Source: Thioalkalivibrio sulfidiphilus HL-EbGr7
Lineage (GTDB): Bacteria > Pseudomonadota > Gammaproteobacteria > Ectothiorhodospirales > Ectothiorhodospiraceae
DNA length: 64,000 bases
Assembly: GCF_000021985.1 (NCBI RefSeq)
Contig: NC_011901.1
Span: 1,178,001-1,242,000, forward strand
Direction of reading: 5' to 3'
Shown here piece by piece: positions 1 through 64,000 of the stretch (the stretch's first letter is position 1; each line of letters starts with the position of its first letter). The translations under genes were made by a program, and so were the position numbers. The notes beneath the pieces were generated by a model. The model had not been told where the DNA came from and searched no databases. It saw only the letters and a list, made by a program, of their open reading frames with translations.

Positions 1-244
1 TGTGTACGAGGCCCAGCGCGGCTTGCGGCTTGCCGGACCCGGGGAGCGATCCCGGGGCCCCTGTGTCCATGGCGAGACCCTGCGTGAGCTGCTGGGCGGG
101 GGTGTGCAGACGCCAAGGGGGCGCCAGGAGGCCAAGCGCCTGCTGCGCGGCTTGCTGGACCATCATCTCCAGGGCCGAAGGATCATGAGCCGCGCGCTGT
201 TTCCCGGCGCAGCGGGACAGAGACAAGAGAACCAAGAACCATGA
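1..244 (+). CDS. recO: DNA repair protein RecO, C-terminal fragment
   Basis: This is the last ~80 codons of RecO; the start lies before the window. RecO works with RecF and RecR to load RecA on SSB-coated single-stranded DNA. The segment [12 protein letters not shown], then [13 protein letters not shown] and a closing SRALF, matches how gammaproteobacterial RecO proteins end. The final dozen residues after SRALF are Gln/Arg-rich and look like a non-conserved tail. The stop codon overlaps the pdxJ start (ATGA), and recO-pdxJ-acpS is a conserved cluster, which supports the call despite the short visible part. Confidence 0.8.
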
Positions 245-981
245 ACACGCAAACCGCCCTGCGACTGGGCGTCAACATCGACCACATCGCCACCATCCGC
301 CAGGCCCGGGGCACGCCCTATCCGGATCTCGTCGAGGCGGTGCGCATCGTCGAGGAGGCCGGCGCGGACATCATCACCCTGCACCTGCGCGAGGATCGTC
401 GTCACATCCAGGACCGCGATGTGGAAATGCTGCGCGAGCGCATCACCACCGGCATGAACCTGGAGATGGCCGCCACCGAGGAGATGCAGGCCATCGCCCT
501 GCGCATCCGCCCCCAGGCCTGTTGCATCGTGCCCGAGCGGCGCGAGGAACTGACCACCGAAGGGGGGCTGGATGTGCTGGGTCAGGAGGCACGGCTCAAG
601 GCCTTCTGCGCGCCGCTGCTGGCCGCGGGCATCGAGGTGTCCCTGTTCGTGGAGCCCGACCTGGCGCACCTGGATGCCGCGTTGCGCATCGGTGCGCCGG
701 TGGTGGAACTGCATACCGGTGCCTATGCCAGTGCAGCGCCGGGGCCGGATCGCGAGGCGCATCTGGAGCGCATCGTGGCCGCCGCCGCCCACGGCCACGC
801 ACGGGGCCTGGTGGTCAATGCCGGGCACGGCCTCGACTACGAGAACGTCCTGCCCATCGCGGCGATCCCGGTGATGCATGAACTCAACATCGGCCACGCC
901 ATCGTCGCCCGTGCGCTGTTCACGGGGATCGGCGAGGCGGTGCGCGCCATGCGTGCCGCCATGGACCGGGCACGGCGGTGA
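241..981 (+). CDS. pdxJ: Pyridoxine 5'-phosphate synthase PdxJ
   Basis: A 246-residue cytoplasmic enzyme of normal family length. It condenses 1-deoxy-D-xylulose 5-phosphate with 3-amino-2-oxopropyl phosphate, the last ring-forming step of DXP-dependent vitamin B6 synthesis. The family signatures are all visible: the N-terminal [16 protein letters not shown], the [15 protein letters not shown] block, the NLEMA strand, [15 protein letters not shown], and the C-terminal [10 protein letters not shown] and [14 protein letters not shown] phosphate-binding segments. The start overlaps the recO stop, and the stop overlaps the acpS GTG start, so the three genes are probably translated in series. Identification is secure. 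Confidence 0.97.
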
Positions 982-1370
982 ACCCGGCCATGAGGATCCT
1001 GGGTATCGGCACCGACCTGGCCAGCATCCCGCGCATGGCGGGGCTGCTCGAGCGCCACGGCGAACGCCTCGCCCGGCGCATCCTGCATCCCGTGGAATGG
1101 CCCGGGTATCACAGTAGCGCCGCCCCGGCGGCCTTCCTGGCCCGCCGCTTCGCCGCCAAGGAGGCGGCAAGCAAGGCGCTGGGCGTGGGGGTGGGCGCAC
1201 ACATGCGCTTCATGGACGTGGGCGTGGATCATGATGCGCGGGGGCGCCCGCTGCTGGTCTTCTCCGGGCGCGCCGCCGAGACCGCCGGGCGTCTCGGGGT
1301 GAAGGAATCCCACATCAGCATCACCGACGACCGGGATTACGCGCTGGCCTTCGTGATCCTGCAGGGCTGA
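978..1370 (+). CDS. acpS: Holo-[acyl-carrier-protein] synthase AcpS
   Basis: A 130-residue enzyme that transfers 4'-phosphopantetheine from CoA to apo-acyl carrier protein. The family hallmarks are [11 protein letters not shown] near residue 8 (the Mg-binding Asp) and [12 protein letters not shown] near residue 58 (Glu and Lys). [16 protein letters not shown] closes the protein. The most upstream start is GTG at 978, overlapping the pdxJ stop; an ATG at 990 would remove four residues and sits equally close to the conserved core, so the exact start is uncertain. It is the last gene of the recO-pdxJ-acpS run; a repeat-rich gap follows. Confidence 0.95.
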
Positions 1371-1425
1371 TCGTTTTTCTTCCCGGATCCCCCAATAACG
1401 GGCTGTCTCGGCCTGCCTTGCTTGC

Positions 1426-1643
1426 ATAGGGCGGGCCATGCCCGTCGACACCCACAGAAGCCATAGGGCGGGCCGTGCCCGCCGTCACCCGAAGCCATAG
1501 GGCGGGCCGTGCCCGCCGACACCCGAAGCCATAGGGCGGGCCGTGCCCGCCGTGAGCACCGGGTTCGCCGTCAGCAGGCGGCCACGGGCCGCCCTATGGG
1601 CATGCGAGATCGTTTTCCTCGTATAGGGCGGGCACGGCCCGCC
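1426..1643. repeat. Tandem and inverted GGGCGGGCCGTGCCCGCC repeats
   Basis: The ~300-bp gap between acpS and the kinase holds six copies of a self-complementary motif, ATAGGGCGGGCCGTGCCCGC. Four direct copies begin at 1426, 1463, 1497 and 1531; the middle ones have an exact 34-base period, with the spacer ACACCCGAAGCC or a near variant. A fifth copy is inverted at 1578-1597, and a sixth lies at 1623-1643. Each core can form a short GC-rich hairpin. No coding frame is credible here. The array sits between convergent genes (acpS rightward, kinase leftward), so it may also stop transcription; that is inference. Confidence 0.85.
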
Positions 1644-1674
1644 GCATCCGGATGGCCTTGGTGAAATAGCCGGG

Positions 1675-4425
1675 CTAGGTCTTCGGGCTGCCCAGTGATT
1701 CCAGCAGGCTGTCCCCGCCCTCGGTCAATGCCTTCAGTTCCTGTTTCCAGGCCTCCAGCAGGGTGGGGACGTCGTCCGTGCGCCCGTCCTTGAGGGCCGC
1801 TTCCAGGGCCTGGCTGCGGGTATTCAGACGTGGTGTGCCGCAGTAGCGTGAGCCGCCGTGTATGCGGTGCACCAGTTCCAGCAGGGCCTCGTTCCCCATG
1901 GATGTCTCAGTGATCTGCTCCAGGGCCTTCTGCGCATCTCGGATCAGCATGTCCAGCATGTCCCGGGCCAGCTGAGGATTGCCGCCGGCCCTTTGCAGGG
2001 AAAGCACGGGATCGTGGACCGGGTGCGGCATGTCCCGCGCCGGGTCGACGTTGCGACGGCTGGAACGGCGCACGCCCTTGTGACTTTCCTGCACACACTC
2101 GACCAGGTCCTGCTCCGAGATAGGCTTGGAAAGTACCTGGTCAAAGCCCTGCTGGAGCAGGGAGATGTGCATCTCGGGGCGGGCATCGGCGGTCACCGCG
2201 ACGATGCGCGCAGTGGGATCCTCCGTGCGTATCTCCAGCATCGCCTCGATGCCGTCCTTCACCGGCATGTGCACGTCCATGAGCACCACGTCAGGCGTGT
2301 CCTCGTGATAGGCGCTCACTGCGGACGCACCATCCTCCACCTGCCGAACCTGCGCGCCCTGCTGCTGGATGATCTCCGCCAGCAGGCGCCGGTTGACGGC
2401 GTTGTCATCGGCCACCAGGAAACGCAGACCGTTCAAGGGTATCGTGTCCTCTGCGAGGTCTTCCTCCACGTCCCGGCTGGCGGTGCCGGGACGCAGTCTG
2501 CGCTGGATGGCCTGATTGAGGGACTGGACCGAGAGCGTGAGCGGCATGAAGCGCGCCCCCTGGGCGAGCAGGCCCGCCTGGGTCTCCTCCGGCATGAGGC
2601 TGTTTCTGGCGATCAGGGTGCGCGCCAGCAGTGACGGGTGCAGACGCAGTTTCTCCAGGTCATCGCCGGACAGGGAGCGCACCCAGATGATGCCGATGCC
2701 CTGGGGGTTGAGGTCCAGCTGCTGGATGTAGTCATCCAGTGATCTCCCTGCCCGGGTGCCGAGGTTCATGACCCTGAGGGTTTGCAGCAGTGCCGTGCGC
2801 ACTTCTGTATCGTCGCACCAGACCGTGACCTGGCCAAGGTCGCCCGGCAGCGGCGGCGAGGGCAGCGGCACATCGCTGTCGTACAGCGGCAGCAGGAGCG
2901 TGAACAGGCTGCCCGTGCCCGGGGCGCTGTCCACCAGGATCTGTCCACCCAGCAATTCCGTGATGCCGCGGGTGATGTTCAGGCCCAGGCCTGCGCCACT
3001 GTGACGGCGTACCTCCGGATGCCTGGACTGGAAAAAGGGCTCGAAGATGTGCGGCAGGTCATCCGGTTCGATACCGGGCCCGAAATCCCGCACGCAGATC
3101 TCAAGCTGCCGGGTACGTCCTTCCTGACGCACGCTGGCATGTACGTTCACCTGGCCGTTGGCGGTGAACTTCAGCGCATTGCTGAGCAGGTTGGTGATGA
3201 CCTGCTTGAAGCGCAGGTGATCGGATGTGATCGAGGCGGGTGTCTCGGGACTCATGATCAGGGTGACGTCGACCTGGCGGTCGCGCAGGGAACGGCGACA
3301 GATGCCGATCACTTCCGAAAGACATTTGCCGAGCTGGAACTGGCTGCGGTGGATGGTGATGCGCCCGGACTCCAGGCGTGCCACGTCCAGCAGGTCGTTG
3401 ACCAGCTTGAGGGTGTCCTTGCTGGAGGTGTTGATGATCTCCAGCCAACCCAGATCACGGTCGTCCAGGTCGCCGTACTGTTCCAGCAGTTCTGCGTAGC
3501 CCTGGATGGCGCTCAAGGGCGTGCGCAGTTCGTGACTGATGCTGGCGAGCAGCTGGGACTTGCGCTGGTTGGCTTCTTCCGCCTTGCCGCGGGCAAGGGT
3601 CAGTTCACGGTTTTTCTGGTCGATGAGGTCCAGCTGATCCTGCAGATCCCGGGTGGCGGACTGAATGCGTTCCGCAAGCCTGGCGTGGGCGCGCTGGATG
3701 TTCTCGGCCATGTTGTCGATGCCGTGGGCCAGCTGTGCCAGTTCACCGCCTGTCCTGACCCCGGTGCGGGCCTCCAGGTTGCCGCGTCCGATACGCCGCA
3801 CGGTCTCGGCCATCTGCTCCAGGGGGGCGGAAATGGGCTGCTCCAGGCGATAGATGACGAGCCCGGTAAGGGCCAGCAGGACGACGATGATGACGAGGCT
3901 TCGCAGCAGCCATTCCGTCTGGGTGACGGCGGTGGGCACCGTGGACAGGCTGATCCTGACATGCCCGATCACCCGCTCCGTGTTGCGCCGGTCCACCTCC
4001 GCGGACCCACCGAGGAAATCGAAGCCATCAAGGCTGGTGAGCACGATCGGTGCCTCGAACTGCCGGACCTCGTGACCGAACAGCAGCGCAGACAGGGTGT
4101 GCAGCCGACGGGAATCCTGGATATCGCGCACATGGGTGTAGAGCAGGTTGTCACGGTCGTCGCTGACGCGGATGCTGATCAGGTCCTGTTCCTCACGGAC
4201 CCGGGTGCTCGCCGAGCGCAGGTAGGCCCGGTTTCCCGACAGCACCCCGTACTCCGCGGCCGGTGCCAGGAAGGCCACGATGGTCTCGCCGCGTTCTTCC
4301 AGTTGCCGGTTCAGCTCCATGATCTTGATGGCCGTCCAGTAGCCGGTGAGCACCATGGCCACCACCATCGAGGGCAGCAGTGCCAGGGCCAAAAGTCGGT
4401 GTTTGATGCGCCAGTTCGTCATCAC
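1675..4425 (-). CDS. barA: BarA/GacS-type hybrid sensor histidine kinase
   Basis: A 916-residue inner-membrane hybrid kinase. Visible in order are a first membrane segment (residues ~10-30), a periplasmic region, a second membrane segment (~170-190), HAMP (~190-245), a HisKA dimerisation domain with SISHELRTPLS, a HATPase domain with GAGLGLNITRGI, a degenerate middle region, a receiver with VLMDVHMPVKDG, and a C-terminal HPt domain with VHRIHGGSRYCG. This architecture and its place between acpS and cysM match BarA/GacS, which drives a phosphorelay to the UvrY/GacA regulator. Its ATG overlaps the stop of the periplasmic-binding gene before it (4422-4425), so the two are translationally coupled, which is not the usual arrangement for BarA. 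Confidence 0.9.
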   Translation of the reverse strand: MMTNWRIKHRLLALALLPSMVVAMVLTGYWTAIKIMELNRQLEERGETIVAFLAPAAEYGVLSGNRAYLRSASTRVREEQDLISIRVSDDRDNLLYTHVRDIQDSRRLHTLSALLFGHEVRQFEAPIVLTSLDGFDFLGGSAEVDRRNTERVIGHVRISLSTVPTAVTQTEWLLRSLVIIVVLLALTGLVIYRLEQPISAPLEQMAETVRRIGRGNLEARTGVRTGGELAQLAHGIDNMAENIQRAHARLAERIQSATRDLQDQLDLIDQKNRELTLARGKAEEANQRKSQLLASISHELRTPLSAIQGYAELLEQYGDLDDRDLGWLEIINTSSKDTLKLVNDLLDVARLESGRITIHRSQFQLGKCLSEVIGICRRSLRDRQVDVTLIMSPETPASITSDHLRFKQVITNLLSNALKFTANGQVNVHASVRQEGRTRQLEICVRDFGPGIEPDDLPHIFEPFFQSRHPEVRRHSGAGLGLNITRGITELLGGQILVDSAPGTGSLFTLLLPLYDSDVPLPSPPLPGDLGQVTVWCDDTEVRTALLQTLRVMNLGTRAGRSLDDYIQQLDLNPQGIGIIWVRSLSGDDLEKLRLHPSLLARTLIARNSLMPEETQAGLLAQGARFMPLTLSVQSLNQAIQRRLRPGTASRDVEEDLAEDTIPLNGLRFLVADDNAVNRRLLAEIIQQQGAQVRQVEDGASAVSAYHEDTPDVVLMDVHMPVKDGIEAMLEIRTEDPTARIVAVTADARPEMHISLLQQGFDQVLSKPISEQDLVECVQESHKGVRRSSRRNVDPARDMPHPVHDPVLSLQRAGGNPQLARDMLDMLIRDAQKALEQITETSMGNEALLELVHRIHGGSRYCGTPRLNTRSQALEAALKDGRTDDVPTLLEAWKQELKALTEGGDSLLESLGSPKT

Positions 4426-5363
4426 GGGGATTCTTTGACTCGTATGCGGAGGGAGCGGGCCACCTGCGGGTTGATGGTCACGGTGTAGCGTTCGGTGTGG
4501 CGGTCAGTGTGCTGCCAGCGCTGCGCCCTCAGGGCGTTTGCGATCAGTTCACCGGCCTCTTCGCCGAGCATCTCCGGGCTGGAGAACACCGACATCAGTG
4601 CCCCGGCCCGGGTCATGGCCTCGGAATATCCGATCACCGGGGTGTTGCTGCGATAGGTGGTGAGCATGATGCGCACGATGGTGTCGCGATTGAAGATACG
4701 CGGATCCGGCACGGCGAGGATGGCCTGGTTCTCGCGGCTCGCCTGGGTGAACACCTCGATCAGATCCGCCTCGCGGGGAACGCCGTATTCCCGGAATTGC
4801 ATGCGAGGGATCTCGGACGGATGACCCTGACGCTTTTCGGTGGCCAGGTACTGGCCATCACCGCTGACGATGCCCACCGACGCGATGCCGGTCAGCCGCT
4901 GGCTGATGATCTCTGCCATGCGTTGCAGCGAGACCTCCATGTAGATGGCCGATATCCTCACCCTGTCCGTTCTCTGGCGGGTGAGCTGCAGGAAGCTCTC
5001 TTCCGGTATGGCGATGGCGAGGATGTGCGCCTCGCGGCTGTGTTCAAGTCCCAGGCGCAGGGCATTGACGCCGGAGGTGACGATGAGGCAGTCCTGGCAG
5101 TCGTAACCGCTGATCTGCGCCATGGCGGATTCGGCGCTGGCCACGGCCGTGGATCGTGACACAGGCAGGTTTACGATCTGCCGTTCCAGTGACAGCAGCA
5201 CGCGTTGATGCAGGGTGCCGTCGTCGCTGGCCAGGAGCAGCACGCGCTTCGGGGCCGGTTGCGGTTCGGAGGCGAACCCGCACAGCGGCATGAACAGGAC
5301 CAGCGCCGGTAGCATCAGGCCGGCGATGAGTGATGTCCATGTGGCGATGGGTGTTCGCATCAT
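4422..5363 (-). CDS. Periplasmic ABC-type substrate-binding-like protein
   Basis: A 313-residue protein with an N-terminal signal peptide (hydrophobic run ~10-30, likely cleaved after GFASE). The body has the two-lobed look of the ABC_sub_bind group of periplasmic proteins: KRVLLLASDDGT at the start of lobe one, and SVGIVSGDGQY and TPVIGYSEAMTRAGAL in lobe two. No permease or ATPase is nearby; instead the gene lies between a TonB receptor and a hybrid kinase and overlaps the kinase start. I infer it presents a ligand to the kinase rather than feeding a transporter. Ligand unknown. Confidence 0.75.
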   Translation of the reverse strand: MMRTPIATWTSLIAGLMLPALVLFMPLCGFASEPQPAPKRVLLLASDDGTLHQRVLLSLERQIVNLPVSRSTAVASAESAMAQISGYDCQDCLIVTSGVNALRLGLEHSREAHILAIAIPEESFLQLTRQRTDRVRISAIYMEVSLQRMAEIISQRLTGIASVGIVSGDGQYLATEKRQGHPSEIPRMQFREYGVPREADLIEVFTQASRENQAILAVPDPRIFNRDTIVRIMLTTYRSNTPVIGYSEAMTRAGALMSVFSSPEMLGEEAGELIANALRAQRWQHTDRHTERYTVTINPQVARSLRIRVKESP

Positions 5364-5440
5364 CCTTGGGTGGTTCGATGTCCTGCTGGCTAGAAGTCGA
5401 ATGACAGGCTGGCGAAGCTTCGGGTTTCTCGACGGTTGAC

Positions 5441-7372
5441 CTAGTAGATATCGGCATTGGCCGGTGTTCTCCCGTCATAGCCCCGTGCCAGCAGGTCCTG
5501 TACCGTGACACCAAGACGTGCATGCCTATTCAGGGTCCACTCGGCGGAGACATCCAGGAAGCCATCGTAGGCATCCGTAGGCGCGCCGTCGATCCAGTTC
5601 ACCTCGGAATAATGATAGTAGGTACTCGAGAGGCGCAGCTGATCGGTGACCCGGGAGGTGATGGCGGCGTTGAGAATGCGACGCGGGACTGCTTCGCCGT
5701 AACGGCCGTCGCCCTGTTCGCTCATGTCATCCCGGTTGAAGTGATAAGTCAGGCCACCGTGCAGGCGGGTTCGGTCCGAGAGCCAGTACCCGAGCTGCAT
5801 CTCGATGCCCTGGTAGGCGACGCCACCCCTGTCGGCAAAGGAGCGTGAAGCGTTGATGGCATCGATGAATCGCGTGATCCTGTTGCTGAAGACCTTGGTG
5901 TCGATGGCCGCGCGACTACCGTTGAGTGAATAGTGGTGGCCTATTTCGTAATACTCCAGTCGTTCGGGCTTCAGGCCGCCGTCGGCATCGAGAATGATGA
6001 CCTCGTAGGTGTTTCCAAAGATGTCCATTGGGTAATAAATCTGACGCGCCAGTTCCTCCGTGGGTGACGGTGTGCGTGTCGCCCTGGAGGCAATGAAGCG
6101 GAAACTGTGCGTCGGGTTTGGATGTGCATTCAGCGCAAGCCGGGGCGAGAACTGGTCGCCGAACAGGCGGCTGCGTTCATAGCTGGCTCCCAGATTCAGT
6201 GTCGTGATGGCGCTGAGGTCGAATTCGAGATTCCCGAATACCCGTTGCATGTCATCACTGACCGGGCTGCGTTCGCTGAAATAGGTGGACGAGGTGACCT
6301 TGTCGTGGCGAAGCCCTGTGCCCCAGATCAGGCGGCTCCCGGGTGAGAGCAGCGTGCGATGTTCAAACTCCAGGTCGTGTCGATCCGTCCGGTGATTGAA
6401 GTCCAGCGCCATGTCGACGAGCGGGATGACTCCCTGGAAGAGAAAGTCCCCGGTATTGAACTCGTCGACCGTGGCGAACTGCTGGTAGTAGTACTGCAGG
6501 CTCCAGCTTTCTCCGATCCCGGTGTCCCTGTCCAGTCGCATCTGGACGAACGCGCTGTCAGTCGTGAAGCGACGCTCGGGATCAACAGGGTTATCCATGA
6601 AGCCCCGCGCCTTGCGTGACTGTCCGAACCCTGCCTGGGTGGTCAGGCTGTGTTCCTGGGTCATGCGGTAATCCATGCGCAGGTTGGCGAACTGGGCGCG
6701 CTTATCGCTGTTCGTGTCGGGGAATCCGTTGTCTTCCTGGGTGGACAGGGTCAGTCGGTAGTCGAGGTTGTCCCGGCCGCCACTCTGCCGCGCCACCAGG
6801 TCGCGAACGCCGTTGGTGCCGAGGCGGCTGGTCACATGGTGGCCCCGGACCTCGGCAGGGTGGCGGGTGATGATATTGATGACGCCCAGGAAGGAGTTCG
6901 GGCCATAGGCGGCGGAGTTCGGACCGCGGATCACCTCGATGCGCTCGATGTCCTCGATGGCCAGTCCCAGGTCGGTCCAGAACACGCCGCCGTCGAAGGG
7001 CTGGTACACGGAACGGCCGTCCACCAGGACCTGCATGCGCCTTGCATGACGCTCCGGGAGTCCGCCGTAGGTCACCACGGGCTCGTGGTTGCTGTGCCGG
7101 GCCACGATCATGCCCGGCACCAGGCGCAGGATGTCCACCAGTTCCCGGGCGCCGGAGGCCTCGATCAGTTCCCGGTCGATGACGGTGACGGCGGCGGGGG
7201 CCTCGGCCACCGGTTGCTGCAGGCGGGTGGCGGTCAGCACCACCGGCAGGTCCATGAAGAAATCGTGTTCCGTGGGCAAGGGGTCCTGCTGGGCCTGGGC
7301 CACGGGCAGGGATGTCAGGGCTGCGCCCAGTATCGATATGAGTATGCGAGTCAGCTGGTTAGCGGGTTTCAT
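5441..7372 (-). CDS. TonB-dependent outer-membrane receptor
   Basis: A 643-residue outer-membrane receptor. I chose the ATG at 7372 because it gives a classic signal peptide (KPANQLTRILIS...VAQAQQ); a longer frame would run into the cysM start. After the signal come a TonB-box-like LPVVLTATRL, a plug domain (AAVTVIDRELIEASG, VLVDGRSVYQPF, IEVIRGPNSAAYG) and a long beta-rich barrel ending in a terminal Tyr as expected for Bam recognition. The plug resembles the BtuB/CirA group. It lies just upstream of the binding protein and kinase on the same strand (77-bp gap), so the three may form a sense-and-uptake unit. Substrate is not evident. Confidence 0.88.
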   Translation of the reverse strand: MKPANQLTRILISILGAALTSLPVAQAQQDPLPTEHDFFMDLPVVLTATRLQQPVAEAPAAVTVIDRELIEASGARELVDILRLVPGMIVARHSNHEPVVTYGGLPERHARRMQVLVDGRSVYQPFDGGVFWTDLGLAIEDIERIEVIRGPNSAAYGPNSFLGVINIITRHPAEVRGHHVTSRLGTNGVRDLVARQSGGRDNLDYRLTLSTQEDNGFPDTNSDKRAQFANLRMDYRMTQEHSLTTQAGFGQSRKARGFMDNPVDPERRFTTDSAFVQMRLDRDTGIGESWSLQYYYQQFATVDEFNTGDFLFQGVIPLVDMALDFNHRTDRHDLEFEHRTLLSPGSRLIWGTGLRHDKVTSSTYFSERSPVSDDMQRVFGNLEFDLSAITTLNLGASYERSRLFGDQFSPRLALNAHPNPTHSFRFIASRATRTPSPTEELARQIYYPMDIFGNTYEVIILDADGGLKPERLEYYEIGHHYSLNGSRAAIDTKVFSNRITRFIDAINASRSFADRGGVAYQGIEMQLGYWLSDRTRLHGGLTYHFNRDDMSEQGDGRYGEAVPRRILNAAITSRVTDQLRLSSTYYHYSEVNWIDGAPTDAYDGFLDVSAEWTLNRHARLGVTVQDLLARGYDGRTPANADIY

Positions 7373-7402
7373 GGGTCCGGGACGCCCCCTGCGCGTCGTG
7401 TT

Positions 7403-7408
7403 TATAAT
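7403..7408 (+). promoter_or_regulatory. Perfect -10 box ahead of cysM
   Basis: TATAAT lies 34 bases before the cysM ATG in the 70-bp divergent gap between cysM and the TonB receptor. I see no convincing -35 at the expected distance (7380-7385), so the assignment rests on the -10 match and position alone. Confidence 0.45.
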
Positions 7409-7442
7409 GTCGGCTCTCGTCCCTGACGGTCCCTGAGCGAAC

Positions 7443-8336
7443 ATGAAGTCCTATCCCACCCTGGAAGCCTTCGTCGGCAACACCCCCCTGGTGCGCCTGC
7501 AGCGTCTGCCGGGGCAGACGACCAATACGATCCTGGCCAAGCTTGAAGGCAATAACCCCGCCGGCTCAGTGAAGGACCGCCCTGCGCTCAACATGATCCG
7601 CAAGGCGGAGGCGCGCGGCGAGATCCGCCCCGGGGACACCCTGATTGAGGCCACCAGCGGCAACACCGGCATCGCCCTGGCCATGGCGGCGGCCATCAAG
7701 GGCTACCGCATGGTCCTCATTATGCCGGAAAACATGAGCGCGGAACGCCGGGCCTCCATGAAGGCCTTCGGCGCCGAGATCATCCTGGTGTCCCGGGAGC
7801 AGAGCATGGAGGGGGCCCGGGACCTGGCCAAGCAGATGGAGGCCGAGGGCAGGGGCCGGGTGCTGGACCAGTTCTCCAACCCGGACAACCCCCTGGCCCA
7901 CTACGAGGGCACCGGCCCGGAGATCTGGCGGGATACCGGCGGTGAGGTGACCCATTTCGTCAGCGCCATGGGCACCACCGGCACCATCATGGGCACCTCC
8001 CGCTACCTCAAGGAGCAGAACCCGGCGGTACAGATCGTCGGCGTGACCCCCGCCGAGGGCTCCAGCATCCCGGGCATCCGCCGCTGGCCGAAGGAATACC
8101 TGCCCAGCATCTTCGAGGACTTCCGCGTGGACCAGACCCTGGAGGTCTCCCAGGCCGAGGCCGAGGACACCATGCGCCGCCTGGCCGCCGAGGAGGGCAT
8201 CTTCTGCGGGGTCTCCTCCGGGGGTGCCGTGGCCGCCGCCCTGCGGCTGTCCGCCCAGGTGGAGAACGCCACTATCGTGTCCATCATCTGCGACCGGGGC
8301 GACCGCTACATTTCCACCGGAGTATTCCCCGCATGA
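7443..8336 (+). CDS. cysM: Cysteine synthase B (O-acetylserine sulfhydrylase B)
   Basis: A 297-residue PLP enzyme making cysteine from O-acetylserine and sulfide (the CysM form can also use thiosulfate). Visible features are the PLP-lysine motif NPAGSVKDRPA near residue 40, the substrate loop EATSGNTGIALA near residue 68, the phosphate-binding GTTGTIMG near 177, and FCGVSSGGA near 255. The short length, and RPA where CysK has RIA after the lysine, favour CysM over CysK. Its stop overlaps the exonuclease start (ATGA), and rlmD follows, a gammaproteobacterial neighbourhood. Confidence 0.95.
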   Translation: MKSYPTLEAFVGNTPLVRLQRLPGQTTNTILAKLEGNNPAGSVKDRPALNMIRKAEARGEIRPGDTLIEATSGNTGIALAMAAAIKGYRMVLIMPENMSAERRASMKAFGAEIILVSREQSMEGARDLAKQMEAEGRGRVLDQFSNPDNPLAHYEGTGPEIWRDTGGEVTHFVSAMGTTGTIMGTSRYLKEQNPAVQIVGVTPAEGSSIPGIRRWPKEYLPSIFEDFRVDQTLEVSQAEAEDTMRRLAAEEGIFCGVSSGGAVAAALRLSAQVENATIVSIICDRGDRYISTGVFPA

Positions 8337-9118
8337 CCCCGATCATGGTGTTCGACATCGAGACCGTCCCCGACGTGGAGGGCGCCCGGCGCATCCACGG
8401 CTTCGAGGGTCTCTCCGACGAGGACACGGCCAAGGCCATGGCCCAGCTGCGGGTGCAGAAGACCGGCAGCGAGTTCCTGGCCCACCACCTGCACCGCATC
8501 GTGGCCATCTCCGTGGTCCTGGCTACCCGGGACCGCCTGGCGGTCTGGTCCCTGGGCGACGAGGACGCCAGCGAAAAGGAGCTGCTGACCCGCTTCTTCG
8601 AGGGCGTGGAGCGCTACACCCCGACACTGGTCACCTGGAACGGCGGCGGCTTCGACCTGCCGGTGATCCACTACCGCACCCTGCTGCACGGCATCAGCGC
8701 CGCCCGCTACTGGGAGATGGGCGACGACGACCGGGAGTTTCGCTACAACAACTACCTGTCCCGCTTCCACTGGCGCCACGTGGACCTGATGGACGTGCTG
8801 GCCGGCTTCCAGGCCCGGGCCAACGCCCCCCTGGACGAGGTGGCCAGCCTGCTGGGCTTCCCAGGCAAGATGGGCATGAGCGGCGCCAAGGTCTGGGACG
8901 CTTACCTGGCCGGCGACATCCGCGGCATCCGCAACTACTGCGAGACCGACGTGCTCAACACCTACCTGGTCTACCTGCGCTTCGAGCGCATGCGCGGCCG
9001 GCTCACGGAGCAGGCCCTGGAAGCGGAACTGGAGCGGGTGCGGCACATGCTGGCGGAATCCCCCGAGGCGCACCTGGGCGCCTTCCTGGACGCCTGGCAG
9101 GCGGGGAAGAACGCCTGA
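8333..9118 (+). CDS. Predicted 3'-5' exonuclease, PolB-like DEDDy type
   Basis: A 261-residue protein of the PolB-like predicted exonuclease family (RNase H fold). Catalytic motifs are visible: ExoI VFDIETVPD at residues 5-13, ExoII WNGGGFDLPVIHYR near 103, and ExoIII NYCETDVLNTYL near 203, giving the DEDDy set. Cellular role is not established; 3'-5' trimming of DNA is the family expectation. It is coupled to cysM upstream (ATGA) and rlmD downstream (TGATG), so the three genes are probably one transcript. Confidence 0.88.
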   Translation: MTPIMVFDIETVPDVEGARRIHGFEGLSDEDTAKAMAQLRVQKTGSEFLAHHLHRIVAISVVLATRDRLAVWSLGDEDASEKELLTRFFEGVERYTPTLVTWNGGGFDLPVIHYRTLLHGISAARYWEMGDDDREFRYNNYLSRFHWRHVDLMDVLAGFQARANAPLDEVASLLGFPGKMGMSGAKVWDAYLAGDIRGIRNYCETDVLNTYLVYLRFERMRGRLTEQALEAELERVRHMLAESPEAHLGAFLDAWQAGKNA

Positions 9119-10458
9119 TGGGCCGCAGGGCCCGTTCCGCGCCGGTGCCCCAGGCCCCGGTGGAGGTCACGGTCGAATCCCTCACCCACGAGGGCCGCGG
9201 TGTGGCCCGGGTGGAGGGCAAGGCCCTGTTCGTGGACGGCGCCCTGCCCGGGGAACGGGTCAGCGCCCGCCTGGTGGCCCGGCACCGGCGCTACGACGAG
9301 GCCACGGTGGACCAGGTGCTGGAGGCCTCCCCCGACAGGGTCGAACCCCGTTGCGCCCATTTCGGCCTGTGCGGCGGCTGCAGCCTGCAGCACATGAGCG
9401 ACGCCGCCCAGGTCCATGCCAAGCAGCAGGCGGTGCTGGAGGTCCTTGAGCACGTGGGCAAGGTGGTCCCGGCGCACATTCTGGACCCCCTGCAGGCCCA
9501 CGCCTGGGGCTACCGGCGCAAGGCGCGCCTGGGGGTGAAATACGTGCCCAAGAAGGGTGGCGCCCTGGTGGGTTTCCGGGAGCGCTACAGCCACTACCTG
9601 GCGACCCTGGAGGCCTGCGAGGTGCTGCACCCCTCCGTGGGCAGGCGCATCATGATCCTGCGGGATTTCCTCTCCACCCTGGACGCCCGGGACCGCATCC
9701 CCCAGGTGGAGGTGGCGGTGGACGACGAGGACCGCACCGCCCTGGTGTTCCGCAACCTCGATGCGCTGAGCGATGCCGACATGGAGCGCCTCAAGACCTT
9801 CGCCGCGGCCCAGGACGTGCAGGTCTGGCTGCAGCCCAAGGGGCCGGACACGGTCCACCCCCTGTCACCGGAGCAGCCGGAGCCCCTGTACTACGCCCAC
9901 CCGGATTTCGACGTGCGCATCCCCTTCGGCCCCCTGGACTTCGTGCAGGTGAACCGGGACATCAACCGCGCCATGGTGCCCCGGGCCATCGAACTGCTGG
10001 AGGTGGGGCCGGAACACCGGGTGCTGGATCTGTTCTGCGGCCTGGGCAACTTCAGCCTGCCCCTGGCCCGGCGCGCCGGCCACGTGGTGGGCGTGGAAGG
10101 GGAGGCCGTCATGGTCGCCCGCGCCCGGGACAACGCAGAACACAACGGTATCCGCAACGTCGAGTTCCACGCTGCCGACCTGGCCGCCCGTGACGTGATC
10201 GATGCCCCCTGGGCCCGGGCAGGTTTCGACCGCATCCTGCTGGACCCGCCCCGTGCCGGCGCCGCCGGCGTGATGAAACTCCTGGGACGTCTCAACGTGC
10301 CGCGCATCGTCTACGTCTCCTGCAACCCGGCCACCCTGGCCCGGGACGCAGACACCCTCGTGCACAGCCTGGGCTATCGCCTGGAGGCAGCGGGAGTGAT
10401 GGATATGTTTCCCCATACCGCCCATGTGGAGTCGATGGCGGTGTTTGTGAAGGGGTGA
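9118..10458 (+). CDS. rlmD: 23S rRNA (uracil-1939-C5) methyltransferase RlmD
   Basis: A 446-residue SAM-dependent RNA methyltransferase. It has an N-terminal TRAM domain (EVTVESLTHEGRGVARVEGK), an iron-sulfur cluster motif CAHFGLCGGC near residue 79 with a further Cys in EACEVLHP, the SAM site LDLFCGLGNFSL near 303, and the catalytic Cys in YVSCNPATLARD near 400. The frame remains open upstream, but the ATG at 9118 overlapping the exonuclease stop gives the normal family N-terminus. In Pseudomonas-type genomes relA follows rlmD; here a toxin-antitoxin island follows instead. Confidence 0.95.
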   Translation: MGRRARSAPVPQAPVEVTVESLTHEGRGVARVEGKALFVDGALPGERVSARLVARHRRYDEATVDQVLEASPDRVEPRCAHFGLCGGCSLQHMSDAAQVHAKQQAVLEVLEHVGKVVPAHILDPLQAHAWGYRRKARLGVKYVPKKGGALVGFRERYSHYLATLEACEVLHPSVGRRIMILRDFLSTLDARDRIPQVEVAVDDEDRTALVFRNLDALSDADMERLKTFAAAQDVQVWLQPKGPDTVHPLSPEQPEPLYYAHPDFDVRIPFGPLDFVQVNRDINRAMVPRAIELLEVGPEHRVLDLFCGLGNFSLPLARRAGHVVGVEGEAVMVARARDNAEHNGIRNVEFHAADLAARDVIDAPWARAGFDRILLDPPRAGAAGVMKLLGRLNVPRIVYVSCNPATLARDADTLVHSLGYRLEAAGVMDMFPHTAHVESMAVFVKG

Positions 10459-10503
10459 GGGTGGTGGTGCGTGAGGGGTTAGGCGAGAGGGGATAGGGGA
10501 AAA

Positions 10504-10550
10504 GCGAACCGCGAAGGGCGCGAAGGGATGCGCGAAGGTCGCAAGGTGAC
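10504..10550. repeat. Degenerate GCGAAGG-type intergenic repeat
   Basis: A purine-rich run of imperfect copies of GCGAAGG follows rlmD. It resembles the repeat families at 49040 and 61185 in composition but not in exact sequence. The remaining gap up to 10703 is clearly more AT-rich than the neighbouring genes and holds no other feature I can support. Confidence 0.5.
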
Positions 10551-10703
10551 TGAATCGCTATGGATTCTGTCGTCACCTGCCGGTTGTATGGATGGCCCCA
10601 GTGGATTAACGGTCTCCCAAGAAAGATCATAGAATTATGGATATTCGGAATTTCTGATCGCCCCCATCCAGGATTGTCCAAAGCGTATCAAGAGAGGTGC
10701 TAT

Positions 10704-10925
10704 ATGAAGGTAAAAGACCTGATCGATGAGGCGGAGGCGCTTCCTGTGGAGGATCGGGTACTCGTGGTTGACTCGCTCCTGCGTAGCCTTAATCCGCCTG
10801 AGTCGAAGATGGATGAGAAGTGGGCGTCGATCGCGCGGAAGCGTTTGCAGGAAGTTCGCTTCGGCGCAGTTGAAGCCGTCCCAGGCGAAGATGTGTTCGC
10901 AAAGATCTGGGGCGACCGATCGTAA
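10704..10925 (+). CDS. Addiction-module antitoxin (TIGR02574-like)
   Basis: A 73-residue protein. The frame extends 48 codons upstream, but ATG 10704 is preceded by a good AGAGAGG ribosome site and begins the conserved family sequence: KDLIDEAEALPVEDRVLVVDSLLRSLN, then a variable tail rich in E and W (DEKWASIARKRL, VFAKIWG). This matches the short addiction-module antitoxins that pair with RelE/ParE toxins. Its TAA overlaps the toxin ATG (TAATG), the standard antitoxin-first arrangement, so the pair should be co-translated and self-regulated. Base composition is lower in GC than rlmD, hinting at horizontal acquisition. Confidence 0.85.
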   Translation: MKVKDLIDEAEALPVEDRVLVVDSLLRSLNPPESKMDEKWASIARKRLQEVRFGAVEAVPGEDVFAKIWGDRS

Positions 10926-11215
10926 TGACCTTTCGTTTTCATCCCGAAGCCGAGCACGAACTTCGAGAGGCCATTTCATACTATGAGGATATAGAGCCTG
11001 GTCTCGGATACGATCTTTCAGTTGAGGTTTATTACGCGATTCAACGAGCTGTGGCACATCCACAGGCATGGCCTGTACTGGATAGCGATATTCGGCGGGT
11101 TTTGGTTCGAAGATTCCCTTATGGTGTGCTGTACTCCGAGGAACAGGACGCACTGCTCGTCCTTGCGGTGATGAATCTTCATCGAGAGCCAGGCTACTGG
11201 AAAGGGCGTCGTTAG
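10925..11215 (+). CDS. RelE/ParE-family toxin
   Basis: A 96-residue toxin of the ParE/RelE fold. The start FRFHPEAEHELREAISYYE, the central LGYDLSVEV, the AWPVLDSDIRRVLVRRFPYGVLY strand block and the C-terminal LAVMNLHREPGYWKGR are typical. Family members either poison gyrase (ParE) or cut ribosome-bound mRNA (RelE); the sequence looks closer to ParE-like proteins, which often end in HxxRxPxYW. It directly follows and overlaps its antitoxin. It appears intact. Confidence 0.88.
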   Translation: MTFRFHPEAEHELREAISYYEDIEPGLGYDLSVEVYYAIQRAVAHPQAWPVLDSDIRRVLVRRFPYGVLYSEEQDALLVLAVMNLHREPGYWKGRR

Positions 11216-11229
11216 ATGGCGAACCATGT

Positions 11230-11362
11230 CAACCTGCCGCCGCTGGAAGGCTGTTGAAAAACCCTCAGGCTGCGCCATGCAGCGGGCAATACAGAATCTG
11301 CTTTGTGCTTTGTCTGGGGTCAACATGGACCTGCCAGAGTCGAAGTCACCGATGATCACTAG
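11230..11362 (+). pseudogene. higB: higB toxin remnant with 7-bp duplication frameshift
   Basis: Just before higA, the reading GQYRICF (one frame) continues as VWGQHGPARVEVTDDH and stop (next frame), which is how HigB toxins end. The frame change falls at two back-to-back copies of TGCTTTG (11299-11305 and 11306-11312); removing one restores a continuous HigB-like C-terminus. Further upstream only weak traces such as LPPLEG remain, with an in-frame stop, and no start is evident. I read this as a decayed toxin gene beside an intact antitoxin. The left boundary is approximate. Confidence 0.7.
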
Positions 11363-11373
11363 AGCTACCCATC

Positions 11374-11691
11374 ATGGTGCGAATTCCAACCCATAGACCG
11401 CCTACCCATCCCGGCGAAATGCTTCGGGAGGAGTTCCTCGTGCCTATGAACATCAGCCAGCGTGATCTGGCGGACGCCATCCATGTCCCGTATCAGCGGG
11501 TCAATGAACTCGTGAATCAGAAGCGAAGTATTACCCCCAGCACTGCGCTCCGGCTGGCGAAGTTTTTCGGGGTTTCCCCGGATTTCTGGCTGAATCTCCA
11601 GGTACGGTGGGATCTTTATCGTGCTCAGGTTGCCGAGGCTGATGAGTTGGCATCCATCGAGGATTTTCATCATTTACAGAAAATGGCCTGA
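11374..11691 (+). CDS. higA: HigA-family antitoxin, XRE helix-turn-helix
   Basis: A 105-residue HigA-type antitoxin and repressor. It has the family opening PTHPGEMLREEFL, a helix-turn-helix (ISQRDLADAIHVPYQRVNELVNQKRSI, about residues 27-53) and the diagnostic LAKFFGVSPDFWLNLQ. HigA normally neutralises the HigB mRNA interferase encoded just upstream; here that toxin is broken, so this is an orphan antitoxin that may persist as a regulator or as protection against HigB elsewhere. Confidence 0.9.
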   Translation: MVRIPTHRPPTHPGEMLREEFLVPMNISQRDLADAIHVPYQRVNELVNQKRSITPSTALRLAKFFGVSPDFWLNLQVRWDLYRAQVAEADELASIEDFHHLQKMA

Positions 11692-11762
11692 TAGCGATTC
11701 CCTTCCCCAACCTGTGCGGGAAGTTGAGTCGGTCGGCATGATTTCCACTGATCAAGGCAACC

Positions 11763-12191
11763 ATGAACCAAGATAACCACGCCAGAGAAATCGCCCTCCA
11801 ATGGATCGACGCGGTGGAGCGCACCGCCCGTGCCCTGGACCATCCCGCCCACATGGACCTGGTGTCGAAGCGCGTCCGGGTGCTTGGCATCCCCGGTTTC
11901 GAGGCCATCGGCTACGACGACTGGTTCCGCCAGTGCGAGCATGAGTTCAAGGACGGCGTGCTCAAGGACGTCAGCTACACGGGCCTGCGCATGAGGGCCG
12001 CCACGGACAGGCAAATCATGTTCCAGACCGTGGAGCGGGTGGAGGCCAACGACGGCACCGTCATACGTCGTGGTCTGGAGGTGGTGCTGGACAAGGAACC
12101 GGACGGCCAGTGGCGCGTGCTGCAGCAGCGCATCATGCCCGATCACGAGGCGATGCATTACGGATTGCTGGATGCTGGGTCGAGCAGTTAA
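11763..12191 (+). CDS. Conserved hypothetical protein, NTF2/SnoaL-like size
   Basis: A 142-residue soluble protein without signal or membrane segment. The segments EIALQWIDAVERTARALDHPAHMD, IGYDDWFRQCEHEFKD and VLDKEPDGQWRVLQQRI suggest an alpha+beta barrel like the NTF2/SnoaL superfamily, where a terminal strand reads xGxWRVxxQ. I cannot assign a substrate. GC content returns to the genome norm here, so the gene probably marks the right edge of the toxin-antitoxin island. A strong terminator follows. Confidence 0.65.
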   Translation: MNQDNHAREIALQWIDAVERTARALDHPAHMDLVSKRVRVLGIPGFEAIGYDDWFRQCEHEFKDGVLKDVSYTGLRMRAATDRQIMFQTVERVEANDGTVIRRGLEVVLDKEPDGQWRVLQQRIMPDHEAMHYGLLDAGSSS

Positions 12192-12244
12192 ACGGGGAGA
12201 TTCATGCCGACCCGCCTGACAATGGGTTCCACCCACACAAAAGA

Positions 12245-12281
12245 AAAGGGAACGGTGGACTGATCATCCACCGTTCCCTTT
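12245..12281. terminator. Bidirectional terminator between the hypothetical gene and katG
   Basis: A perfect 15-bp stem (12245-12259 with 12267-12281) around a 7-base loop. A-rich bases lie on the left and TTT on the right, so it can act as an intrinsic terminator in both directions. It lies between convergent genes. Confidence 0.85.
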
Positions 12282-12338
12282 GTACATCTCCCGGACCACC
12301 ACCCTCCCTGGCGGCAACCGGGTCACTTCACCTGCCGA

Positions 12339-14558
<2,220 letters not shown>

Positions 14559-14611
14559 CTACTCTAGTTCAAGATGCTCGATTAATTTAGTGAATTATGT
14601 TTATTGTCTCT

Positions 14612-14626
14612 ATAGTCACTGGCTAT
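14612..14626 (-). promoter_or_regulatory. Possible OxyR half-site upstream of katG
   Basis: ATAGTCACTGGCTAT has the outer ATAG-N7-CTAT arrangement of an OxyR motif, about 100 bases upstream of katG. The inner bases fit poorly and I do not see a second good element at the 22-base step (14590-14604 matches only at its end). The AT-rich stretch 14575-14635 is otherwise a likely promoter area. Confidence 0.35.
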
Positions 14627-14639
14627 TATGATTTCGGCT

Positions 14640-14911
14640 AATCGGGTCGTGTCCGCCGATGCGGCCTCGGTACGGAATCGAGGGCCCCGGACGTTGTGGA
14701 GGGTGTGAGCGTGGAGAGAGGGTCTTCCCGTGCATCCGCGGGATTCCTTTCACGCGATGCCGGTGTTCACAGGGTTAGAATAGTCGGGATTCTTCACCGG
14801 CGTGTGACGCTGCGAGTTCTGGATGCGTCAGTCCCGTGGGCGGTTGGGTGAACCACTTCGCGGTGTCCATCGTCATGTGCTTCAACCTACAGCAAGCAAT
14901 GAGGTATTTCC
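14640..14911. other. Intergenic stretch between katG and the DUF302 gene
   Basis: No credible frame, hairpin or repeat is visible here. A GAGG ribosome site lies just before the next ATG. The divergent promoters of katG and the DUF302 gene must lie somewhere in 14511-14911. Confidence 0.5.
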
Positions 14912-15298
14912 ATGTACGGATTCAGCAAACAGGTTTCATGCGGTTTCGATGACGCGGTGGCCCAGGTGACCGCCGCGCTTAAAGATGAAGGCTTCGGCGT
15001 GCTCACCGAGATCGACGTGAAGGCGGTGATGAAGGCCAAGCTGGACCTGGACAAGCGTCCCTACAAAATCCTCGGCGCCTGCAACCCGGTGCTGGCCAAC
15101 AAGGCGCTCACCGCCGAGCCGGACATCGGCCTGCTGCTGCCCTGCAACGTGGTGGTGCGCGAGGAGGAGAACGGCGCCATCACCGTCGCCTTCATGGACC
15201 CCCAGGCGGTGCTGGACCTGGTACAGCAGCCGGGCATCCACGACCTGGCCGGCGAGGTGAAGGCGCGACTGGAGCGGGTGCGCGACGCCCTCAAGTGA
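14912..15298 (+). CDS. DUF302 family protein
   Basis: A 128-residue soluble protein of the DUF302 family. The typical pattern is clear: an opening strand with [27 protein letters not shown], then [13 protein letters not shown] (the conserved ACNP box near residue 53), [11 protein letters not shown], and the C-terminal helix. The family is structurally known but its biochemical role is not settled; the conserved Cys residues (ACNP, LPCN) are both present. It precedes an M48 protease by 19 bases, so the two are probably co-transcribed. Confidence 0.9.
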
Positions 15299-15317
15299 GC
15301 CTTGCACCGGGCGCCCC

Positions 15318-16268
15318 ATGGACCCGCTGAGTATTGCCCGCCATCGCTGGGTCAACGCCCTGCAGACGGCCCTGCTGGTGCTGGGCCTGATGGTGCTGCT
15401 GGGCGCGGTGGGCTGGCTCGTCGGCGGACCCGGTTACGCCCTGATGGCCATCGCCGTGGTGGTGGTGCTGTATCTGTTCAACCCCGCCATGTCGCCCGCC
15501 CTGGTGATGCGCCTGTACCGGGCACAGCGCCTGGATGCGCGCACGGCCCGGGTGCCGGTGCAGATCCTGCAGGAGCTCTCGGAACGGGCGGGGCTGCCCG
15601 GGAGCCCGGCCCTCTACTACGTGCCCAGCCGGTTGATGAATGCCTTCTCCGTGGGCGACCGGCGCGAGGCGGCGGTGGCGGTCTCCGACGGCCTGCTCCG
15701 GGGTCTGGATACCCGCGGGCTGGTGGCGGTGCTGGCCCACGAGGTGAGCCACATCGCCCACAACGACCTGCGCACCATGACCTTCGCGGACCTGGCCAGC
15801 CGGCTCACCGGCCTGCTGTCCCTGGTGGGGCAGTTTCTGCTGCTGGTGAACCTGCCCCTGCTGATCCTGGGGGAGCAGACCATCAGCTGGTTCGCCATCG
15901 CGCTGCTCATCTTCGCGCCCACCCTGAGCGCCCTGTTCCAGCTGGCCCTGTCCCGCAGCCGGGAGTACCAGGCGGACCTGGGCGCGGCGCGGCTGACCGG
16001 CGACCCGGAGGGGCTGGCCCTGGCCCTGGCGCGGCTGGAGCGGGTCCAGGGGGGCTGGATCGAACGGGTGCTCATGCCCGGCTGGCGCATCCCGGAACCC
16101 TCCTGGCTGCGCACCCATCCGTCCACCGAGGAACGCATTGCCCGACTGATGCAGCTTGAGCAGACCATGCACCGGGCGCCCCTCTCGCCCGGGCCCTACG
16201 ACCCGGCGGCGCTGCTGCGCCAGGATCTGCCGCGCCCGCGCTGGCGCATCGGCGGCACCTGGTTCTGA
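15318..16268 (+). CDS. HtpX-like M48 membrane zinc metalloprotease
   Basis: A 316-residue integral membrane protease. Two N-terminal membrane segments (~15-60) precede a zinc site HEVSHIAHND near residue 141; two further hydrophobic segments (~170-215) and the third zinc ligand region SREYQADLGAARL follow, as in HtpX/Ste24-type enzymes that degrade damaged inner-membrane proteins. The C-terminal THPSTEERIARL is also typical. It is downstream of the DUF302 gene by 19 bases. It is more divergent than E. coli HtpX, so I leave the symbol open. Confidence 0.88.
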   Translation: MDPLSIARHRWVNALQTALLVLGLMVLLGAVGWLVGGPGYALMAIAVVVVLYLFNPAMSPALVMRLYRAQRLDARTARVPVQILQELSERAGLPGSPALYYVPSRLMNAFSVGDRREAAVAVSDGLLRGLDTRGLVAVLAHEVSHIAHNDLRTMTFADLASRLTGLLSLVGQFLLLVNLPLLILGEQTISWFAIALLIFAPTLSALFQLALSRSREYQADLGAARLTGDPEGLALALARLERVQGGWIERVLMPGWRIPEPSWLRTHPSTEERIARLMQLEQTMHRAPLSPGPYDPAALLRQDLPRPRWRIGGTWF

Positions 16269-16359
16269 GCGCCGGGGGAACCCCGGCCCCGGGTCATGGT
16301 CGGCATAGAGACTGAATGCTTCCCGGAACCGCGAAAGCCGAACCCCAAGGAGTCCCGCC

Positions 16360-17856
16360 ATGAGCCGTTTCCTGAGCCCCGAAGAGATCGCCGAACTGCA
16401 GCCCTCCGAGCTGCTGCCCAACGAGACCCCCATCCCCACCCAGATCGTCTCCAGCGACGAGTTCTATCCCACCCCCCAGACCGGGCCCCAGAAGCAGGTG
16501 GAGGCCCGCCTGCTGGCCATGGCGGACGAGCTGGGCAGCCACCAGGGCATGAACCGGCGCCAGTTCTTCCGCTCCGCCGCGGGCATGGCGGCGGCCTTCG
16601 TGGCCATGAACGAGGTCTACGGCCTGGTGTTCGGCGCCAGCCGCGCCGAGGCGGCCTCCCCGGAGCTGGCCAACGAGCGCGCGGGCACCTACCGGGACCA
16701 GTTCATCATGGACATGCACACCCACTTCCTGCGCGATGACACGCGCCTGGAGCGCTTCGTGCGCATGCGCGAGGCGGTGGGCCGGGCCGGCTGGAACAAG
16801 CCCCTGGGCGAGCGGGAACAGACCCTGGAGGATCTCAAGTACGAGAACTATCTCAAGGAGATCTACCTGGACAGCGACACCAAGATCGCGCTGATCTCAA
16901 GCTCCCCCTCCGACGAGGCCCAGGACTGGTTTCTCACCAACGAGCAGATGGCCGAGGCCCGGGAGAAGGTCAACGCCCACGCCGGCAGCAAGCGCCTCTA
17001 CACCCATGCCATCTTCACCCCCGGGCAGCCCGGCTGGCTGGAACAGCTGGACGCTGCCCTGGAACTCAAACCCGATTCGGTCAAGGGCTACACCGTGGGT
17101 GACAACACCCACAAGGCCACCAGCCGCTATCCCTGGCGCATGGACGACGAGCAGGTGGCCTACAAGGGTTACGAGAAGATGCTCAAGGCCGGCGTGAAGA
17201 ACGTGTGCGTGCACAAGGGGCTGTTCCCCCCCTCCATGGACGAGCGCTATCCGCATCTGCGCGACTACGCCGACGTGCGCGACGTGGCCCAGGCGGCCAA
17301 GGACTGGCCGGACCTGAACTTCATCATCTACCACTCCGGCTACCGCCACGTGGGCGGCGATCCGGCGGTGGCCCTGCAGGAATTCGAGACCACCGGGCGC
17401 ATCGACTGGGTCAGCGACCTGGCGGACATTCCCGAGAAGTACGGGGTGAGCAATGTCTACGGTGATCTCGGCCAGGTGTTCGCCACCACCCTGGTGGCCC
17501 AGCCGCGGGTCTGCGCCGCCATCATGGGTATCCTGGTCCGGGGCCTGGGCGCCGATCACGTATGCTGGGGCACCGACGCCATCTGGACCGGCTCGCCCCA
17601 GTGGCAGATCGAGGGCCTGCGCCGCCTGGAGATCCCCGAGGATATGCGCCGCCGCCATGGCTTCGCGGAACTGGGTGCCGCCGACGGCGCGGTGAAGAAC
17701 GCGATTTTCGGTGGCAACAACGCCCGGCTCTACGGCCTGAGCGAGCAGGCGCGCCGTGCCTTCGCCGGCGACCGCATGGCCGCTATCAAGGCGGACTACG
17801 AGCGCAACGGCGCCGAGCGCAGCAACCTGCGCTACGGCTACGTGGCCCGGGGCTGA
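16360..17856 (+). CDS. Tat-exported amidohydrolase-family protein
   Basis: A 498-residue protein of the amidohydrolase 2 superfamily (TIM-barrel metal hydrolases or decarboxylases). A twin-arginine-like motif NRRQFFRSAAGMAAAF is at residues ~65-80, unusually far from the start, after a Pro-rich leader. Metal-binding DMHTHFLRDD follows near residue 123, then FIIYHSGYRHVGG near 323, and CWGTDAIWTGSP with the catalytic Asp near 404. The ATG has a good AAGGAG ribosome site, so the leader seems real. The substrate cannot be named. A strong hairpin follows the gene. Confidence 0.82.
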   Translation: MSRFLSPEEIAELQPSELLPNETPIPTQIVSSDEFYPTPQTGPQKQVEARLLAMADELGSHQGMNRRQFFRSAAGMAAAFVAMNEVYGLVFGASRAEAASPELANERAGTYRDQFIMDMHTHFLRDDTRLERFVRMREAVGRAGWNKPLGEREQTLEDLKYENYLKEIYLDSDTKIALISSSPSDEAQDWFLTNEQMAEAREKVNAHAGSKRLYTHAIFTPGQPGWLEQLDAALELKPDSVKGYTVGDNTHKATSRYPWRMDDEQVAYKGYEKMLKAGVKNVCVHKGLFPPSMDERYPHLRDYADVRDVAQAAKDWPDLNFIIYHSGYRHVGGDPAVALQEFETTGRIDWVSDLADIPEKYGVSNVYGDLGQVFATTLVAQPRVCAAIMGILVRGLGADHVCWGTDAIWTGSPQWQIEGLRRLEIPEDMRRRHGFAELGAADGAVKNAIFGGNNARLYGLSEQARRAFAGDRMAAIKADYERNGAERSNLRYGYVARG

Positions 17857-17862
17857 CGCCTG

Positions 17863-17895
17863 GCGGTCGGGCACGGGAGCCCCGTGCCCGACCGC
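17863..17895. terminator. Bidirectional hairpin between amidohydrolase and EamA genes
   Basis: A perfect 15-bp GC-rich stem (17863-17877 with 17881-17895) with a 3-base loop lies in the 40-bp gap of a convergent pair. There is no T-run, so strength as an intrinsic terminator is uncertain. Confidence 0.65.
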
Positions 17896-17896
17896 G

Positions 17897-18799
17897 TCAC
17901 AGCACGCCCTTGTCCGCCACGTCCCGGCGCCTCCTGCCCAGGAGCCGGTCGCCGAACTCGAACAGCGCCAGTCCCGCGAGGATCAGTGCCGCACCCGCCA
18001 GGATGCGCGGGTCGAGGGGCTCGCCGTTCAACACGTGGCCCAGGACCAGCGCCGCCACCGGCGTGACCAGCGTGATCAGGGCCACCCGGGTGGCGTCCAC
18101 CCGTCCCAGCACGTAGTAGAACAGCGAGAAGCCGATCACCGAGCCGATCACGCCCAGGTAGAGGATCGAGCCCAGGGCGCGCTGCGGCAGATCCACCGGC
18201 CAAGCGCCGTCGAACAGTCCCCAGGTGATCAGGAACAGGGGCGTGGAGACGGCCAGGCCGCCGGCCACCACCGACAGGGGATGGAGCCCCGAGCCCAGGC
18301 GCTTGGTCCAGATGGCGCTGACCGAGTGGATCAGGGTGGCGAGCGCCACTGCGCCGATGCCCAGCACCGCCCGCTCGTCCAGGGCGGCCCCGCCGCCGAA
18401 GATCACCCCGAGCCCGGCCACGCCGATCAGTGCGCCGCTCAGACGCAGGCGGGTCAAGCCCTGGCCCGGCAACCACAGCAGGGCGAGTGCCCCGGTGGCG
18501 ATGGGCGTGAGCCCGAACACCACGGAGATCCAGCCCGAGGGGATCTGCTGGGCCGCCCAGTAGGTGAACAGCATGGCCCCGTAGATCCCGAGCCCCACCA
18601 CCCCATAGGTGGCCAGGGCCTCCCGTCGCCAGACCCCAAGCCCCATCAGTCGCGCAAAGCCCAGCGCCAGGACCGTGCCGATGGCCATGCGCGCGGCCAC
18701 GCCGAACAGGAAGCCGGGGCCGTCGCCGCTCCACTGGATGGCAAGCGGGGTGGTGGCCCAGATGAGGATCACGCCCAGATAGGCGGCCGGGACGGACAT
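17897..18799 (-). CDS. EamA/DMT-family membrane transporter
   Basis: A 300-residue inner-membrane protein with about ten hydrophobic segments arranged as two EamA repeats. The family signatures are YLGVILIWATTPLAIQW at the start, TYWAAQQIPSGWISVVFGLTPI ending repeat one, and SILYLGVIGSVIGFSLFYYVLG with LITLVTPVAALVLGHVLNGE in repeat two. DMT transporters usually export amino acids or related metabolites; the substrate cannot be read from sequence. It is convergent with the amidohydrolase gene. Confidence 0.9.
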   Translation of the reverse strand: MSVPAAYLGVILIWATTPLAIQWSGDGPGFLFGVAARMAIGTVLALGFARLMGLGVWRREALATYGVVGLGIYGAMLFTYWAAQQIPSGWISVVFGLTPIATGALALLWLPGQGLTRLRLSGALIGVAGLGVIFGGGAALDERAVLGIGAVALATLIHSVSAIWTKRLGSGLHPLSVVAGGLAVSTPLFLITWGLFDGAWPVDLPQRALGSILYLGVIGSVIGFSLFYYVLGRVDATRVALITLVTPVAALVLGHVLNGEPLDPRILAGAALILAGLALFEFGDRLLGRRRRDVADKGVL

Positions 18800-18833
18800 G
18801 GTGGTTTTTCGCCTCCTCGTGGTGGTGGGACAA

Positions 18834-18872
18834 ACAAAAAAAGGGGCCGCAGGTGGTTGCCTGCGGCCCCTT
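18834..18872 (-). terminator. Rho-independent terminator for the leftward phospholipase D-like gene
   Basis: A 13-bp stem (18841-18853 with 18860-18872) is followed on the minus strand by a run of seven T. It lies ~170 bases after the PLD-like gene and before the EamA gene start, so it should insulate the two leftward genes. Confidence 0.85.
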
Positions 18873-19039
18873 CGGATGGGGTGAGATGAACGGCTTGTAT
18901 GTCCGGGTCAGTTCACTCCACAGGGCGCGCGCAGGCAGGCCTGGCGATGCAGCCAGGCAGGTACGCGTCGAGCCATGAGGAAGGTGTCGTACATGGGGCC
19001 AGTGTCATCCGATGTCTGGATGCAGTCAAGCGATCTGAC

Positions 19040-20479
19040 TCAGAACGTCGACCAGCCGCTCGCCTCCATGAAGCGGTAGCGCCAGTAGCGTAGCCGCGAG
19101 GGGTCGGCATAGCGTTCGTAGGACACGGAGAAATGGCGCTCGGGTTCGTTGTGCCAGTAGCGCTCGAACCAGGCGGCGGCGTCGCGGATCACCTGCGAAT
19201 CATGGTCGGCCAGCAGGCGCACGCTGGTCTCCAGGTTGTAGTCGTCCAGGTTGCGGCGGGTGAAGTTGGCGGAGCCCAGGATCAGCTCCGCCTCGCCGCT
19301 GGCCCGGGTGAGCAGCAGGTACTTGCCGTGGCACTGTTCGCCGTGGGTGTCGCACCAGCGGATGGGCACGCCGGCGGCATGGAGTTCCAGGGCCACCTGG
19401 CGGTTGGGGATGCCGCTTTTCTTGCGCCCGAAGGCATCCTCGTTGGGGTCCAGCAACAGGCGCAGTTCGACGCCCCGGCGCTGCGCGTCACGGATGGCGT
19501 TCACCACGCCCCGGTGAGAGAGGTAGAACACGGCGATGCGCAGTTCATCCCCCGGAGCCGCCGATTCGATGCTCGAGATCAGGGCGTCCCGCACCGCGCC
19601 TTCGGTGAGCACCTGTACACGTTCGCCGTCACTCGATCCGCCTGAGTCGGGGGGACGAGGTGTATCTGGAAAGTCGTGTCCAGAGAAGCGCGCCACTGCC
19701 CGTTCCGTCTCCAGCAGGTCCAGGGCCGCCATACCGGAAAAGCGCAGGGCCACGTTGTCGTGGGCGCTGCTGGCGTCGTGGGGGTTTCCGGAGGTCACCA
19801 GACCCACCCAGGAATCGCCCTGGTCCACCACCAGTGTCTTGCGATGGTTGGCATTGAAGTTGAGCAGGGTGAGATAGGTGCGCAGTCCCACCTTCTCGGG
19901 GCCCACGGGGCTCGGCAGCCAGCCGCCATCCGGGGAGTTGCCGAACCAGCGGCAGCACAGGCGCCACAGGGCCGACCAGCTGGGGTTGGAGTCCCGCAGC
20001 CGGGACAGGTCCGTGATGATCACCTCCACGCCGGCCTCCCTCAGGCGATCCAGGTGTTCGGCCTCGACGCCGTTGTAGAGGGTGTTGAAGGGATCGGTGA
20101 TCAGCACCGCCTGGAGTCCAGGGACCTCGCGGCGCCGGGCCAGCAGCGCCTCGGTCACCTCGCCGGACAGGCGCCGTGGCGCGCCGGCCGCGTCCCCGGC
20201 GAACTCGTTGATCAGGAACATGTCCAACACCACCAGCCGCCGCGCCTGGGCGATCAGGCCCAGGATCTCGTCGAAGATGGCCTGTTCGCTGTGCCGTTCG
20301 CCCCGGGCATCGAGAAAGGTGTAGTCGGCCAGGAAGCGGACTTCCCCGCTGGTACGCAGAGGCGTGGCGACACTCACACCCTCGGGCAGGGGCTTGAGGC
20401 TGTGGTAGAGGCCCGTGGCCAGGTAGACCAGCAGCAGGATGGCGAGCAGGAGGTACCAACGGTATCCGGGGCGTGTCAT
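19040..20479 (-). CDS. Phospholipase D-like (cardiolipin synthase-type) membrane protein
   Basis: A 479-residue protein with one N-terminal membrane anchor (WYLLLAILLLVYLATGLY). Two PLD-type catalytic motifs are visible. The first, NANHRKTLVVDQGDSW, followed by TSGNPHD, has HxK at ~200. The second, QCHGKYLLLTRASGE, followed by LGSANFTRRN, has HxK at ~383. The pair fits phosphatidyl transferases or nucleases; cardiolipin synthase is the nearest common role, but membrane anchoring through a single helix and the divergent first motif make this tentative. I chose ATG 20479 because the anchor then sits at the N-terminus. Confidence 0.85.
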   Translation of the reverse strand: MTRPGYRWYLLLAILLLVYLATGLYHSLKPLPEGVSVATPLRTSGEVRFLADYTFLDARGERHSEQAIFDEILGLIAQARRLVVLDMFLINEFAGDAAGAPRRLSGEVTEALLARRREVPGLQAVLITDPFNTLYNGVEAEHLDRLREAGVEVIITDLSRLRDSNPSWSALWRLCCRWFGNSPDGGWLPSPVGPEKVGLRTYLTLLNFNANHRKTLVVDQGDSWVGLVTSGNPHDASSAHDNVALRFSGMAALDLLETERAVARFSGHDFPDTPRPPDSGGSSDGERVQVLTEGAVRDALISSIESAAPGDELRIAVFYLSHRGVVNAIRDAQRRGVELRLLLDPNEDAFGRKKSGIPNRQVALELHAAGVPIRWCDTHGEQCHGKYLLLTRASGEAELILGSANFTRRNLDDYNLETSVRLLADHDSQVIRDAAAWFERYWHNEPERHFSVSYERYADPSRLRYWRYRFMEASGWSTF

Positions 20480-20604
20480 GTGCGCCAGTATAGCCAAGCC
20501 CGGGTGCCGGTCATCCACGGGCTCGGGGGTCGCCTATCCATCAGGATTGCACGCCGGTCGTGGCGCACAGTCCTCCGGGATCGGCTGTGATAGGCTTTCT
20601 TCGT

Positions 20605-20633
20605 TTGACCGAGTAGAAGCCCCGTAATATGCC
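20605..20633 (+). promoter_or_regulatory. Possible sigma-70 promoter for the FKBP-rhodanese gene
   Basis: TTGACC and TATGCC are separated by 17 bases, 34 bases before the ATG. The -10 is weak, so this is a suggestion based on spacing and position. Confidence 0.35.
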
Positions 20634-20666
20634 GGGTGCCAAGATCAATTTCCGGAGGTTCGTTTC

Positions 20667-21431
20667 GTGAAGAAGTCGGTATGGGTTGTTGCGTTCCTGT
20701 TCATGCTCATCCAGTCCGCCGCCTGGGCGGCTGAACTGGGTATCAAGGATCTGAAGGTGGGCGAGGGCGCCGAGGCCTCCCGCCACGACACCGTACAGGT
20801 GCACTACACCGGCTGGCTCATGGACGGCACCCAGTTCGACTCCAGCGTGGAGCGCGGCACGCCCTTCACCCTGGTGCTCGGCATGGGCCAGGTGATCCCC
20901 GGCTGGGAGATGGGCCTGGAAGGCATGCGCGTGGGCGGCAAGCGTGAACTGGTCATCCCGCCGCAGCTGGCCTATGGCCCCCGCGGCGCCGGCGGCGTGA
21001 TCCCGCCCAACGCCACCCTGCGTTTCGAGGTGGAGATGCTGGCGGTGCAGCCACCGCCGTTCGCCAACGTCGGCAATGGTGAACTGATCAAGTTGATCGA
21101 GTCCGGCGTGAAGGTGATCGACATCCGCCGTCCCGACGAGTGGCGCGAGACCGGCGTGGTGGAGGGCAGCTACCTGCTCACCGCCTTCGACGAGCGCGGC
21201 AACCTGGTGCGCGATTTCCCCTCCGAGCTGGACCGCCTGGTGAAGAAGGATGAGCCCGTCGTGATCATCTGCCGCACCGGCAGCCGCACCGGCTACCTGG
21301 CCCGGGCCATGGTGGAACAGGCCGGCTATGAGCAGGTCTACAACGTCACCGACGGCATCACCCGCTGGATCGCCGATGGCCAGCCGGTGAAGAAGAACTG
21401 CCCGAGCACCCAGTTCGGGGCACAGTGCTGA
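20667..21431 (+). CDS. Exported FKBP-type peptidyl-prolyl isomerase fused to rhodanese domain
   Basis: A 254-residue exported protein with a clear signal peptide (residues 1-21, cleaved near AWA-AE). An FKBP domain covers ~25-130 with VQVHYTGWLMDGTQFDSS, GQVIPGWEMGLEGMRVGGKR and PPNATLRFEVEML, all canonical. A rhodanese domain covers ~140-240, with VIDIRRPDEW and the active-site loop VVIICRTGSRT carrying the candidate persulfide Cys. Two further Cys lie near the C-terminus. The combination suggests a periplasmic folding factor that also handles sulfane sulfur or thiols; that is inference. The stop is followed by a perfect hairpin. Confidence 0.93.
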   Translation: MKKSVWVVAFLFMLIQSAAWAAELGIKDLKVGEGAEASRHDTVQVHYTGWLMDGTQFDSSVERGTPFTLVLGMGQVIPGWEMGLEGMRVGGKRELVIPPQLAYGPRGAGGVIPPNATLRFEVEMLAVQPPPFANVGNGELIKLIESGVKVIDIRRPDEWRETGVVEGSYLLTAFDERGNLVRDFPSELDRLVKKDEPVVIICRTGSRTGYLARAMVEQAGYEQVYNVTDGITRWIADGQPVKKNCPSTQFGAQC

Positions 21432-21442
21432 TATCAGCTGTC

Positions 21443-21470
21443 GGCGCCGTACGTGCCAACGTACGGCGCC
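21443..21470. terminator. Bidirectional hairpin between FKBP-rhodanese and REC-GGDEF-EAL genes
   Basis: A perfect 12-bp stem (21443-21454 with 21459-21470) around a 4-base loop, in the 55-bp gap of a convergent pair. A short CTTTCC tail follows on the plus strand. Confidence 0.7.
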
Positions 21471-21486
21471 GGACCTTTCCCCGGTA

Positions 21487-23193
21487 TCAGCCAGGCGGCA
21501 TGCTTTGTGCGGCGTCCAGCGGGATCGGCCGCTGGATGCCGTAACCCTGGGCGAAATCGACGCCCACCTCTACCAGGCGCTCTCTGATCGCCTGCGTCTC
21601 CACGAATTCCGCGATGGTCTTCAGCCCTGCGACATGTCCGATTCGGTTGATGGCGTCGACGATGGCCAGGTTCATCGCGTCCTCGTCCATGTCCCGGATG
21701 AAGCTGCCATCGATCTTGATGAAGTCGGCGGGGATAGTCCTCAGGTAGGAGAATGAACTCATGCCGGTGCCGAAGTCATCCAGGGCAATCCGGCAACCGA
21801 GTTGCCTGACTTGCTCGATGAATTTCAGGGCGCTACCCAGGTTGGTGATGGCGGCGGTTTCTGTGATCTCGAACCCGACCATGGAAGGGGGCAGGTCATG
21901 TTCCTGCAGCGCATGGCTGACATGGGCGTAGAAGGATTCATCGCTGATCGTTGCGGCGGAGAGGTTGAAGAAAAACATCTCGCTGTTCAGCGGTGCACCC
22001 TGGCGTCGGCAGCGGGCGAGCCAGTGAAATGCGTTGCACAGGACCCAGCGGTCCAGGGCCGGCATGAGGTTGTAGCGCTCTGCCGCGGGTATGAAGGCAC
22101 CCGGCGGTATGAGTTCTCCCCGCTCGTCGAGCATGCGCAGCAGGATCTCGCAGTGGGATGAGCCGTGTGGTCCGAGTGGCGTGATGCACTGGCGATACAG
22201 CCTGAAACGGTTCTCCTCCAGTGCCTGGTTCAGACGCCCCACCCACTGCATCTCGTTGTGGCGTTGCAGCAGTTCCTGATCGTCAGCGCGATAGATATGG
22301 ACCCGGCCGCGGCCCCTGTCCTTGGCGGCATAACAGGCCATGTCGGCCATGCGCAGTACGTCGGACGCGCGCAGGTTCGCATCATCGAGCATGACCAGGC
22401 CGATGCTGGCGCCGATGAGGAAGCTCTTGTCCCGCCACACGTAGCGGAAATCACGCACCAGGTCCACGATCCGACCGGCAACCTGCTGCGCCTCATCGAG
22501 TCTGCAGCCGCTGAGCAGCACGCCGAACTCGTCTCCGCCCAGGCGTGCCAGGGTGTCGCTGTCACGTATCGGTGTCCTGAGCAGTACGGACAGCTGGCGC
22601 AGCATGCCGTCGCCGGCCTCGTGGCCACAGGTGTCGTTGATGATCTTGAACTGATCCAGGTCCACGTACAGCAGCGCGTGTTGTTCACGTTCGCTGGCCG
22701 TGCGCAGCGCCTGGTGAAGGCGTGCCTCGAATTCCCTGCGGTTGACGAGACCGGTGAGCGGGTCATGATAGGCCAGGTGTTCGATGGTCTGTTGTGCCCG
22801 GCGATGGGCTTCCCGGTTCCTGGTCTCACGCAATTCCCGCTTGATGGCCGGACTCAGCCGGGCCAGGTTGTGCTTCATGATGTAATCGTTGGCGCCATCC
22901 TTCATGGCGGCCACGGCGATGTCTTCGCCGATGCTGCCCGAGACGATGATCACCGGCAGATCCAGGCCCGTGTCCTTGATGATCGCGATCGCCTCTGCGG
23001 AACCGAAACCAGGCATGTTGTGGTCGGTGATGACAATGTCCCAGCTTTTCTCCCGCAGTGCCTCCCTCAGGGCGGGGGCGCTGTCGACACGTACATGTCC
23101 CGGTCGGATGCCGTCCTTTCGCAGCTCACGCAGGAGCAGCTCGGCGTCGTCCTCGGAGTCCTCGATCAGGAGAATGCGCAGATCACTGCTCAT
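21487..23193 (-). CDS. Receiver-GGDEF-EAL cyclic-di-GMP enzyme
   Basis: A 568-residue soluble response regulator. The receiver (~5-125) carries the phospho-Asp in VITDHNMPGF and the Lys in YIMKHNL. The GGDEF domain (~140-300) has RLGGDEFGVLL intact and an RDSD inhibitory site five residues before it. The EAL domain (~315-560) has CEILLRML in place of EAL, with EITETA, DDFGTGMSSFSYL and DFIKIDGSFI present. So both synthesis and breakdown of c-di-GMP are possible, controlled by phosphorylation. It is the last gene of the binding protein-kinase-regulator operon and is a paralogue of the protein at 51657-53372. Confidence 0.93.
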   Translation of the reverse strand: MSSDLRILLIEDSEDDAELLLRELRKDGIRPGHVRVDSAPALREALREKSWDIVITDHNMPGFGSAEAIAIIKDTGLDLPVIIVSGSIGEDIAVAAMKDGANDYIMKHNLARLSPAIKRELRETRNREAHRRAQQTIEHLAYHDPLTGLVNRREFEARLHQALRTASEREQHALLYVDLDQFKIINDTCGHEAGDGMLRQLSVLLRTPIRDSDTLARLGGDEFGVLLSGCRLDEAQQVAGRIVDLVRDFRYVWRDKSFLIGASIGLVMLDDANLRASDVLRMADMACYAAKDRGRGRVHIYRADDQELLQRHNEMQWVGRLNQALEENRFRLYRQCITPLGPHGSSHCEILLRMLDERGELIPPGAFIPAAERYNLMPALDRWVLCNAFHWLARCRRQGAPLNSEMFFFNLSAATISDESFYAHVSHALQEHDLPPSMVGFEITETAAITNLGSALKFIEQVRQLGCRIALDDFGTGMSSFSYLRTIPADFIKIDGSFIRDMDEDAMNLAIVDAINRIGHVAGLKTIAEFVETQAIRERLVEVGVDFAQGYGIQRPIPLDAAQSMPPG

Positions 23194-23196
23194 GGC

Positions 23197-23646
23197 TCAT
23201 GCCCGGGCGGGAGGTGGGACGTTGAGGACCAGCCAGTAGAGATTGAGCTGTCGAATGGCCTCCATGAACTGCTCGAAATCCACCGGCTTGCGGATGTAGC
23301 TGTTGGCGCCGAGTTCATAGCTGGACACGATGTCACGTTCCTCGCTGGACGTCGTCAGGATCACCACGGGTTGCAGTCGGGTGCGCGGGTCAGAACGGAT
23401 TCTGCGCAGGACCTCGATGCCGTCGAGCTTGGGCAGGTTGAGGTCCAGCAGCACCAGTTGCGGGGCATCCAACAGGTTGCGACCTGCGTACTCGCCTGTG
23501 CCGAACAGGTAGTCCAGTGCCTCGGCTCCGTCACGCGCCACCACGACTTCATTCAGGATGCGGTTCTTCTGCAGGGCCCGCAATGTCAGCAACTCGTCGT
23601 CCGGGTTGTCTTCCACGAGGAGGATGCTACGGCTGCGTTCTAGCAT
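23197..23646 (-). CDS. Single-domain response regulator (Rcp1-like)
   Basis: A 149-residue CheY-like receiver with no output domain. It shows acidic residues EDNPDDE near the start, the phospho-Asp in LVLLDLNLPKLDGIEVL, LTTSSEERD and the Lys in SYIRKPVDFEQF. The LDYLFGTGEYAGRN insertion is typical of the Rcp1 subgroup that partners phytochrome-type kinases. It overlaps the kinase gene by 7 bases and is 3 bases before the REC-GGDEF-EAL gene, so the three proteins are made together. It may compete with or shuttle phosphate to the cyclic-di-GMP enzyme. Confidence 0.92.
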   Translation of the reverse strand: MLERSRSILLVEDNPDDELLTLRALQKNRILNEVVVARDGAEALDYLFGTGEYAGRNLLDAPQLVLLDLNLPKLDGIEVLRRIRSDPRTRLQPVVILTTSSEERDIVSSYELGANSYIRKPVDFEQFMEAIRQLNLYWLVLNVPPPARA

Positions 23647-25130
23647 GAGGGGCTCTCATCTGTTCGGTTATGGGGTTCATGGGTGGTACCGCCGGGGAGA
23701 TCAGTGCGATGCGTGGCGGGCAGGGAGAAACAGAAGCGTGCACCCGCACCGGGACTTCCCTGTGCCCAGATCCGACCGCCATGGCGGTGGATGATGCGCT
23801 GGACCGTGGCCAGGCCGATGCCGCTGCCCTCGAATTCATCGCGATGGTGAAGTCTCTGGAAGGGACTGAAAAGCTTACCGGCGTGTGCCATGTTGAAGCC
23901 CGTTCCGTTATCGCTGACGCAGAACACGGGCTCATGGGCAGAGTCGCCGGGCTCTCGGCAGAAATCGATGCGGGCATCGGCAGTCCTGGCCGTGAACTTC
24001 CAGGCGTTGCCGAGCAGGTTCTGCATGACGGCGCGCATCAGGCCGGGATCACCCTGAACCCGCATGTCCGGTTCTATGGCAATGCGCACCGATCGTTGCG
24101 GGTCTGTCTCCCGAAGCTGTTGGATGATCTCCTCGGCGAGCTGGCCCAGATCCACCTCTTGCAGTTCCAGAGGGGCCTGGTTGACCTTGGACAGCCTCAG
24201 CAGGTCGTCGATCAGTTGTCCCATGCGCTGGCTCGCCTTGCGCACCCGGTTGAGATAATCCTTGCCGGTGGCGTCCAGTCGGTCGCTGTAGTCTTCCAGC
24301 ACGGCCTGGCTGAAACCGTCGATACCCCGCAGCGGGGCCCTCAGGTCGTGGGACACCGAGTAGGCAAAGGACTCCAGTTCCCGGTTGGCGGCCTCCAGGG
24401 CGGCGGTACGTTGTGCGACCCGCTCTTCCAGGTGTGCGTTGGCGCGTTGCAGTGCGTTGCGCTCGGTCTGCACGCGATCCGCCATCACGTCGAATGCCTG
24501 GCCCAGGCCAGAGACCTCGTCTTTACCCTTGAGCCCGGTACGGACGCCCAGGTCGCCCTGGGCCATGGACATGGCAGCCTGTGTCAGGCGGTTCAGACGC
24601 AGGGTCAGGAGATATCCGAAGAACAGGCCGAAGAACGCGATCACCACCATGCCTGTCGCGGCAATGAGGATGCCGATGGTGCGGGCCTGGCGCTCGGCCT
24701 TGATGATCCGAAGGCTGGAAAACTGGATCGCCAGGGTGCCCAGGTGCTCGGCGGCGTTGTGGATTTCGTAGACACGCCAGTAACTGTCGATGCCCGGCAG
24801 GTAGTCCGGGGCTGACTGTCCCACGTATTGCAGGTCGGTGCCCGCGACCACGCGGCGACTGCTATCCAGCAGGAGGATGCGCAGCAGGTGCGGGTCACTG
24901 CGCATGCGTTCCATGTAGGGCTGCAGTTGGGAGTATTCCTCGGTCAGCAGTGCCGGGCGGCTCAGCTGGGCAAGCATGCCCGATGCCACCTCCTCCAGTT
25001 CCTCGACCTGCTCCCGGGCGGAATTGGACAGCATGCCCAGCACGATCCACAGCACGGTGGTCATCATGATCACTTCCAGGAGGAAGATGGTCGCAGCGAT
25101 CCGGTATCTCAGGGAGTGGAGGGCAACCAC
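23640..25130 (-). CDS. Membrane sensor histidine kinase
   Basis: A 496-residue kinase. It has a membrane segment at ~12-33, a periplasmic sensing region (~34-150), a second membrane segment (~152-175), HAMP (~175-230), a short coiled coil, and a HisKA domain with YSVSHDLRAPLRGIDGF (phospho-His). A HATPase domain follows with LLGNAWKFT, VSDNGTGFN and GSGIGLATVQRIIHRHGG. The phospho-acceptor type is the one common in phytochrome-like kinases. The start overlaps the end of the PhnD-like gene by 22 bases and its end overlaps the regulator, a tight four-gene unit. Confidence 0.93.
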   Translation of the reverse strand: MVALHSLRYRIAATIFLLEVIMMTTVLWIVLGMLSNSAREQVEELEEVASGMLAQLSRPALLTEEYSQLQPYMERMRSDPHLLRILLLDSSRRVVAGTDLQYVGQSAPDYLPGIDSYWRVYEIHNAAEHLGTLAIQFSSLRIIKAERQARTIGILIAATGMVVIAFFGLFFGYLLTLRLNRLTQAAMSMAQGDLGVRTGLKGKDEVSGLGQAFDVMADRVQTERNALQRANAHLEERVAQRTAALEAANRELESFAYSVSHDLRAPLRGIDGFSQAVLEDYSDRLDATGKDYLNRVRKASQRMGQLIDDLLRLSKVNQAPLELQEVDLGQLAEEIIQQLRETDPQRSVRIAIEPDMRVQGDPGLMRAVMQNLLGNAWKFTARTADARIDFCREPGDSAHEPVFCVSDNGTGFNMAHAGKLFSPFQRLHHRDEFEGSGIGLATVQRIIHRHGGRIWAQGSPGAGARFCFSLPATHRTDLPGGTTHEPHNRTDESPSC

Positions 25131-25960
25131 GGTTCCTCCAGCGTGGTTACGAAACGCCGGACCTCGTCATAGTCGTGATCGAGGGCCGGGACGAAGGCCG
25201 CGGTGTTGATGCGCTCCAGGATCTGTCTTCCGTGTTCGGTGGTATTGAGTCCCACCAGCGCCTCCAGAAGCGCTGCGCGGTCAGTTTCGGGCACCCGTGG
25301 GTGTACGACGAACACCAGGCTGGGCAGGGAGATGGTCTCGAGCAGGGTGCGCAACTTGACGCTATGTCGCAGCTCAAAGCTGCGAGCACCCAGAGGACCG
25401 GTGACGCAGGCATCGGCCGCGCCGATAAGTACCTGCTGCAGACAGGAGTCGGCGGTGTTGAATTCGCGGAAACTCAGGTCCCTGTCGGGCACGAGGCCCC
25501 GCTCACGCAGGGCCTGCCGAGCCAGGTGCACGGCGGGTACATGGGTGGGTGGAGAGGCGATGAGCCCGCCCCTGAGTTCCTCCAACTGGCGCAGGGGGCT
25601 GGAGTCCAGGGTCACGACCACGGAGCGGAAGGGTTCACGAACGCGCGCCAGGGGCAGGTAACCGAACTCGTCTGCGGCGGGCACGTAGTAAAGGGGCTGT
25701 ATCAGGGCGATGTCATAGTCGCCATCGCGCAGGTTCTCGAAGAAACGTGCGAAGGTCGACGCAGTTCGGAATCGGACCGGCTGCCCGGTGGCGGAGGAGA
25801 GTTCTGCGGCGACGGGGGCATAGATCTCTTCGAGCCGGGTGGGCGAGAAATACGGGAACACCCCCATCCGGTAGCCCTCCTCACTGGCACCGGCCCGTGG
25901 CATCCCTGCGGTCACCAACAGCAGAAAAAAGAGTGCGATCAGCCCTATAGCGGGCTTCAT
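25109..25960 (-). CDS. PhnD-like periplasmic binding protein
   Basis: A 283-residue exported protein of the phosphate/phosphonate (PhnD) periplasmic-binding group. I chose ATG 25960, which gives a normal signal peptide (KPAIGLIALFFLLLVTAG, cleaved near AGAS). MGVFPYFSPTRLEEIYAPVA, DYDIALIQPLYYVPAADEF and ADACVTGPLGA are typical. No transport genes follow; the next gene, overlapping by 22 bases, is the membrane kinase. PhnD-like proteins next to kinases often act as ligand sensors, so I infer a sensory role. The ligand is unknown. Confidence 0.85.
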   Translation of the reverse strand: MKPAIGLIALFFLLLVTAGMPRAGASEEGYRMGVFPYFSPTRLEEIYAPVAAELSSATGQPVRFRTASTFARFFENLRDGDYDIALIQPLYYVPAADEFGYLPLARVREPFRSVVVTLDSSPLRQLEELRGGLIASPPTHVPAVHLARQALRERGLVPDRDLSFREFNTADSCLQQVLIGAADACVTGPLGARSFELRHSVKLRTLLETISLPSLVFVVHPRVPETDRAALLEALVGLNTTEHGRQILERINTAAFVPALDHDYDEVRRFVTTLEEPWLPSTP

Positions 25961-26192
25961 TGGTGACCACGGCATTGGGTTTGGTGTGCGCACTCCGTCC
26001 TGCCCCCCCATTATTATGTCTTCCCATTACCCGAAGTGTAGTCCGGGTGTCTGTGATTACATCACCTTCCGCGCCCCGTAATGTCCTGAAATACTGCATG
26101 GGATTTCGGTCCGGTCATGCCCCGTTCAGCTTGTCCCTTTTAACCTGACCATGAAGCGTCGAGCTGGTTCGGCGCAGTTCGGAGGAAGGCAC

Positions 26193-26891
26193 ATGAACAG
26201 GGGCTGGAGGCTGGGTCTGGTGTTGCTGTTGTTGGTGCCGCTGCTGTCCGCCTGCGGTGAAGAAGTGGATCTCGCCTGCGGCTCGACGCCGCTGGGACTG
26301 GACGGCAGCTGGTTCGGCGCCATGGAGGACGACCAGGGCACGCTGTTCACGCTGGAATGGCGTATCTGCGGCGACCGCATCAGCGGCCAGTCGCTCTCGG
26401 GTATCGATTACGGGATCGGCGGCCACCTGGTCCGTGATGCGCCGGGGGTCTATGTGGCCTACCTGGATGACGGCAGCGAGGCCCGATTGCTCACGGCGCC
26501 CGGCCGAGACCACGGTCTGATGGTCAACGAGTTCTTCGATTTCTCGGTGTTGGAGAGGGGCGCGCGTTTCCTTCCCCGGCAGCGCTACTCCGACCTGGAC
26601 GGCAGCTGGAACGGCCGACATGCCCGGCTCCTGCCCTCGGTGACCCTGGTGCAGTCCGCCTGGGCCTGGTGCGGTTCCGGTCTGTGTAGCCAGACCCGGG
26701 CAGACGGCGTCTCGGTGTTGATGGATTTCGATGAATTCGTTCCCGATTACGGACTCTACCGGGGGGATTACGAGTACGGCATCGCGGGGGCCCTGCTGAG
26801 TCCTGACCGGGAGGTGATGGCCACCTATACCTGCCCCGTGGGCTACCGTTCGCCTGCCGATTGCGGGTTTGCCCTCCACTGGCGTCCTTGA
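26193..26891 (+). CDS. Predicted lipoprotein of unknown function
   Basis: A 232-residue protein with a lipoprotein signal (MNRGWRLGLVLLLLVPLLSAC, Cys 21 as the lipidation site). The start at 26193 has a strong GGAGG ribosome site, so I prefer it over ATG 26151. The mature part is beta-rich with two similar stretches, LDGSWFGAMEDDQGTLFTLEW and DLDGSWNGRHARLLPSV, suggesting an internal duplication of a small barrel-like fold, and several Cys (CGS, CGSGLC, CPVGYRSPADC) that may form disulfides. I do not recognise a family. Confidence 0.75.
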   Translation: MNRGWRLGLVLLLLVPLLSACGEEVDLACGSTPLGLDGSWFGAMEDDQGTLFTLEWRICGDRISGQSLSGIDYGIGGHLVRDAPGVYVAYLDDGSEARLLTAPGRDHGLMVNEFFDFSVLERGARFLPRQRYSDLDGSWNGRHARLLPSVTLVQSAWAWCGSGLCSQTRADGVSVLMDFDEFVPDYGLYRGDYEYGIAGALLSPDREVMATYTCPVGYRSPADCGFALHWRP

Positions 26892-27054
26892 ATCGGACCG
26901 ACTCAATCCGGCGCCTGATCCCGACCGTTTATCCCGCGCCGTGGCACTGTCCATCCGGGCTCCGGTATAGTCGGAACGGGGGAGTCGGCTGACCGGTGCA
27001 ACCGGCGACTGGACTCATGGAGATAAAAAAACCAGAAGGAAATGGGAGGCATTC

Positions 27055-28353
27055 ATGTCGAGCGCCGATGTCACGCTGGAATTCCGGGGAGAATACCAGG
27101 ACGGCCTGGACCCGCAGACGGTCCTCAAGCGCCTGGGTAATGTGTTCGGGCTGGGGCAGCCGGGCTTGAGCGAGGCCCTGAACCGTCCCGTCACGGTGCT
27201 GCGCGAGCAGCTGTCCGTGGAGGAGGCGGAACGCTATCGGGCGGCCCTGCAGGCCCTCGGCATCACCCTGCACGTGGTGCCCGCGGCAGCCGGTGTGACG
27301 GCCCCACCCGCCGCGCCAGCCGTCGTATCACAAGGACCCGACGACACCGCCACCCGCACCCGGGTCTGGAACCAGATGGCCCGCACCCTGCCGTTTCAGT
27401 TCAGCGGCCAGGGCGCCGAGTTCTTCCGCATCTGGATCGTCAACATCCTGCTGACCATCCTGACCCTGGGCATCTACTCCGCCTGGGCGAAGGTGCGCAC
27501 CCATCGCTACTTCTACGGCAACACGGAAGTGGACGGCAGCCGCTTCGAGTACCTGGCCAGCCCCATCAGCATCCTCAAGGGTCGCCTGATCGCCATGGCG
27601 GCCCTCTTGCTGTGGGTGTTCTCCGACATCATCTCACCCTGGTTGAGCATCGCGCTGGTGCTCATCTTCATCTCCTTGCTGCCCTGGGTGATCATGCAAT
27701 CCATGGCGTTTCGCAATCACAACAGCGCCTACCGCAACCTGCGCTTCACCTTCCGGGGCGGCTACGGCGGGGCGTTGAAGGCCTTCATCCTCTGGCCGCT
27801 ACTGGGTGTCCTGACCCTGGGCATCATGATGCCCTATGCCATCTACAGGCAGCAGCGCTACCTGATCGAGCACAGCGGCTTCGGCACCGCGACGTTTCGT
27901 TTTTCCGCCGGCGCCGGTGATTACTTCTGGGTTGCGTTCCTGGCCGTTGCCCTGCTCATGGGCGGCGTGACCGTAGCGTCGATCCTGGGCGTGGTGTTCG
28001 CGCCCCTGATGGTGCTGGGCATGATCGTGGTGTATCTGCTGGTGTTTGCCTTCTGGCAGGTGCGCACCGTGAACCTGCGTTTCAACCACAGCAGCCTGCC
28101 GGGGGTGCATTTCGAGTCCCGCTACGAAACCCGCTCCTACGCCTGGCTGGTGTTCACCAACCTGCTGGGCATGGCGCTGACCCTGGGGCTGTTCTATCCC
28201 TGGGCCCGGGTACGCACGGCACGCTATGCCGCCGAGCATATCGTCGTGGTCAGCGACACGGACATGCAGGCCTTCATCGCCGCCGAGCAGGGCAAGGTGG
28301 CCTCCACCGGCCAGGAGATGGGTGACTTCTTCAACGTGGATCTGGGCATTTGA
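27055..28353 (+). CDS. DUF898 (YjgN-like) membrane protein with extra N-terminal domain
   Basis: A 432-residue protein. Residues 1-85 form a soluble alpha/beta domain (VTLEFRGEYQDGLDPQTVLKRLGNVFGL ... AALQALGITLHVVPA) not found in E. coli YjgN as I know it. An Ala/Pro linker follows, then a DUF898 membrane region from ~105 with about eight hydrophobic segments and the family repeats FFRIWIVNILLTILTLGIYSAWAKVR and LVFTNLLGMALTLGLFYPWARVR. Function is unknown. It overlaps the next gene by 4 bases; DUF898 and M48 proteases are often neighbours, so a functional pair is likely. Confidence 0.87.
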   Translation: MSSADVTLEFRGEYQDGLDPQTVLKRLGNVFGLGQPGLSEALNRPVTVLREQLSVEEAERYRAALQALGITLHVVPAAAGVTAPPAAPAVVSQGPDDTATRTRVWNQMARTLPFQFSGQGAEFFRIWIVNILLTILTLGIYSAWAKVRTHRYFYGNTEVDGSRFEYLASPISILKGRLIAMAALLLWVFSDIISPWLSIALVLIFISLLPWVIMQSMAFRNHNSAYRNLRFTFRGGYGGALKAFILWPLLGVLTLGIMMPYAIYRQQRYLIEHSGFGTATFRFSAGAGDYFWVAFLAVALLMGGVTVASILGVVFAPLMVLGMIVVYLLVFAFWQVRTVNLRFNHSSLPGVHFESRYETRSYAWLVFTNLLGMALTLGLFYPWARVRTARYAAEHIVVVSDTDMQAFIAAEQGKVASTGQEMGDFFNVDLGI

Positions 28354-29414
28354 GCACGATTCAGGGCCATTACTACGACGGGCGCACGGCGCGACGTCAC
28401 GAGGCCAGCCTGGAGACGGCGGGCGGGCGGGTGCGGGTCAGCGTGGGGGGGGAGATTGTCCGTGACTCGGTCTCCCTGAACGACATCCAGATCAGTTCCC
28501 GTCTGGGCAATACCCCCCGCAGCCTGCGATTCGCGGACGGTGCCCTGTTCGAGACCCTGGACCACCTAGCCGTCGATCGCCTGTTGAAAGGATCGGATCG
28601 CGCAGCTTCCGGTCTGCTGCATCGCCTGGAGTCCAGTCTCAAGTACGTGGCCCTGGCCCTGGTGGTCACCGTGATCGCCGTCTGGGCCGGGGTGCGCTAC
28701 GGCGTGCCGGCGCTGGCCCAGATGGCCGCTTACGCCATGCCCGTGGAGGTGAGCCGTTCCCTGGATCGCGGCACCCTGGAATTGCTGGATGCGCGCCTGT
28801 TGCGCCCCAGCACCCTGAGCGAATCCGAACAGGCCCGTCTGCAGCAGGTGTTTGCGCCCCTGGTGGACGAGGTGCCTGGGGAGTTTGCCGTGCGGGTGCT
28901 GTTCCGGGATGCGGGGCACAGCATCGGCCCCAATGCCCTGGCGCTGCCCTCGGGCACGGTGGTGTTCACCGATCAGCTGGTGCAACTCGCCGAGGAGGAT
29001 GCCGAACTGCTGGCGGTGTTCGCCCACGAACTGGGGCACGTGGTGCACCGCCACGGCCTGCGCCAGACCCTGCAGGGTTCCATGCTGACCCTGGCCGCGG
29101 TGGTGGTGCTGGGGGATGTCTCGTCCCTGTCCTCGGTGATGGTGGGCCTGCCCGTACTGCTCACGGAGCTGGGTTATTCCCGGGCCTTCGAGCGGGAGGC
29201 GGACGACTACGCCCTGCGGGTCATGGCGCGCCACGGCATCGACAGCCGCCATTTCGCCGCCATCCTGTCACGCATGGAGCAGGGCGGGGGCTGCCCGGAG
29301 AACGACGATGATTGCGCACCCGCGGACGGTGGCCGCTGGGACGCCTATCTCTCCACCCATCCATCCACGCAGGAGCGCGTGCGGCGCATCGAGGCCATGT
29401 CTTCGCAACACTAG
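28350..29414 (+). CDS. M48-family zinc metalloprotease, membrane anchored
   Basis: A 354-residue protease. A cytoplasmic beta-rich N-terminal domain (~1-90) is followed by one membrane segment (~95-115), then the catalytic domain with VFAHELGHVVHRHG near residue 227 (HExxH) and the third ligand in SRAFEREADDYALRVM near 278. The ending THPSTQERVRRIE is typical for the family. A Cys-rich GGCPENDDDCAP loop precedes it. It probably acts on envelope proteins. Its start overlaps the DUF898 gene (ATGA-type, TTGA here), so the start codon may be TTG. Confidence 0.88.
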   Translation: MSTIQGHYYDGRTARRHEASLETAGGRVRVSVGGEIVRDSVSLNDIQISSRLGNTPRSLRFADGALFETLDHLAVDRLLKGSDRAASGLLHRLESSLKYVALALVVTVIAVWAGVRYGVPALAQMAAYAMPVEVSRSLDRGTLELLDARLLRPSTLSESEQARLQQVFAPLVDEVPGEFAVRVLFRDAGHSIGPNALALPSGTVVFTDQLVQLAEEDAELLAVFAHELGHVVHRHGLRQTLQGSMLTLAAVVVLGDVSSLSSVMVGLPVLLTELGYSRAFEREADDYALRVMARHGIDSRHFAAILSRMEQGGGCPENDDDCAPADGGRWDAYLSTHPSTQERVRRIEAMSSQH

Positions 29415-29422
29415 CCGCCGGC

Positions 29423-29893
29423 TCAGATGTGCGCGCTGAAATTCCCGTGGCGCGCGGGACCGAGCAGTCCCATGAAGGCGCTGCCACTCAGGCAGACCAG
29501 GGATTCATGGTCGCCGCCTTCGATGTAGACCTCGTCCTGGTCGTTCAGGCTGTCGTCCACCAGGGTTTCCAGGCCATAGGCGGAACCCAGTGCCGGCACG
29601 GCCCCCTGCGCGCAGTCCCCGAACAGGCGTTCCACTTCCGCTTCTGTCGCCAGTCCCACGTGTTCACCCAGGGTGTGATGCAGACGGCCCAGTTTCAGGC
29701 GTCGGGTGGCGGGCAGGGCGGCCAGGATGTACTGGCCGTTGTCTTCCAGTACTACCGCTTTGACCAGCTTGTCGCCCGGGATGTGGGCGGCTTCGGCGCT
29801 GCGGTTGGCGGAGGGGGTGGGGTCGTGGTGGATAACCTGGTAGGGGATGCCTTGGCTGTCCAGGTAGGTTTTGAGGGTTTGGGAGAGACTCAT
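29423..29893 (-). CDS. YbaK/ProX-type aminoacyl-tRNA deacylase
   Basis: A 156-residue protein of the YbaK/ProX editing-domain family that hydrolyses mischarged tRNA. It begins LSQTLKTYLDSQGIPYQVIHHDPT, then GDKLVKAVVLEDNGQYILAALPA with the conserved Lys, and closes with GAVPALGSAYGLETLVDDSL and IEGGDHESLVCLSG. I start at ATG 29893, dropping 15 upstream residues that look non-conserved. It is convergent with the protease gene, with only 8 bases between them. Substrate amino acid is not certain. Confidence 0.88.
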   Translation of the reverse strand: MSLSQTLKTYLDSQGIPYQVIHHDPTPSANRSAEAAHIPGDKLVKAVVLEDNGQYILAALPATRRLKLGRLHHTLGEHVGLATEAEVERLFGDCAQGAVPALGSAYGLETLVDDSLNDQDEVYIEGGDHESLVCLSGSAFMGLLGPARHGNFSAHI

Positions 29894-29997
29894 GGTGGGC
29901 CTCCTTGGGGGGTGTGTCCCCGGTGTGTGTTGATGCATTGGGGCTTCGATCCGGTGTCAGGTGGGTTTAGACGCCGCTGAAACCACTATCAACGGCA

Positions 29998-30728
29998 AAA
30001 GGCTTCCGATCCCCGTTGCACGGGGCTCGGGTTACTTTTCTTGCTTGTCCAAGAAAAGTAACCAAAAGAAGGACACCCCGATGCCGCACCCGCTTGTAGC
30101 GGGTGCCCTGCGTTGCTCGGCTTCGAGGGGGTCGCCTGACAGGCCTTTCTGTCTACGCAATCCTGCTTCGACAGAAAGTCCAGGGCGCACGTCCATGTGC
30201 GCCCGCTCGGCGGGGCGGAAGTTCTTCCGCCTGATCCGCCTCGCCCCTGGCCTGGCAGGCGACGCGCCGCATCCCTGCGACGCCCCTTCGGGCTTTTTCC
30301 CTCGAAGCCTGCGCTACTCGGTGCGGCATAAGGGGGAGGTAGGTCAACACCGCTTCGGTCTGCCTTGGGTTTTCCTTGTAGGAGCCCCGACCCCGGGGCG
30401 AATGGTGAGAAATTCGCCCCGGGGTCGGGGCTCCTACAAAAGAGCACAACCCCACCGAAGGTCAAAGGGTTGCTGCCTTTGACGTCCCCCCCGTTTTTCT
30501 CGCCGAGCACGGGGGTGTTCCGGGGTCAAAGCCCGCCAGGGGCGCCGCAGGGATGCGGCGCGTCGGCTGTCAGGCCAGGGAAGGCCTGTCAGCCGACCTC
30601 CCCGGAACACCCCCGCGCGCAGGGCACCCCGCAGGGGCGAGAAACCCGGGTGTCTTTTCTTTGGTTACTTTCTTTGGACAAGCAAAGAAAGTAACCCGAG
30701 CCGGCTGCAAGCCGGATCGGAAGCCTTT
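29998..30728. repeat. 731-bp palindromic repeat element with covarying hairpins
   Basis: The ~920-bp gap between the YbaK-like gene and the glycine-zipper gene is filled by an imperfect long palindrome. Arms at 29998-30080 and 30645-30728 are inverted copies of about 83 bases. Each arm holds two hairpins: 30011-30025 and 30030-30063 on the left, 30663-30696 and 30701-30715 on the right. The arms differ in sequence, but the stems stay perfectly paired. More inner blocks are also inverted copies of each other (around 30240-30300 and 30530-30590). The centre is a separate 27-bp hairpin. Short frames inside encode Arg/Pro-rich peptides that I consider spurious. Confidence 0.85.
30377..30438. repeat. 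REP-like 27-bp hairpin at the element centre
   Basis: A perfect 27-bp inverted repeat (30377-30403 with 30412-30438) with an 8-base loop. It begins TGTAGGAGCCCCGACC, like the GTAGGAGC repeats scattered through many gammaproteobacterial genomes. Confidence 0.88.
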
Positions 30729-30818
30729 GACTTTGCGCTGTGTACTCCTAATAACACGCAATCGCAAAAGCACTACACCTATCCCAAAGTATAGAACCTC
30801 CCCCCAAAACCACCGCCC

Positions 30819-31280
30819 TCAACTGACCACCCGCCAACTGCCATCCGGCTGCCGGCAGGCCGTGCCATAGACCTTCTCCATGCGTCCACCGATGATGGCG
30901 TCGATGGTGTATTCACGGCAGGGACCAGCGGTGGATTCGTAGGTGCGGGTGGGCGTCACGCTGTACTGGTTGCCGGTGTCTGGATTGACCCACACGGAGG
31001 GCACTCCGGTGCGCACGGTTTCCAGGGTCTGGGCGGTCTTGAGCCGGTCCACCTGGTCCATGGACTGACCGATGGCGCCGCCGATGGCGGCACCCGCCAG
31101 GGTGCCTGCAATGATGGCGGCGGTGCGCCCGCTGCCGGCGCCCACCTGGGAACCGAGCACGCCGCCCAGCACGCCGCCGATGACCATGCCTGCCTGCTCC
31201 TGGGGGCCCTGGTAGGTGGCGCACCCGGCCAGGCCGACGCTGCCTGCCAGGAACATGGTGAACAGTGTCTTGCGTAACAT
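30819..31280 (-). CDS. Glycine-zipper outer-membrane lipoprotein
   Basis: A 153-residue lipoprotein. ATG 31280 has an AAAGGAG ribosome site and gives a lipoprotein signal ending LAGCATYQGP (Cys ~19). A glycine-zipper segment follows (MVIGGVLGGVLGSQVGAGSG and AGTLAGAAIGGAIG, ~30-75), then a C-terminal domain with WVNPDTGNQYSVTPTRTY, CREYTIDAIIGG and a closing CRQPDGSWRVVS. This matches the Rickettsia 17-kDa surface-antigen-like family common in proteobacterial envelopes. Its exact role is not known; the zipper may insert in the outer membrane. Confidence 0.88.
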   Translation of the reverse strand: MLRKTLFTMFLAGSVGLAGCATYQGPQEQAGMVIGGVLGGVLGSQVGAGSGRTAAIIAGTLAGAAIGGAIGQSMDQVDRLKTAQTLETVRTGVPSVWVNPDTGNQYSVTPTRTYESTAGPCREYTIDAIIGGRMEKVYGTACRQPDGSWRVVS

Positions 31281-31406
31281 GGCGGTTGCTCCTTTGATGA
31301 TCAGGCCACGCGGCCGATTGCAGAATGTATAGTGCAAGGCCACGGATGCTGGTGTGATCCAGATCAGTGATCCTGCACAAACGAGACTGCAACAGAGGTG
31401 TCAGTC

Positions 31407-32165
31407 ATGTCGCTGCCTGAGCTGATTGCCCACCGAGGCTATGCGGCACGCTTTCCGGAGAACACCCTGGTGGGTATCCAGGCGGCCGTGTCGGCCGGGG
31501 CGCGCTTCGTGGAGGTGGACGTGCAGCTGTCGGCGGACGGCGTGCCGGTGCTGTTTCATGACGCAGATCTGCTGCGCATCTGCGGCGTGCCGGGCGCGGT
31601 GCATGAATGGGATTTCGCGGCCCTGATGCGCCTGCGTGCCGCCGAGGCGGGACGCTTCGTTGATCGCTTCGCGGACAACCCGCTGACCTCCCTGGCACAG
31701 CTGGCGGAGCTGCTGGCACGCCATCCTGGCGTGACGGCGTTCGTCGAGGCAAAGACCGAGGCGGTGGGTCTTTTCGGCGAGCAGTCGGTGCTTGAGGCGA
31801 TCTCCAGGACACTGGCCCCCGTGGCGGCGCAGTGTGTGCTGATCTCGTTTTCCCTGCCCTTGCTGCAAGGGGCCGTTGCCTATCAGGGCAGCGCGGGCTG
31901 GCATGACCTGGGTGGCGTGGTGGATCGCTGGGAGGACAGAAACGAATTTGCGGGGCTGGGTTTGGGCTGGTTGTTCTGCGACGTCAACGGCCTGCCTGGC
32001 GAGGGCCCGCTCGCCTTCGAGACGGCCCGGCTGGCGGTCTACGAGGTGGATGACGCGCGCCAGGCCCTGGACCTGGTGGCCCGGGGCGTGGCGGCGATCG
32101 AGACCTTTGCATTGCCCGAATTGCGCAAGGGCATTGTGCGTCTCGCCGGCCTGGCGGAGGAATGA
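31407..32165 (+). CDS. Glycerophosphodiester phosphodiesterase
   Basis: A 252-residue cytoplasmic enzyme that hydrolyses glycerophosphodiesters to glycerol 3-phosphate and an alcohol. It shows the catalytic AHRGYAARFPENT near residue 7, the metal-binding EVDVQLSADGVPVLFHD near 35-51 (E, D and the second His), FVEAKTE near 115 and WLFCDVNGLP in the distal barrel. There is no signal peptide, so it resembles UgpQ rather than GlpQ. A GTG three codons upstream could also start it, but the AGAGG ribosome site is better spaced for ATG 31407. Confidence 0.9.
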   Translation: MSLPELIAHRGYAARFPENTLVGIQAAVSAGARFVEVDVQLSADGVPVLFHDADLLRICGVPGAVHEWDFAALMRLRAAEAGRFVDRFADNPLTSLAQLAELLARHPGVTAFVEAKTEAVGLFGEQSVLEAISRTLAPVAAQCVLISFSLPLLQGAVAYQGSAGWHDLGGVVDRWEDRNEFAGLGLGWLFCDVNGLPGEGPLAFETARLAVYEVDDARQALDLVARGVAAIETFALPELRKGIVRLAGLAEE

Positions 32166-32186
32166 ACCGGATTGCGGCTGAGAGGT

Positions 32187-32255
32187 GTAGGTCGGGCTTC
32201 AGCCCGACAAGCGATGCTTCGTCAGGCACCGCTGTCGGGCTGAAGCCCGACCTAC
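32187..32255. repeat. REP pair GTAGGTCGGGCTTCAGCCC
   Basis: A perfect 22-bp inverted repeat (32187-32208 with 32234-32255) around a 25-base spacer. Each arm is itself a small hairpin (GTCGGGCTTCAGCCCGAC). It lies between convergent genes and could stop transcription from both sides. Such REP units are typically mobilised by RAYT transposases, none of which is in this window. Confidence 0.88.
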
Positions 32256-32274
32256 GATCGGCTCATTCAGGGCA

Positions 32275-33222
32275 CTAGCCGGCGCTGCCGATCCAGAAGT
32301 CCATGGAACGATCCAGGAACTCCTTCCAGGTCATGTAGTGGGAACCGTCGCAGGAGAAGGTCAGGCTCACCATGCCGTTGAACAGGTTGATGGACGAGGA
32401 GCGCAGGTAGATGGTCTCGTCCGCGAAGCGCAGGGCCTTGAGGTTCGCGAGGATCTCGCCCATGGCATCGCCGGGGATCTGGGCGTCGGGCGGGTAGTCC
32501 CGGTGCGGGAAGGCCAGGCAGGTGTCCGGATTGCTCAGGGCCTCGTGGGTGAGGATGCGGTAGCGGTAGGGGTCGTCCAGGGTCCAGACCGTGGCCCGGC
32601 TGCTGGAGAAATGCAGCACCAGCTGGAACACGCCCCGTTCGGTGAACAGTTCCTCCAGGATGGAGAGTACCGCGTCCATGTCCCGGTCCATGAGGCTTTC
32701 CACACGGCTTTGCAGGAACAAGGTGCCGCGGATGGAGGGGTCACCCTTGATCTGGCGCCACTCGGTGGTCTCCTCGTAGAGGGGGGCGCTGTCCGGCAGG
32801 TTGCGCAGGTCGAAGTCGGCGCCCAGGAAGCCCAGGGCCTTGCCGTCTGAATCGCGCACCAGTTGCAGAGCGGTCAATGAGGGGCGGCGGCCCAGCAGGC
32901 TGATGTAGGCCTCGGAGAGCAGGAAGCCGTCGGCAGGCACCACCTGCTTCATATAGGGGCGGTGGGAGCGGTCGCGGCCGAAGTGCTCGGGCAGCAGGCC
33001 GCTGCGCGCCACGTTGTCGGTGAGCTGGATGCCCTCGGTGTTCAGCGCATACATGAACGTGGCCTCGGGGATCTGCGTCATGTTCTGCTGCAGCAGGGCG
33101 TCGAGGGCCTCGCGGTCGGGCCACACCGCAGGCATCTGCCTGGCGATGGCCTGCAGCGGGTCGTGCAGCAGGCTTTCCAGGCGCCGGCGCTGGGCCTCGA
33201 TGGCCTGTTTGAGATTCTCCAT
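32275..33222 (-). CDS. PDC/Cache-type sensor-domain protein
   Basis: A 315-residue protein with a central PDC (Cache) sensor module: IPEATFMYALNTEGIQLTDNV, RSHRPYMKQVVPADGFLLSEAYISLLGRRPSLTALQLV and GFLGADFDL are the usual elements (~50-145). Such domains normally face the periplasm, but here I see neither a signal nor membrane segments, so it may be cytoplasmic. The C-terminal half (~150-315) is not recognised. No kinase or chemoreceptor is fused. It is 22 bases after proS on the same strand and probably co-transcribed. Confidence 0.8.
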   Translation of the reverse strand: MENLKQAIEAQRRRLESLLHDPLQAIARQMPAVWPDREALDALLQQNMTQIPEATFMYALNTEGIQLTDNVARSGLLPEHFGRDRSHRPYMKQVVPADGFLLSEAYISLLGRRPSLTALQLVRDSDGKALGFLGADFDLRNLPDSAPLYEETTEWRQIKGDPSIRGTLFLQSRVESLMDRDMDAVLSILEELFTERGVFQLVLHFSSSRATVWTLDDPYRYRILTHEALSNPDTCLAFPHRDYPPDAQIPGDAMGEILANLKALRFADETIYLRSSSINLFNGMVSLTFSCDGSHYMTWKEFLDRSMDFWIGSAG

Positions 33223-33244
33223 GGGGCGTTCCCTGCCGTGCCGA

Positions 33245-34969
33245 TCAGTGGGCGGCGTTCATGCGCTGGCGCAGGAAATCCAGCACGCCGTCCAGGGCCA
33301 CCTGGGTGGTGTCCGTATCACGCCGGCCCTTGTACTCGATCTCGCCGGCGTCCAGGCCCCGTTCGCCCAGCACCAGGCGATGGGGAATGCCGATCAGCTC
33401 CATGTCCGCGAACATGGCGCCGGGTCGCAGACCGCGGTCGTCGTAGAACACCTCAAAGCCTGCATTCAGCAGCCGTTCGTACAGCGCATCGGCGGCCTCG
33501 CGCAGGCGCTGGGACTTCTGGGCGTTGATGGGGCACAGGGCCACGGTGAAGGGGGCCAGGGCCTCGGGCCAGATGATGCCCTGGGCGTCATGGTTCTGTT
33601 CGATGGCGGCGGCCACCACCCGGGAGACGCCGATGCCGTAGCAGCCCATGGTGACCACCAGGGAACGGCCCTGTTCGTCCAGCACCGTAGCGCCCATGGC
33701 CTCGCTGTACTTGCGCCCCAGCTGGAAGATGTGGCCCACCTCGATGCCGCGGCGGATCTGCAGGCTGCCCTGGCCGTCGGGGCTCGGATCGCCGGCCACC
33801 ACGTTGCGCAGGTCGGCCACCGGGGGCAGGGCCAGGTCCCGCTCCCAGTTGATGCCGAAGTAGTGCTTGCCGTCGATGTTGGCGCCGGCGCCGAAGTCGC
33901 TCATCAGCGCCACCGCCCGGTCCACCACGCAGGGGATGGGCAGGTTCACGGGGCCCAGAGAGCCGGGGCCGGCACCGATGGCGGCGCGGATCTCTTCCTC
34001 CGTGGCCATGCGCAGGGGGCTCGCCACCTGGGGTAGCTTCTCCGCCTTGATGGCGTTGAGTTCGTGATCGCCGCGTACCAGCAGCGCGATCAGCGGCGCC
34101 TCGGCGCCCTCGGCGGCGGCCACCACCAGGGTCTTCACGGTCTTCTCGATGGCCAGACCGTGCTGTTCCACGAGATCGGCGATGGTGCGCGCGTTCGGGG
34201 TGTCCACCAGGCGCATGGCCTCGCCGGGCGCCGCGCGCTCGGTGGCGGGCGCCACCGCCTCGGCCAGTTCAACGTTGGCGGCGTAGTCGCTCACATCGGA
34301 GAAGGCGATGGCGTCCTCGCCGGAATCGGCCAGTACGTGGAATTCATGGGAGGCATTGCCGCCGATGGAGCCGGTGTCGGCCAGCACGGCGCGGAAGTCC
34401 AGTCCGCAACGGGTGAAGATGCGCGTGTAGGCCTCGTGCATGCGCGCGTAGGTCTCCTTCAGGCTGTCCTCGTCCACGTGGAAGGAGTAGGCGTCCTTCA
34501 TGAGGAACTCGCGGGCGCGCATCACGCCGAAGCGGGGGCGGATCTCGTCGCGGAACTTGGTCTGGATCTGGTAGTAGTTCACCGGCAGCTGGCGGTAGCT
34601 CTTCACCTCCCGGCGCACGTAGTCGGTGATCACCTCCTCGTGGGTGGGGCCGAAGCAGAACTCGCGCATGTGCCGGTCCTTCAGGCGCAGCAGCTCGGGT
34701 CCGTACTGTTCCCAGCGCCCGGACTCCTGCCACAGCTCCGCGGGCTGCACCGCGGGCATGAGCAGTTCCAGGGCCCCGGCCCGGTCCATCTCATCGCGCA
34801 CCAGGCCTTCCACCTTGCGCAGCACCCGCAGGCCGAGCGGCGTCCAGCTGTACAGACCCGAGGCCAGGCGCCGGATCATGCCGGCACGCAGCATCAGCTG
34901 GTGGCTGATCACTTCGGCGTCGGCGGGGGTTTCCTTGAGGGTGGCCAGGGGGAATCGGGTTGCGCGCAT
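33245..34969 (-). CDS. proS: Prolyl-tRNA synthetase
   Basis: A 574-residue class II aminoacyl-tRNA synthetase of the bacterial type that attaches proline to tRNA-Pro. It shows motif 1 around [17 protein letters not shown], motif 2 with [15 protein letters not shown] and [11 protein letters not shown] (~137-170), the editing insertion (~240-390, with [21 protein letters not shown]), motif 3 with [18 protein letters not shown], and the anticodon-binding C-terminus ([26 protein letters not shown]). Length is normal. The editing domain is complete, and a separate YbaK-like deacylase is encoded nearby. Confidence 0.97.
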
Positions 34970-35059
34970 GGTTGTCGTTCTTGGTTTCTGGTGAATGGGA
35001 TTAGGGAGCGAAAGATTTGTTTGCCACAGAGGTCACAGAGGGCACAGAGAACAAGCCAA

Positions 35060-35117
35060 GTGAGGAGTGAGGCGTCAGGCGAGAGGGATCTCCCACGCCT
35101 GACGCCTCACTCCTCAC
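35060..35117. repeat. 22-bp inverted repeat GTGAGGAGTGAGGCGTCAGG type
   Basis: A perfect 22-bp inverted repeat (35060-35081 with 35096-35117) with a 14-base spacer lies between the tautomerase gene and proS. A purine-rich CACAGAG run lies at 35022-35050. Related GTGAGG-rich sequence also occurs after the RND permease (40515-40556). Confidence 0.82.
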
Positions 35118-35131
35118 GTCTCACAGATTAA

Positions 35132-35476
35132 TCAGAAGGTGCCGCCGTTCCAGCCCCATAGCTTACGGGGTGCGCTGGCGAATTCAATGTAGATGCGGTC
35201 GCGGGGGACCTTGAGTTCCTCCTCCACCAGGCGGCAGAGCAGGGCGGAGAGATCGCCGGTCTCGGATTCCGACAGGCCGATGCTCTTCATCTCCAGGTAG
35301 GCGAGCGGGGTGTCCTCGCCGGCGAACAGCATGTCGGGGTTGTGCTGGAATCGCACCATCACGTAGCGCTCCGGCTTGCCGAGCTGCTCGGCCAGGGCGC
35401 GGGAGGTGAGCTTGAGCAGGTGCGCGATGCTGGCGTCGTCGGCGCGCTGGTTGGTCTCGATGCTGAGCAGGGGCAT
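35132..35476 (-). CDS. MIF/phenylpyruvate tautomerase-like protein
   Basis: A 114-residue protein of the macrophage migration inhibitory factor family, which forms trimers and catalyses keto-enol tautomerisation with an N-terminal proline. Pro 2 is present (MPLLSIETNQ), and the family strands PERYVMVRFQHNPDMLFAG, AYLEMKSIGL, and the C-terminal DRIYIEFASAPRKLWGWNGGTF are visible. The natural substrate of bacterial members is mostly unknown. It is upstream of proS on the same strand but separated by a repeat. Confidence 0.92.
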   Translation of the reverse strand: MPLLSIETNQRADDASIAHLLKLTSRALAEQLGKPERYVMVRFQHNPDMLFAGEDTPLAYLEMKSIGLSESETGDLSALLCRLVEEELKVPRDRIYIEFASAPRKLWGWNGGTF

Positions 35477-35495
35477 GGGGGTTCCCGGGCAGGAA

Positions 35496-35969
35496 TCAGT
35501 TGGCGTTGTCGCCGCAGAATTCGCGGATCTGTTCCCGGGTCTCCTCCAGCATACGCTGGCGCTCCTCTTCCTCCAGGACCCGGTACTGGTCGTTCTCGCG
35601 CACGGTCACGCGTCCGCCGCGCTCCGTGAGCGTGGCCAGGTTGCGACGGGCCTTTTCGCAGTTCTCCCGGCGGATGCGCTCGGATTCCGCCTGACGTTCC
35701 CGCTCCTCGGCGGCGCTGCGCTGCTGGGCGCGCGCCTCGTCGCTGCCCTGCAGGGCGCGATCCAGGCGTTCCTGGGCGGCACGGTCGGGGGGCGGGCTGG
35801 CCCGGCGCACCGGCTCGGCCTGGACGTTGGCGGGCGGGGTCTGGCCGTAGTGCACGCCCCCCTGTTCATCCACCCAGCGGTACATGCCCTGGGCATGGAT
35901 GAGCGCCGGCATCAGCAGCATCAGCGTCAGAGACAGGAGTGCAAGGCGCATGGCGGGGCGGAAGATCAT
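35496..35969 (-). CDS. Exported DUF4124-containing protein
   Basis: A 157-residue exported protein. The signal peptide is at ~1-26 (ALLSLTLMLLMPALIHAQG), followed by a DUF4124 module MYRWVDEQGGVHYGQTPP (~28-45), then a long charged coiled coil rich in Glu, Arg and Gln (~60-150) with one Cys in ENCEKARR and one in EFCGDNAN. DUF4124 proteins are periplasmic with unknown roles. It shares its orientation with the tautomerase gene 19 bases downstream, so they are probably one transcript. Confidence 0.87.
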   Translation of the reverse strand: MIFRPAMRLALLSLTLMLLMPALIHAQGMYRWVDEQGGVHYGQTPPANVQAEPVRRASPPPDRAAQERLDRALQGSDEARAQQRSAAEERERQAESERIRRENCEKARRNLATLTERGGRVTVRENDQYRVLEEEERQRMLEETREQIREFCGDNAN

Positions 35970-36110
35970 GGGGGACGGACTCCTTCTCGGCTAACTGGCT
36001 CAAGCTTATCAGATTTTCGCGGCCGACCGCTGCGGGCGGACCACCCTGCATTTTGTATACTCGGATGGGTCCCGGCGTCCATGAACCCGGTCCGGTTTCC
36101 TGCCAGGCGG

Positions 36111-36154
36111 TTGTTTGCAGGGTATGAAGACTATATATTAGAAAAATCTAATAT
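36111..36154 (+). promoter_or_regulatory. Sigma-70 promoter overlapped by a palindromic operator, RND operon
   Basis: TTGTTT (36111-36116) and TATATT (36134-36139) are separated by exactly 17 bases. A palindrome, ATATTAGA-AAAA-TCTAATAT (36135-36154), overlaps the -10 box and the expected start site. This is the geometry of a repressor-controlled promoter. AT-rich palindromes of this kind are bound by ArsR-family and other winged-helix repressors; no repressor gene is adjacent. Confidence 0.65.
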
Positions 36155-36208
36155 TCAGGGTGCCGGTCTTCGGGCCGGTCGATCCGCAGCTACAGGAGTG
36201 AGAGGCCA

Positions 36209-37273
36209 ATGAGCAAGCAGGGAAACCGGACCGTGTTCAGCACGGGCCTGATGGTGGTGGCAGGCTGGGGGCTGGGCGTCCTCGTCCAGGCGAGTGCGTC
36301 AGTGCCGTTCGAGACCCTCCGGGTGGAACAGCAGCTCACCGTGCAGGAGAAGGTGGTGGACGGGCGCATCGAGGCGGTGCAGCAGGCCACCATCACGGCC
36401 CAGACCTCCGGGCGCATCGTGGAGCTGCTCTACGACGTGGACGACTTCGTGGAGGCGGGTGCCGTCATCGCCCGTCTGCGTGACACCGAGCAGCGGGCGC
36501 GCCTGAACCAGGCCACGGCCTCCCTGCGCGAGGCCCAGGCCCGTTTCAACGAGGCGGAGACCGAGTTCGAGCGCATCCGGGGGATCTTCGAACGCCAGCT
36601 GGTGGCCCGCGCCGAGATGGACCGGGCCACCGCGTCCCTGGAGGCCGCCCGGGCCAGGCTGGAGGCGGCCCGGGCCGCCGTGGCGGAGGCCGAGGAGCAG
36701 GTGGAGTACACCCGCATCCGCGCCCCCTATGCGGGCATCGTCACTGAACGTTTCGTGGAGGTGGGCGAGAGCGTGAGTCCAGGCCAGCCGCTGATCGCCG
36801 GGATCTCGCTGGAATTCCTGCGGGTCACCGCCGAGGTGCCCCAGCGTCACATACAGACCGTGCGCGAGCTGGGCCGCGCCCGGGTGCTCCATGACGGAAC
36901 CGCCGCCGTGGAGGCCGAGCAGCTGACCTTCTTCCCCTATGCCGATCCGGCCACCAACACCTTCCGGGTGCGGGTGCAGTTGCCGCCCGGCATCGAGGGC
37001 CTTTTCCCGGGCATGTTCGTCAAGGTGGCCTTCGCCGTGGGCGAGCGCGAGCGTCTGATGATCCCGGCCAGCGCGGTGGTCTACCGGGGCGAGATGGTGG
37101 GTGTCTACGTGGTGGACGAGGCCGGGCGCGTGAGCCTGCGCCAGGTGCGCGTGGGACGGGTGGACAATGACCAGATCGAGGTGCTGGCGGGACTGGAGCC
37201 CGGTGAACAGCTGGCCCTGGATCCGGTGCATGCGACCCTGCATCTGAAGCGCCAGCAGGAGGCGGCCCGATGA
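36209..37273 (+). CDS. RND efflux membrane-fusion (HlyD/AcrA-like) subunit
   Basis: A 354-residue periplasmic adaptor. A signal or anchor helix is at ~10-30; then a lipoyl-like half motif QQATITAQTSGRIVELL (~55-70), a long Ala/Glu-rich coiled coil (~95-165), the second lipoyl half YTRIRAPYAGIVTERFVEVGE (~168-188), and the beta-barrel domain ending TFRVRVQLPPGIEGLFPGMFVKV (~250-275). It links the RND pump to an outer-membrane channel; no TolC-like gene is in the window. It overlaps the permease gene by 4 bases. Confidence 0.93.
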   Translation: MSKQGNRTVFSTGLMVVAGWGLGVLVQASASVPFETLRVEQQLTVQEKVVDGRIEAVQQATITAQTSGRIVELLYDVDDFVEAGAVIARLRDTEQRARLNQATASLREAQARFNEAETEFERIRGIFERQLVARAEMDRATASLEAARARLEAARAAVAEAEEQVEYTRIRAPYAGIVTERFVEVGESVSPGQPLIAGISLEFLRVTAEVPQRHIQTVRELGRARVLHDGTAAVEAEQLTFFPYADPATNTFRVRVQLPPGIEGLFPGMFVKVAFAVGERERLMIPASAVVYRGEMVGVYVVDEAGRVSLRQVRVGRVDNDQIEVLAGLEPGEQLALDPVHATLHLKRQQEAAR

Positions 37274-40200
37274 GCGACGAGAACATGGGCGTCTCGGGCC
37301 GCATCGCGAAAAAATTCCTCACCTCCGAGATCACGCCGCTGCTGGCCCTGGTGGGCCTGCTTCTGGGGATGTTCGCCATCATGGTGACGCCCCGTGAGGA
37401 AGAGCCCCAGATCAACGTCACCTTCGCCAACGTGTTCATTCCCTTCCCCGGCGCCACCGCCCGGGAAGTGGCGCAGCTGGTCAGCTCGCCCGCCGAGCAG
37501 GTGCTCTCGGAGATCGAGGGCCTGGAGCATATCTACTCGGTGTCCCGACCGGGCATGTCCGTGCTCACGGTGCAGTTCAAGGTGGGCGAGGACCGCACCG
37601 CGGCCATCGTGCGCCTCTACAACCAGATCTTCTCCAACCAGGACTGGCTGCCCCAGGGCCTGGGCGTGGGCCAGCCCATCATCAAGCCCATGGGCATCGA
37701 CGACGTGCCCATCGTGGCGGTGACCCTGTGGACCGAGGACCAGGACCGCGGCGGTCATGAACTGCTGCGGGTGGCCCATGCCATCGAGGCGGAGCTCAAG
37801 CGCGTGCCCGGCACCCGGGACATCTACGCCATCGGCGGCCCCGACCACGTGGTGCACGTGGTGCTGGACCCCCAGCGTATCTCCGGCTACGGCATCGGTC
37901 TCGACGAGCTGCGCATGGCGCTGCAGGCCAGCAACTTCTCCCGGGATGCCGGTGCCCTGGTGCGCGACAACCTGGAGATCCCGGTGCAGGCGGGCACCTT
38001 CCTCACCAGCGCGGACGAGATCGCCGGCCTGGTGGTGGGCGTGCGTGACGGCCGGCCCGTGTACCTCTCCGACGTGGCCGACATCCGCCATGGTCCGGCG
38101 CCGCCGGATAACTACGTGCGCTTCGGCGCCGGCGCGGCCGGCGACGGTGTGCCGGGTCTGACCCACCCGGCGGTCACCCTGGCCATCGCCAAGAAGCCCG
38201 GCACCAACGCCGTGGACATCGCCGACAAGCTGATGGAGCGGCTGGAACAGCTGCGCGGCACCTACATCCCCGAGGGCGTGCACACCACCATCACCCGCAA
38301 CTACGGCCAGACCGCCGACGACAAGGCCAAGACCCTGATCCAGAAGCTCATCTTCGCCACCGCCTCGGTGGTGATCCTGGTGTGGCTGGCACTGGGCTGG
38401 CGCGAGGCGATCATCGTCGGCGCCGCGGTGGTGATCACGCTGGCCATCACCCTGTTCGCCTCCTGGGCCTACGGCTTCACCCTCAACCGGGTGTCCCTGT
38501 TCGCGCTGATCTTCTCCATCGGCATCCTGGTGGACGATGCCATCGTGGTGGTGGAGAACATTCACCGGCACATGCAGATGGGCAAGAAGAAGCTGCTGGA
38601 GGCCATCCCCCTGGCGGTGGACGAGGTGGGCGGTCCCACCATCCTGGCCACCTTCACGGTGATCGCGGCCCTGCTGCCCATGGCTTTCGTGACCGGCCTC
38701 ATGGGGCCCTACATGAGCCCCATCCCCATCAACGCCAGCATGGGTATGCTCATCTCCCTGGCCGTGGCGTACGTGGTCACCCCGTGGATGACCTACAAGT
38801 TCCTGCGCCGCCAGGCCGAGGCCCATGGACCGGCCAGCGGCGGGCAGGGCCACGGGGAAGAGGGCAGCGGCTGGCTGATGCGCCTCTCGGAGCGCAGCAT
38901 GGGTCCGTTCGTGCGCGGCGAGAAGGCACGCACGCGCCGCTGGGGCCTGTACGGGGCCATGGTCGTGCTGATCCTGGCCTCCGTGTCGCTGGCCTACTTC
39001 CAGGCGGTGGTGCTCAAGATGCTGCCCTTCGACGACAAGTCCGAGTTCCAGGTGGTGCTGGACATGCCCGAGGGGACGAGTCTTGAGCAGACCAACCGTG
39101 CGCTGCACGAGATGGGCGCGTTTCTCGCCACCGTGCCCGAGGTGACCGACTACCAGATCTACGCCGGCACCGCCTCGCCCATCAACTTCAACGGCCTGGT
39201 GCGCCAGTACTACCTGCGCGAGGGTGCCCACATGGGTGACATCCAGGTGAACCTGGTGGATGCCAAGCAGCGGGACCGCAAGAGCCATGACGTGGCCCTG
39301 TCCGTGCGCGACCCGCTGCGCGAGATCGCAGCCCGCTACAACGCCTCGGTGAAGGTGGTGGAGGTGCCCCCGGGTCCGCCCGTGCTCTCGCCCATCGTGG
39401 CCGAGATCTACGGCCTGGACTACGACGGCCAGATCGAGGTCGCCAGGCGCATCCGTGAGGTGTTCGAGTCCACCGAGGGTATCGTCGATGTGGATGACAG
39501 TGTCGAGTATCCCGGTCCGCGACTGATCCTGGAGGTGGACCGCCAGAAGGCGGCGCTGCTGGGTGTCTCCCAGCAGTCCGTGGTCAGCGCCGTGGACACG
39601 GTGCTGGGCGGTGAGGACGTGAGTTATCTCTACGGCGTGAACGTGAAATACGCCGTGCCCGTGCGTCTGGAATTCGACGTGGCGGACAAGGCGCACATCG
39701 AGTCGGTGCTCTCGCTCAAGGTGCGTTCCCAGTCCGGCGCCCTGGTGCCCATCTCGGAACTGGTGAACGTGGTCGAGACCACCCGTGAGCATTCCATTCA
39801 CCACAAGGACCTGCTGCCGGTGGTCTACGTCATGGGCGACATGGCCGGCGAGCTGGACAGTCCGCTGTACGGCATGTTCGACATGTTCTTCCAGATCCGG
39901 GAGATGCCCCTGGCCTTCGGTCAGACCATCGAGCAGTTCTTCATCTCCCAGCCGGACGATCCCTACTTCTACAGCCTCAAGTGGGACGGCGAGTGGCAGG
40001 TGACCTACGAGACCTTCCGGGACATGGGCATCGCCTACTCCGTGGGCCTGGTGCTCATCTACCTGCTGGTGGTGGCCCAGTTCCGTTCCTACATGGTGCC
40101 GCTCATCATCATGGCGCCCATCCCGCTGACGGTGATCGGCGTGATGCCGGGACATGCGCTCATGGATGCCCTGTTCATGGACGCCAAGTTCACGGCCACC

Positions 40201-40527
40201 TCCATGATCGGCATGATCGCGCTGGCGGGCATCATCGTGCGCAACTCCATCCTGCTGGTGGATTTCATCAACGACGAGCTTCGTCGCGGTGCGGCCTGCG
40301 AGGATGCGGTGATCCGTGCCGCCGCCGTACGCGCCAAGCCCATCGTGCTGACGGGACTGGCCGCCATGGTGGGTGCGGGTTTCATCATCGACGATCCGAT
40401 CTTCAGCGGTCTGGCCATCTCGCTGATCTTCGGCATCCTGGTGTCCACGGTGCTGACCCTGGTGGTGATCCCGGTGCTCTACTACAGCTACATCCGCAAC
40501 CGTCAGCATCTGGTGCGTGAGGCGTAA
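37270..40527 (+). CDS. RND-family efflux permease
   Basis: A 1085-residue inner-membrane pump of the AcrB/HAE type with about twelve membrane segments and two large periplasmic loops. Hallmarks are an N-terminal helix followed by EEEPQINVTFANVFIPFPGAT, the proton-relay segment FSIGILVDDAIVVVENIHRHM in TM4 (Asp-Asp), and LAGIIVRNSILLVDFIND in the second half. It is longer than most HAE-1 pumps by about 40 residues, mainly in the hydrophilic segment around residue 515-535. The substrate is unknown; the controlled promoter suggests an inducible export system. Confidence 0.95.
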   Translation: MSDENMGVSGRIAKKFLTSEITPLLALVGLLLGMFAIMVTPREEEPQINVTFANVFIPFPGATAREVAQLVSSPAEQVLSEIEGLEHIYSVSRPGMSVLTVQFKVGEDRTAAIVRLYNQIFSNQDWLPQGLGVGQPIIKPMGIDDVPIVAVTLWTEDQDRGGHELLRVAHAIEAELKRVPGTRDIYAIGGPDHVVHVVLDPQRISGYGIGLDELRMALQASNFSRDAGALVRDNLEIPVQAGTFLTSADEIAGLVVGVRDGRPVYLSDVADIRHGPAPPDNYVRFGAGAAGDGVPGLTHPAVTLAIAKKPGTNAVDIADKLMERLEQLRGTYIPEGVHTTITRNYGQTADDKAKTLIQKLIFATASVVILVWLALGWREAIIVGAAVVITLAITLFASWAYGFTLNRVSLFALIFSIGILVDDAIVVVENIHRHMQMGKKKLLEAIPLAVDEVGGPTILATFTVIAALLPMAFVTGLMGPYMSPIPINASMGMLISLAVAYVVTPWMTYKFLRRQAEAHGPASGGQGHGEEGSGWLMRLSERSMGPFVRGEKARTRRWGLYGAMVVLILASVSLAYFQAVVLKMLPFDDKSEFQVVLDMPEGTSLEQTNRALHEMGAFLATVPEVTDYQIYAGTASPINFNGLVRQYYLREGAHMGDIQVNLVDAKQRDRKSHDVALSVRDPLREIAARYNASVKVVEVPPGPPVLSPIVAEIYGLDYDGQIEVARRIREVFESTEGIVDVDDSVEYPGPRLILEVDRQKAALLGVSQQSVVSAVDTVLGGEDVSYLYGVNVKYAVPVRLEFDVADKAHIESVLSLKVRSQSGALVPISELVNVVETTREHSIHHKDLLPVVYVMGDMAGELDSPLYGMFDMFFQIREMPLAFGQTIEQFFISQPDDPYFYSLKWDGEWQVTYETFRDMGIAYSVGLVLIYLLVVAQFRSYMVPLIIMAPIPLTVIGVMPGHALMDALFMDAKFTATSMIGMIALAGIIVRNSILLVDFINDELRRGAACEDAVIRAAAVRAKPIVLTGLAAMVGAGFIIDDPIFSGLAISLIFGILVSTVLTLVVIPVLYYSYIRNRQHLVREA

Positions 40528-40667
40528 TCGTCAGACGTGATGCGTGAGGTGTGAGGCGGGCATGGCCGGCCCGCCCACTGTCAGCGAATGCGATGTCGGA
40601 ACCTGCGAGCCGCGCGACCCCGCGAGCTTCCAGGGCCAGCAGTCATCAATCAACAGCGAGAATCGTC

Positions 40668-40886
40668 ATGAAAGTGGAAATGGGTGAAGAGGGACTGAAT
40701 ATCCTGGACATGTCCCGGGACCAGGCGGGGCTGCTGGTGGAGGCGCTCAAGGCATCGCCGAAGCAGGGCTTCATGGAGGATGAGGAACTACGTCGCCTGT
40801 TCAAGCTGCTGGCGGTGGTGCAGTCGGATCTCTGGGATGACATGACCAGCGGCAAGTTCGACTTCTCGGCCTACAAGCGTCAGTAA
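40668..40886 (+). CDS. Small hypothetical protein
   Basis: A 72-residue soluble protein, start ATG 40668; an upstream in-frame extension reads as Ala/Arg/Ser-rich and is unlikely to be real. It is acidic, with DMSRDQAGLLVEALKASPKQGF and LFKLLAVVQSDLWDDMTSGKFDFSAYKRQ. No family recognised. It follows the RND permease by 140 bases and ends at a perfect hairpin, which argues for a genuine gene. Confidence 0.65.
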   Translation: MKVEMGEEGLNILDMSRDQAGLLVEALKASPKQGFMEDEELRRLFKLLAVVQSDLWDDMTSGKFDFSAYKRQ

Positions 40887-40891
40887 GGCGA

Positions 40892-40920
40892 TGAGGTGTG
40901 GGGATCGACCCCACACCTCA
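40892..40920. terminator. Bidirectional hairpin, 12-bp stem
   Basis: A perfect stem (40892-40903 with 40909-40920) with a 5-base loop lies between the small gene and the convergent lipoprotein gene. No long T-run follows on either strand. Confidence 0.65.
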
Positions 40921-40940
40921 CAACCACTCCCCCAGCCAAC

Positions 40941-41696
40941 TCACGGAATGACCAGCTGCGTCTCGCAGGTTTCCACGCTGCCGCAGTTGTTGCTGCCCGT
41001 GCCGGTGCAGGTCAGGCCCTGTGAAGGCACGTTCACTGACACCGAGTGGCTGTAGCTGCCCGAGGCGGTACCCAGTTTGATCCGGTAGCTGTCCACGAAG
41101 GTGCAGGCGCCATCCAGGGTCATGTTCGGTGCGGTCCAGGCCAGCGTCACCACCGACCCGGAGGCCAGATCCCCTGATGCCTCGTTGGAATCCGGGCTCT
41201 CCTGTCCCAGGTCATCGATGGCCTGCACGGCCACATACCAGGTGTTCAACTGCACGACGGGTTCCGGTTCCGGTTCAGGGGCCGGCGCGGGCGCAGGTTC
41301 GGGCTCAGGCTCGGGCTCAGGTGAAGGCGCGGGTTCCGGATCGGGGATCGGATCCGGTTCGGTGATCGGCTCCGGCACGGGATCAGGTTGTGGCTCCGGC
41401 TCCGGCTGGGACGGGGGTGGCGTCGGAGTCATGCCGGGGCTGGATTGCGACGGTGCCTCTTCCGTCTGCGGGTCGCTGTTGCTGACCTGATTAGCGACGT
41501 CTTCCTCGACACAGCCCGACAGCAGGGCAATGCCCAGAAAGCCGGTGGCCAGTGCGCGCAGAAGCGTCGTGGAGATCGTTCCGGACGGATGGGACGCAAT
41601 GCCATGGCAGTAGCACGCGGCAATGGGCGTGTCATTCGATCGCGCGTTGAAACATGCGGCGGCATCACGGCCACCCGAAAACATCGTCTTCGTCAT
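40941..41696 (-). CDS. Riboswitch-controlled lipoprotein with Pro-Glu linker
   Basis: A 251-residue protein. The start at 41696 follows the riboswitch with GGAG ten bases upstream; the open frame continues upstream only because it reads through the riboswitch. A lipobox GIALLSGC lies near residue 58, so the leader is long. A Pro/Glu/Asp-rich linker (~90-150, PEPEPE repeats) leads to a C-terminal fibronectin-III-like domain with [25 protein letters not shown] and four Cys in pairs. I infer an envelope-anchored protein that spans the periplasm or reaches the surface. It is a paralogue of the protein at 42190-43083. Confidence 0.82.
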
Positions 41697-41780
41697 TTCG
41701 GTAACTCCGCTGTCATGGCCGAAGCCGTAGACCGGTGGTTTTGCGTCCCCGCCTTTCGGTCGGGTATGCCCTTTCGATGA
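41697..41780 (-). promoter_or_regulatory. Cyclic-di-GMP-I (GEMM) riboswitch 1
   Basis: On the minus strand, the GEMM-I consensus appears in order: AAGGGCAUACC, a GAAA-tetraloop hairpin (CCGACCGAAAGGCGG), GGGACGCAAAACCACCGG, a variable second hairpin around CUACGGCUUCGGCCAUG, and the closing AGCGGAGUUACCG. The GGG that includes the ligand-contacting G is kept, as in c-di-GMP rather than cGAMP forms. The AUG of the lipoprotein begins 3 bases after the element, so its likely ribosome site GGAG lies inside the aptamer, pointing to translational control. Confidence 0.9.
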
Positions 41781-42130
41781 GCTTTTTTTCTTAACGCGTG
41801 TTGGGCCTGTCCTTGTGTCGTTCCGCCATCCCGCGAGGGAAGGGCGTGAATGGATGTCATCCGATTCCCTGATGACCCGTGGCGTGAAGTATGTGGAGTG
41901 CGCTGGTCGAGAGCCGTGATGCCCTTCACGGGGCGCGTGCCGTGAATCCGGCTTTGCACGCCATTCATCGACCAATTTCGTGAACGGTGACGGGGCTCAC
42001 ACGTGAACCCGGGATGTGCGTGTCTCAAGCCATACGCACGGACTGTGACGTGCGTTCGATGTTTGTGCGAAGACGCGGGTGTGCTCGGCGCCGGAGGTGC
42101 ATCTGGCGCGGATCCTTCGGGTCGATGTTC
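41781..42130. other. Intergenic stretch upstream of riboswitch 1
   Basis: The promoter for the riboswitch-lipoprotein transcript should lie here (minus strand), but I cannot name boxes with confidence. No credible gene or repeat is seen. Confidence 0.45.
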
Positions 42131-42135
42131 ATAAA

Positions 42136-42171
42136 AAAGCGCCGGGTCCCAGGGATGGAACCCGGCGCTTT
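42136..42171 (-). terminator. Rho-independent terminator after the PEPEPEPQ protein gene
   Basis: A 12-bp GC-rich stem (42136-42147 with 42160-42171) is followed on the minus strand by TTTTTT, 18 bases after the stop codon of the gene it ends. Confidence 0.9.
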
Positions 42172-42189
42172 GGTTCGATGCCGATGGCC

Positions 42190-43635
<1,446 letters not shown>

Positions 43636-43676
43636 TTGATCGTGGTCAAGGAAGCTTCATGGGCAGCGTCCATACT
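43636..43676 (+). promoter_or_regulatory. FNR/Anr-type box and -10 (class II arrangement)
   Basis: TTGATCGTGGTCAA (43636-43649) matches the FNR consensus TTGAT-N4-ATCAA at nine of ten positions. A -10-like CATACT at 43671-43676 would place the start near 43684, with the box centred about 41.5 bases upstream, the classic class II activation position. The genes downstream are a small Cys-rich protein and the hydrogenase operon, so anoxic activation makes sense. Confidence 0.7.
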
Positions 43677-43709
43677 TGAGCAAACGACAAGGATGAGGAG
43701 ACGCCCACG

Positions 43710-43934
43710 ATGCGCCTGAACCAGAACCCCAGCGCCGAGACACCCGCCGTCGAGACGCACAATATTCGCTTTCTCAATCCCTACCTGATGAGTGGCGCGG
43801 AGATCCGCCGCCTGCAGGTGGCCAATGGTGACACCCCCTGTTTTGGTACCGAGGTGCGCTACCAGTGCAGGCGCGACGACTGCCAACTGAGCCGCCGCTG
43901 CCTGGGTGGTCTGGTGGCGCACTGGAAACGCTGA
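43710..43934 (+). CDS. Small Cys-containing hypothetical protein
   Basis: A 74-residue basic protein with a good GAGGAG ribosome site. Four Cys lie in its C-terminal half: CFGTEVRYQC, then RRDDCQLSRRC. The spacing could bind zinc or an iron-sulfur cluster, but no family is recognised. It is the first gene behind the FNR-type promoter and 175 bases before hydB, so it may belong to the hydrogenase transcript and could be a regulator or accessory factor; this is inference from position. Confidence 0.65.
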   Translation: MRLNQNPSAETPAVETHNIRFLNPYLMSGAEIRRLQVANGDTPCFGTEVRYQCRRDDCQLSRRCLGGLVAHWKR

Positions 43935-44109
43935 ATCTTCAGGACGCCCGATTCCCTCGTTTTATCTGCTCAGGACTGCCCCGAATTCAATCGGGGCGAA
44001 GCCGATTGTGTTCTGCATGCTCAGCCCCCGCGTTGACGCCCCTTGAAGCCATCCTCTATGGTTTCCTTGAAATCAGTCATCGACTCCACGCCAGCCCGGG
44101 AGGTGTGAC

Positions 44110-45237
44110 TTGCGCGTAATGGCCCCCGAGGAGATGGAATCCCTCATCCGGCTGCTGTCCGATGACGGCTACGAGGTGGTCGGCCCCACCCGGCGCGAGG
44201 GCGCCATTGTCTACGACCGTCTTCAGGGTCTTAACGACCTGCCCGCCGGTTGGGGCGACGAGCATGGCCCCGGCCATTACCGACTCCACCAGCGCGACGA
44301 CCAGGCCCTGTTCGGCTACGTGGTCGGCCCCCATTCCTGGAAGAAATACCTGTTTCCGCCCCGGGAGACCCTGGTGCGGGTGCTGCGTCGCGAGGACGGG
44401 GGCTTTGAAACGCAGCCCGGCGAGCCCGCCCCGCCCCGGCGCGCCTTCATCGGCGTACGGCCCTGCGAACTGGCGGCCATCGGCATCCAGGACCGGGTGT
44501 TCCTGGAGCAGTCTGTCAGGGACCGGGCCTACGGGGCCCGTCGCGAGGGCGTGTTCCTGGTGGCGGTCAACTGCGCCGAGCCGGGCGGCACCTGTTTCTG
44601 TACCTCCATGGGTACCGGTCCGCGGGCCCATGCCGGTTTCGACCTGGGTCTCACCGAGGTGATCGGCGTGGGCATGCACTTCCTGGTGATCGAGGCGGGC
44701 AGCGAGGCCGGCGAGGCCATGCTCGTCAGGCTCGATCACCGGGATGCCAGCGAGGCGGAGCGCGCGGCCGCTGAACGGATCTGGCAGGAGGCCCCGAAGC
44801 ACATGGGACGCACCATGCCCGGCGATGCCCGGGAGGTGCTTGCCGGGGCCCTGGAACACCCCCGCTGGGCGCAGACCGCCGAGCGCTGCCTCTCCTGCGC
44901 CAATTGCACCCTGGTCTGCCCCACCTGTTTCTGTGCCCAGATGGAGGAACTGCCGGACCTGGAGGGCAATGCCTCGGAGCGGGTGCGACTCTGGGATTCT
45001 TGTTTCAACGGTGAACACTCCTACATGATCGGCGGTCCCCACCGCAGCACCGTGGCGGCCCGCTATCGCCAATGGCTCACCCACAAGCTCTCCACCTGGC
45101 ACACGCAGTTCGGCAGTTCCGGCTGCGTGGGCTGCGGGCGCTGCATCACCTGGTGTCCCGTGGGCATCGACATCACCGAGGAGGTGGCCGCCATCCGCGC
45201 CACCGCCCAGGGCAAGGCAGGAGGGCAGGGCACATGA
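44110..45237 (+). CDS. hydB: Sulfhydrogenase-type hydrogenase beta subunit (iron-sulfur)
   Basis: A 375-residue cytoplasmic iron-sulfur protein of the HydB type (group 3b NiFe hydrogenases). N-terminal half: [23 protein letters not shown] and [19 protein letters not shown]-terminal half: two [4Fe-4S] ferredoxin-type motifs, [16 protein letters not shown] (~257-272) and [14 protein letters not shown] (~337-350). It passes electrons between HydG and HydD. GGGAGG at 44098-44103 is well placed for a TTG start at 44110; ATG 44119 is the alternative. It overlaps the cNMP-domain gene by 4 bases. Confidence 0.9.
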
Positions 45238-45710
45238 ACGAGCTCCTGGAGATCCTCAAGGACCAGCCCTTCTTCGAGGGACTGCGCGAGGCGGACATGC
45301 GGCTTCTCGCCGCCGGCGCCTCCCTGAGGACCTTTCGGGCGGATGAAACCCTGTTCCGGGAACACGAGGAGGCGGCAGCCTTTTATCTCATCCGCAGCGG
45401 GCGGGTGGCCCTGGAGAGCCGGCTGCCCGGTCGCCGCGCCGAGGTCTTCATGACCCTGGGACAGGGCGAGGTGCTGGGCTGGTCCTGGCTGATGCCGCCC
45501 TACCGCTGGCACTACAGCGCCCGCGCCCTGGAGGAGACCCACGCGGTGCATTTCGACGCCCCGGCCCTGCATGCCTGCATGGACCGGGACCCGGTGCTGG
45601 GCTATGCCCTGTACCAGCGTTTCGCGGCGCTGATCGTGCAGCGCCTGCAGGCGGCGCGGCTGCAGGCCATGGACATCTACGGAGGCGGCGATGTCGGTCT
45701 CGGCGGCTGA
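45234..45710 (+). CDS. Stand-alone cyclic-nucleotide-binding (Crp-like) domain protein
   Basis: A 158-residue protein consisting of a single cNMP-binding beta-barrel: [44 protein letters not shown], and [31 protein letters not shown], followed by the dimerisation helix. No helix-turn-helix follows, so it is not a transcription factor by itself. The phosphate-binding cassette is altered (GEVLGWSWL in place of GExxGExAL), so nucleotide binding is doubtful. It lies between hydB and hydG with overlaps on both sides (4 and 20 bases), so it is part of the hydrogenase operon. Confidence 0.9.
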
Positions 45711-46545
45711 GCGGCAGATCCCTGAACCCATGGCCCCGGCGCCCTGGCGCATCCTGGACGTGCGCCGGGAGGTGGCCGATGGCGAGGTATTCACCTGGCG
45801 CCTGCGGCCCGAGTCCGGCGTGGCCCCCGAGGTCCGTCCGGGACAGTTCAACATGCTCTACCTGTTCGGCGTGGGTGAGGTGGCCATCTCCGTGAGCGCC
45901 ACGGGCGATGACGGCAGCCTGGTGCACACCATCCGCGCCGTGGGCAGCGTCACCCGCACCATGCAGGGGCTTCGCGCCGGCGACGTGGTGGGCGTGCGCG
46001 GCCCCTTCGGCAGCGCCTGGCCGGTGGAAGCGGCCGAGGGGCGTGACCTGGTGCTGGCCGCGGGCGGTATCGGTCTGGCGCCCCTGCGCCCGGTGATCCA
46101 CGCGGTGCTGGCCCGGCGCGAGGCCTTCGGCCGCGTGCTGATCTGCTACGGCGCGCGCTCGCCCCGGGACCTGATCTTTCGCGACGAACTGGCCCAGTGG
46201 CAGGCCCGTGCCGACCTGGATGTGCGGGTCACCGTGGACCGGGGCACCGCCGACTGGAAGGGGGACGTGGGCGTGGTCACCCAGCTCATCGACCGGGGTG
46301 GCTTCGACGGCCGCAATGCGCTGGCCATGGTCTGCGGCCCGGAGGTGATGATGCGCTTCTCGGCCCTGTCCCTGCATCGGCGCGGCGTGGCCCCGGAGCG
46401 CACCTTCGTCTCCATGGAACGCAGCATGCGCTGCGCCCTGGGTTTCTGCGGCCACTGCCAGATCGGCCCCCATTTCGTCTGCCGGGACGGCCCGGTGTTT
46501 CCCTACCCGGTCATGGAGCCGGCCTTCCGGGTGCACGAGCTATGA
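45691..46545 (+). CDS. hydG: Sulfhydrogenase-type hydrogenase gamma subunit (FAD/NAD(P)H diaphorase)
   Basis: A 284-residue flavoprotein of the ferredoxin-NADP reductase-like family. It has an FAD domain ([20 protein letters not shown], ~45-64), an NAD(P)-binding domain ([17 protein letters not shown], ~118-134, and [11 protein letters not shown]), and a C-terminal [2Fe-2S] motif [12 protein letters not shown] with a distal Cys in HFVCRDG. It exchanges electrons with NAD(P)H. GGAGG five bases before ATG 45691 supports this start. It overlaps hydD by 4 bases. Confidence 0.93.
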
Positions 46546-47330
46546 GAGTCCAACGCCCCACGCTCGCGGTCTGGAAGTTCGCCTCCTGCGACGGCTGCCA
46601 GCTCACCCTGCTGGACTGCGAGGACGCACTGCTGGCCCTGGCCGACACCATCCGCATTGCCCATTTCCCCGAGGCCAGCAGCGCCCGGGTGGAGGGCCCC
46701 TGGGACCTGTCCCTGGTGGAGGGTTCCATCACCACCCCGGAGGACGCCGAACGCATCCGCGAGATCCGCCGGGCCTCCAGGCACCTGGTCACCATCGGCG
46801 CCTGCGCCACCTCCGGGGGCATCCAGGCCCTGCGCAACTTCGCCGATGTGGAGGCCTTCACCCGCCAGGTCTATGCCCGCCCCGACTGGATCCAGACACT
46901 GGCCACCTCCGACCCCATCGCCGCCCACGTGCCGGTGGATTTCGAGCTGCGCGGCTGTCCCGTCGACAAGGGCCAGCTGCTGGAGGTGATCAACGCCTTC
47001 CTCTACGGCCGGCGCCCGCAGATTCCCGCTTCGAGCGTGTGCGAGGAGTGCAAGCGGGCCGGGCACGTGTGCGTCATGGTGGCCCACGGCACCCCCTGCC
47101 TGGGCCCGGTGACCCAGGCCGGCTGCGGCGCCCTGTGTCCCGGTTGTCACCGGGGCTGCTACGGCTGCTTCGGTCCCAAGGAGACCCCCAATGCGCCGGC
47201 CCTGTCGGCGCAGCTTTCGCAGCTGGGCATGGACCGTGGGCAGCTGCTGCGCATCTATCGCACCTTCAACGCCAACGCCAATCCCTTCCGCGAGGAGAGC
47301 CTGCGCCATGAGTCAGACCCGGACCATTGA
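46542..47330 (+). CDS. hydD: NiFe hydrogenase small (delta) subunit
   Basis: A 262-residue subunit related to the 20-kDa subunit of complex I. The proximal-cluster motif [15 protein letters not shown] is at ~14-28; [10 protein letters not shown] (~85-94) and [11 protein letters not shown] (~137-147) complete it. A C-terminal Cys cluster ([36 protein letters not shown]) carries further clusters. No Tat signal is present, so the complex is cytoplasmic. It overlaps hydA by 23 bases. Confidence 0.93.
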
Positions 47331-48603
47331 GGTCAACGCCCTGGCCCGGGTGGAGGGCGAGGGCGCCCTGTACGTGCGCACCGAGGGCGAGCGGGTGGCG
47401 GAGGTGAAGCTCAGGATCTACGAGCCGCCGCGCTTCTTCGAAGGTTTTCTCATCGGCCGGGATTTTCGCGAGGCCCCGGACATCACCGCGCGCATCTGCG
47501 GCATCTGCCCGGTGGCCTACCAGATGGGCGCCTCCCAGGCCATTGAGCAGGTCTGCGGGGTGAGCCTGGACCCGGCCCTGGAGGACCTGCGCCGGCTGAT
47601 CTACTGCGGCGAGTGGATCGAAAGCCACGGCCTGCACGTGTTCATGCTGCACCTGCCGGATTTCCTCGGCTACCCGGACGGCATCACCATGGCGCGGGAT
47701 CACCCGGAACTGGTGCGCAACGCCCTGCGCATCAAGAAGATCGGCAATGCGCTCATGCGCCTGGTGGGCGGCCGGGAGGTGCATCCGGTGAACCTCAAGG
47801 TGGGCGGCTTCTACCGCGCACCCACGCCGGCGGAGGCGGCGGCCCTGCGCGAGGACCTGGCCTGGGGACTCGAGGCCAGCGCCGAGGCCCTGGACTTCCT
47901 GGCAGGACTGGACTTTCCCGATTTCGAGATGGACTACGAATTCGTGTCCCTGGTGCATCCGGACGAGTACCCCATCCTGCACGGACGGCTTGGGTCCACC
48001 AGCGGCATCGACGCGCCGGTGGAGGACTACGACCGGATCTTCACCGAGACCCACGTGATCCACTCCAACGCCCTGCACAGTCACCTGAGCGAAACGGGGC
48101 GCCCCGCCTGCCTGGGTCCTCTGGCCCGCTTTGCCCTCAACCGGGAGCGGCTCACCCCCCGCGCCGCGGCCCTGGCGGAGAAGGCCGGACTCGGGGCCGT
48201 GTGCCGCAACCCCTTCAAGAGCATCCTGGTGCGCATGGTGGAGATCGCCTTCGCCTTCGAGGAGGCCCTGCGCCTGGTGGATGCCTACCAGGCCCCGGCC
48301 CGGCCGGCGGTGGACATGACGCCCCGCGCGGGCACCGGCTACGGTGCCACCGAGGCGCCCCGGGGCATCTGCTACCACCGCTACACCCTGGACGAGGCAG
48401 GCATCATCCGGGACGCCAAGATCGTCGCCCCCACCTCGGTGAACCAGCCCAGCATCGAGGCGGACCTGCACGGCTTCGTGCAGGATAATCTGGACCTGCC
48501 CGATGACCAGCTGCGCCACCGCTGCGAACAGGTCATTCGCAACTACGACCCCTGCATCTCCTGCGCCACCCACTTTCTCGATCTCACCGTGGAACGGGGA
48601 TGA
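47308..48603 (+). CDS. hydA: NiFe hydrogenase large (alpha) catalytic subunit, group 3b type
   Basis: A 431-residue catalytic subunit. The N-terminal nickel motif [15 protein letters not shown] (~60-74) and the C-terminal motif [11 protein letters not shown] (~412-422) supply the four Cys that bind the NiFe centre. Nine residues follow the His, so the precursor tail cleaved by the protease downstream is present. With HydB, HydG and HydD it forms a heterotetrameric NAD(P)-linked (sulfhydrogenase-like) enzyme. Maturation genes hypA-F are not in this window. Confidence 0.95.
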
Positions 48604-49073
48604 GTCGCGCCCTGGTGATCGGCATCGGCAATCCCTGGCGGGGTGATGACGGGGTGGGCGCGGCGGTGGTGCAGGTCCTGGCGGGCACGCCGGGTATCCA
48701 GGTGGCCAAGTGCGGCGGAGAACCGGCGGAACTGATGCAGTGCTGGGCGGGCTTCGACCGGGTGATCCTGGTGGATGCCGTGGTCACGGGGGGAACACCC
48801 GGCGCGATCCTGCGGTTGACGGTCGATCAGCCTCTGCCGAGCACCCCCCGCCATTCCTCCCACGGCCTGGGCCTGGCCGAGGCCGTGGAGCTGGCCCGCG
48901 CCTTGGGCGAGTTGCCGCCTGGCCTCGTCATCTACGGCATCGAACCCCAATCCACCGATGACGGCACCAGCCTCTCGCCTGCCGTCGCGGATGCGGTGAC
49001 GACGGTGGCCCGGGCGATCTGCGAGGAGCTGGACATCTGCCGCAGAGGCGCGGAGGCGCAGAGGGAAAAATAA
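48600..49073 (+). CDS. Hydrogenase maturation protease
   Basis: A 157-residue endopeptidase of the HycI/HyaD family that trims the C-terminus of the large subunit after nickel insertion. GIGNPWRGDDGVGAAVV (nickel-sensing Asp, ~8-24), the FDRVILVDAVVTGG strand (second metal ligand Asp) and SSHGLGLAEAVELA (His) are present. It overlaps hydA by 4 bases. The last ~10 residues (CRRGAEAQREK) are encoded by the intergenic repeat that starts at 49040, so the repeat supplied the stop codon. Confidence 0.92.
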   Translation: MSRALVIGIGNPWRGDDGVGAAVVQVLAGTPGIQVAKCGGEPAELMQCWAGFDRVILVDAVVTGGTPGAILRLTVDQPLPSTPRHSSHGLGLAEAVELARALGELPPGLVIYGIEPQSTDDGTSLSPAVADAVTTVARAICEELDICRRGAEAQREK

Positions 49074-49223
49074 TTGGACAGGATTTACATGATTTACAGG
49101 ATTGAAAGAGGGTTTGCAGCGCCTCAAATAAGGGTACTCAAGCCCAAGCTATGATTCTGTCAATCCTGAAAAATCCTGTTCATCCTGTCCATTGCATTTC
49201 TCTGCGCCTCCGCGCCTCTGCGG
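49040..49223. repeat. Nested inverted repeat (GCAGAGGCGC and GGACAGGATTTACA families)
   Basis: Two repeat families are nested: outer arms CCGCAGAGGCGCGGAGGCGC (49040-49066) and its inverse (49197-49223); inner arms TGGACAGGATTTACATGATT (49075-49105) and its inverse (49160-49192). The same inner family reappears at 60691-60787 and the outer family resembles 61185-61284. The outer left arm lies inside the protease coding region. Confidence 0.85.
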
Positions 49224-49241
49224 CAACTCTTCCCCGGCCGT

Positions 49242-50081
49242 TCACCGATTCTCCCGCCGTGAAACCGCCAACAGCACCCGGTCCAGCCAGGCGGCGGGCA
49301 GCAGGCGGCGCAGGGTGCCGAACAGGTAGGTGGGGAAGGTGACGTAGTAGCGGGCCCGGGGGCGGGGGCTTTCCAGGGCGTGGATGACCTTCTTCAGCAC
49401 CGCCTCCGGGGGCAGGGTGAAGGGGGCGGCGGGGCCCTGCCTGGTGAGCCGCCGTTCGGCGGCGGCGTAGCGTTCCCGGAACACGCTGTGTTCCCGGTCG
49501 ATGTTCTTCTGGAATGCCGCATGCGCATTGGCCCGGAAGCGGCTCTCGATGGGGCCGGGCTCCACCAGGCTCACGTGCACGCCGGAACCCTGCAGCTCCA
49601 GGCGCAGGGTGTCGGTGAGCCCCTCCAGCGCGAACTTGGAGCAGTTGTAGGCGCCGCGAAACGGCAGGGCCACCAGGCCCAGCACGGAGCTGTTCTGGAT
49701 GATGCGCCCCTCGCCCGCTGCGCGCATCACCGGCAGCACCCGGTTGGTCAGCTCCAGCCAGCCCAGCAGGTTGGTCTCCAGCTGCGCCCGCAGCACCGCC
49801 CGGGTCAGGTCCTCCACCGCCCCCGGCTGGCCGTAGGCGCCGTTGTTGAACAGGCCATAGAGCCGGCCGCCGGTGCGTTCCAGCACGGTGTCCACGGTGG
49901 CGGCGATGCTCGCGCTGTCATCCAGGTCCAGTCGCAGTGCCTCGAAGCCCTCGGCCGCCAGGCGGTCCACGTCCTCCGCCTTGCGGGCGGTGGCGAACAC
50001 CCGGTAACCCCGGTCCTTGAGACCCCGGGCGACGCAATGGCCGATGCCGCTGGAGCAGCCGGTGATGAGGATGGGTTTCAC
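49242..50081 (-). CDS. Short-chain dehydrogenase/reductase
   Basis: A 279-residue NAD(P)-dependent oxidoreductase of the classical SDR fold. It shows the cofactor motif TGCSSGIG (residues ~7-14), DLDD near 52, the NNGAYG motif near 83 (NNAG replaced by NNGA), the catalytic Ser in IIQNSSVLG and YNCSK near 146-150. The C-terminal region has hydrophobic stretches (FPTYLFGTLRRLLPAAW). The substrate cannot be inferred. It faces the hydrogenase operon and lies 69 bases downstream of the DsrE gene. Confidence 0.92.
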   Translation of the reverse strand: MKPILITGCSSGIGHCVARGLKDRGYRVFATARKAEDVDRLAAEGFEALRLDLDDSASIAATVDTVLERTGGRLYGLFNNGAYGQPGAVEDLTRAVLRAQLETNLLGWLELTNRVLPVMRAAGEGRIIQNSSVLGLVALPFRGAYNCSKFALEGLTDTLRLELQGSGVHVSLVEPGPIESRFRANAHAAFQKNIDREHSVFRERYAAAERRLTRQGPAAPFTLPPEAVLKKVIHALESPRPRARYYVTFPTYLFGTLRRLLPAAWLDRVLLAVSRRENR

Positions 50082-50150
50082 GGTGAAGTGGGAAGTGTGA
50101 ATTGGGAAGTGGGAAGTGAACTGTTGAGGGTAAGGGGCAGGCCCTCACGC

Positions 50151-50528
50151 TCAATACGTGAGGGTGACCACGTTGTCCTCGACGATCTCGCCCACGAAGG
50201 CGCCGCCGCCGCGGATGCCGTCCAGTTCCGGGATGGCGTTTTCCTGTGTGAGGTCGTGCTCCGCCATGGCGCCGGCGCAGGCGTAGAACTTCACACCGGC
50301 CTCGTGGGCGTCCTGCATGAAGCTGTACACGGACTTCTCCTTGGCCTCGCCGGGGTGGATCTGCTCGGCATAGCCCTTGATCAGCAGCCGGGTGGTGCGG
50401 GCGGCGAAGTAGATCTCCACCTCCAGGTCCATGGCGGCGGCCACCGTGGCCTGGAAGAAGGGGGCGCCCAGGGTGCCGGGCACGTCCGGGTTGAGGTTGA
50501 GCAGCATGATGACGATCTTGTCCGCCAT
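50151..50528 (-). CDS. DsrE-family protein
   Basis: A 125-residue protein of the DsrE/DsrF-like family, small soluble proteins involved in sulfur transfer in some members. It shows IVIMLLNLNPDVPGTLGAPFFQATVAAAMDLEVEIYFAARTTRLL, then VKFYACAGAMAEH with a Cys at the position used for persulfide transfer in active relatives, and a short C-terminal strand. The start at 50528 follows a GGGAGT-like ribosome site; the longer frame reads into the upstream gap. Role in sulfur trafficking is a family-level suggestion only. Confidence 0.85.
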   Translation of the reverse strand: MADKIVIMLLNLNPDVPGTLGAPFFQATVAAAMDLEVEIYFAARTTRLLIKGYAEQIHPGEAKEKSVYSFMQDAHEAGVKFYACAGAMAEHDLTQENAIPELDGIRGGGAFVGEIVEDNVVTLTY

Positions 50529-50641
50529 GGGGGACTCCCTGGTGTTCGGGTGAATTTGGTGCGGAGGGAGTATTGGAATTTCCCGGGACCGCACCCATAT
50601 AATCGGTTCTTAATATTGACCGATTTGATGAGGGATTGAAA

Positions 50642-50929
50642 ATGCCCATCTACGAATACGAATGCGCTGCCTGTGGTCATCGGCTCGAAGCCATCCAGAA
50701 GTTCAGCGATGAACCGCTCAGGGACTGCCCCGAGTGCGGCAAGCCGGAGCTGTCCAAGCTGATCTCCGCGGCGGGTTTCCGCCTCGGCGGCGGCGGCTGG
50801 TACGAGACCGACTTCAAGAGCAAGAACCAGCGCAACCTCAAGGATGGCGGCGGCGAAAGCAAGGCCTCGGCACCGGCCTGTGGCAGCGGCGGCTGTGGTA
50901 CTACTGCTTGCGGCACCACTTCCAGCTGA
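50642..50929 (+). CDS. FmdB-family zinc-ribbon protein
   Basis: A 95-residue protein with an N-terminal zinc ribbon MPIYEYECAACGHRLEAIQKF and DCPECGKPELSKL (CxxC...CxxC, residues 8-34), then a Gly/Ser-rich tail ending with more Cys (CGSGGCGTTACG). The family opening PIYEYEC is diagnostic. Function is not established; FmdB-type proteins are thought to be regulatory. DUF502 follows 21 bases later on the same strand, a neighbourhood I know from many proteobacteria. Confidence 0.93.
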   Translation: MPIYEYECAACGHRLEAIQKFSDEPLRDCPECGKPELSKLISAAGFRLGGGGWYETDFKSKNQRNLKDGGGESKASAPACGSGGCGTTACGTTSS

Positions 50930-50950
50930 TCCGCCCGGGTCCTCCGGCCG

Positions 50951-51604
50951 ATGCTTCACACCCTGCGCAAGTACCTGATCACCGGTCTGGTGGTCTGGGT
51001 GCCCCTGGTCATCACCTTCTTCGTGGTGAAGTTCCTGGTGGACCTGATGGACAACAGCCTGCTGCTGTTGCCCCCGGCCTGGCGTCCCGAGGCCCTGTTC
51101 GGCTTCAAGATCCCGGGCCTGGGGGTGGTGCTGGCGGCGGTGATCCTGCTGGTCACAGGCCTGGTCACCGCCAACCTGCTGGGCCGCAAGCTGGTGGACC
51201 TGTGGGAGAGCGTGCTGCAGCGCATTCCCCTGGTGCGCAGCATCTACTCGGCGGTCAAGCAGGTGATGGAGACCCTGCTGGGGGCGGGCGGGGATTCCTT
51301 CCGCAAGGTGCTGATGATCGAGTACCCGCGCAAGGGGATCTGGACGTTGGGTTTCCAGACCGGCGTGGGGGTGGGGGAGGTGCAGTCGCGCACCAGCAAG
51401 GAGGTGGTGACGGTGTTCGTGCCCACCACGCCCAACCCCACCTCCGGTTTCATCATCCTGGTGCCCCGGGACGAGGTGGTGGAGCTGGACATGTCCGTGG
51501 AGGACGGTCTGAAGTTCGTCATGTCCCTGGGCGTGGTCAGTCCCCGCTGGCCGTACCCGAACCGCCCGCCATCAAATGGCGAGCAGAGGCGCGGGGGTTT
51601 CTGA
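50951..51604 (+). CDS. DUF502 membrane protein
   Basis: A 217-residue inner-membrane protein of the DUF502 family. It begins RKYLITGLVVWVPLVITFFVV (first membrane segment, ~7-27), then a second segment at ~55-78 (LGVVLAAVILLVTGLVTAN) and a soluble C-terminal domain with RIPLVRSIYSAVKQVMETLL and FVPTTPNPTSGFIILVP. Its function is unknown. In many relatives aspS follows FmdB-DUF502; here a leftward signalling gene does. Confidence 0.93.
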   Translation: MLHTLRKYLITGLVVWVPLVITFFVVKFLVDLMDNSLLLLPPAWRPEALFGFKIPGLGVVLAAVILLVTGLVTANLLGRKLVDLWESVLQRIPLVRSIYSAVKQVMETLLGAGGDSFRKVLMIEYPRKGIWTLGFQTGVGVGEVQSRTSKEVVTVFVPTTPNPTSGFIILVPRDEVVELDMSVEDGLKFVMSLGVVSPRWPYPNRPPSNGEQRRGGF

Positions 51605-51656
51605 TCCCGGGCGGCTGTCGCCCGCAGATCTTCTCCGGGTCGTGAAGCTCAAGTGC

Positions 51657-53372
51657 TCAGGGTTGCCGGGCGATGTGCGGCAATGGTCTGGGCCGGGCGA
51701 TGCCGTATCCCTGGGCATAATCCACCCCCAGTTGCGCCAGACGCTGGCGTACCCCTTCCGTCTCCACGAACTCCGCAATGGTCCTCAGTCCGGCCACGTG
51801 GCCGATGCGGTTGATCGCCTCCACGATGGCCTGGTGCATCTCGTTCTCGTGCATGTCGCGCACGAATCCACCGTCGATCTTGATGTAGTCCGCAGGGATG
51901 TTGGACAGGTAGGAGAAGGAACTCAGGCCGGTGCCGAAGTCGTCCAGGGCCACGTGGCAGCCGAGATCGCGCATCCGCTGGATGAAACGAACGGCATTGC
52001 CCAGGTTGGCGATCACGGCCGTCTCCGTGATCTCGAAACCCAGCGCCTCGGGTGGGATGGCATGTTCTCTCAGGCGCTCGGTGACGTGAGCCAGGAACGC
52101 ATCATCGCCCAGGGTCAGGCCGGACAGGTTGATGAACCAGCGGTAACCCTTCGGCACTTGTCCTTCCCTCAGCAGCTGGCGTATGCGCGGCAGCGTCAGT
52201 TCCAGTACCTTGCGGTCCACGGTGGGCATGAGGTTGTAGCGTTCCGCCGCCGGGATGAAGGCCCAGGGTGAGATCACTTCACCGCTCGGGTCGAGCATGC
52301 GCAACAGGATCTCGCAATGGCCGGCGGTGTCCGGTTTGAGCGGATGGATTTCCTGGTAGTAGAGCAGGAAACGATCCTGCTCCAGGGCCTCGTTGATGCG
52401 CGCGGTCCATTGCATCTCGCTGTGCCGGGCCATGAGCGTGCGATCGTCTTCCCGGAACAGGTGGACGCGGTTTCGTCCCTTGTCCTTGGCCGCGTAGCAG
52501 GCCATGTCCGCATGGCGCATGACATCGGAGAGCGACAGATCAGGGTCGTCGAGCAGGGTCAGCCCGATGCTGGCACCGATGCGGAAATTGTGCTCACCCC
52601 AGGTGTAGCGAAAATCGTTGACGATGGAGAGCATGCGCCGGGCCACCTGTTCGGCCTGCTCGAGGGTACATTCGTCCAGCAGCACACCGAACTCATCACC
52701 CCCCAGACGGGCCAGGGTGTCGTGTTCCCGCACCGGGATCTGCAACAGGCTGGCCAATTGTCGCAGCAGGTCATCGCCGGCCTGGTGCCCGCAGGTGTCG
52801 TTGACCAGCTTGAACTGGTCCAGGTCGATGTAGAGCAGTGCGCTGGGACGCTGCCGCCGGGCCTTGGCCAGCGCCTCCTTGAGCCGGGTCTCGAAGCCAT
52901 GGCGATTGATCAGGCCGGTGAGCGAGTCGTGCAGGGCCAGGTGGTTGATGGCTTCCTGGGCCTGCCGGTTTTGGCGGCGCACCTCGTGGTCGCGCAGTTC
53001 CCGGTCTATGGCCGGGGCGAGTCGGGACAGGTTGTCCTTGAGGATGTAGTCCTGGGCACCGTTGCGCATGGCGCTGACGGCGATCTCCTCGCCGATGCTG
53101 CCGGAGACGATGATCACAGGGATGTCCTGATCCCGTTCCCGGACCAGGCGCAGGCAGTGGCCGGAATCGAAGCCGGGCAGATTGTGATCGGTGATGATCA
53201 GGTCCCAGGCGTGCCCGCTCTCCAGGGCTGTCTGCAGTTGCTCGATGCTGTCCACCCGGGTGCAGTCCGGGGAAAAACCTCCCCGCTGCAACGCGCGCAA
53301 CACCAGCACAGCGTCGTTCTCGGAATCCTCCACCAGCAACAGGCGCAGGGGGTGGGCGGCTACGGAATCCAT
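51657..53372 (-). CDS. Receiver-GGDEF-EAL cyclic-di-GMP enzyme (paralogue)
   Basis: A 571-residue protein with the same layout as that at 21487-23193. Receiver with LIITDHNLPGFD (phospho-Asp) and DYILKDNLSRL (Lys); GGDEF domain with RLGGDEFGVLL and an REHD inhibitory site five residues before it; EAL domain with CEILLRML, GFEITETAVIAN, DDFGTGLSSFSYL and YIKIDGGFV. Both enzymatic activities look possible. It overlaps the kinase gene by 13 bases, so it is the likely phosphate acceptor of that kinase. Confidence 0.93.
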   Translation of the reverse strand: MDSVAAHPLRLLLVEDSENDAVLVLRALQRGGFSPDCTRVDSIEQLQTALESGHAWDLIITDHNLPGFDSGHCLRLVRERDQDIPVIIVSGSIGEEIAVSAMRNGAQDYILKDNLSRLAPAIDRELRDHEVRRQNRQAQEAINHLALHDSLTGLINRHGFETRLKEALAKARRQRPSALLYIDLDQFKLVNDTCGHQAGDDLLRQLASLLQIPVREHDTLARLGGDEFGVLLDECTLEQAEQVARRMLSIVNDFRYTWGEHNFRIGASIGLTLLDDPDLSLSDVMRHADMACYAAKDKGRNRVHLFREDDRTLMARHSEMQWTARINEALEQDRFLLYYQEIHPLKPDTAGHCEILLRMLDPSGEVISPWAFIPAAERYNLMPTVDRKVLELTLPRIRQLLREGQVPKGYRWFINLSGLTLGDDAFLAHVTERLREHAIPPEALGFEITETAVIANLGNAVRFIQRMRDLGCHVALDDFGTGLSSFSYLSNIPADYIKIDGGFVRDMHENEMHQAIVEAINRIGHVAGLRTIAEFVETEGVRQRLAQLGVDYAQGYGIARPRPLPHIARQP

Positions 53373-54958
53373 GCGTCGTCCGGTTCGCCCAGGGTGAAAT
53401 AGAAGCGGGCTCCCTCGCCCGGGGTCGCGTCGGCCCAGATACGCCCGCCGTGGCGGTGTATGACCCGGGCCACGGTGGCCAGGCCCACGCCGCTGCCCGG
53501 GTAGCCACGGGCGTTGTCCAGGCGCTGAAAGGGTTGGAACAGCTTATCGGCACGGGCCATGTCGAAGCCGATGCCGTTGTCGCTCACGCAGAAGACCCGT
53601 TCGTCCGCGTGTTCGTCGGTGTTGAGTTCGATGCGTGGCAATTCCCTGTCCCGGCTGTACTTGAGGGCGTTTTCCAGCAGGTTGGTGAGCGCGATGCGCA
53701 GCAGGCCCGGGTCCGCCAGGACGGTGGCACGGGTGGCGATGTGCAGTTCAGGGGCAGGACCCTGGTGCCGGTTCAAAAGCTCCTCTGCCACTTCCTGGGC
53801 CAGGGTGTCCAGCAACAGGCTCTCCGTGTGCATGGTGGTGCGCGTGAGCCGGGACAGCTCCAGCAGGTCGTCGATCAGTTCGTTCATGCGCACCGCGCCC
53901 TGGTGGATGCGACCGAGATAGTCCTGGGCCTGGTCGTTCAATTGACCCGCCAGGTCCTCGTGCAGGGCCAGGGCAAAGCCCTTGATGGATCGCAGAGGTG
54001 CGCGCAGATCATGGGAGACGGAATAGGTGAAGGCCTCCAGGTCGTCGGTGCGCTGCCGTACCCGCTCCTCCAGGCGCTGGTTCAGTTCCTGCAGGCGTTC
54101 GGTGGCGAACTTGCGTTCCAGTTCCACGCTGATGCGGGTGGCGAACACCCCCAGCATGGGGGCAGTCCAGCGGGTCAGTTCCATGGGACGGGTGTCCATT
54201 ACCGACACCAGGCCCAGCATCTTGCCCGAGGAGGCGATCAGGGGTGCGCCGAAATAGCTTTCCACGCCCATGTCAGCGAGCAGGGTGTCGCTGGGATAGA
54301 GGCGGCTCGCATCCCGCGGGATGAGTTCCTTCTTCAGGTCCAGGACGTCCTTGCAGGGGGTGCCTTCCAAGTCATACTCGAAATTATTCGCCAGCCGGTC
54401 GCCGGCCCACACGGCCAGGGTCATGACTTCGGCCTGGCCGGGTTTGAGCAGGCCGATGAAGGCATAGCGGGCGTCGTAGGCCCGGGCCAGATCACGCACG
54501 CAGTTGTGCAGGAAGTCCTCCGTATCCAGTACGCTGCTCGCGCGGGCCAGGGCCTCCATCACGTCCTGGGCGCGTTTCTCCTCGGTGATGTCCAGCAGAT
54601 AGCCCTGCAGGATGACAGGGCCGGAGGCATCGCTGACCACGTTGACCAGGTCCCTGAGCCAGATGCAGCGCCCCTGGCTGTCGAGCATGCGGTATTCGAA
54701 TTCGTGGTCCTGACCATCGTGGGCGGCCTGCAGGCAGAAGTCCGGCACCCAGGACTGGTCATCGGGGTGTATGTGCCGGGGCCAGAATCCGGGTTCATAC
54801 CAGGCCTCGACGGGATAGCCGAGCAGGGGTTCGATCTGGGGACCGATGTAGGTGAAACGCTGCTCTCGCAGATCGAATTCCCACGGAATAAGGCGCGTGG
54901 ACTCCAGCAGGCGTTGCTGGCGGAAGCTCACGTCGGGGGAGGATGGGCTATCGACCAT
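53360..54958 (-). CDS. Cytoplasmic PAS-GAF sensor histidine kinase
   Basis: A 532-residue kinase with no membrane segment. A PAS domain (~20-125, FTYIGPQIEPLLGYP, PDDQSWVPDF) is followed by a GAF domain (~140-285, YDARYAFIGLLKPGQ, VESYFGAPLIASSGKMLGLV), a coiled coil, a HisKA motif YSVSHDLRAPLRSIKGF and a HATPase domain with LLENALKYS, VSDNGIGFDM and GSGVGLATVARVIHRHGG. I prefer ATG 54958 (GAGGT five bases upstream) over 54970. The C-terminal half closely resembles the kinase at 23640-25130, but the sensor part is cytoplasmic here. Confidence 0.92.
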   Translation of the reverse strand: MVDSPSSPDVSFRQQRLLESTRLIPWEFDLREQRFTYIGPQIEPLLGYPVEAWYEPGFWPRHIHPDDQSWVPDFCLQAAHDGQDHEFEYRMLDSQGRCIWLRDLVNVVSDASGPVILQGYLLDITEEKRAQDVMEALARASSVLDTEDFLHNCVRDLARAYDARYAFIGLLKPGQAEVMTLAVWAGDRLANNFEYDLEGTPCKDVLDLKKELIPRDASRLYPSDTLLADMGVESYFGAPLIASSGKMLGLVSVMDTRPMELTRWTAPMLGVFATRISVELERKFATERLQELNQRLEERVRQRTDDLEAFTYSVSHDLRAPLRSIKGFALALHEDLAGQLNDQAQDYLGRIHQGAVRMNELIDDLLELSRLTRTTMHTESLLLDTLAQEVAEELLNRHQGPAPELHIATRATVLADPGLLRIALTNLLENALKYSRDRELPRIELNTDEHADERVFCVSDNGIGFDMARADKLFQPFQRLDNARGYPGSGVGLATVARVIHRHGGRIWADATPGEGARFYFTLGEPDDAWIP

Positions 54959-55108
54959 GCTAGACCTCATGCTGGGCGGATGCGGCTAGCGCAGCGCACA
55001 GTTGTTCACCACGGCCCTGCGCTCCGGGTTCGGTTGCGCCGGCACTGGCCTCTATAGCCGTTATTGATGAATGGTTATTCGGTATTCTGTCACATTACAT
55101 TGATCTGA

Positions 55109-55138
55109 ATATAGCTGATGAATCAGCTTGGTCGTCAA
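55109..55138 (-). promoter_or_regulatory. Possible promoter for the PAS-GAF kinase operon
   Basis: In an AT-rich gap, TTGACG (minus strand, 55138-55133) is followed 18-19 bases on by CTATAT/TATATT. Spacing is slightly long, so this is tentative. Confidence 0.35.
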
Positions 55139-56436
55139 TAAGTATCCTCGGCCCTCAGCCGGTCGATGACCTCCCGCACCTCGTCTGTATCCCACTCGAT
55201 GGCCGTGTTCACCGAGTAGCGCACCCGACCCTGGCGGTCCAGCAGGAAGGAGCTGGGGAAGGCGAATACCCGCCACTCGCCCGAGACCGCGCCGTCCTCG
55301 TCCATGAGCACGGGGAAGTCCACGTTCACGTCTTCCATGAAGTTCAGAACGTGCGCCGGGGATTCCCGGAAGTTGATGGAGACGATGGCGAACTCGTCTT
55401 CCGGGTAGGCGGCGGCCAGGCGGTTCATGGACGGGATCTCGTGCACGCAGGGCGGGCACCAGGTGGCCCAGAAGTTCACCAGGGTGACCCGCCCCAGGCT
55501 CTCGGTGTGCTGATGGCGCACGCCCCGGGCATCCACCAGGTCATAGCCGGGCGGGTCGTAGGCCGGCCGTTCCACCAGGCCAAAGGCCGGCAGCACCGGC
55601 GCCTCGGCCTCCTCGTCCAGGGGCGCGGGACGGTCCGGGCGCGGGGTCTGGGCCAGCAGCCGGGTGGCCGCCAGCAGCTGGGTGGGGGTGTCCAGGATGG
55701 CGCGGGTCACGTCGAAGGGGATCGGGCCGCCCATGGCCTCCAGTTCCACCGCTTCGGGCTCGACGGAGCGCAGCAGGTAGTAGTCCCGCACGCTGTCCAC
55801 CAGCCAGCCGTAGGCGGGGCTGCCGGCCCGGTGCAGGGTGGCCAGCAGCGCCTCCAGGCGCGGGCGGTTGGTGCCCAGTTCCGGCTGCAGGATGGCGAGC
55901 GGCATGTTGGTGGCGGAGACGATGCCCAGCAGCTCCGGCTCCTCGCCGGCCACCGGGGTGCCCCGGTAGAGGTTGGGGAAGAACAGGATGCCGCCGGCCA
56001 CGGCGTTCATGTCGGTGGCCTCTTCCTGCCAGGCCCGCAGGCCCCGCAGCAGGGGCACGGTCATGCGGTCGCAGGTGGTGACCACGATGGGTCCGCGGCC
56101 GCTGTCCACGGCCTCGTGCAACAAGGCCGCCACCGGTGCGCCGTCCAGGTTGCGCACCACCTCGTTGCTGCGCTGAAGCAGCAGGGAGTCCAGCAGGTCC
56201 ACCTGCCAGACCGTGGCATTGCGCTCGGCCAGACGCCGGGCCAGGTTGTGGGGCCCTTCGGTCTCGCCGTACTGGTTGATGAGCCAGACGAACAGGGGGC
56301 CGGTGTTGTCCTCGCCCCAGACGCGCACGTCCAGGCGCTCGCCGTCCGGCAGGTCCAGGCTGAAGTCGGCGAGAACGGCATGGGGCAGGCTGAAGAGCAG
56401 GAGCAGCGCGAGGCACAGGCTCGGTCGTCGGGGCAC
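55135..56436 (-). CDS. Exported protein: unknown domain fused to TlpA-type thioredoxin
   Basis: A 433-residue exported protein. After a signal peptide (LALLLLFSLPHAVLADF, ~7-23) the N-terminal ~250 residues look like an alpha/beta-hydrolase-type fold (FVWLINQYGETEGPHNLARRLAERN, GPIVVTTCDRMTVPLLRGL) without a clear catalytic triad. From ~300, a TlpA/ResA-like thioredoxin domain follows: GRVTLVNFWATWCPPCVHEIPSMNRL (WCPPC active site) and FPSSFLLDRQGRVRY. I infer a periplasmic thiol-disulfide protein with an extra binding domain. Confidence 0.85.
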   Translation of the reverse strand: MPRRPSLCLALLLLFSLPHAVLADFSLDLPDGERLDVRVWGEDNTGPLFVWLINQYGETEGPHNLARRLAERNATVWQVDLLDSLLLQRSNEVVRNLDGAPVAALLHEAVDSGRGPIVVTTCDRMTVPLLRGLRAWQEEATDMNAVAGGILFFPNLYRGTPVAGEEPELLGIVSATNMPLAILQPELGTNRPRLEALLATLHRAGSPAYGWLVDSVRDYYLLRSVEPEAVELEAMGGPIPFDVTRAILDTPTQLLAATRLLAQTPRPDRPAPLDEEAEAPVLPAFGLVERPAYDPPGYDLVDARGVRHQHTESLGRVTLVNFWATWCPPCVHEIPSMNRLAAAYPEDEFAIVSINFRESPAHVLNFMEDVNVDFPVLMDEDGAVSGEWRVFAFPSSFLLDRQGRVRYSVNTAIEWDTDEVREVIDRLRAEDTY

Positions 56437-56498
56437 GAATCACATTCCCGTCATTTGGGGTTCATGGGTCCGCAGCCCGGTGAGAAATCCCGGCCAGG

Positions 56499-58124
56499 CT
56501 AGCGGGCGAAGCTGTGGCGGCCCTCTCCCCGGGGCTGTCCGGCTCGGAATCCGGGCTGCGGGGCGGCATCGCCTCTGCCGAGGTTACCGTCCCGACGCCC
56601 GCCCTGCCAGCCGGGGTCCCGGTTGCCGCCCTGGCCACGCCAGCCGCCGTCGCGTTCGCCCTGCGGGCTGCGCGGGACCTGTGCGCGACCGGTTTCACCG
56701 TTGGCGTTCCAGGCCGGCCGGGATGGCTGCTGCGCCTCCTGCCGGGGACGGTTCTGGCCCTCCCGGCTCCAGCCCTCGCGGATCCGGTCGCTGTGGCCTT
56801 GATGGAGTTCCCGGCTGTTGATGCTGCGCCGGGTGTCGTCGGTGACCGGACCCGTGCGGGTCCGCTCCCGGGGTGCCTGGGCGGTGGCATCGCCACTGCG
56901 GCGCTGCTGGCGCCATTGCTCGGTGTCCCGGCCGGGGGCTGAGCCCAGGCTCGGGCGTTGCCCGGTCTGGGCTTCCCGGCGGTGTTCGGTGCGAGGACGC
57001 TCTGCGTCCGTACGCCAGTCACGGGAGCGGGCCTGATGGTCTTCGCTGCGGGGTGCCGGACGCGCGGGACCGGATGCCTCGCGGCTGCGCTCGGTGCGGG
57101 GGCGGTCGCTGTCCGTGCGCCAGTCCCGGGAGCGGGCCTGCTGCTCCTCGCTGCGGGGTGCGAGTCGCGCGGGGCCCGAGCCGTCGCGGCTGCGTTCCAC
57201 GTCCCTGCGCCCCTGCCAGTCGGAGCGGCGGCTGTCGTGGGGCACGCTGAGGCCGCCCGGGCGCTCGGCACGGCTGCGTTGGCTGTAATGGCTCTCGCCA
57301 TAACGCTGGTGCACCGCGTGATGCCGGTAGGCCACGCCGCGGCGGTGCCAGGGGTCGTGGCGCCAGCGGTGGCCGGCGGGCACGTAGTGGCGGGTGCGGT
57401 AGTCGTAGTGGTGGATGATCACCACGTGGCGATGGGTCCAGTTGAAGCCGCTGTAGAAGAAGCTGCGGGACACGGGCACGCCGCTCACCCAGGTGATGCC
57501 GATGCTCACGGAATAGCCGTAGGGCGGTCCCCAGTAGACCGGGGCGTAGGCGGGCCACCACCAGCCGCCGTAGACGATGGTGGGCTGGTAGTAGGGCACG
57601 TACACGACCCGCGGGCTGGCCGGTTCGATGTAGATGACCTCCCGCTCGCGCACCACCCGGACGTGTTCCCGATCCTCCAGGTGGCCGGCGTCGTAGGCTC
57701 TCTGGCGCAGTTCCTGGACCATGTCGGCCACGTCCTCCTCCTGGAGCAGGAAGGCGTCGCCCACCTGCCGGGTCCAGGTGAGGTCATCGCTCATCTGCTG
57801 GATCACCCGGGGGAAGGCCACCAGGGCCTTGACGCTGGGATCCCAGTCCATGTCCGCCACGGCGTCCACGGCGGCGCTGCCCTCGAGCCCCGGGTTGCGC
57901 CGCGACCAGCGCGCCGCCTCCACCACCTCCAGGGGATAGGTGGAGGCCATCAGGATCTGGGACAGCAGGGCATCGGGGTACAGGGCGATGGGCGCGAGCA
58001 GGGAGGCCAGCTCGGCCTTGCTGTAGGTCTCCTGGCCCTGGGCGTGGGCGGGGGAGAGGCCCAGGAGCAGGGCCAGCAGGCATGCCGAAAGCCAGGCAGC
58101 CGGGGATCGGCGATGGGTGTTCAT
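56499..58124 (-). CDS. DUF3300 exported protein with Arg-rich repeated tail
   Basis: A 541-residue exported protein; ATG 58124 has a GAGGAGG ribosome site and a signal peptide (ACLLALLLGLSPAHAQ). The DUF3300 domain (~30-270) shows LASLLAPIALYPDALLSQILMASTYPLEVVEAARW and VYVPYYQPTIVYGGWWWPAY, rich in Trp and Tyr. The C-terminal half is low-complexity, Arg/Ser/Gly/Gln-rich, with units around SRDWRTDSDRPRTERSREAS repeated at about 34 residues. The tail may be disordered. Function unknown. Confidence 0.88.
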   Translation of the reverse strand: MNTHRRSPAAWLSACLLALLLGLSPAHAQGQETYSKAELASLLAPIALYPDALLSQILMASTYPLEVVEAARWSRRNPGLEGSAAVDAVADMDWDPSVKALVAFPRVIQQMSDDLTWTRQVGDAFLLQEEDVADMVQELRQRAYDAGHLEDREHVRVVREREVIYIEPASPRVVYVPYYQPTIVYGGWWWPAYAPVYWGPPYGYSVSIGITWVSGVPVSRSFFYSGFNWTHRHVVIIHHYDYRTRHYVPAGHRWRHDPWHRRGVAYRHHAVHQRYGESHYSQRSRAERPGGLSVPHDSRRSDWQGRRDVERSRDGSGPARLAPRSEEQQARSRDWRTDSDRPRTERSREASGPARPAPRSEDHQARSRDWRTDAERPRTEHRREAQTGQRPSLGSAPGRDTEQWRQQRRSGDATAQAPRERTRTGPVTDDTRRSINSRELHQGHSDRIREGWSREGQNRPRQEAQQPSRPAWNANGETGRAQVPRSPQGERDGGWRGQGGNRDPGWQGGRRDGNLGRGDAAPQPGFRAGQPRGEGRHSFAR

Positions 58125-58309
58125 GATCGGGTCCTCCTCGTGGGCGGGACCGGGGCGGCGAGGCCCCATGTTTGTTCGGACCCCCTCATGCCGGGTCCGT
58201 TCACCCGGATGTGCATCACCATCCGGGACCTGTGACAGCACTGCCCGGCGTCAGGCGCACCGGGACAGGGTGTCAGCCTACGCCCCGTGGCTGAACACAC
58301 CCTGAACCG

Positions 58310-59272
58310 TCAGCGGGTGGGGGGCTGCCGCCAGGGCAGATGGTCCAGGTCCACGTTGCCGCCGGAGAGGATGACGCCGATGCGCAGTCCCCGCAGGGCC
58401 TCGCCCTGTTCCCGCAGGGCGGCCAGGGGCACGGCGGCGGAGGGCTCGATCACCTGCTTGGCCCGTTCCCAGACAAGGCGCATGGCCTCGATGATGCCCG
58501 CCTCGGAGGCGGGCAGGATGCGCTCCACGTGCTCGCGCAGGAGGGGGAAGGTGAGATCGCCCAGGTTGCCGCGCAGACCATCGGCGATGGTCTGGGGATG
58601 TTCGCCGGGGATGATCCGGCCCGCCGCCAGGGAGCGGATGGCATCATCGGCGCCGGCGGGTTCGGCGCCGATGACACGGATGCCCGGCTTCAGGCCCCGG
58701 GCGGCCAGCGCGGTGCCGCCCAGCAGGCCGCCGCCGCTCACCGGGGCCATGACCACGTCCAGGTCCGGGATCTCTTCCAGCAGTTCCAGGGCGGCGGTGC
58801 CCTGGCCGGCGATGATGCGCGCATCGTTGTAAGGGTGGACCAGCGTGGCTCCGGTCTCGGCCACCCAGGCCGCCAGGGCCTGCTCCCGGTTGCGGGTGCC
58901 CGGTTCGCAGTGGCGGATCACGCCGCCATAGCCCCGCACCGCCGCCTGTTTTACTCTGGGCACGTCATGGGGCATGACGATGTGGGCGGGAATGCCGCGC
59001 AGGCGCGCCGCCAGGGCCAGGGCCTGGCCGTGGTTGCCGGAGGTGTGGGTGGCCACGCCCCGGGCGGCTTCCTCATCGGAGAGCGAGAGCACCGCGTTGC
59101 AGGCGCCCCGGAACTTGAAGGCCCCGGCCCGCTGCAGGTGCTCGCACTTGAGGAATATGCGCGCCCCCAGCCAGTCGTCCAGGCTCGCGCAGGTCTGCAC
59201 CGGCGTGCGCCGGGCATGGGGCGCGATGCGCGCGGCGGCGGCGCGGATGTCCTCAAGACCGAGCGATGACAC
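58310..59272 (-). CDS. Threonine/serine dehydratase-like PLP enzyme
   Basis: A 320-residue fold-type II PLP enzyme. It shows TPVQTCASLDDWLGARIFLKCEHLQRAGAFKFRGACN with the PLP Lys near residue 53, the substrate loop TSGNHGQALA near 79, and the phosphate loop SGGGLLGG near 175. It has no C-terminal ACT domain, so it is probably catabolic or a serine/threo-hydroxyaspartate type rather than IlvA. I take GTG 59272, which shares its G with the DUF3096 stop (TAGTG), as the start; a longer frame lies over that gene. Confidence 0.87.
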   Translation of the reverse strand: MSSLGLEDIRAAAARIAPHARRTPVQTCASLDDWLGARIFLKCEHLQRAGAFKFRGACNAVLSLSDEEAARGVATHTSGNHGQALALAARLRGIPAHIVMPHDVPRVKQAAVRGYGGVIRHCEPGTRNREQALAAWVAETGATLVHPYNDARIIAGQGTAALELLEEIPDLDVVMAPVSGGGLLGGTALAARGLKPGIRVIGAEPAGADDAIRSLAAGRIIPGEHPQTIADGLRGNLGDLTFPLLREHVERILPASEAGIIEAMRLVWERAKQVIEPSAAVPLAALREQGEALRGLRIGVILSGGNVDLDHLPWRQPPTR

Positions 59273-59415
59273 TAGATGCGGATGTTGAGCAGGCCGATGA
59301 TGCCGATGGCGATCAGGTAGATGGCCACGATCAGGCTGAGCAGCTTGGGCCGGATGAGGATCAGGATGCCGGCGATCAGGGCCAGCAGGGGGGCGAGGCT
59401 GAGATGCAGGGTCAT
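59272..59415 (-). CDS. DUF3096 small membrane protein
   Basis: A 47-residue membrane protein almost entirely hydrophobic: LAPLLALIAGILILIRPKLL then LIVAIYLIAIGIIGLLNIR, two segments joined by a basic turn. This is the DUF3096 pattern. The function is unknown. Its stop overlaps the GTG start of the dehydratase-like gene. Confidence 0.88.
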   Translation of the reverse strand: MTLHLSLAPLLALIAGILILIRPKLLSLIVAIYLIAIGIIGLLNIRI

Positions 59416-59515
59416 CGGGGCTCCTAGGGTCTGGTGTCGGGCTGCTGAATGCGATGCACCGAAGTTGTAACACACTCGCCCGGCCTGGGCCGGGCCGGGT
59501 GCGCAAAAGCCGGGT

Positions 59516-60787
<1,272 letters not shown>

Positions 60788-60818
60788 GTGGTTTTCATTG
60801 TCTATGGGGCGAAGTTGA

Positions 60819-61157
60819 TCAGAGTTTGGCGTAGACATCCGGATCGAATCCCACCAGCACCTGCTTGCCGTGTTCCACCACCGGGCGCTTGATGAGGGTG
60901 GGTTGTTCCAGCATCAGGGCGGCGGCGCGTTTTTCGTCGATGCCTTCGCGCACCGCTTCCGGCAGCTTGCGCCAGGTGGTGCCGCGGCGGTTGAGCAGGG
61001 TCTCCCAGCCCACCGCCTTGATCCAGGCGTGGATCTGTTTCGCCTCCAGGCCGTCGGCGCGGAAGTCGTGGAAACGGTACTCGACACCGCGTGCTTCCAG
61101 CCACTTGCGGGCCTTCTTCACGGTGTCGCAGTTCTTGATGCCGTAGAGCGTGGTCAT
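60819..61157 (-). CDS. ArsC/Spx-family protein, YffB-like
   Basis: A 112-residue thioredoxin-fold protein of the ArsC/Spx superfamily. It begins TLYGIKNCDTVKKARKWLEARGVEYRFHDFRADGL, with one Cys in NCDTVKKA as in the YffB subgroup, and ends VLVGFDPDVYAKL. RRGTTWRKLPE and LIKRPVVEHG are the usual central motifs. The reaction is not established. It sits between dapD and dapE, an arrangement I know from other gammaproteobacteria, which ties it loosely to the dap cluster. Confidence 0.9.
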   Translation of the reverse strand: MTTLYGIKNCDTVKKARKWLEARGVEYRFHDFRADGLEAKQIHAWIKAVGWETLLNRRGTTWRKLPEAVREGIDEKRAAALMLEQPTLIKRPVVEHGKQVLVGFDPDVYAKL

Positions 61158-61184
61158 GATGGGTCGCTGTTGTTGATTTCGTTG

Positions 61185-61284
61185 TTAACGCAGAGGACAC
61201 GAAGACGCAGAGGACGCAAAGGTTTTAAATCTTCAAAGATGCCTTTCTCCGCGCCCTCCGCGTCTCTGCGCCCTCTGCGTTAAC
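61185..61284. repeat. Imperfect inverted repeat GTTAACGCAGAGGACACGAA type
   Basis: Arms at about 61185-61225 and 61242-61284 are inverted and imperfect, both beginning GTTAACGCAGAGG at the outer edge, with purine-rich CGCAGAG/CGCAAAGG units. It ends ten bases before the dapD stop, between dapD and the YffB-like gene. Confidence 0.8.
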
Positions 61285-61293
61285 TCACTGCGC

Positions 61294-62115
61294 TCAAATG
61301 TCCCGCAGCAGTTCGTTGATACCTACCTTGGAGCGGGTCTTCTCGTCCACCTTCTTGACGATCACCGCGCAGTACAGGCTGTACTTGCCGTCCTTGGAGG
61401 GCAGGTTGCCGGAGACCACCACGGAGCCGGCGGGCACGCGGCCGTAGAGGATCTCGTCCTTCTCGCGGTCGTAGATGCGGGTACTCTGGCCGATGTACAC
61501 GCCCATGGAGATCACCGAACCCTCTTCCACGATCACGCCTTCCACCACCTCGGAGCGGGCGCCGATGAAGCAGTTGTCCTCGATGATGGTGGGGGCGGCC
61601 TGCAGGGGCTCCAGCACGCCACCGATGCCCACACCGCCGGACAGGTGCACGTTTTTGCCGATCTGTGCGCAGGAACCCACGGTGGCCCAGGTGTCCACCA
61701 TGGTGCCGGAGTCCACGTAGGCGCCGATGTTCACGTAGGAGGGCATGAGGACCACGCCGGGGGCGATGTAGGAGCCCTTGCGCGCGGTGGCCGGGGGCAC
61801 GACCCGGGCGCCGCCCTCGCGGAAGTCCCGGGAGTTGGCGTCGGCCCACTTGGAGGGCACCTTGTCGTAGTAGTTGGTGAAGCCGCCCTTGATGAACTGG
61901 TTGTCGTGGATGCGGAAGGACAGCAGCACGGCCTTCTTCAGCCAGTCGTTGACGATCCATTCACCGTCCTTCTTCTCCGCCACCCGGGCGGTGCCCCGGT
62001 CCAGCATGTCGATGGCTTCCATGACGGCGTCCTTCACGTGGGTCTCCACGTTGCGCGGGGTGATGTCGGCGCGGCGCTCGAAGGCCTCGATGATGATCTC
62101 CTGAAGCTTGCTCAT
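61294..62115 (-). CDS. dapD: Tetrahydrodipicolinate N-succinyltransferase
   Basis: A 273-residue enzyme that succinylates tetrahydrodipicolinate in lysine/diaminopimelate synthesis. After an N-terminal helical domain ([17 protein letters not shown]) it shows left-handed beta-helix hexapeptide repeats in the middle ([37 protein letters not shown]), then a C-terminal domain ending [13 protein letters not shown]. The ATG at 62115 gives the normal length; the open frame extends much further upstream into dapC but is not used. Confidence 0.96.
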
Positions 62116-62158
62116 GGTGTGACTCCGTTGGGTCTGGAAATGGGTATGGGGATGTGTG

Positions 62159-63355
62159 TCAAAGGGATTCCACGAAGCGGCGGATGCGTCCGGCGGCCTC
62201 GATGCATTCGTCCAGGGGGGCCACCAGGGCCATGCGCACCCGGTTGCGTCCCGGATTGCCGGCCTCGGTGTCCCGGGAGAGATAGCTGCCCGGCAGCACG
62301 GTGACGTTCTGCTGCCCGAACAGCTCCCGGGCGAAGGTCTGGTCGTCCACCGGGGTCTCGGGCCAGAGGTAGAAGCCCGCGTCCGGGCGCGAGACCTTGA
62401 GCACGTCGCCGAGGATCTCCAGCATGGCGTCGAACTTCTGCGCGTACAGTTGGCGGTTCTCCTCCACGTGGGCCTCGTCGGCCCAGGCGGCGGTGCTGGC
62501 CGCCTGGCTGGGCGGGGCCATGCTGCAGCCGTGGTAGGTGCGATACAGGTGAAAGCGCTCAAGGATCTGCGCGTCGCCGGCCACGAAGCCGGAGCGCAGG
62601 CCGGGCACGTTGGAGCGCTTGGACAGGCTGTGGAACACCACGCAGCGCCGGTAGTCGGTGTTGCCCATGCGCGCGGCGGCGCCCAGCAGGCCCGGGGGCG
62701 GGGTGGCGCCCGGGAAGTGGATCTCGGAATAGCACTCGTCGGCGGCGATCACGAAGTCGAAGCGCTCCGCCAGTTCGATGGCCTGGCGCAGGTGGGCCTC
62801 GTCCATCACCGCGCCGCTGGGATTGCCGGGGTTGCACAGATACAGCAGCTGGCAGCGATTCCAGACGGCATCCGGCACCGCGTCCAGCTCCAGCAGGAAG
62901 CGGTTGTCCGCGCTCAGGTTCAGGAAATGGGGCTCGGCGCCCGCCAGCAGGGCCGCGCCCTCGTAGATCTGGTAGAAGGGGTTGGGCATCAGCACCAGCG
63001 GGTCGCGGCTGCGGTCCACCACGCACTGGGCGAAGGCGAACAGGGCCTCCCGGGTGCCGGTGACCGGCAGCACGTGGCGTGCCGCGTCCAGGCTGCCGGC
63101 GGGCAGGTCGAAGCGCCGGGTGGCCCAGGCGGCGATGGTCTCGCGCAGGGCATCACCGCCGCGGGTGATGGGGTAGTGGGCCAGGCCGTGCAGGTGGCTG
63201 GCCAGGGTCTCGGCGATGAAGCCCGGGGTGGGGTGCTTGGGTTCGCCGATGGACAGGGCGATGTGTTCCAGGTGCGCCGGTGGCTTGATCCCCGCCTTCA
63301 GTTCCGTGAGTTTCTGGAAGGGATAGGGCTGCAGACGGTCCAGATCGGGATTCAT
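62159..63355 (-). CDS. dapC: N-succinyl-diaminopimelate aminotransferase
   Basis: A 398-residue fold-type I PLP aminotransferase that makes N-succinyl-LL-diaminopimelate from the keto acid. It shows [22 protein letters not shown] at the start, [12 protein letters not shown] near 170, the PLP Lys in [15 protein letters not shown] near 238, and [15 protein letters not shown] near the end. Together with the adjacent dapD and dapE this identifies it as DapC rather than a generic aspartate aminotransferase. It is the first gene of the leftward cluster. Confidence 0.93.
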
Positions 63356-63483
63356 GGGCGCGCGGGTCGGGGTTCAGGGAAGGGGGCGATTATACGCGAA
63401 GGGCGCCGGCCGTGCAGGCGCAGGCGCCGCAACGGTATGCTTGTGGCATCGCTTTCCGAGATAACCCTGCAAACGGTGTCCCC

Positions 63484-64000
63484 ATGGGCCAGATCCTGTC
63501 AGCCATCACCCCACAGCAAGCCGAGTTCATCCGCGCCCAGCCCCTGTACTTCGTGGCCAGCGCGCCCCGGGCCGATGATGGCCACATCAATCTCTCGCCC
63601 AAGGGTCTGGACAGTTTTCGCCTACTCAATGCCAACAGCGTCGCCTACCTGGACCTGACCGGCAGCGGCAACGAGACCGCCGCCCACGTGACGGAGAACG
63701 GGCGCATCACCTTGATGTTCTGCGGTTTCGGCGAGCAGCCGGGGATCGTGCGCCTCTACGGCAAGGGGCGGGTGGTGCGTCCCGGAGAGCCCGAGTGGGG
63801 GCAACTGCGTCCGCTGTTCAGTGCCTTTCCCGGCATCCGTCAGATCATCCACGTGCAGGTGCAGCACACCCAGACCTCCTGCGGTTTCGGCGTTCCACAG
63901 ATGGACCTGGTGGGGCAGCGGGACGCGCTCCCGGACTGGGCAAGGCGCAAGGGTCCCGAGGGGGTGCTGGACTATCAGCGGCGCAAGAATGCGTTCAGCA
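63484..64000 (+). CDS. Pyridoxamine 5'-phosphate oxidase-family protein, partial
   Basis: An open frame of 172 codons that continues past the window. It begins MGQILSAITPQQAEFIRAQPLYFVASAPRADD, with INLSPKGLDSFRLL and LTGSGNETAAHVTENGRITLMFCGF, the split-barrel flavin-binding pattern of this family. Then GIVRLYGKGRVV and QTSCGFGVPQMDLVGQRDALPDWARRKG follow, as in the group of PNPOx-like proteins with unknown substrates. The family is related to, but distinct from, PdxH. It diverges from dapC. Confidence 0.88.
   Translation, partial: MGQILSAITPQQAEFIRAQPLYFVASAPRADDGHINLSPKGLDSFRLLNANSVAYLDLTGSGNETAAHVTENGRITLMFCGFGEQPGIVRLYGKGRVVRPGEPEWGQLRPLFSAFPGIRQIIHVQVQHTQTSCGFGVPQMDLVGQRDALPDWARRKGPEGVLDYQRRKNAFS

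Follow-up and report, generated by a model that had tools for sequence, protein, structure and literature searches.

A c-di-GMP-I riboswitch aptamer (aptamer 1) lies on the minus strand at 41697-41780 of the 64,000-nucleotide stretch of DNA that we analysed, called the window throughout, and is followed without a gap by the start codon of an exported-protein gene (gene 1, 40941-41696, minus strand). A Shine-Dalgarno (SD)-like GGAG is part of the aptamer itself. We consider it probable that this riboswitch does without a separate expression platform and acts as a translational OFF switch by direct occlusion of the ribosome site. The riboswitch class is known and the arrangement little described, and we do not claim priority for it.

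Structure of the aptamer and position of the ribosome site

When the window was searched against 4227 Rfam families, aptamer 1 matched RF01051 over model positions 1-87 of 87 with 69.5 bits (E-value 1.5e-11; gathering score 35 bits), and the ends of the match coincide exactly with those assigned in an initial annotation of this DNA. That annotation had proposed a search with the GEMM-I model as a check and had named the absence of a GEMM match as refutation; the match obtained was significant. RF01051 was still the best model of its clan for aptamer 1 when 1.6 kb was searched with laxer filters. The elements of the GEMM-I core listed in the annotation, namely the GAAA hairpin, GGGGACGCAAAACC and GCGGAGUUACCG, were all recovered in the same order, and the Rfam alignment places the GAAA tetraloop of P2 at 41754-41757 (minus strand). 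According to the pair list, the 3' strand of P3 occupies 41703-41709 (minus strand), with its partner at 41733-41740, and contains the SD-like GGAG (41705-41708, minus strand), which forms a duplex of -6.1 kcal/mol with the 16S tail. Three of the four bases of this GGAG are paired in the Rfam structure, and its A faces a C in a mismatch. The ATG at 41694-41696 (minus strand), which is kept in the orthologous locus L016, is located 3 nt past the last conserved C and directly abuts the Rfam end, consistent with the claim of a start codon within three bases of the aptamer. The proposal of a ribosome site inside the aptamer held up as well, as the GGAG in P3 stands 8 nt before the ATG and the same layout recurs in the genus and in homologues from another family, which also begin at an abutting ATG. 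Likewise, an open frame with a TTG start (40941-41975, 344 aa) was found to read through the aptamer. Gene calling by open frame alone would thereby misread the aptamer as a false protein N-terminus.

From the abutting ATG, gene 1 encodes an exported protein of 251 aa with a Pro/Glu-rich linker and a C-terminal beta domain. Its designation as a lipoprotein agrees with the LSGC lipobox, whose cysteine is residue 62. The hydrophobic signal stretch, however, begins only 44 residues after the start, behind a leader of 44 codons (41565-41696, minus strand), which is unusual.

Further copies in the genome and the genus

A second aptamer (aptamer 2, 43084-43167, minus strand) matched RF01051 with 68.6 bits, again over model positions 1-87 of 87. 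It lies 1.4 kb from aptamer 1 and abuts the start codon of gene 2 (42190-43083, minus strand), a paralogue of gene 1 that encodes 297 aa. An ungapped comparison of the two aptamers gives 73 identical positions out of 84, and blastn with gaps gives 94% identity. The SD-like GGAG inside aptamer 2 (43092-43095, minus strand) is in the same register as in aptamer 1, and aptamer 2 is also traversed by an open frame (42190-43344). Some 90 nt upstream of this aptamer, we noted a GC-rich inverted repeat with the arms CGCTGTGACGGGGCG and CGCCCCGTCACAGCG (43259-43348, minus strand).

A search of the complete contig of 3,464,554 bases, which is the only one of this genome, identified four c-di-GMP-I aptamers. 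In all four, and in all four of the congeneric genome G004, an ATG 3-4 nt past the last conserved CC opens the frame of an exported protein. Genome G003 has this layout at one of its three aptamers; locus L017 of the same genome has an abutting ATG too, which opens three codons only. The single aptamer of G002 lacks the layout, and no aptamer match was obtained in G001, an assembly that is 82% complete. In total, nine of the 12 aptamers of the genus have an abutting ATG that opens an exported-protein frame. The aptamer end and the start codon read GCGGAGUUACCGAA-AUG in genes 1 and 2, GCGGGGUUACCGAA-AUG in L002 and GCGGGGUUGCCCACC-AUG in L001. In each of the nine loci, the best anti-SD duplex within the 20 nt before the ATG involves the GGAG or GGGG of the aptamer (-6.1 to -6.3 kcal/mol), a motif that makes up the 3' strand of P3. 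Because of the C-A mismatch, the A of GGAG costs one P3 base pair in genes 1 and 2. We did not retain this mismatch as a mark of selection for an SD: among the 122 pattern matches listed from named records, four have C-A, and one of the four is followed at +1 to +6 by an ATG that opens 100 aa or more, numbers too small for a conclusion.

Three pairs of loci from sister species were compared. The aptamers are identical at 84, 83 and 84 of 84 positions and the stretch from the ATG to +7 at seven of seven positions in each pair. The upstream flanks agree at 78, 57 and 93 of 110 positions and the segments from +8 to +30 at 21, 15 and 20 of 23, both in ungapped counts, so that indels lower the figures for the flanks. 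The aptamer is thus the most conserved of the stretches compared between sister species.

The proteins encoded behind the aptamers are partly related. Gene 2 has a Pro/Glu-rich linker as gene 1 does, and genes 1, 2 and L002 have a C-terminal domain of about 100 residues in common, all copies of which stand behind an aptamer, three of three in this genome and three of three in G004. For gene 1, this domain was predicted to be all-beta with a mean pLDDT of 80.6. A Foldseek comparison with the PDB returned no match with an E-value under 0.07, and Pfam gave fibronectin-III for L002 below threshold and no family for the domain of gene 1. The Pfam match Trypan_PARP was below the cut-off and was set aside as an effect of composition (the Pro-Glu repeat). 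Weak matches to the C-terminal domain in seven other genomes of 274 (11 loci) were not accompanied by an Rfam match. By eye, gene 1, L002 and L014 have a lipobox and gene 2 has none.

Regulatory mechanism

In the reading that we favour, aptamer and expression platform would be a single object. The SD GGAG belongs to P3, the conserved C of the ligand pocket sits five positions ahead of the start codon, and the latter, directly after the aptamer, could possibly serve as the 3' strand of P1. The identity of the aptamer, the placement of SD and ATG and the conservation are shown by the sequences, whereas the ligand, the OFF direction and the mechanism are inferred. Given these positions, the bound aptamer and the 30S subunit would compete for the same bases, and translation would consequently be expected to be OFF at high c-di-GMP. 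Binding of c-di-GMP would lock P3 and the junction, so that the 30S subunit could not load, and initiation at the abutting ATG would follow when c-di-GMP drops and the aptamer loosens. An SD embedded in the aptamer and an adjoining start codon, the sequence features that define direct occlusion, are both present. The distance from the Rfam end to the ATG leaves zero space for a separate platform, although one could still lie within the coding region. A scan of 40800-43700 that allows loops of 3-8 nt listed no terminator-like site on the minus strand, and no sigma-70-type promoter was recognised in the same region. By eye, we found that gene 2 is succeeded by a GC-rich inverted repeat and Ts (42137-42170, minus strand), with 11-bp arms and a 12-nt loop and hence absent from the scan, which suggests that gene 1 probably has its own transcript.

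Folding calculations are less favourable to the simple OFF model. In ViennaRNA, which considers neither ligand nor tertiary contacts, other folds were preferred over the aptamer core for aptamer 1 (-23.2 versus -18.8 kcal/mol) and aptamer 2 (-22.0 versus -17.8 kcal/mol). In the ligand-free ensemble, the unpaired fractions of the four SD bases were 0.28, 0.27, 0.76 and 0.38 in aptamer 1 and 0.03, 0.16, 1.0 and 0.28 in aptamer 2. The ensemble thus partly hides the SD, and a clearly open free state is not predicted; this is where the simple OFF model is weakest. Such pairing is what an ON switch would require, in which a ligand-free hairpin hides the SD and binding of c-di-GMP rearranges the RNA so that the ribosome loads. 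However, P3 of the aptamer core itself contains three of the four SD bases, the pocket would fall within the footprint of the 30S subunit, and a platform for the rearrangement would have to be sought in the coding region. There is a precedent for activation in Vc1, which reportedly promotes the expression of gbpA when c-di-GMP is high (accessible text of PMC11218506). All in all, we regard an ON switch as unlikely.

Less certain within the favoured OFF mechanism is the participation of the start codon in P1. Possible P1 stems that would join the start codon to the 5' flank are UCAU/AUGA, UCGUUA/UGACGA, GUUUC/GAAAC, GAUCA/UGAUC and GCCAUG/UAUGGC. These covariation-like stems occur in five of six loci; combining the shuffle probabilities of the six by Fisher's method gave p = 8e-5 when overlap with the AUG was required and 3e-4 when it was not, both post hoc. 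At aptamer 1, the candidate 5' strand UCAU (41777-41780, minus strand) faces AUGA at 41693-41696, and shuffling gave p = 0.10, or 0.07 with AUG overlap required, which is weak for this locus taken singly. The candidate of L001 has just 3 bp (UGG/CCA), and L001, L195 and L196 show no P1-AUG stem (p = 0.57, 0.28 and 0.99). When flanks were swapped between loci, the pairs scored 8.9 on average versus 11.3 for the own flanks, yet 3 of 30 swaps scored at least 12. With the core enforced, the three bases of the AUG were unpaired at 0.84, 0.45 and 0.40 in aptamer 1 and 0.96, 0.87 and 0.55 in aptamer 2; being largely unpaired in the energy model, the AUG does not receive energetic support for pairing in P1. 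As the pairing was noticed before it was tested, does not gain from the energy model and is absent in two independent loci, we regard it as a possibility and not as a firm feature.

The translation start

The abutting ATG is probably the true start codon, because homologues in another family begin there with an ordinary-looking signal peptide. The loci in question, L195 and L196, come from one genus of family f127 in the same class, match the c-di-GMP-I-GGC model RF03167 and have an ATG 3 nt after the CC, which opens frames with a signal peptide that is canonical by eye. Their proteins align with the protein behind L001 with 27 and 20% identity and have the C-terminus in common with it. In a search of 369 genomes with a model built from members located behind aptamers, the L001 protein family turned up in no more than three genomes and always behind an aptamer.

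Within the genus, the leaders between start codon and signal stretch comprise 20-79 codons, which is odd for exported proteins. This raises the question whether translation could instead start internally, beside the signal peptide. In that case, the abutting ATG would open a leader that is regulatory or due to chance, and the riboswitch would act at a distance in the usual manner. Loci L002 and L014 indeed have an in-frame internal ATG where the signal peptide begins, and the SD-like energies are -4.7 and -5.8 kcal/mol; L019 has one with -2.5 kcal/mol. Gene 1, however, has no in-frame ATG, GTG or TTG between codon 5, itself an ATG, and the signal stretch; the orthologous L016 likewise has just an ATG at codon 5 and no start at the signal peptide, and L004 lacks the ATG of L019. 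The six leaders of L002, L003, L004, L013, L014 and L019 are all open in the correct frame. Taken singly, they are unremarkable (shuffle p 0.28-0.57 each), and L004 is open in its two remaining frames, too; the joint product, calculated by hand and post hoc, is about 0.004. Substitution patterns point in both directions. The leader of the pair L003/L016 looks selected (dN 0.08, dS 0.31, dN/dS about 0.25). In the pair L004/L019, the leaders are orthologous yet strongly diverged and almost neutral (dN 0.66, dS 0.88, whereas the mature part has 0.08 and 0.61), and the changes lack codon periodicity (25, 25 and 23 at positions 1, 2 and 3). In L001/L006, dN equals dS (0.12). Outside the genus, locus L187 in a genome of the class has an RF03167 match whose end coincides with an ATG that opens a 500-aa frame; here, an internal ATG and a stretch similar to a signal peptide come after a leader, resembling L002 and compatible with an internal start. 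Considering the start of L195 and L196 together with the absence of an internal candidate in gene 1, we judge an internal start to be quite unlikely. In L002 and L014, the internal ATG may possibly give rise to a second, shorter product in addition to the one from the abutting ATG.

The ligand

In the Rfam alignment, G12, A40 and C80 of the aptamer correspond to G20, A47 and C92 of Vc2 in what we take to be the Vc2 numbering. An A at the position of Vc2 G20 marks the variant that binds cGAMP (cyclic AMP-GMP), whereas both aptamers in the window have a G there (G12). The equivalences of the Vc2 pocket positions are given in the available portions of PMC11218506 and PMC9262584, the latter of which describes the G20 position as contributing to selectivity without being a hard filter. 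Riboswitches for cGAMP were first annotated as c-di-GMP riboswitches, according to the portions available of PMC9262584 and PMC7266159, a point in favour of cGAMP as ligand; given the G, we nevertheless consider this very unlikely. The genome contains 48 GGDEF matches, which makes it likely that c-di-GMP is produced. Two GGDEF domain matches of the diguanylate-cyclase type are found in the window (22306-22773 and 52467-52937, both minus strand). A decayed aptamer without function is extremely improbable, as the aptamer surpasses the other compared stretches in conservation and is present in four copies in each of two genomes.

Occurrence outside the genus

A sequence pattern without the ATG had 23 matches in 18 of 398 genomes of the phylum, and the pattern that requires an ATG 1-5 nt past the CC had 12 matches in nine of these genomes. 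Four of the 12 belong to the genome studied here and eight to one genus that is Vibrio-like by sequence, where the ATG opens 7-43 codons. The match in L112 lacked an Rfam match, indicating that a pattern match is not always an aptamer, and two pattern matches on viral contigs lacked one as well. RF03167 matches were detected in 67 of 369 genomes. From these many matches, 29 loci outside the own genome were taken, 20 of which were resolved in a first pass by motif, with two near. Three of the 29, namely L187, L195 and L196, two of them from one genus, have an ATG that opens a long frame and lies between -3 and +8 relative to the Rfam end. Shifted control windows gave 0, 0, 0, 5, 1, 4, 2 and 2 of 29, and the three loci thus do not exceed what chance would yield. 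Among the pattern matches listed from named records (119 stretches), 19 of 122 have any start codon within 12 nt that opens at least 60 codons, many of them by chance. Since the wider samples show no enrichment of start codons close to the aptamer, we abandoned the idea that the layout is widespread. Two single observations concern the c-di-GMP-I-GGC class. In L115 (JAHKKM010000090.1, a Proteobacteria MAG), a match to this model ends in GGAGUUACC-AAA-ATG and is followed by a 472-aa frame whose product resembles a membrane protein by eye, with a possible P1 CAUUU/AAAUG (p = 0.03). Genome G202, a relative from the class, contains 12 c-di-GMP-I-GGC matches.

It is conceivable, at a little under an even chance in our estimate, that a subset of c-di-GMP-I and c-di-GMP-I-GGC riboswitches has shed its expression platform entirely and turned into a portable regulated ribosome-binding site (RBS), with P3 as the SD and P1 closing over the start codon, that was placed on unrelated exported-protein genes, and that the genus grew a weakly constrained in-frame leader ahead of the signal peptide.

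Comparison with known riboswitches

Aptamer 1 resembles other RF01051 members in its full-length match, the GAAA tetraloop, the pocket core and its position upstream of an exported-protein gene on the same strand. What sets it apart is the apparent lack of a separate platform, with 84 nt from the aptamer start to the AUG. The related model RF03167 is the best model for L001, L002, L006, L013 and L017 in the genus and for L115 and L133 elsewhere, whereas the window aptamers reach 56.2 and 58.5 with it, below the cut-off of 59, and fit RF01051 best. Vc2 of Vibrio cholerae has the aptamer class in common with aptamer 1; judging from the title of a study by Inuzuka from 2018, it reportedly masks a ribosome site distant from the aptamer, whereas the site lies within the aptamer here. 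In the accessible part of PMC9262584, Vc2 is called a translational OFF switch. For Bc1, the distance from aptamer start to AUG is 220 nt, and the compared stretches of Bc2, Vc1 and Vc2 measure 152, 200 and 224 nt; RBS and AUG of Bc1 are trapped in the bound structure (both from the available text of PMC11218506). Our literature search covered mostly non-subscription sources other than the original GEMM paper, in part as excerpts, and within this range the c-di-GMP-I switches use terminators or a ribosome site outside the aptamer, and none with the RBS inside was found.

An RBS within or close to the aptamer is described for riboswitches in general (excerpts of PMC7266159). Among the orphan motifs of Thioalkalivibrio, mgtE has SD and AUG at the base of P4, and in ykoW P1 overlaps the SD (available part of PMC11109978). 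Both are unrelated orphan candidates that were not matched here, but since their stems take in SD or AUG, structured RNA that includes the ribosome site is nothing unusual in these bacteria. Closest in layout are SAM-II/V, SAM-III, SAM-SAH and some preQ1 riboswitches, in which the RBS is embedded in or adjoins the ligand-binding fold and the aptamers are different. In the accessible sections of PMC10907184, these are listed as direct-occlusion riboswitches, with c-di-GMP-I absent from the list, and one aptamer class is stated to be able to employ several mechanisms. If our reading is correct, an aptamer that doubles as ribosome site would be about the shortest possible switch of this kind and a simple c-di-GMP-regulated RBS, and the direct-occlusion group would gain a sensor for a second messenger that is built on a three-way junction.
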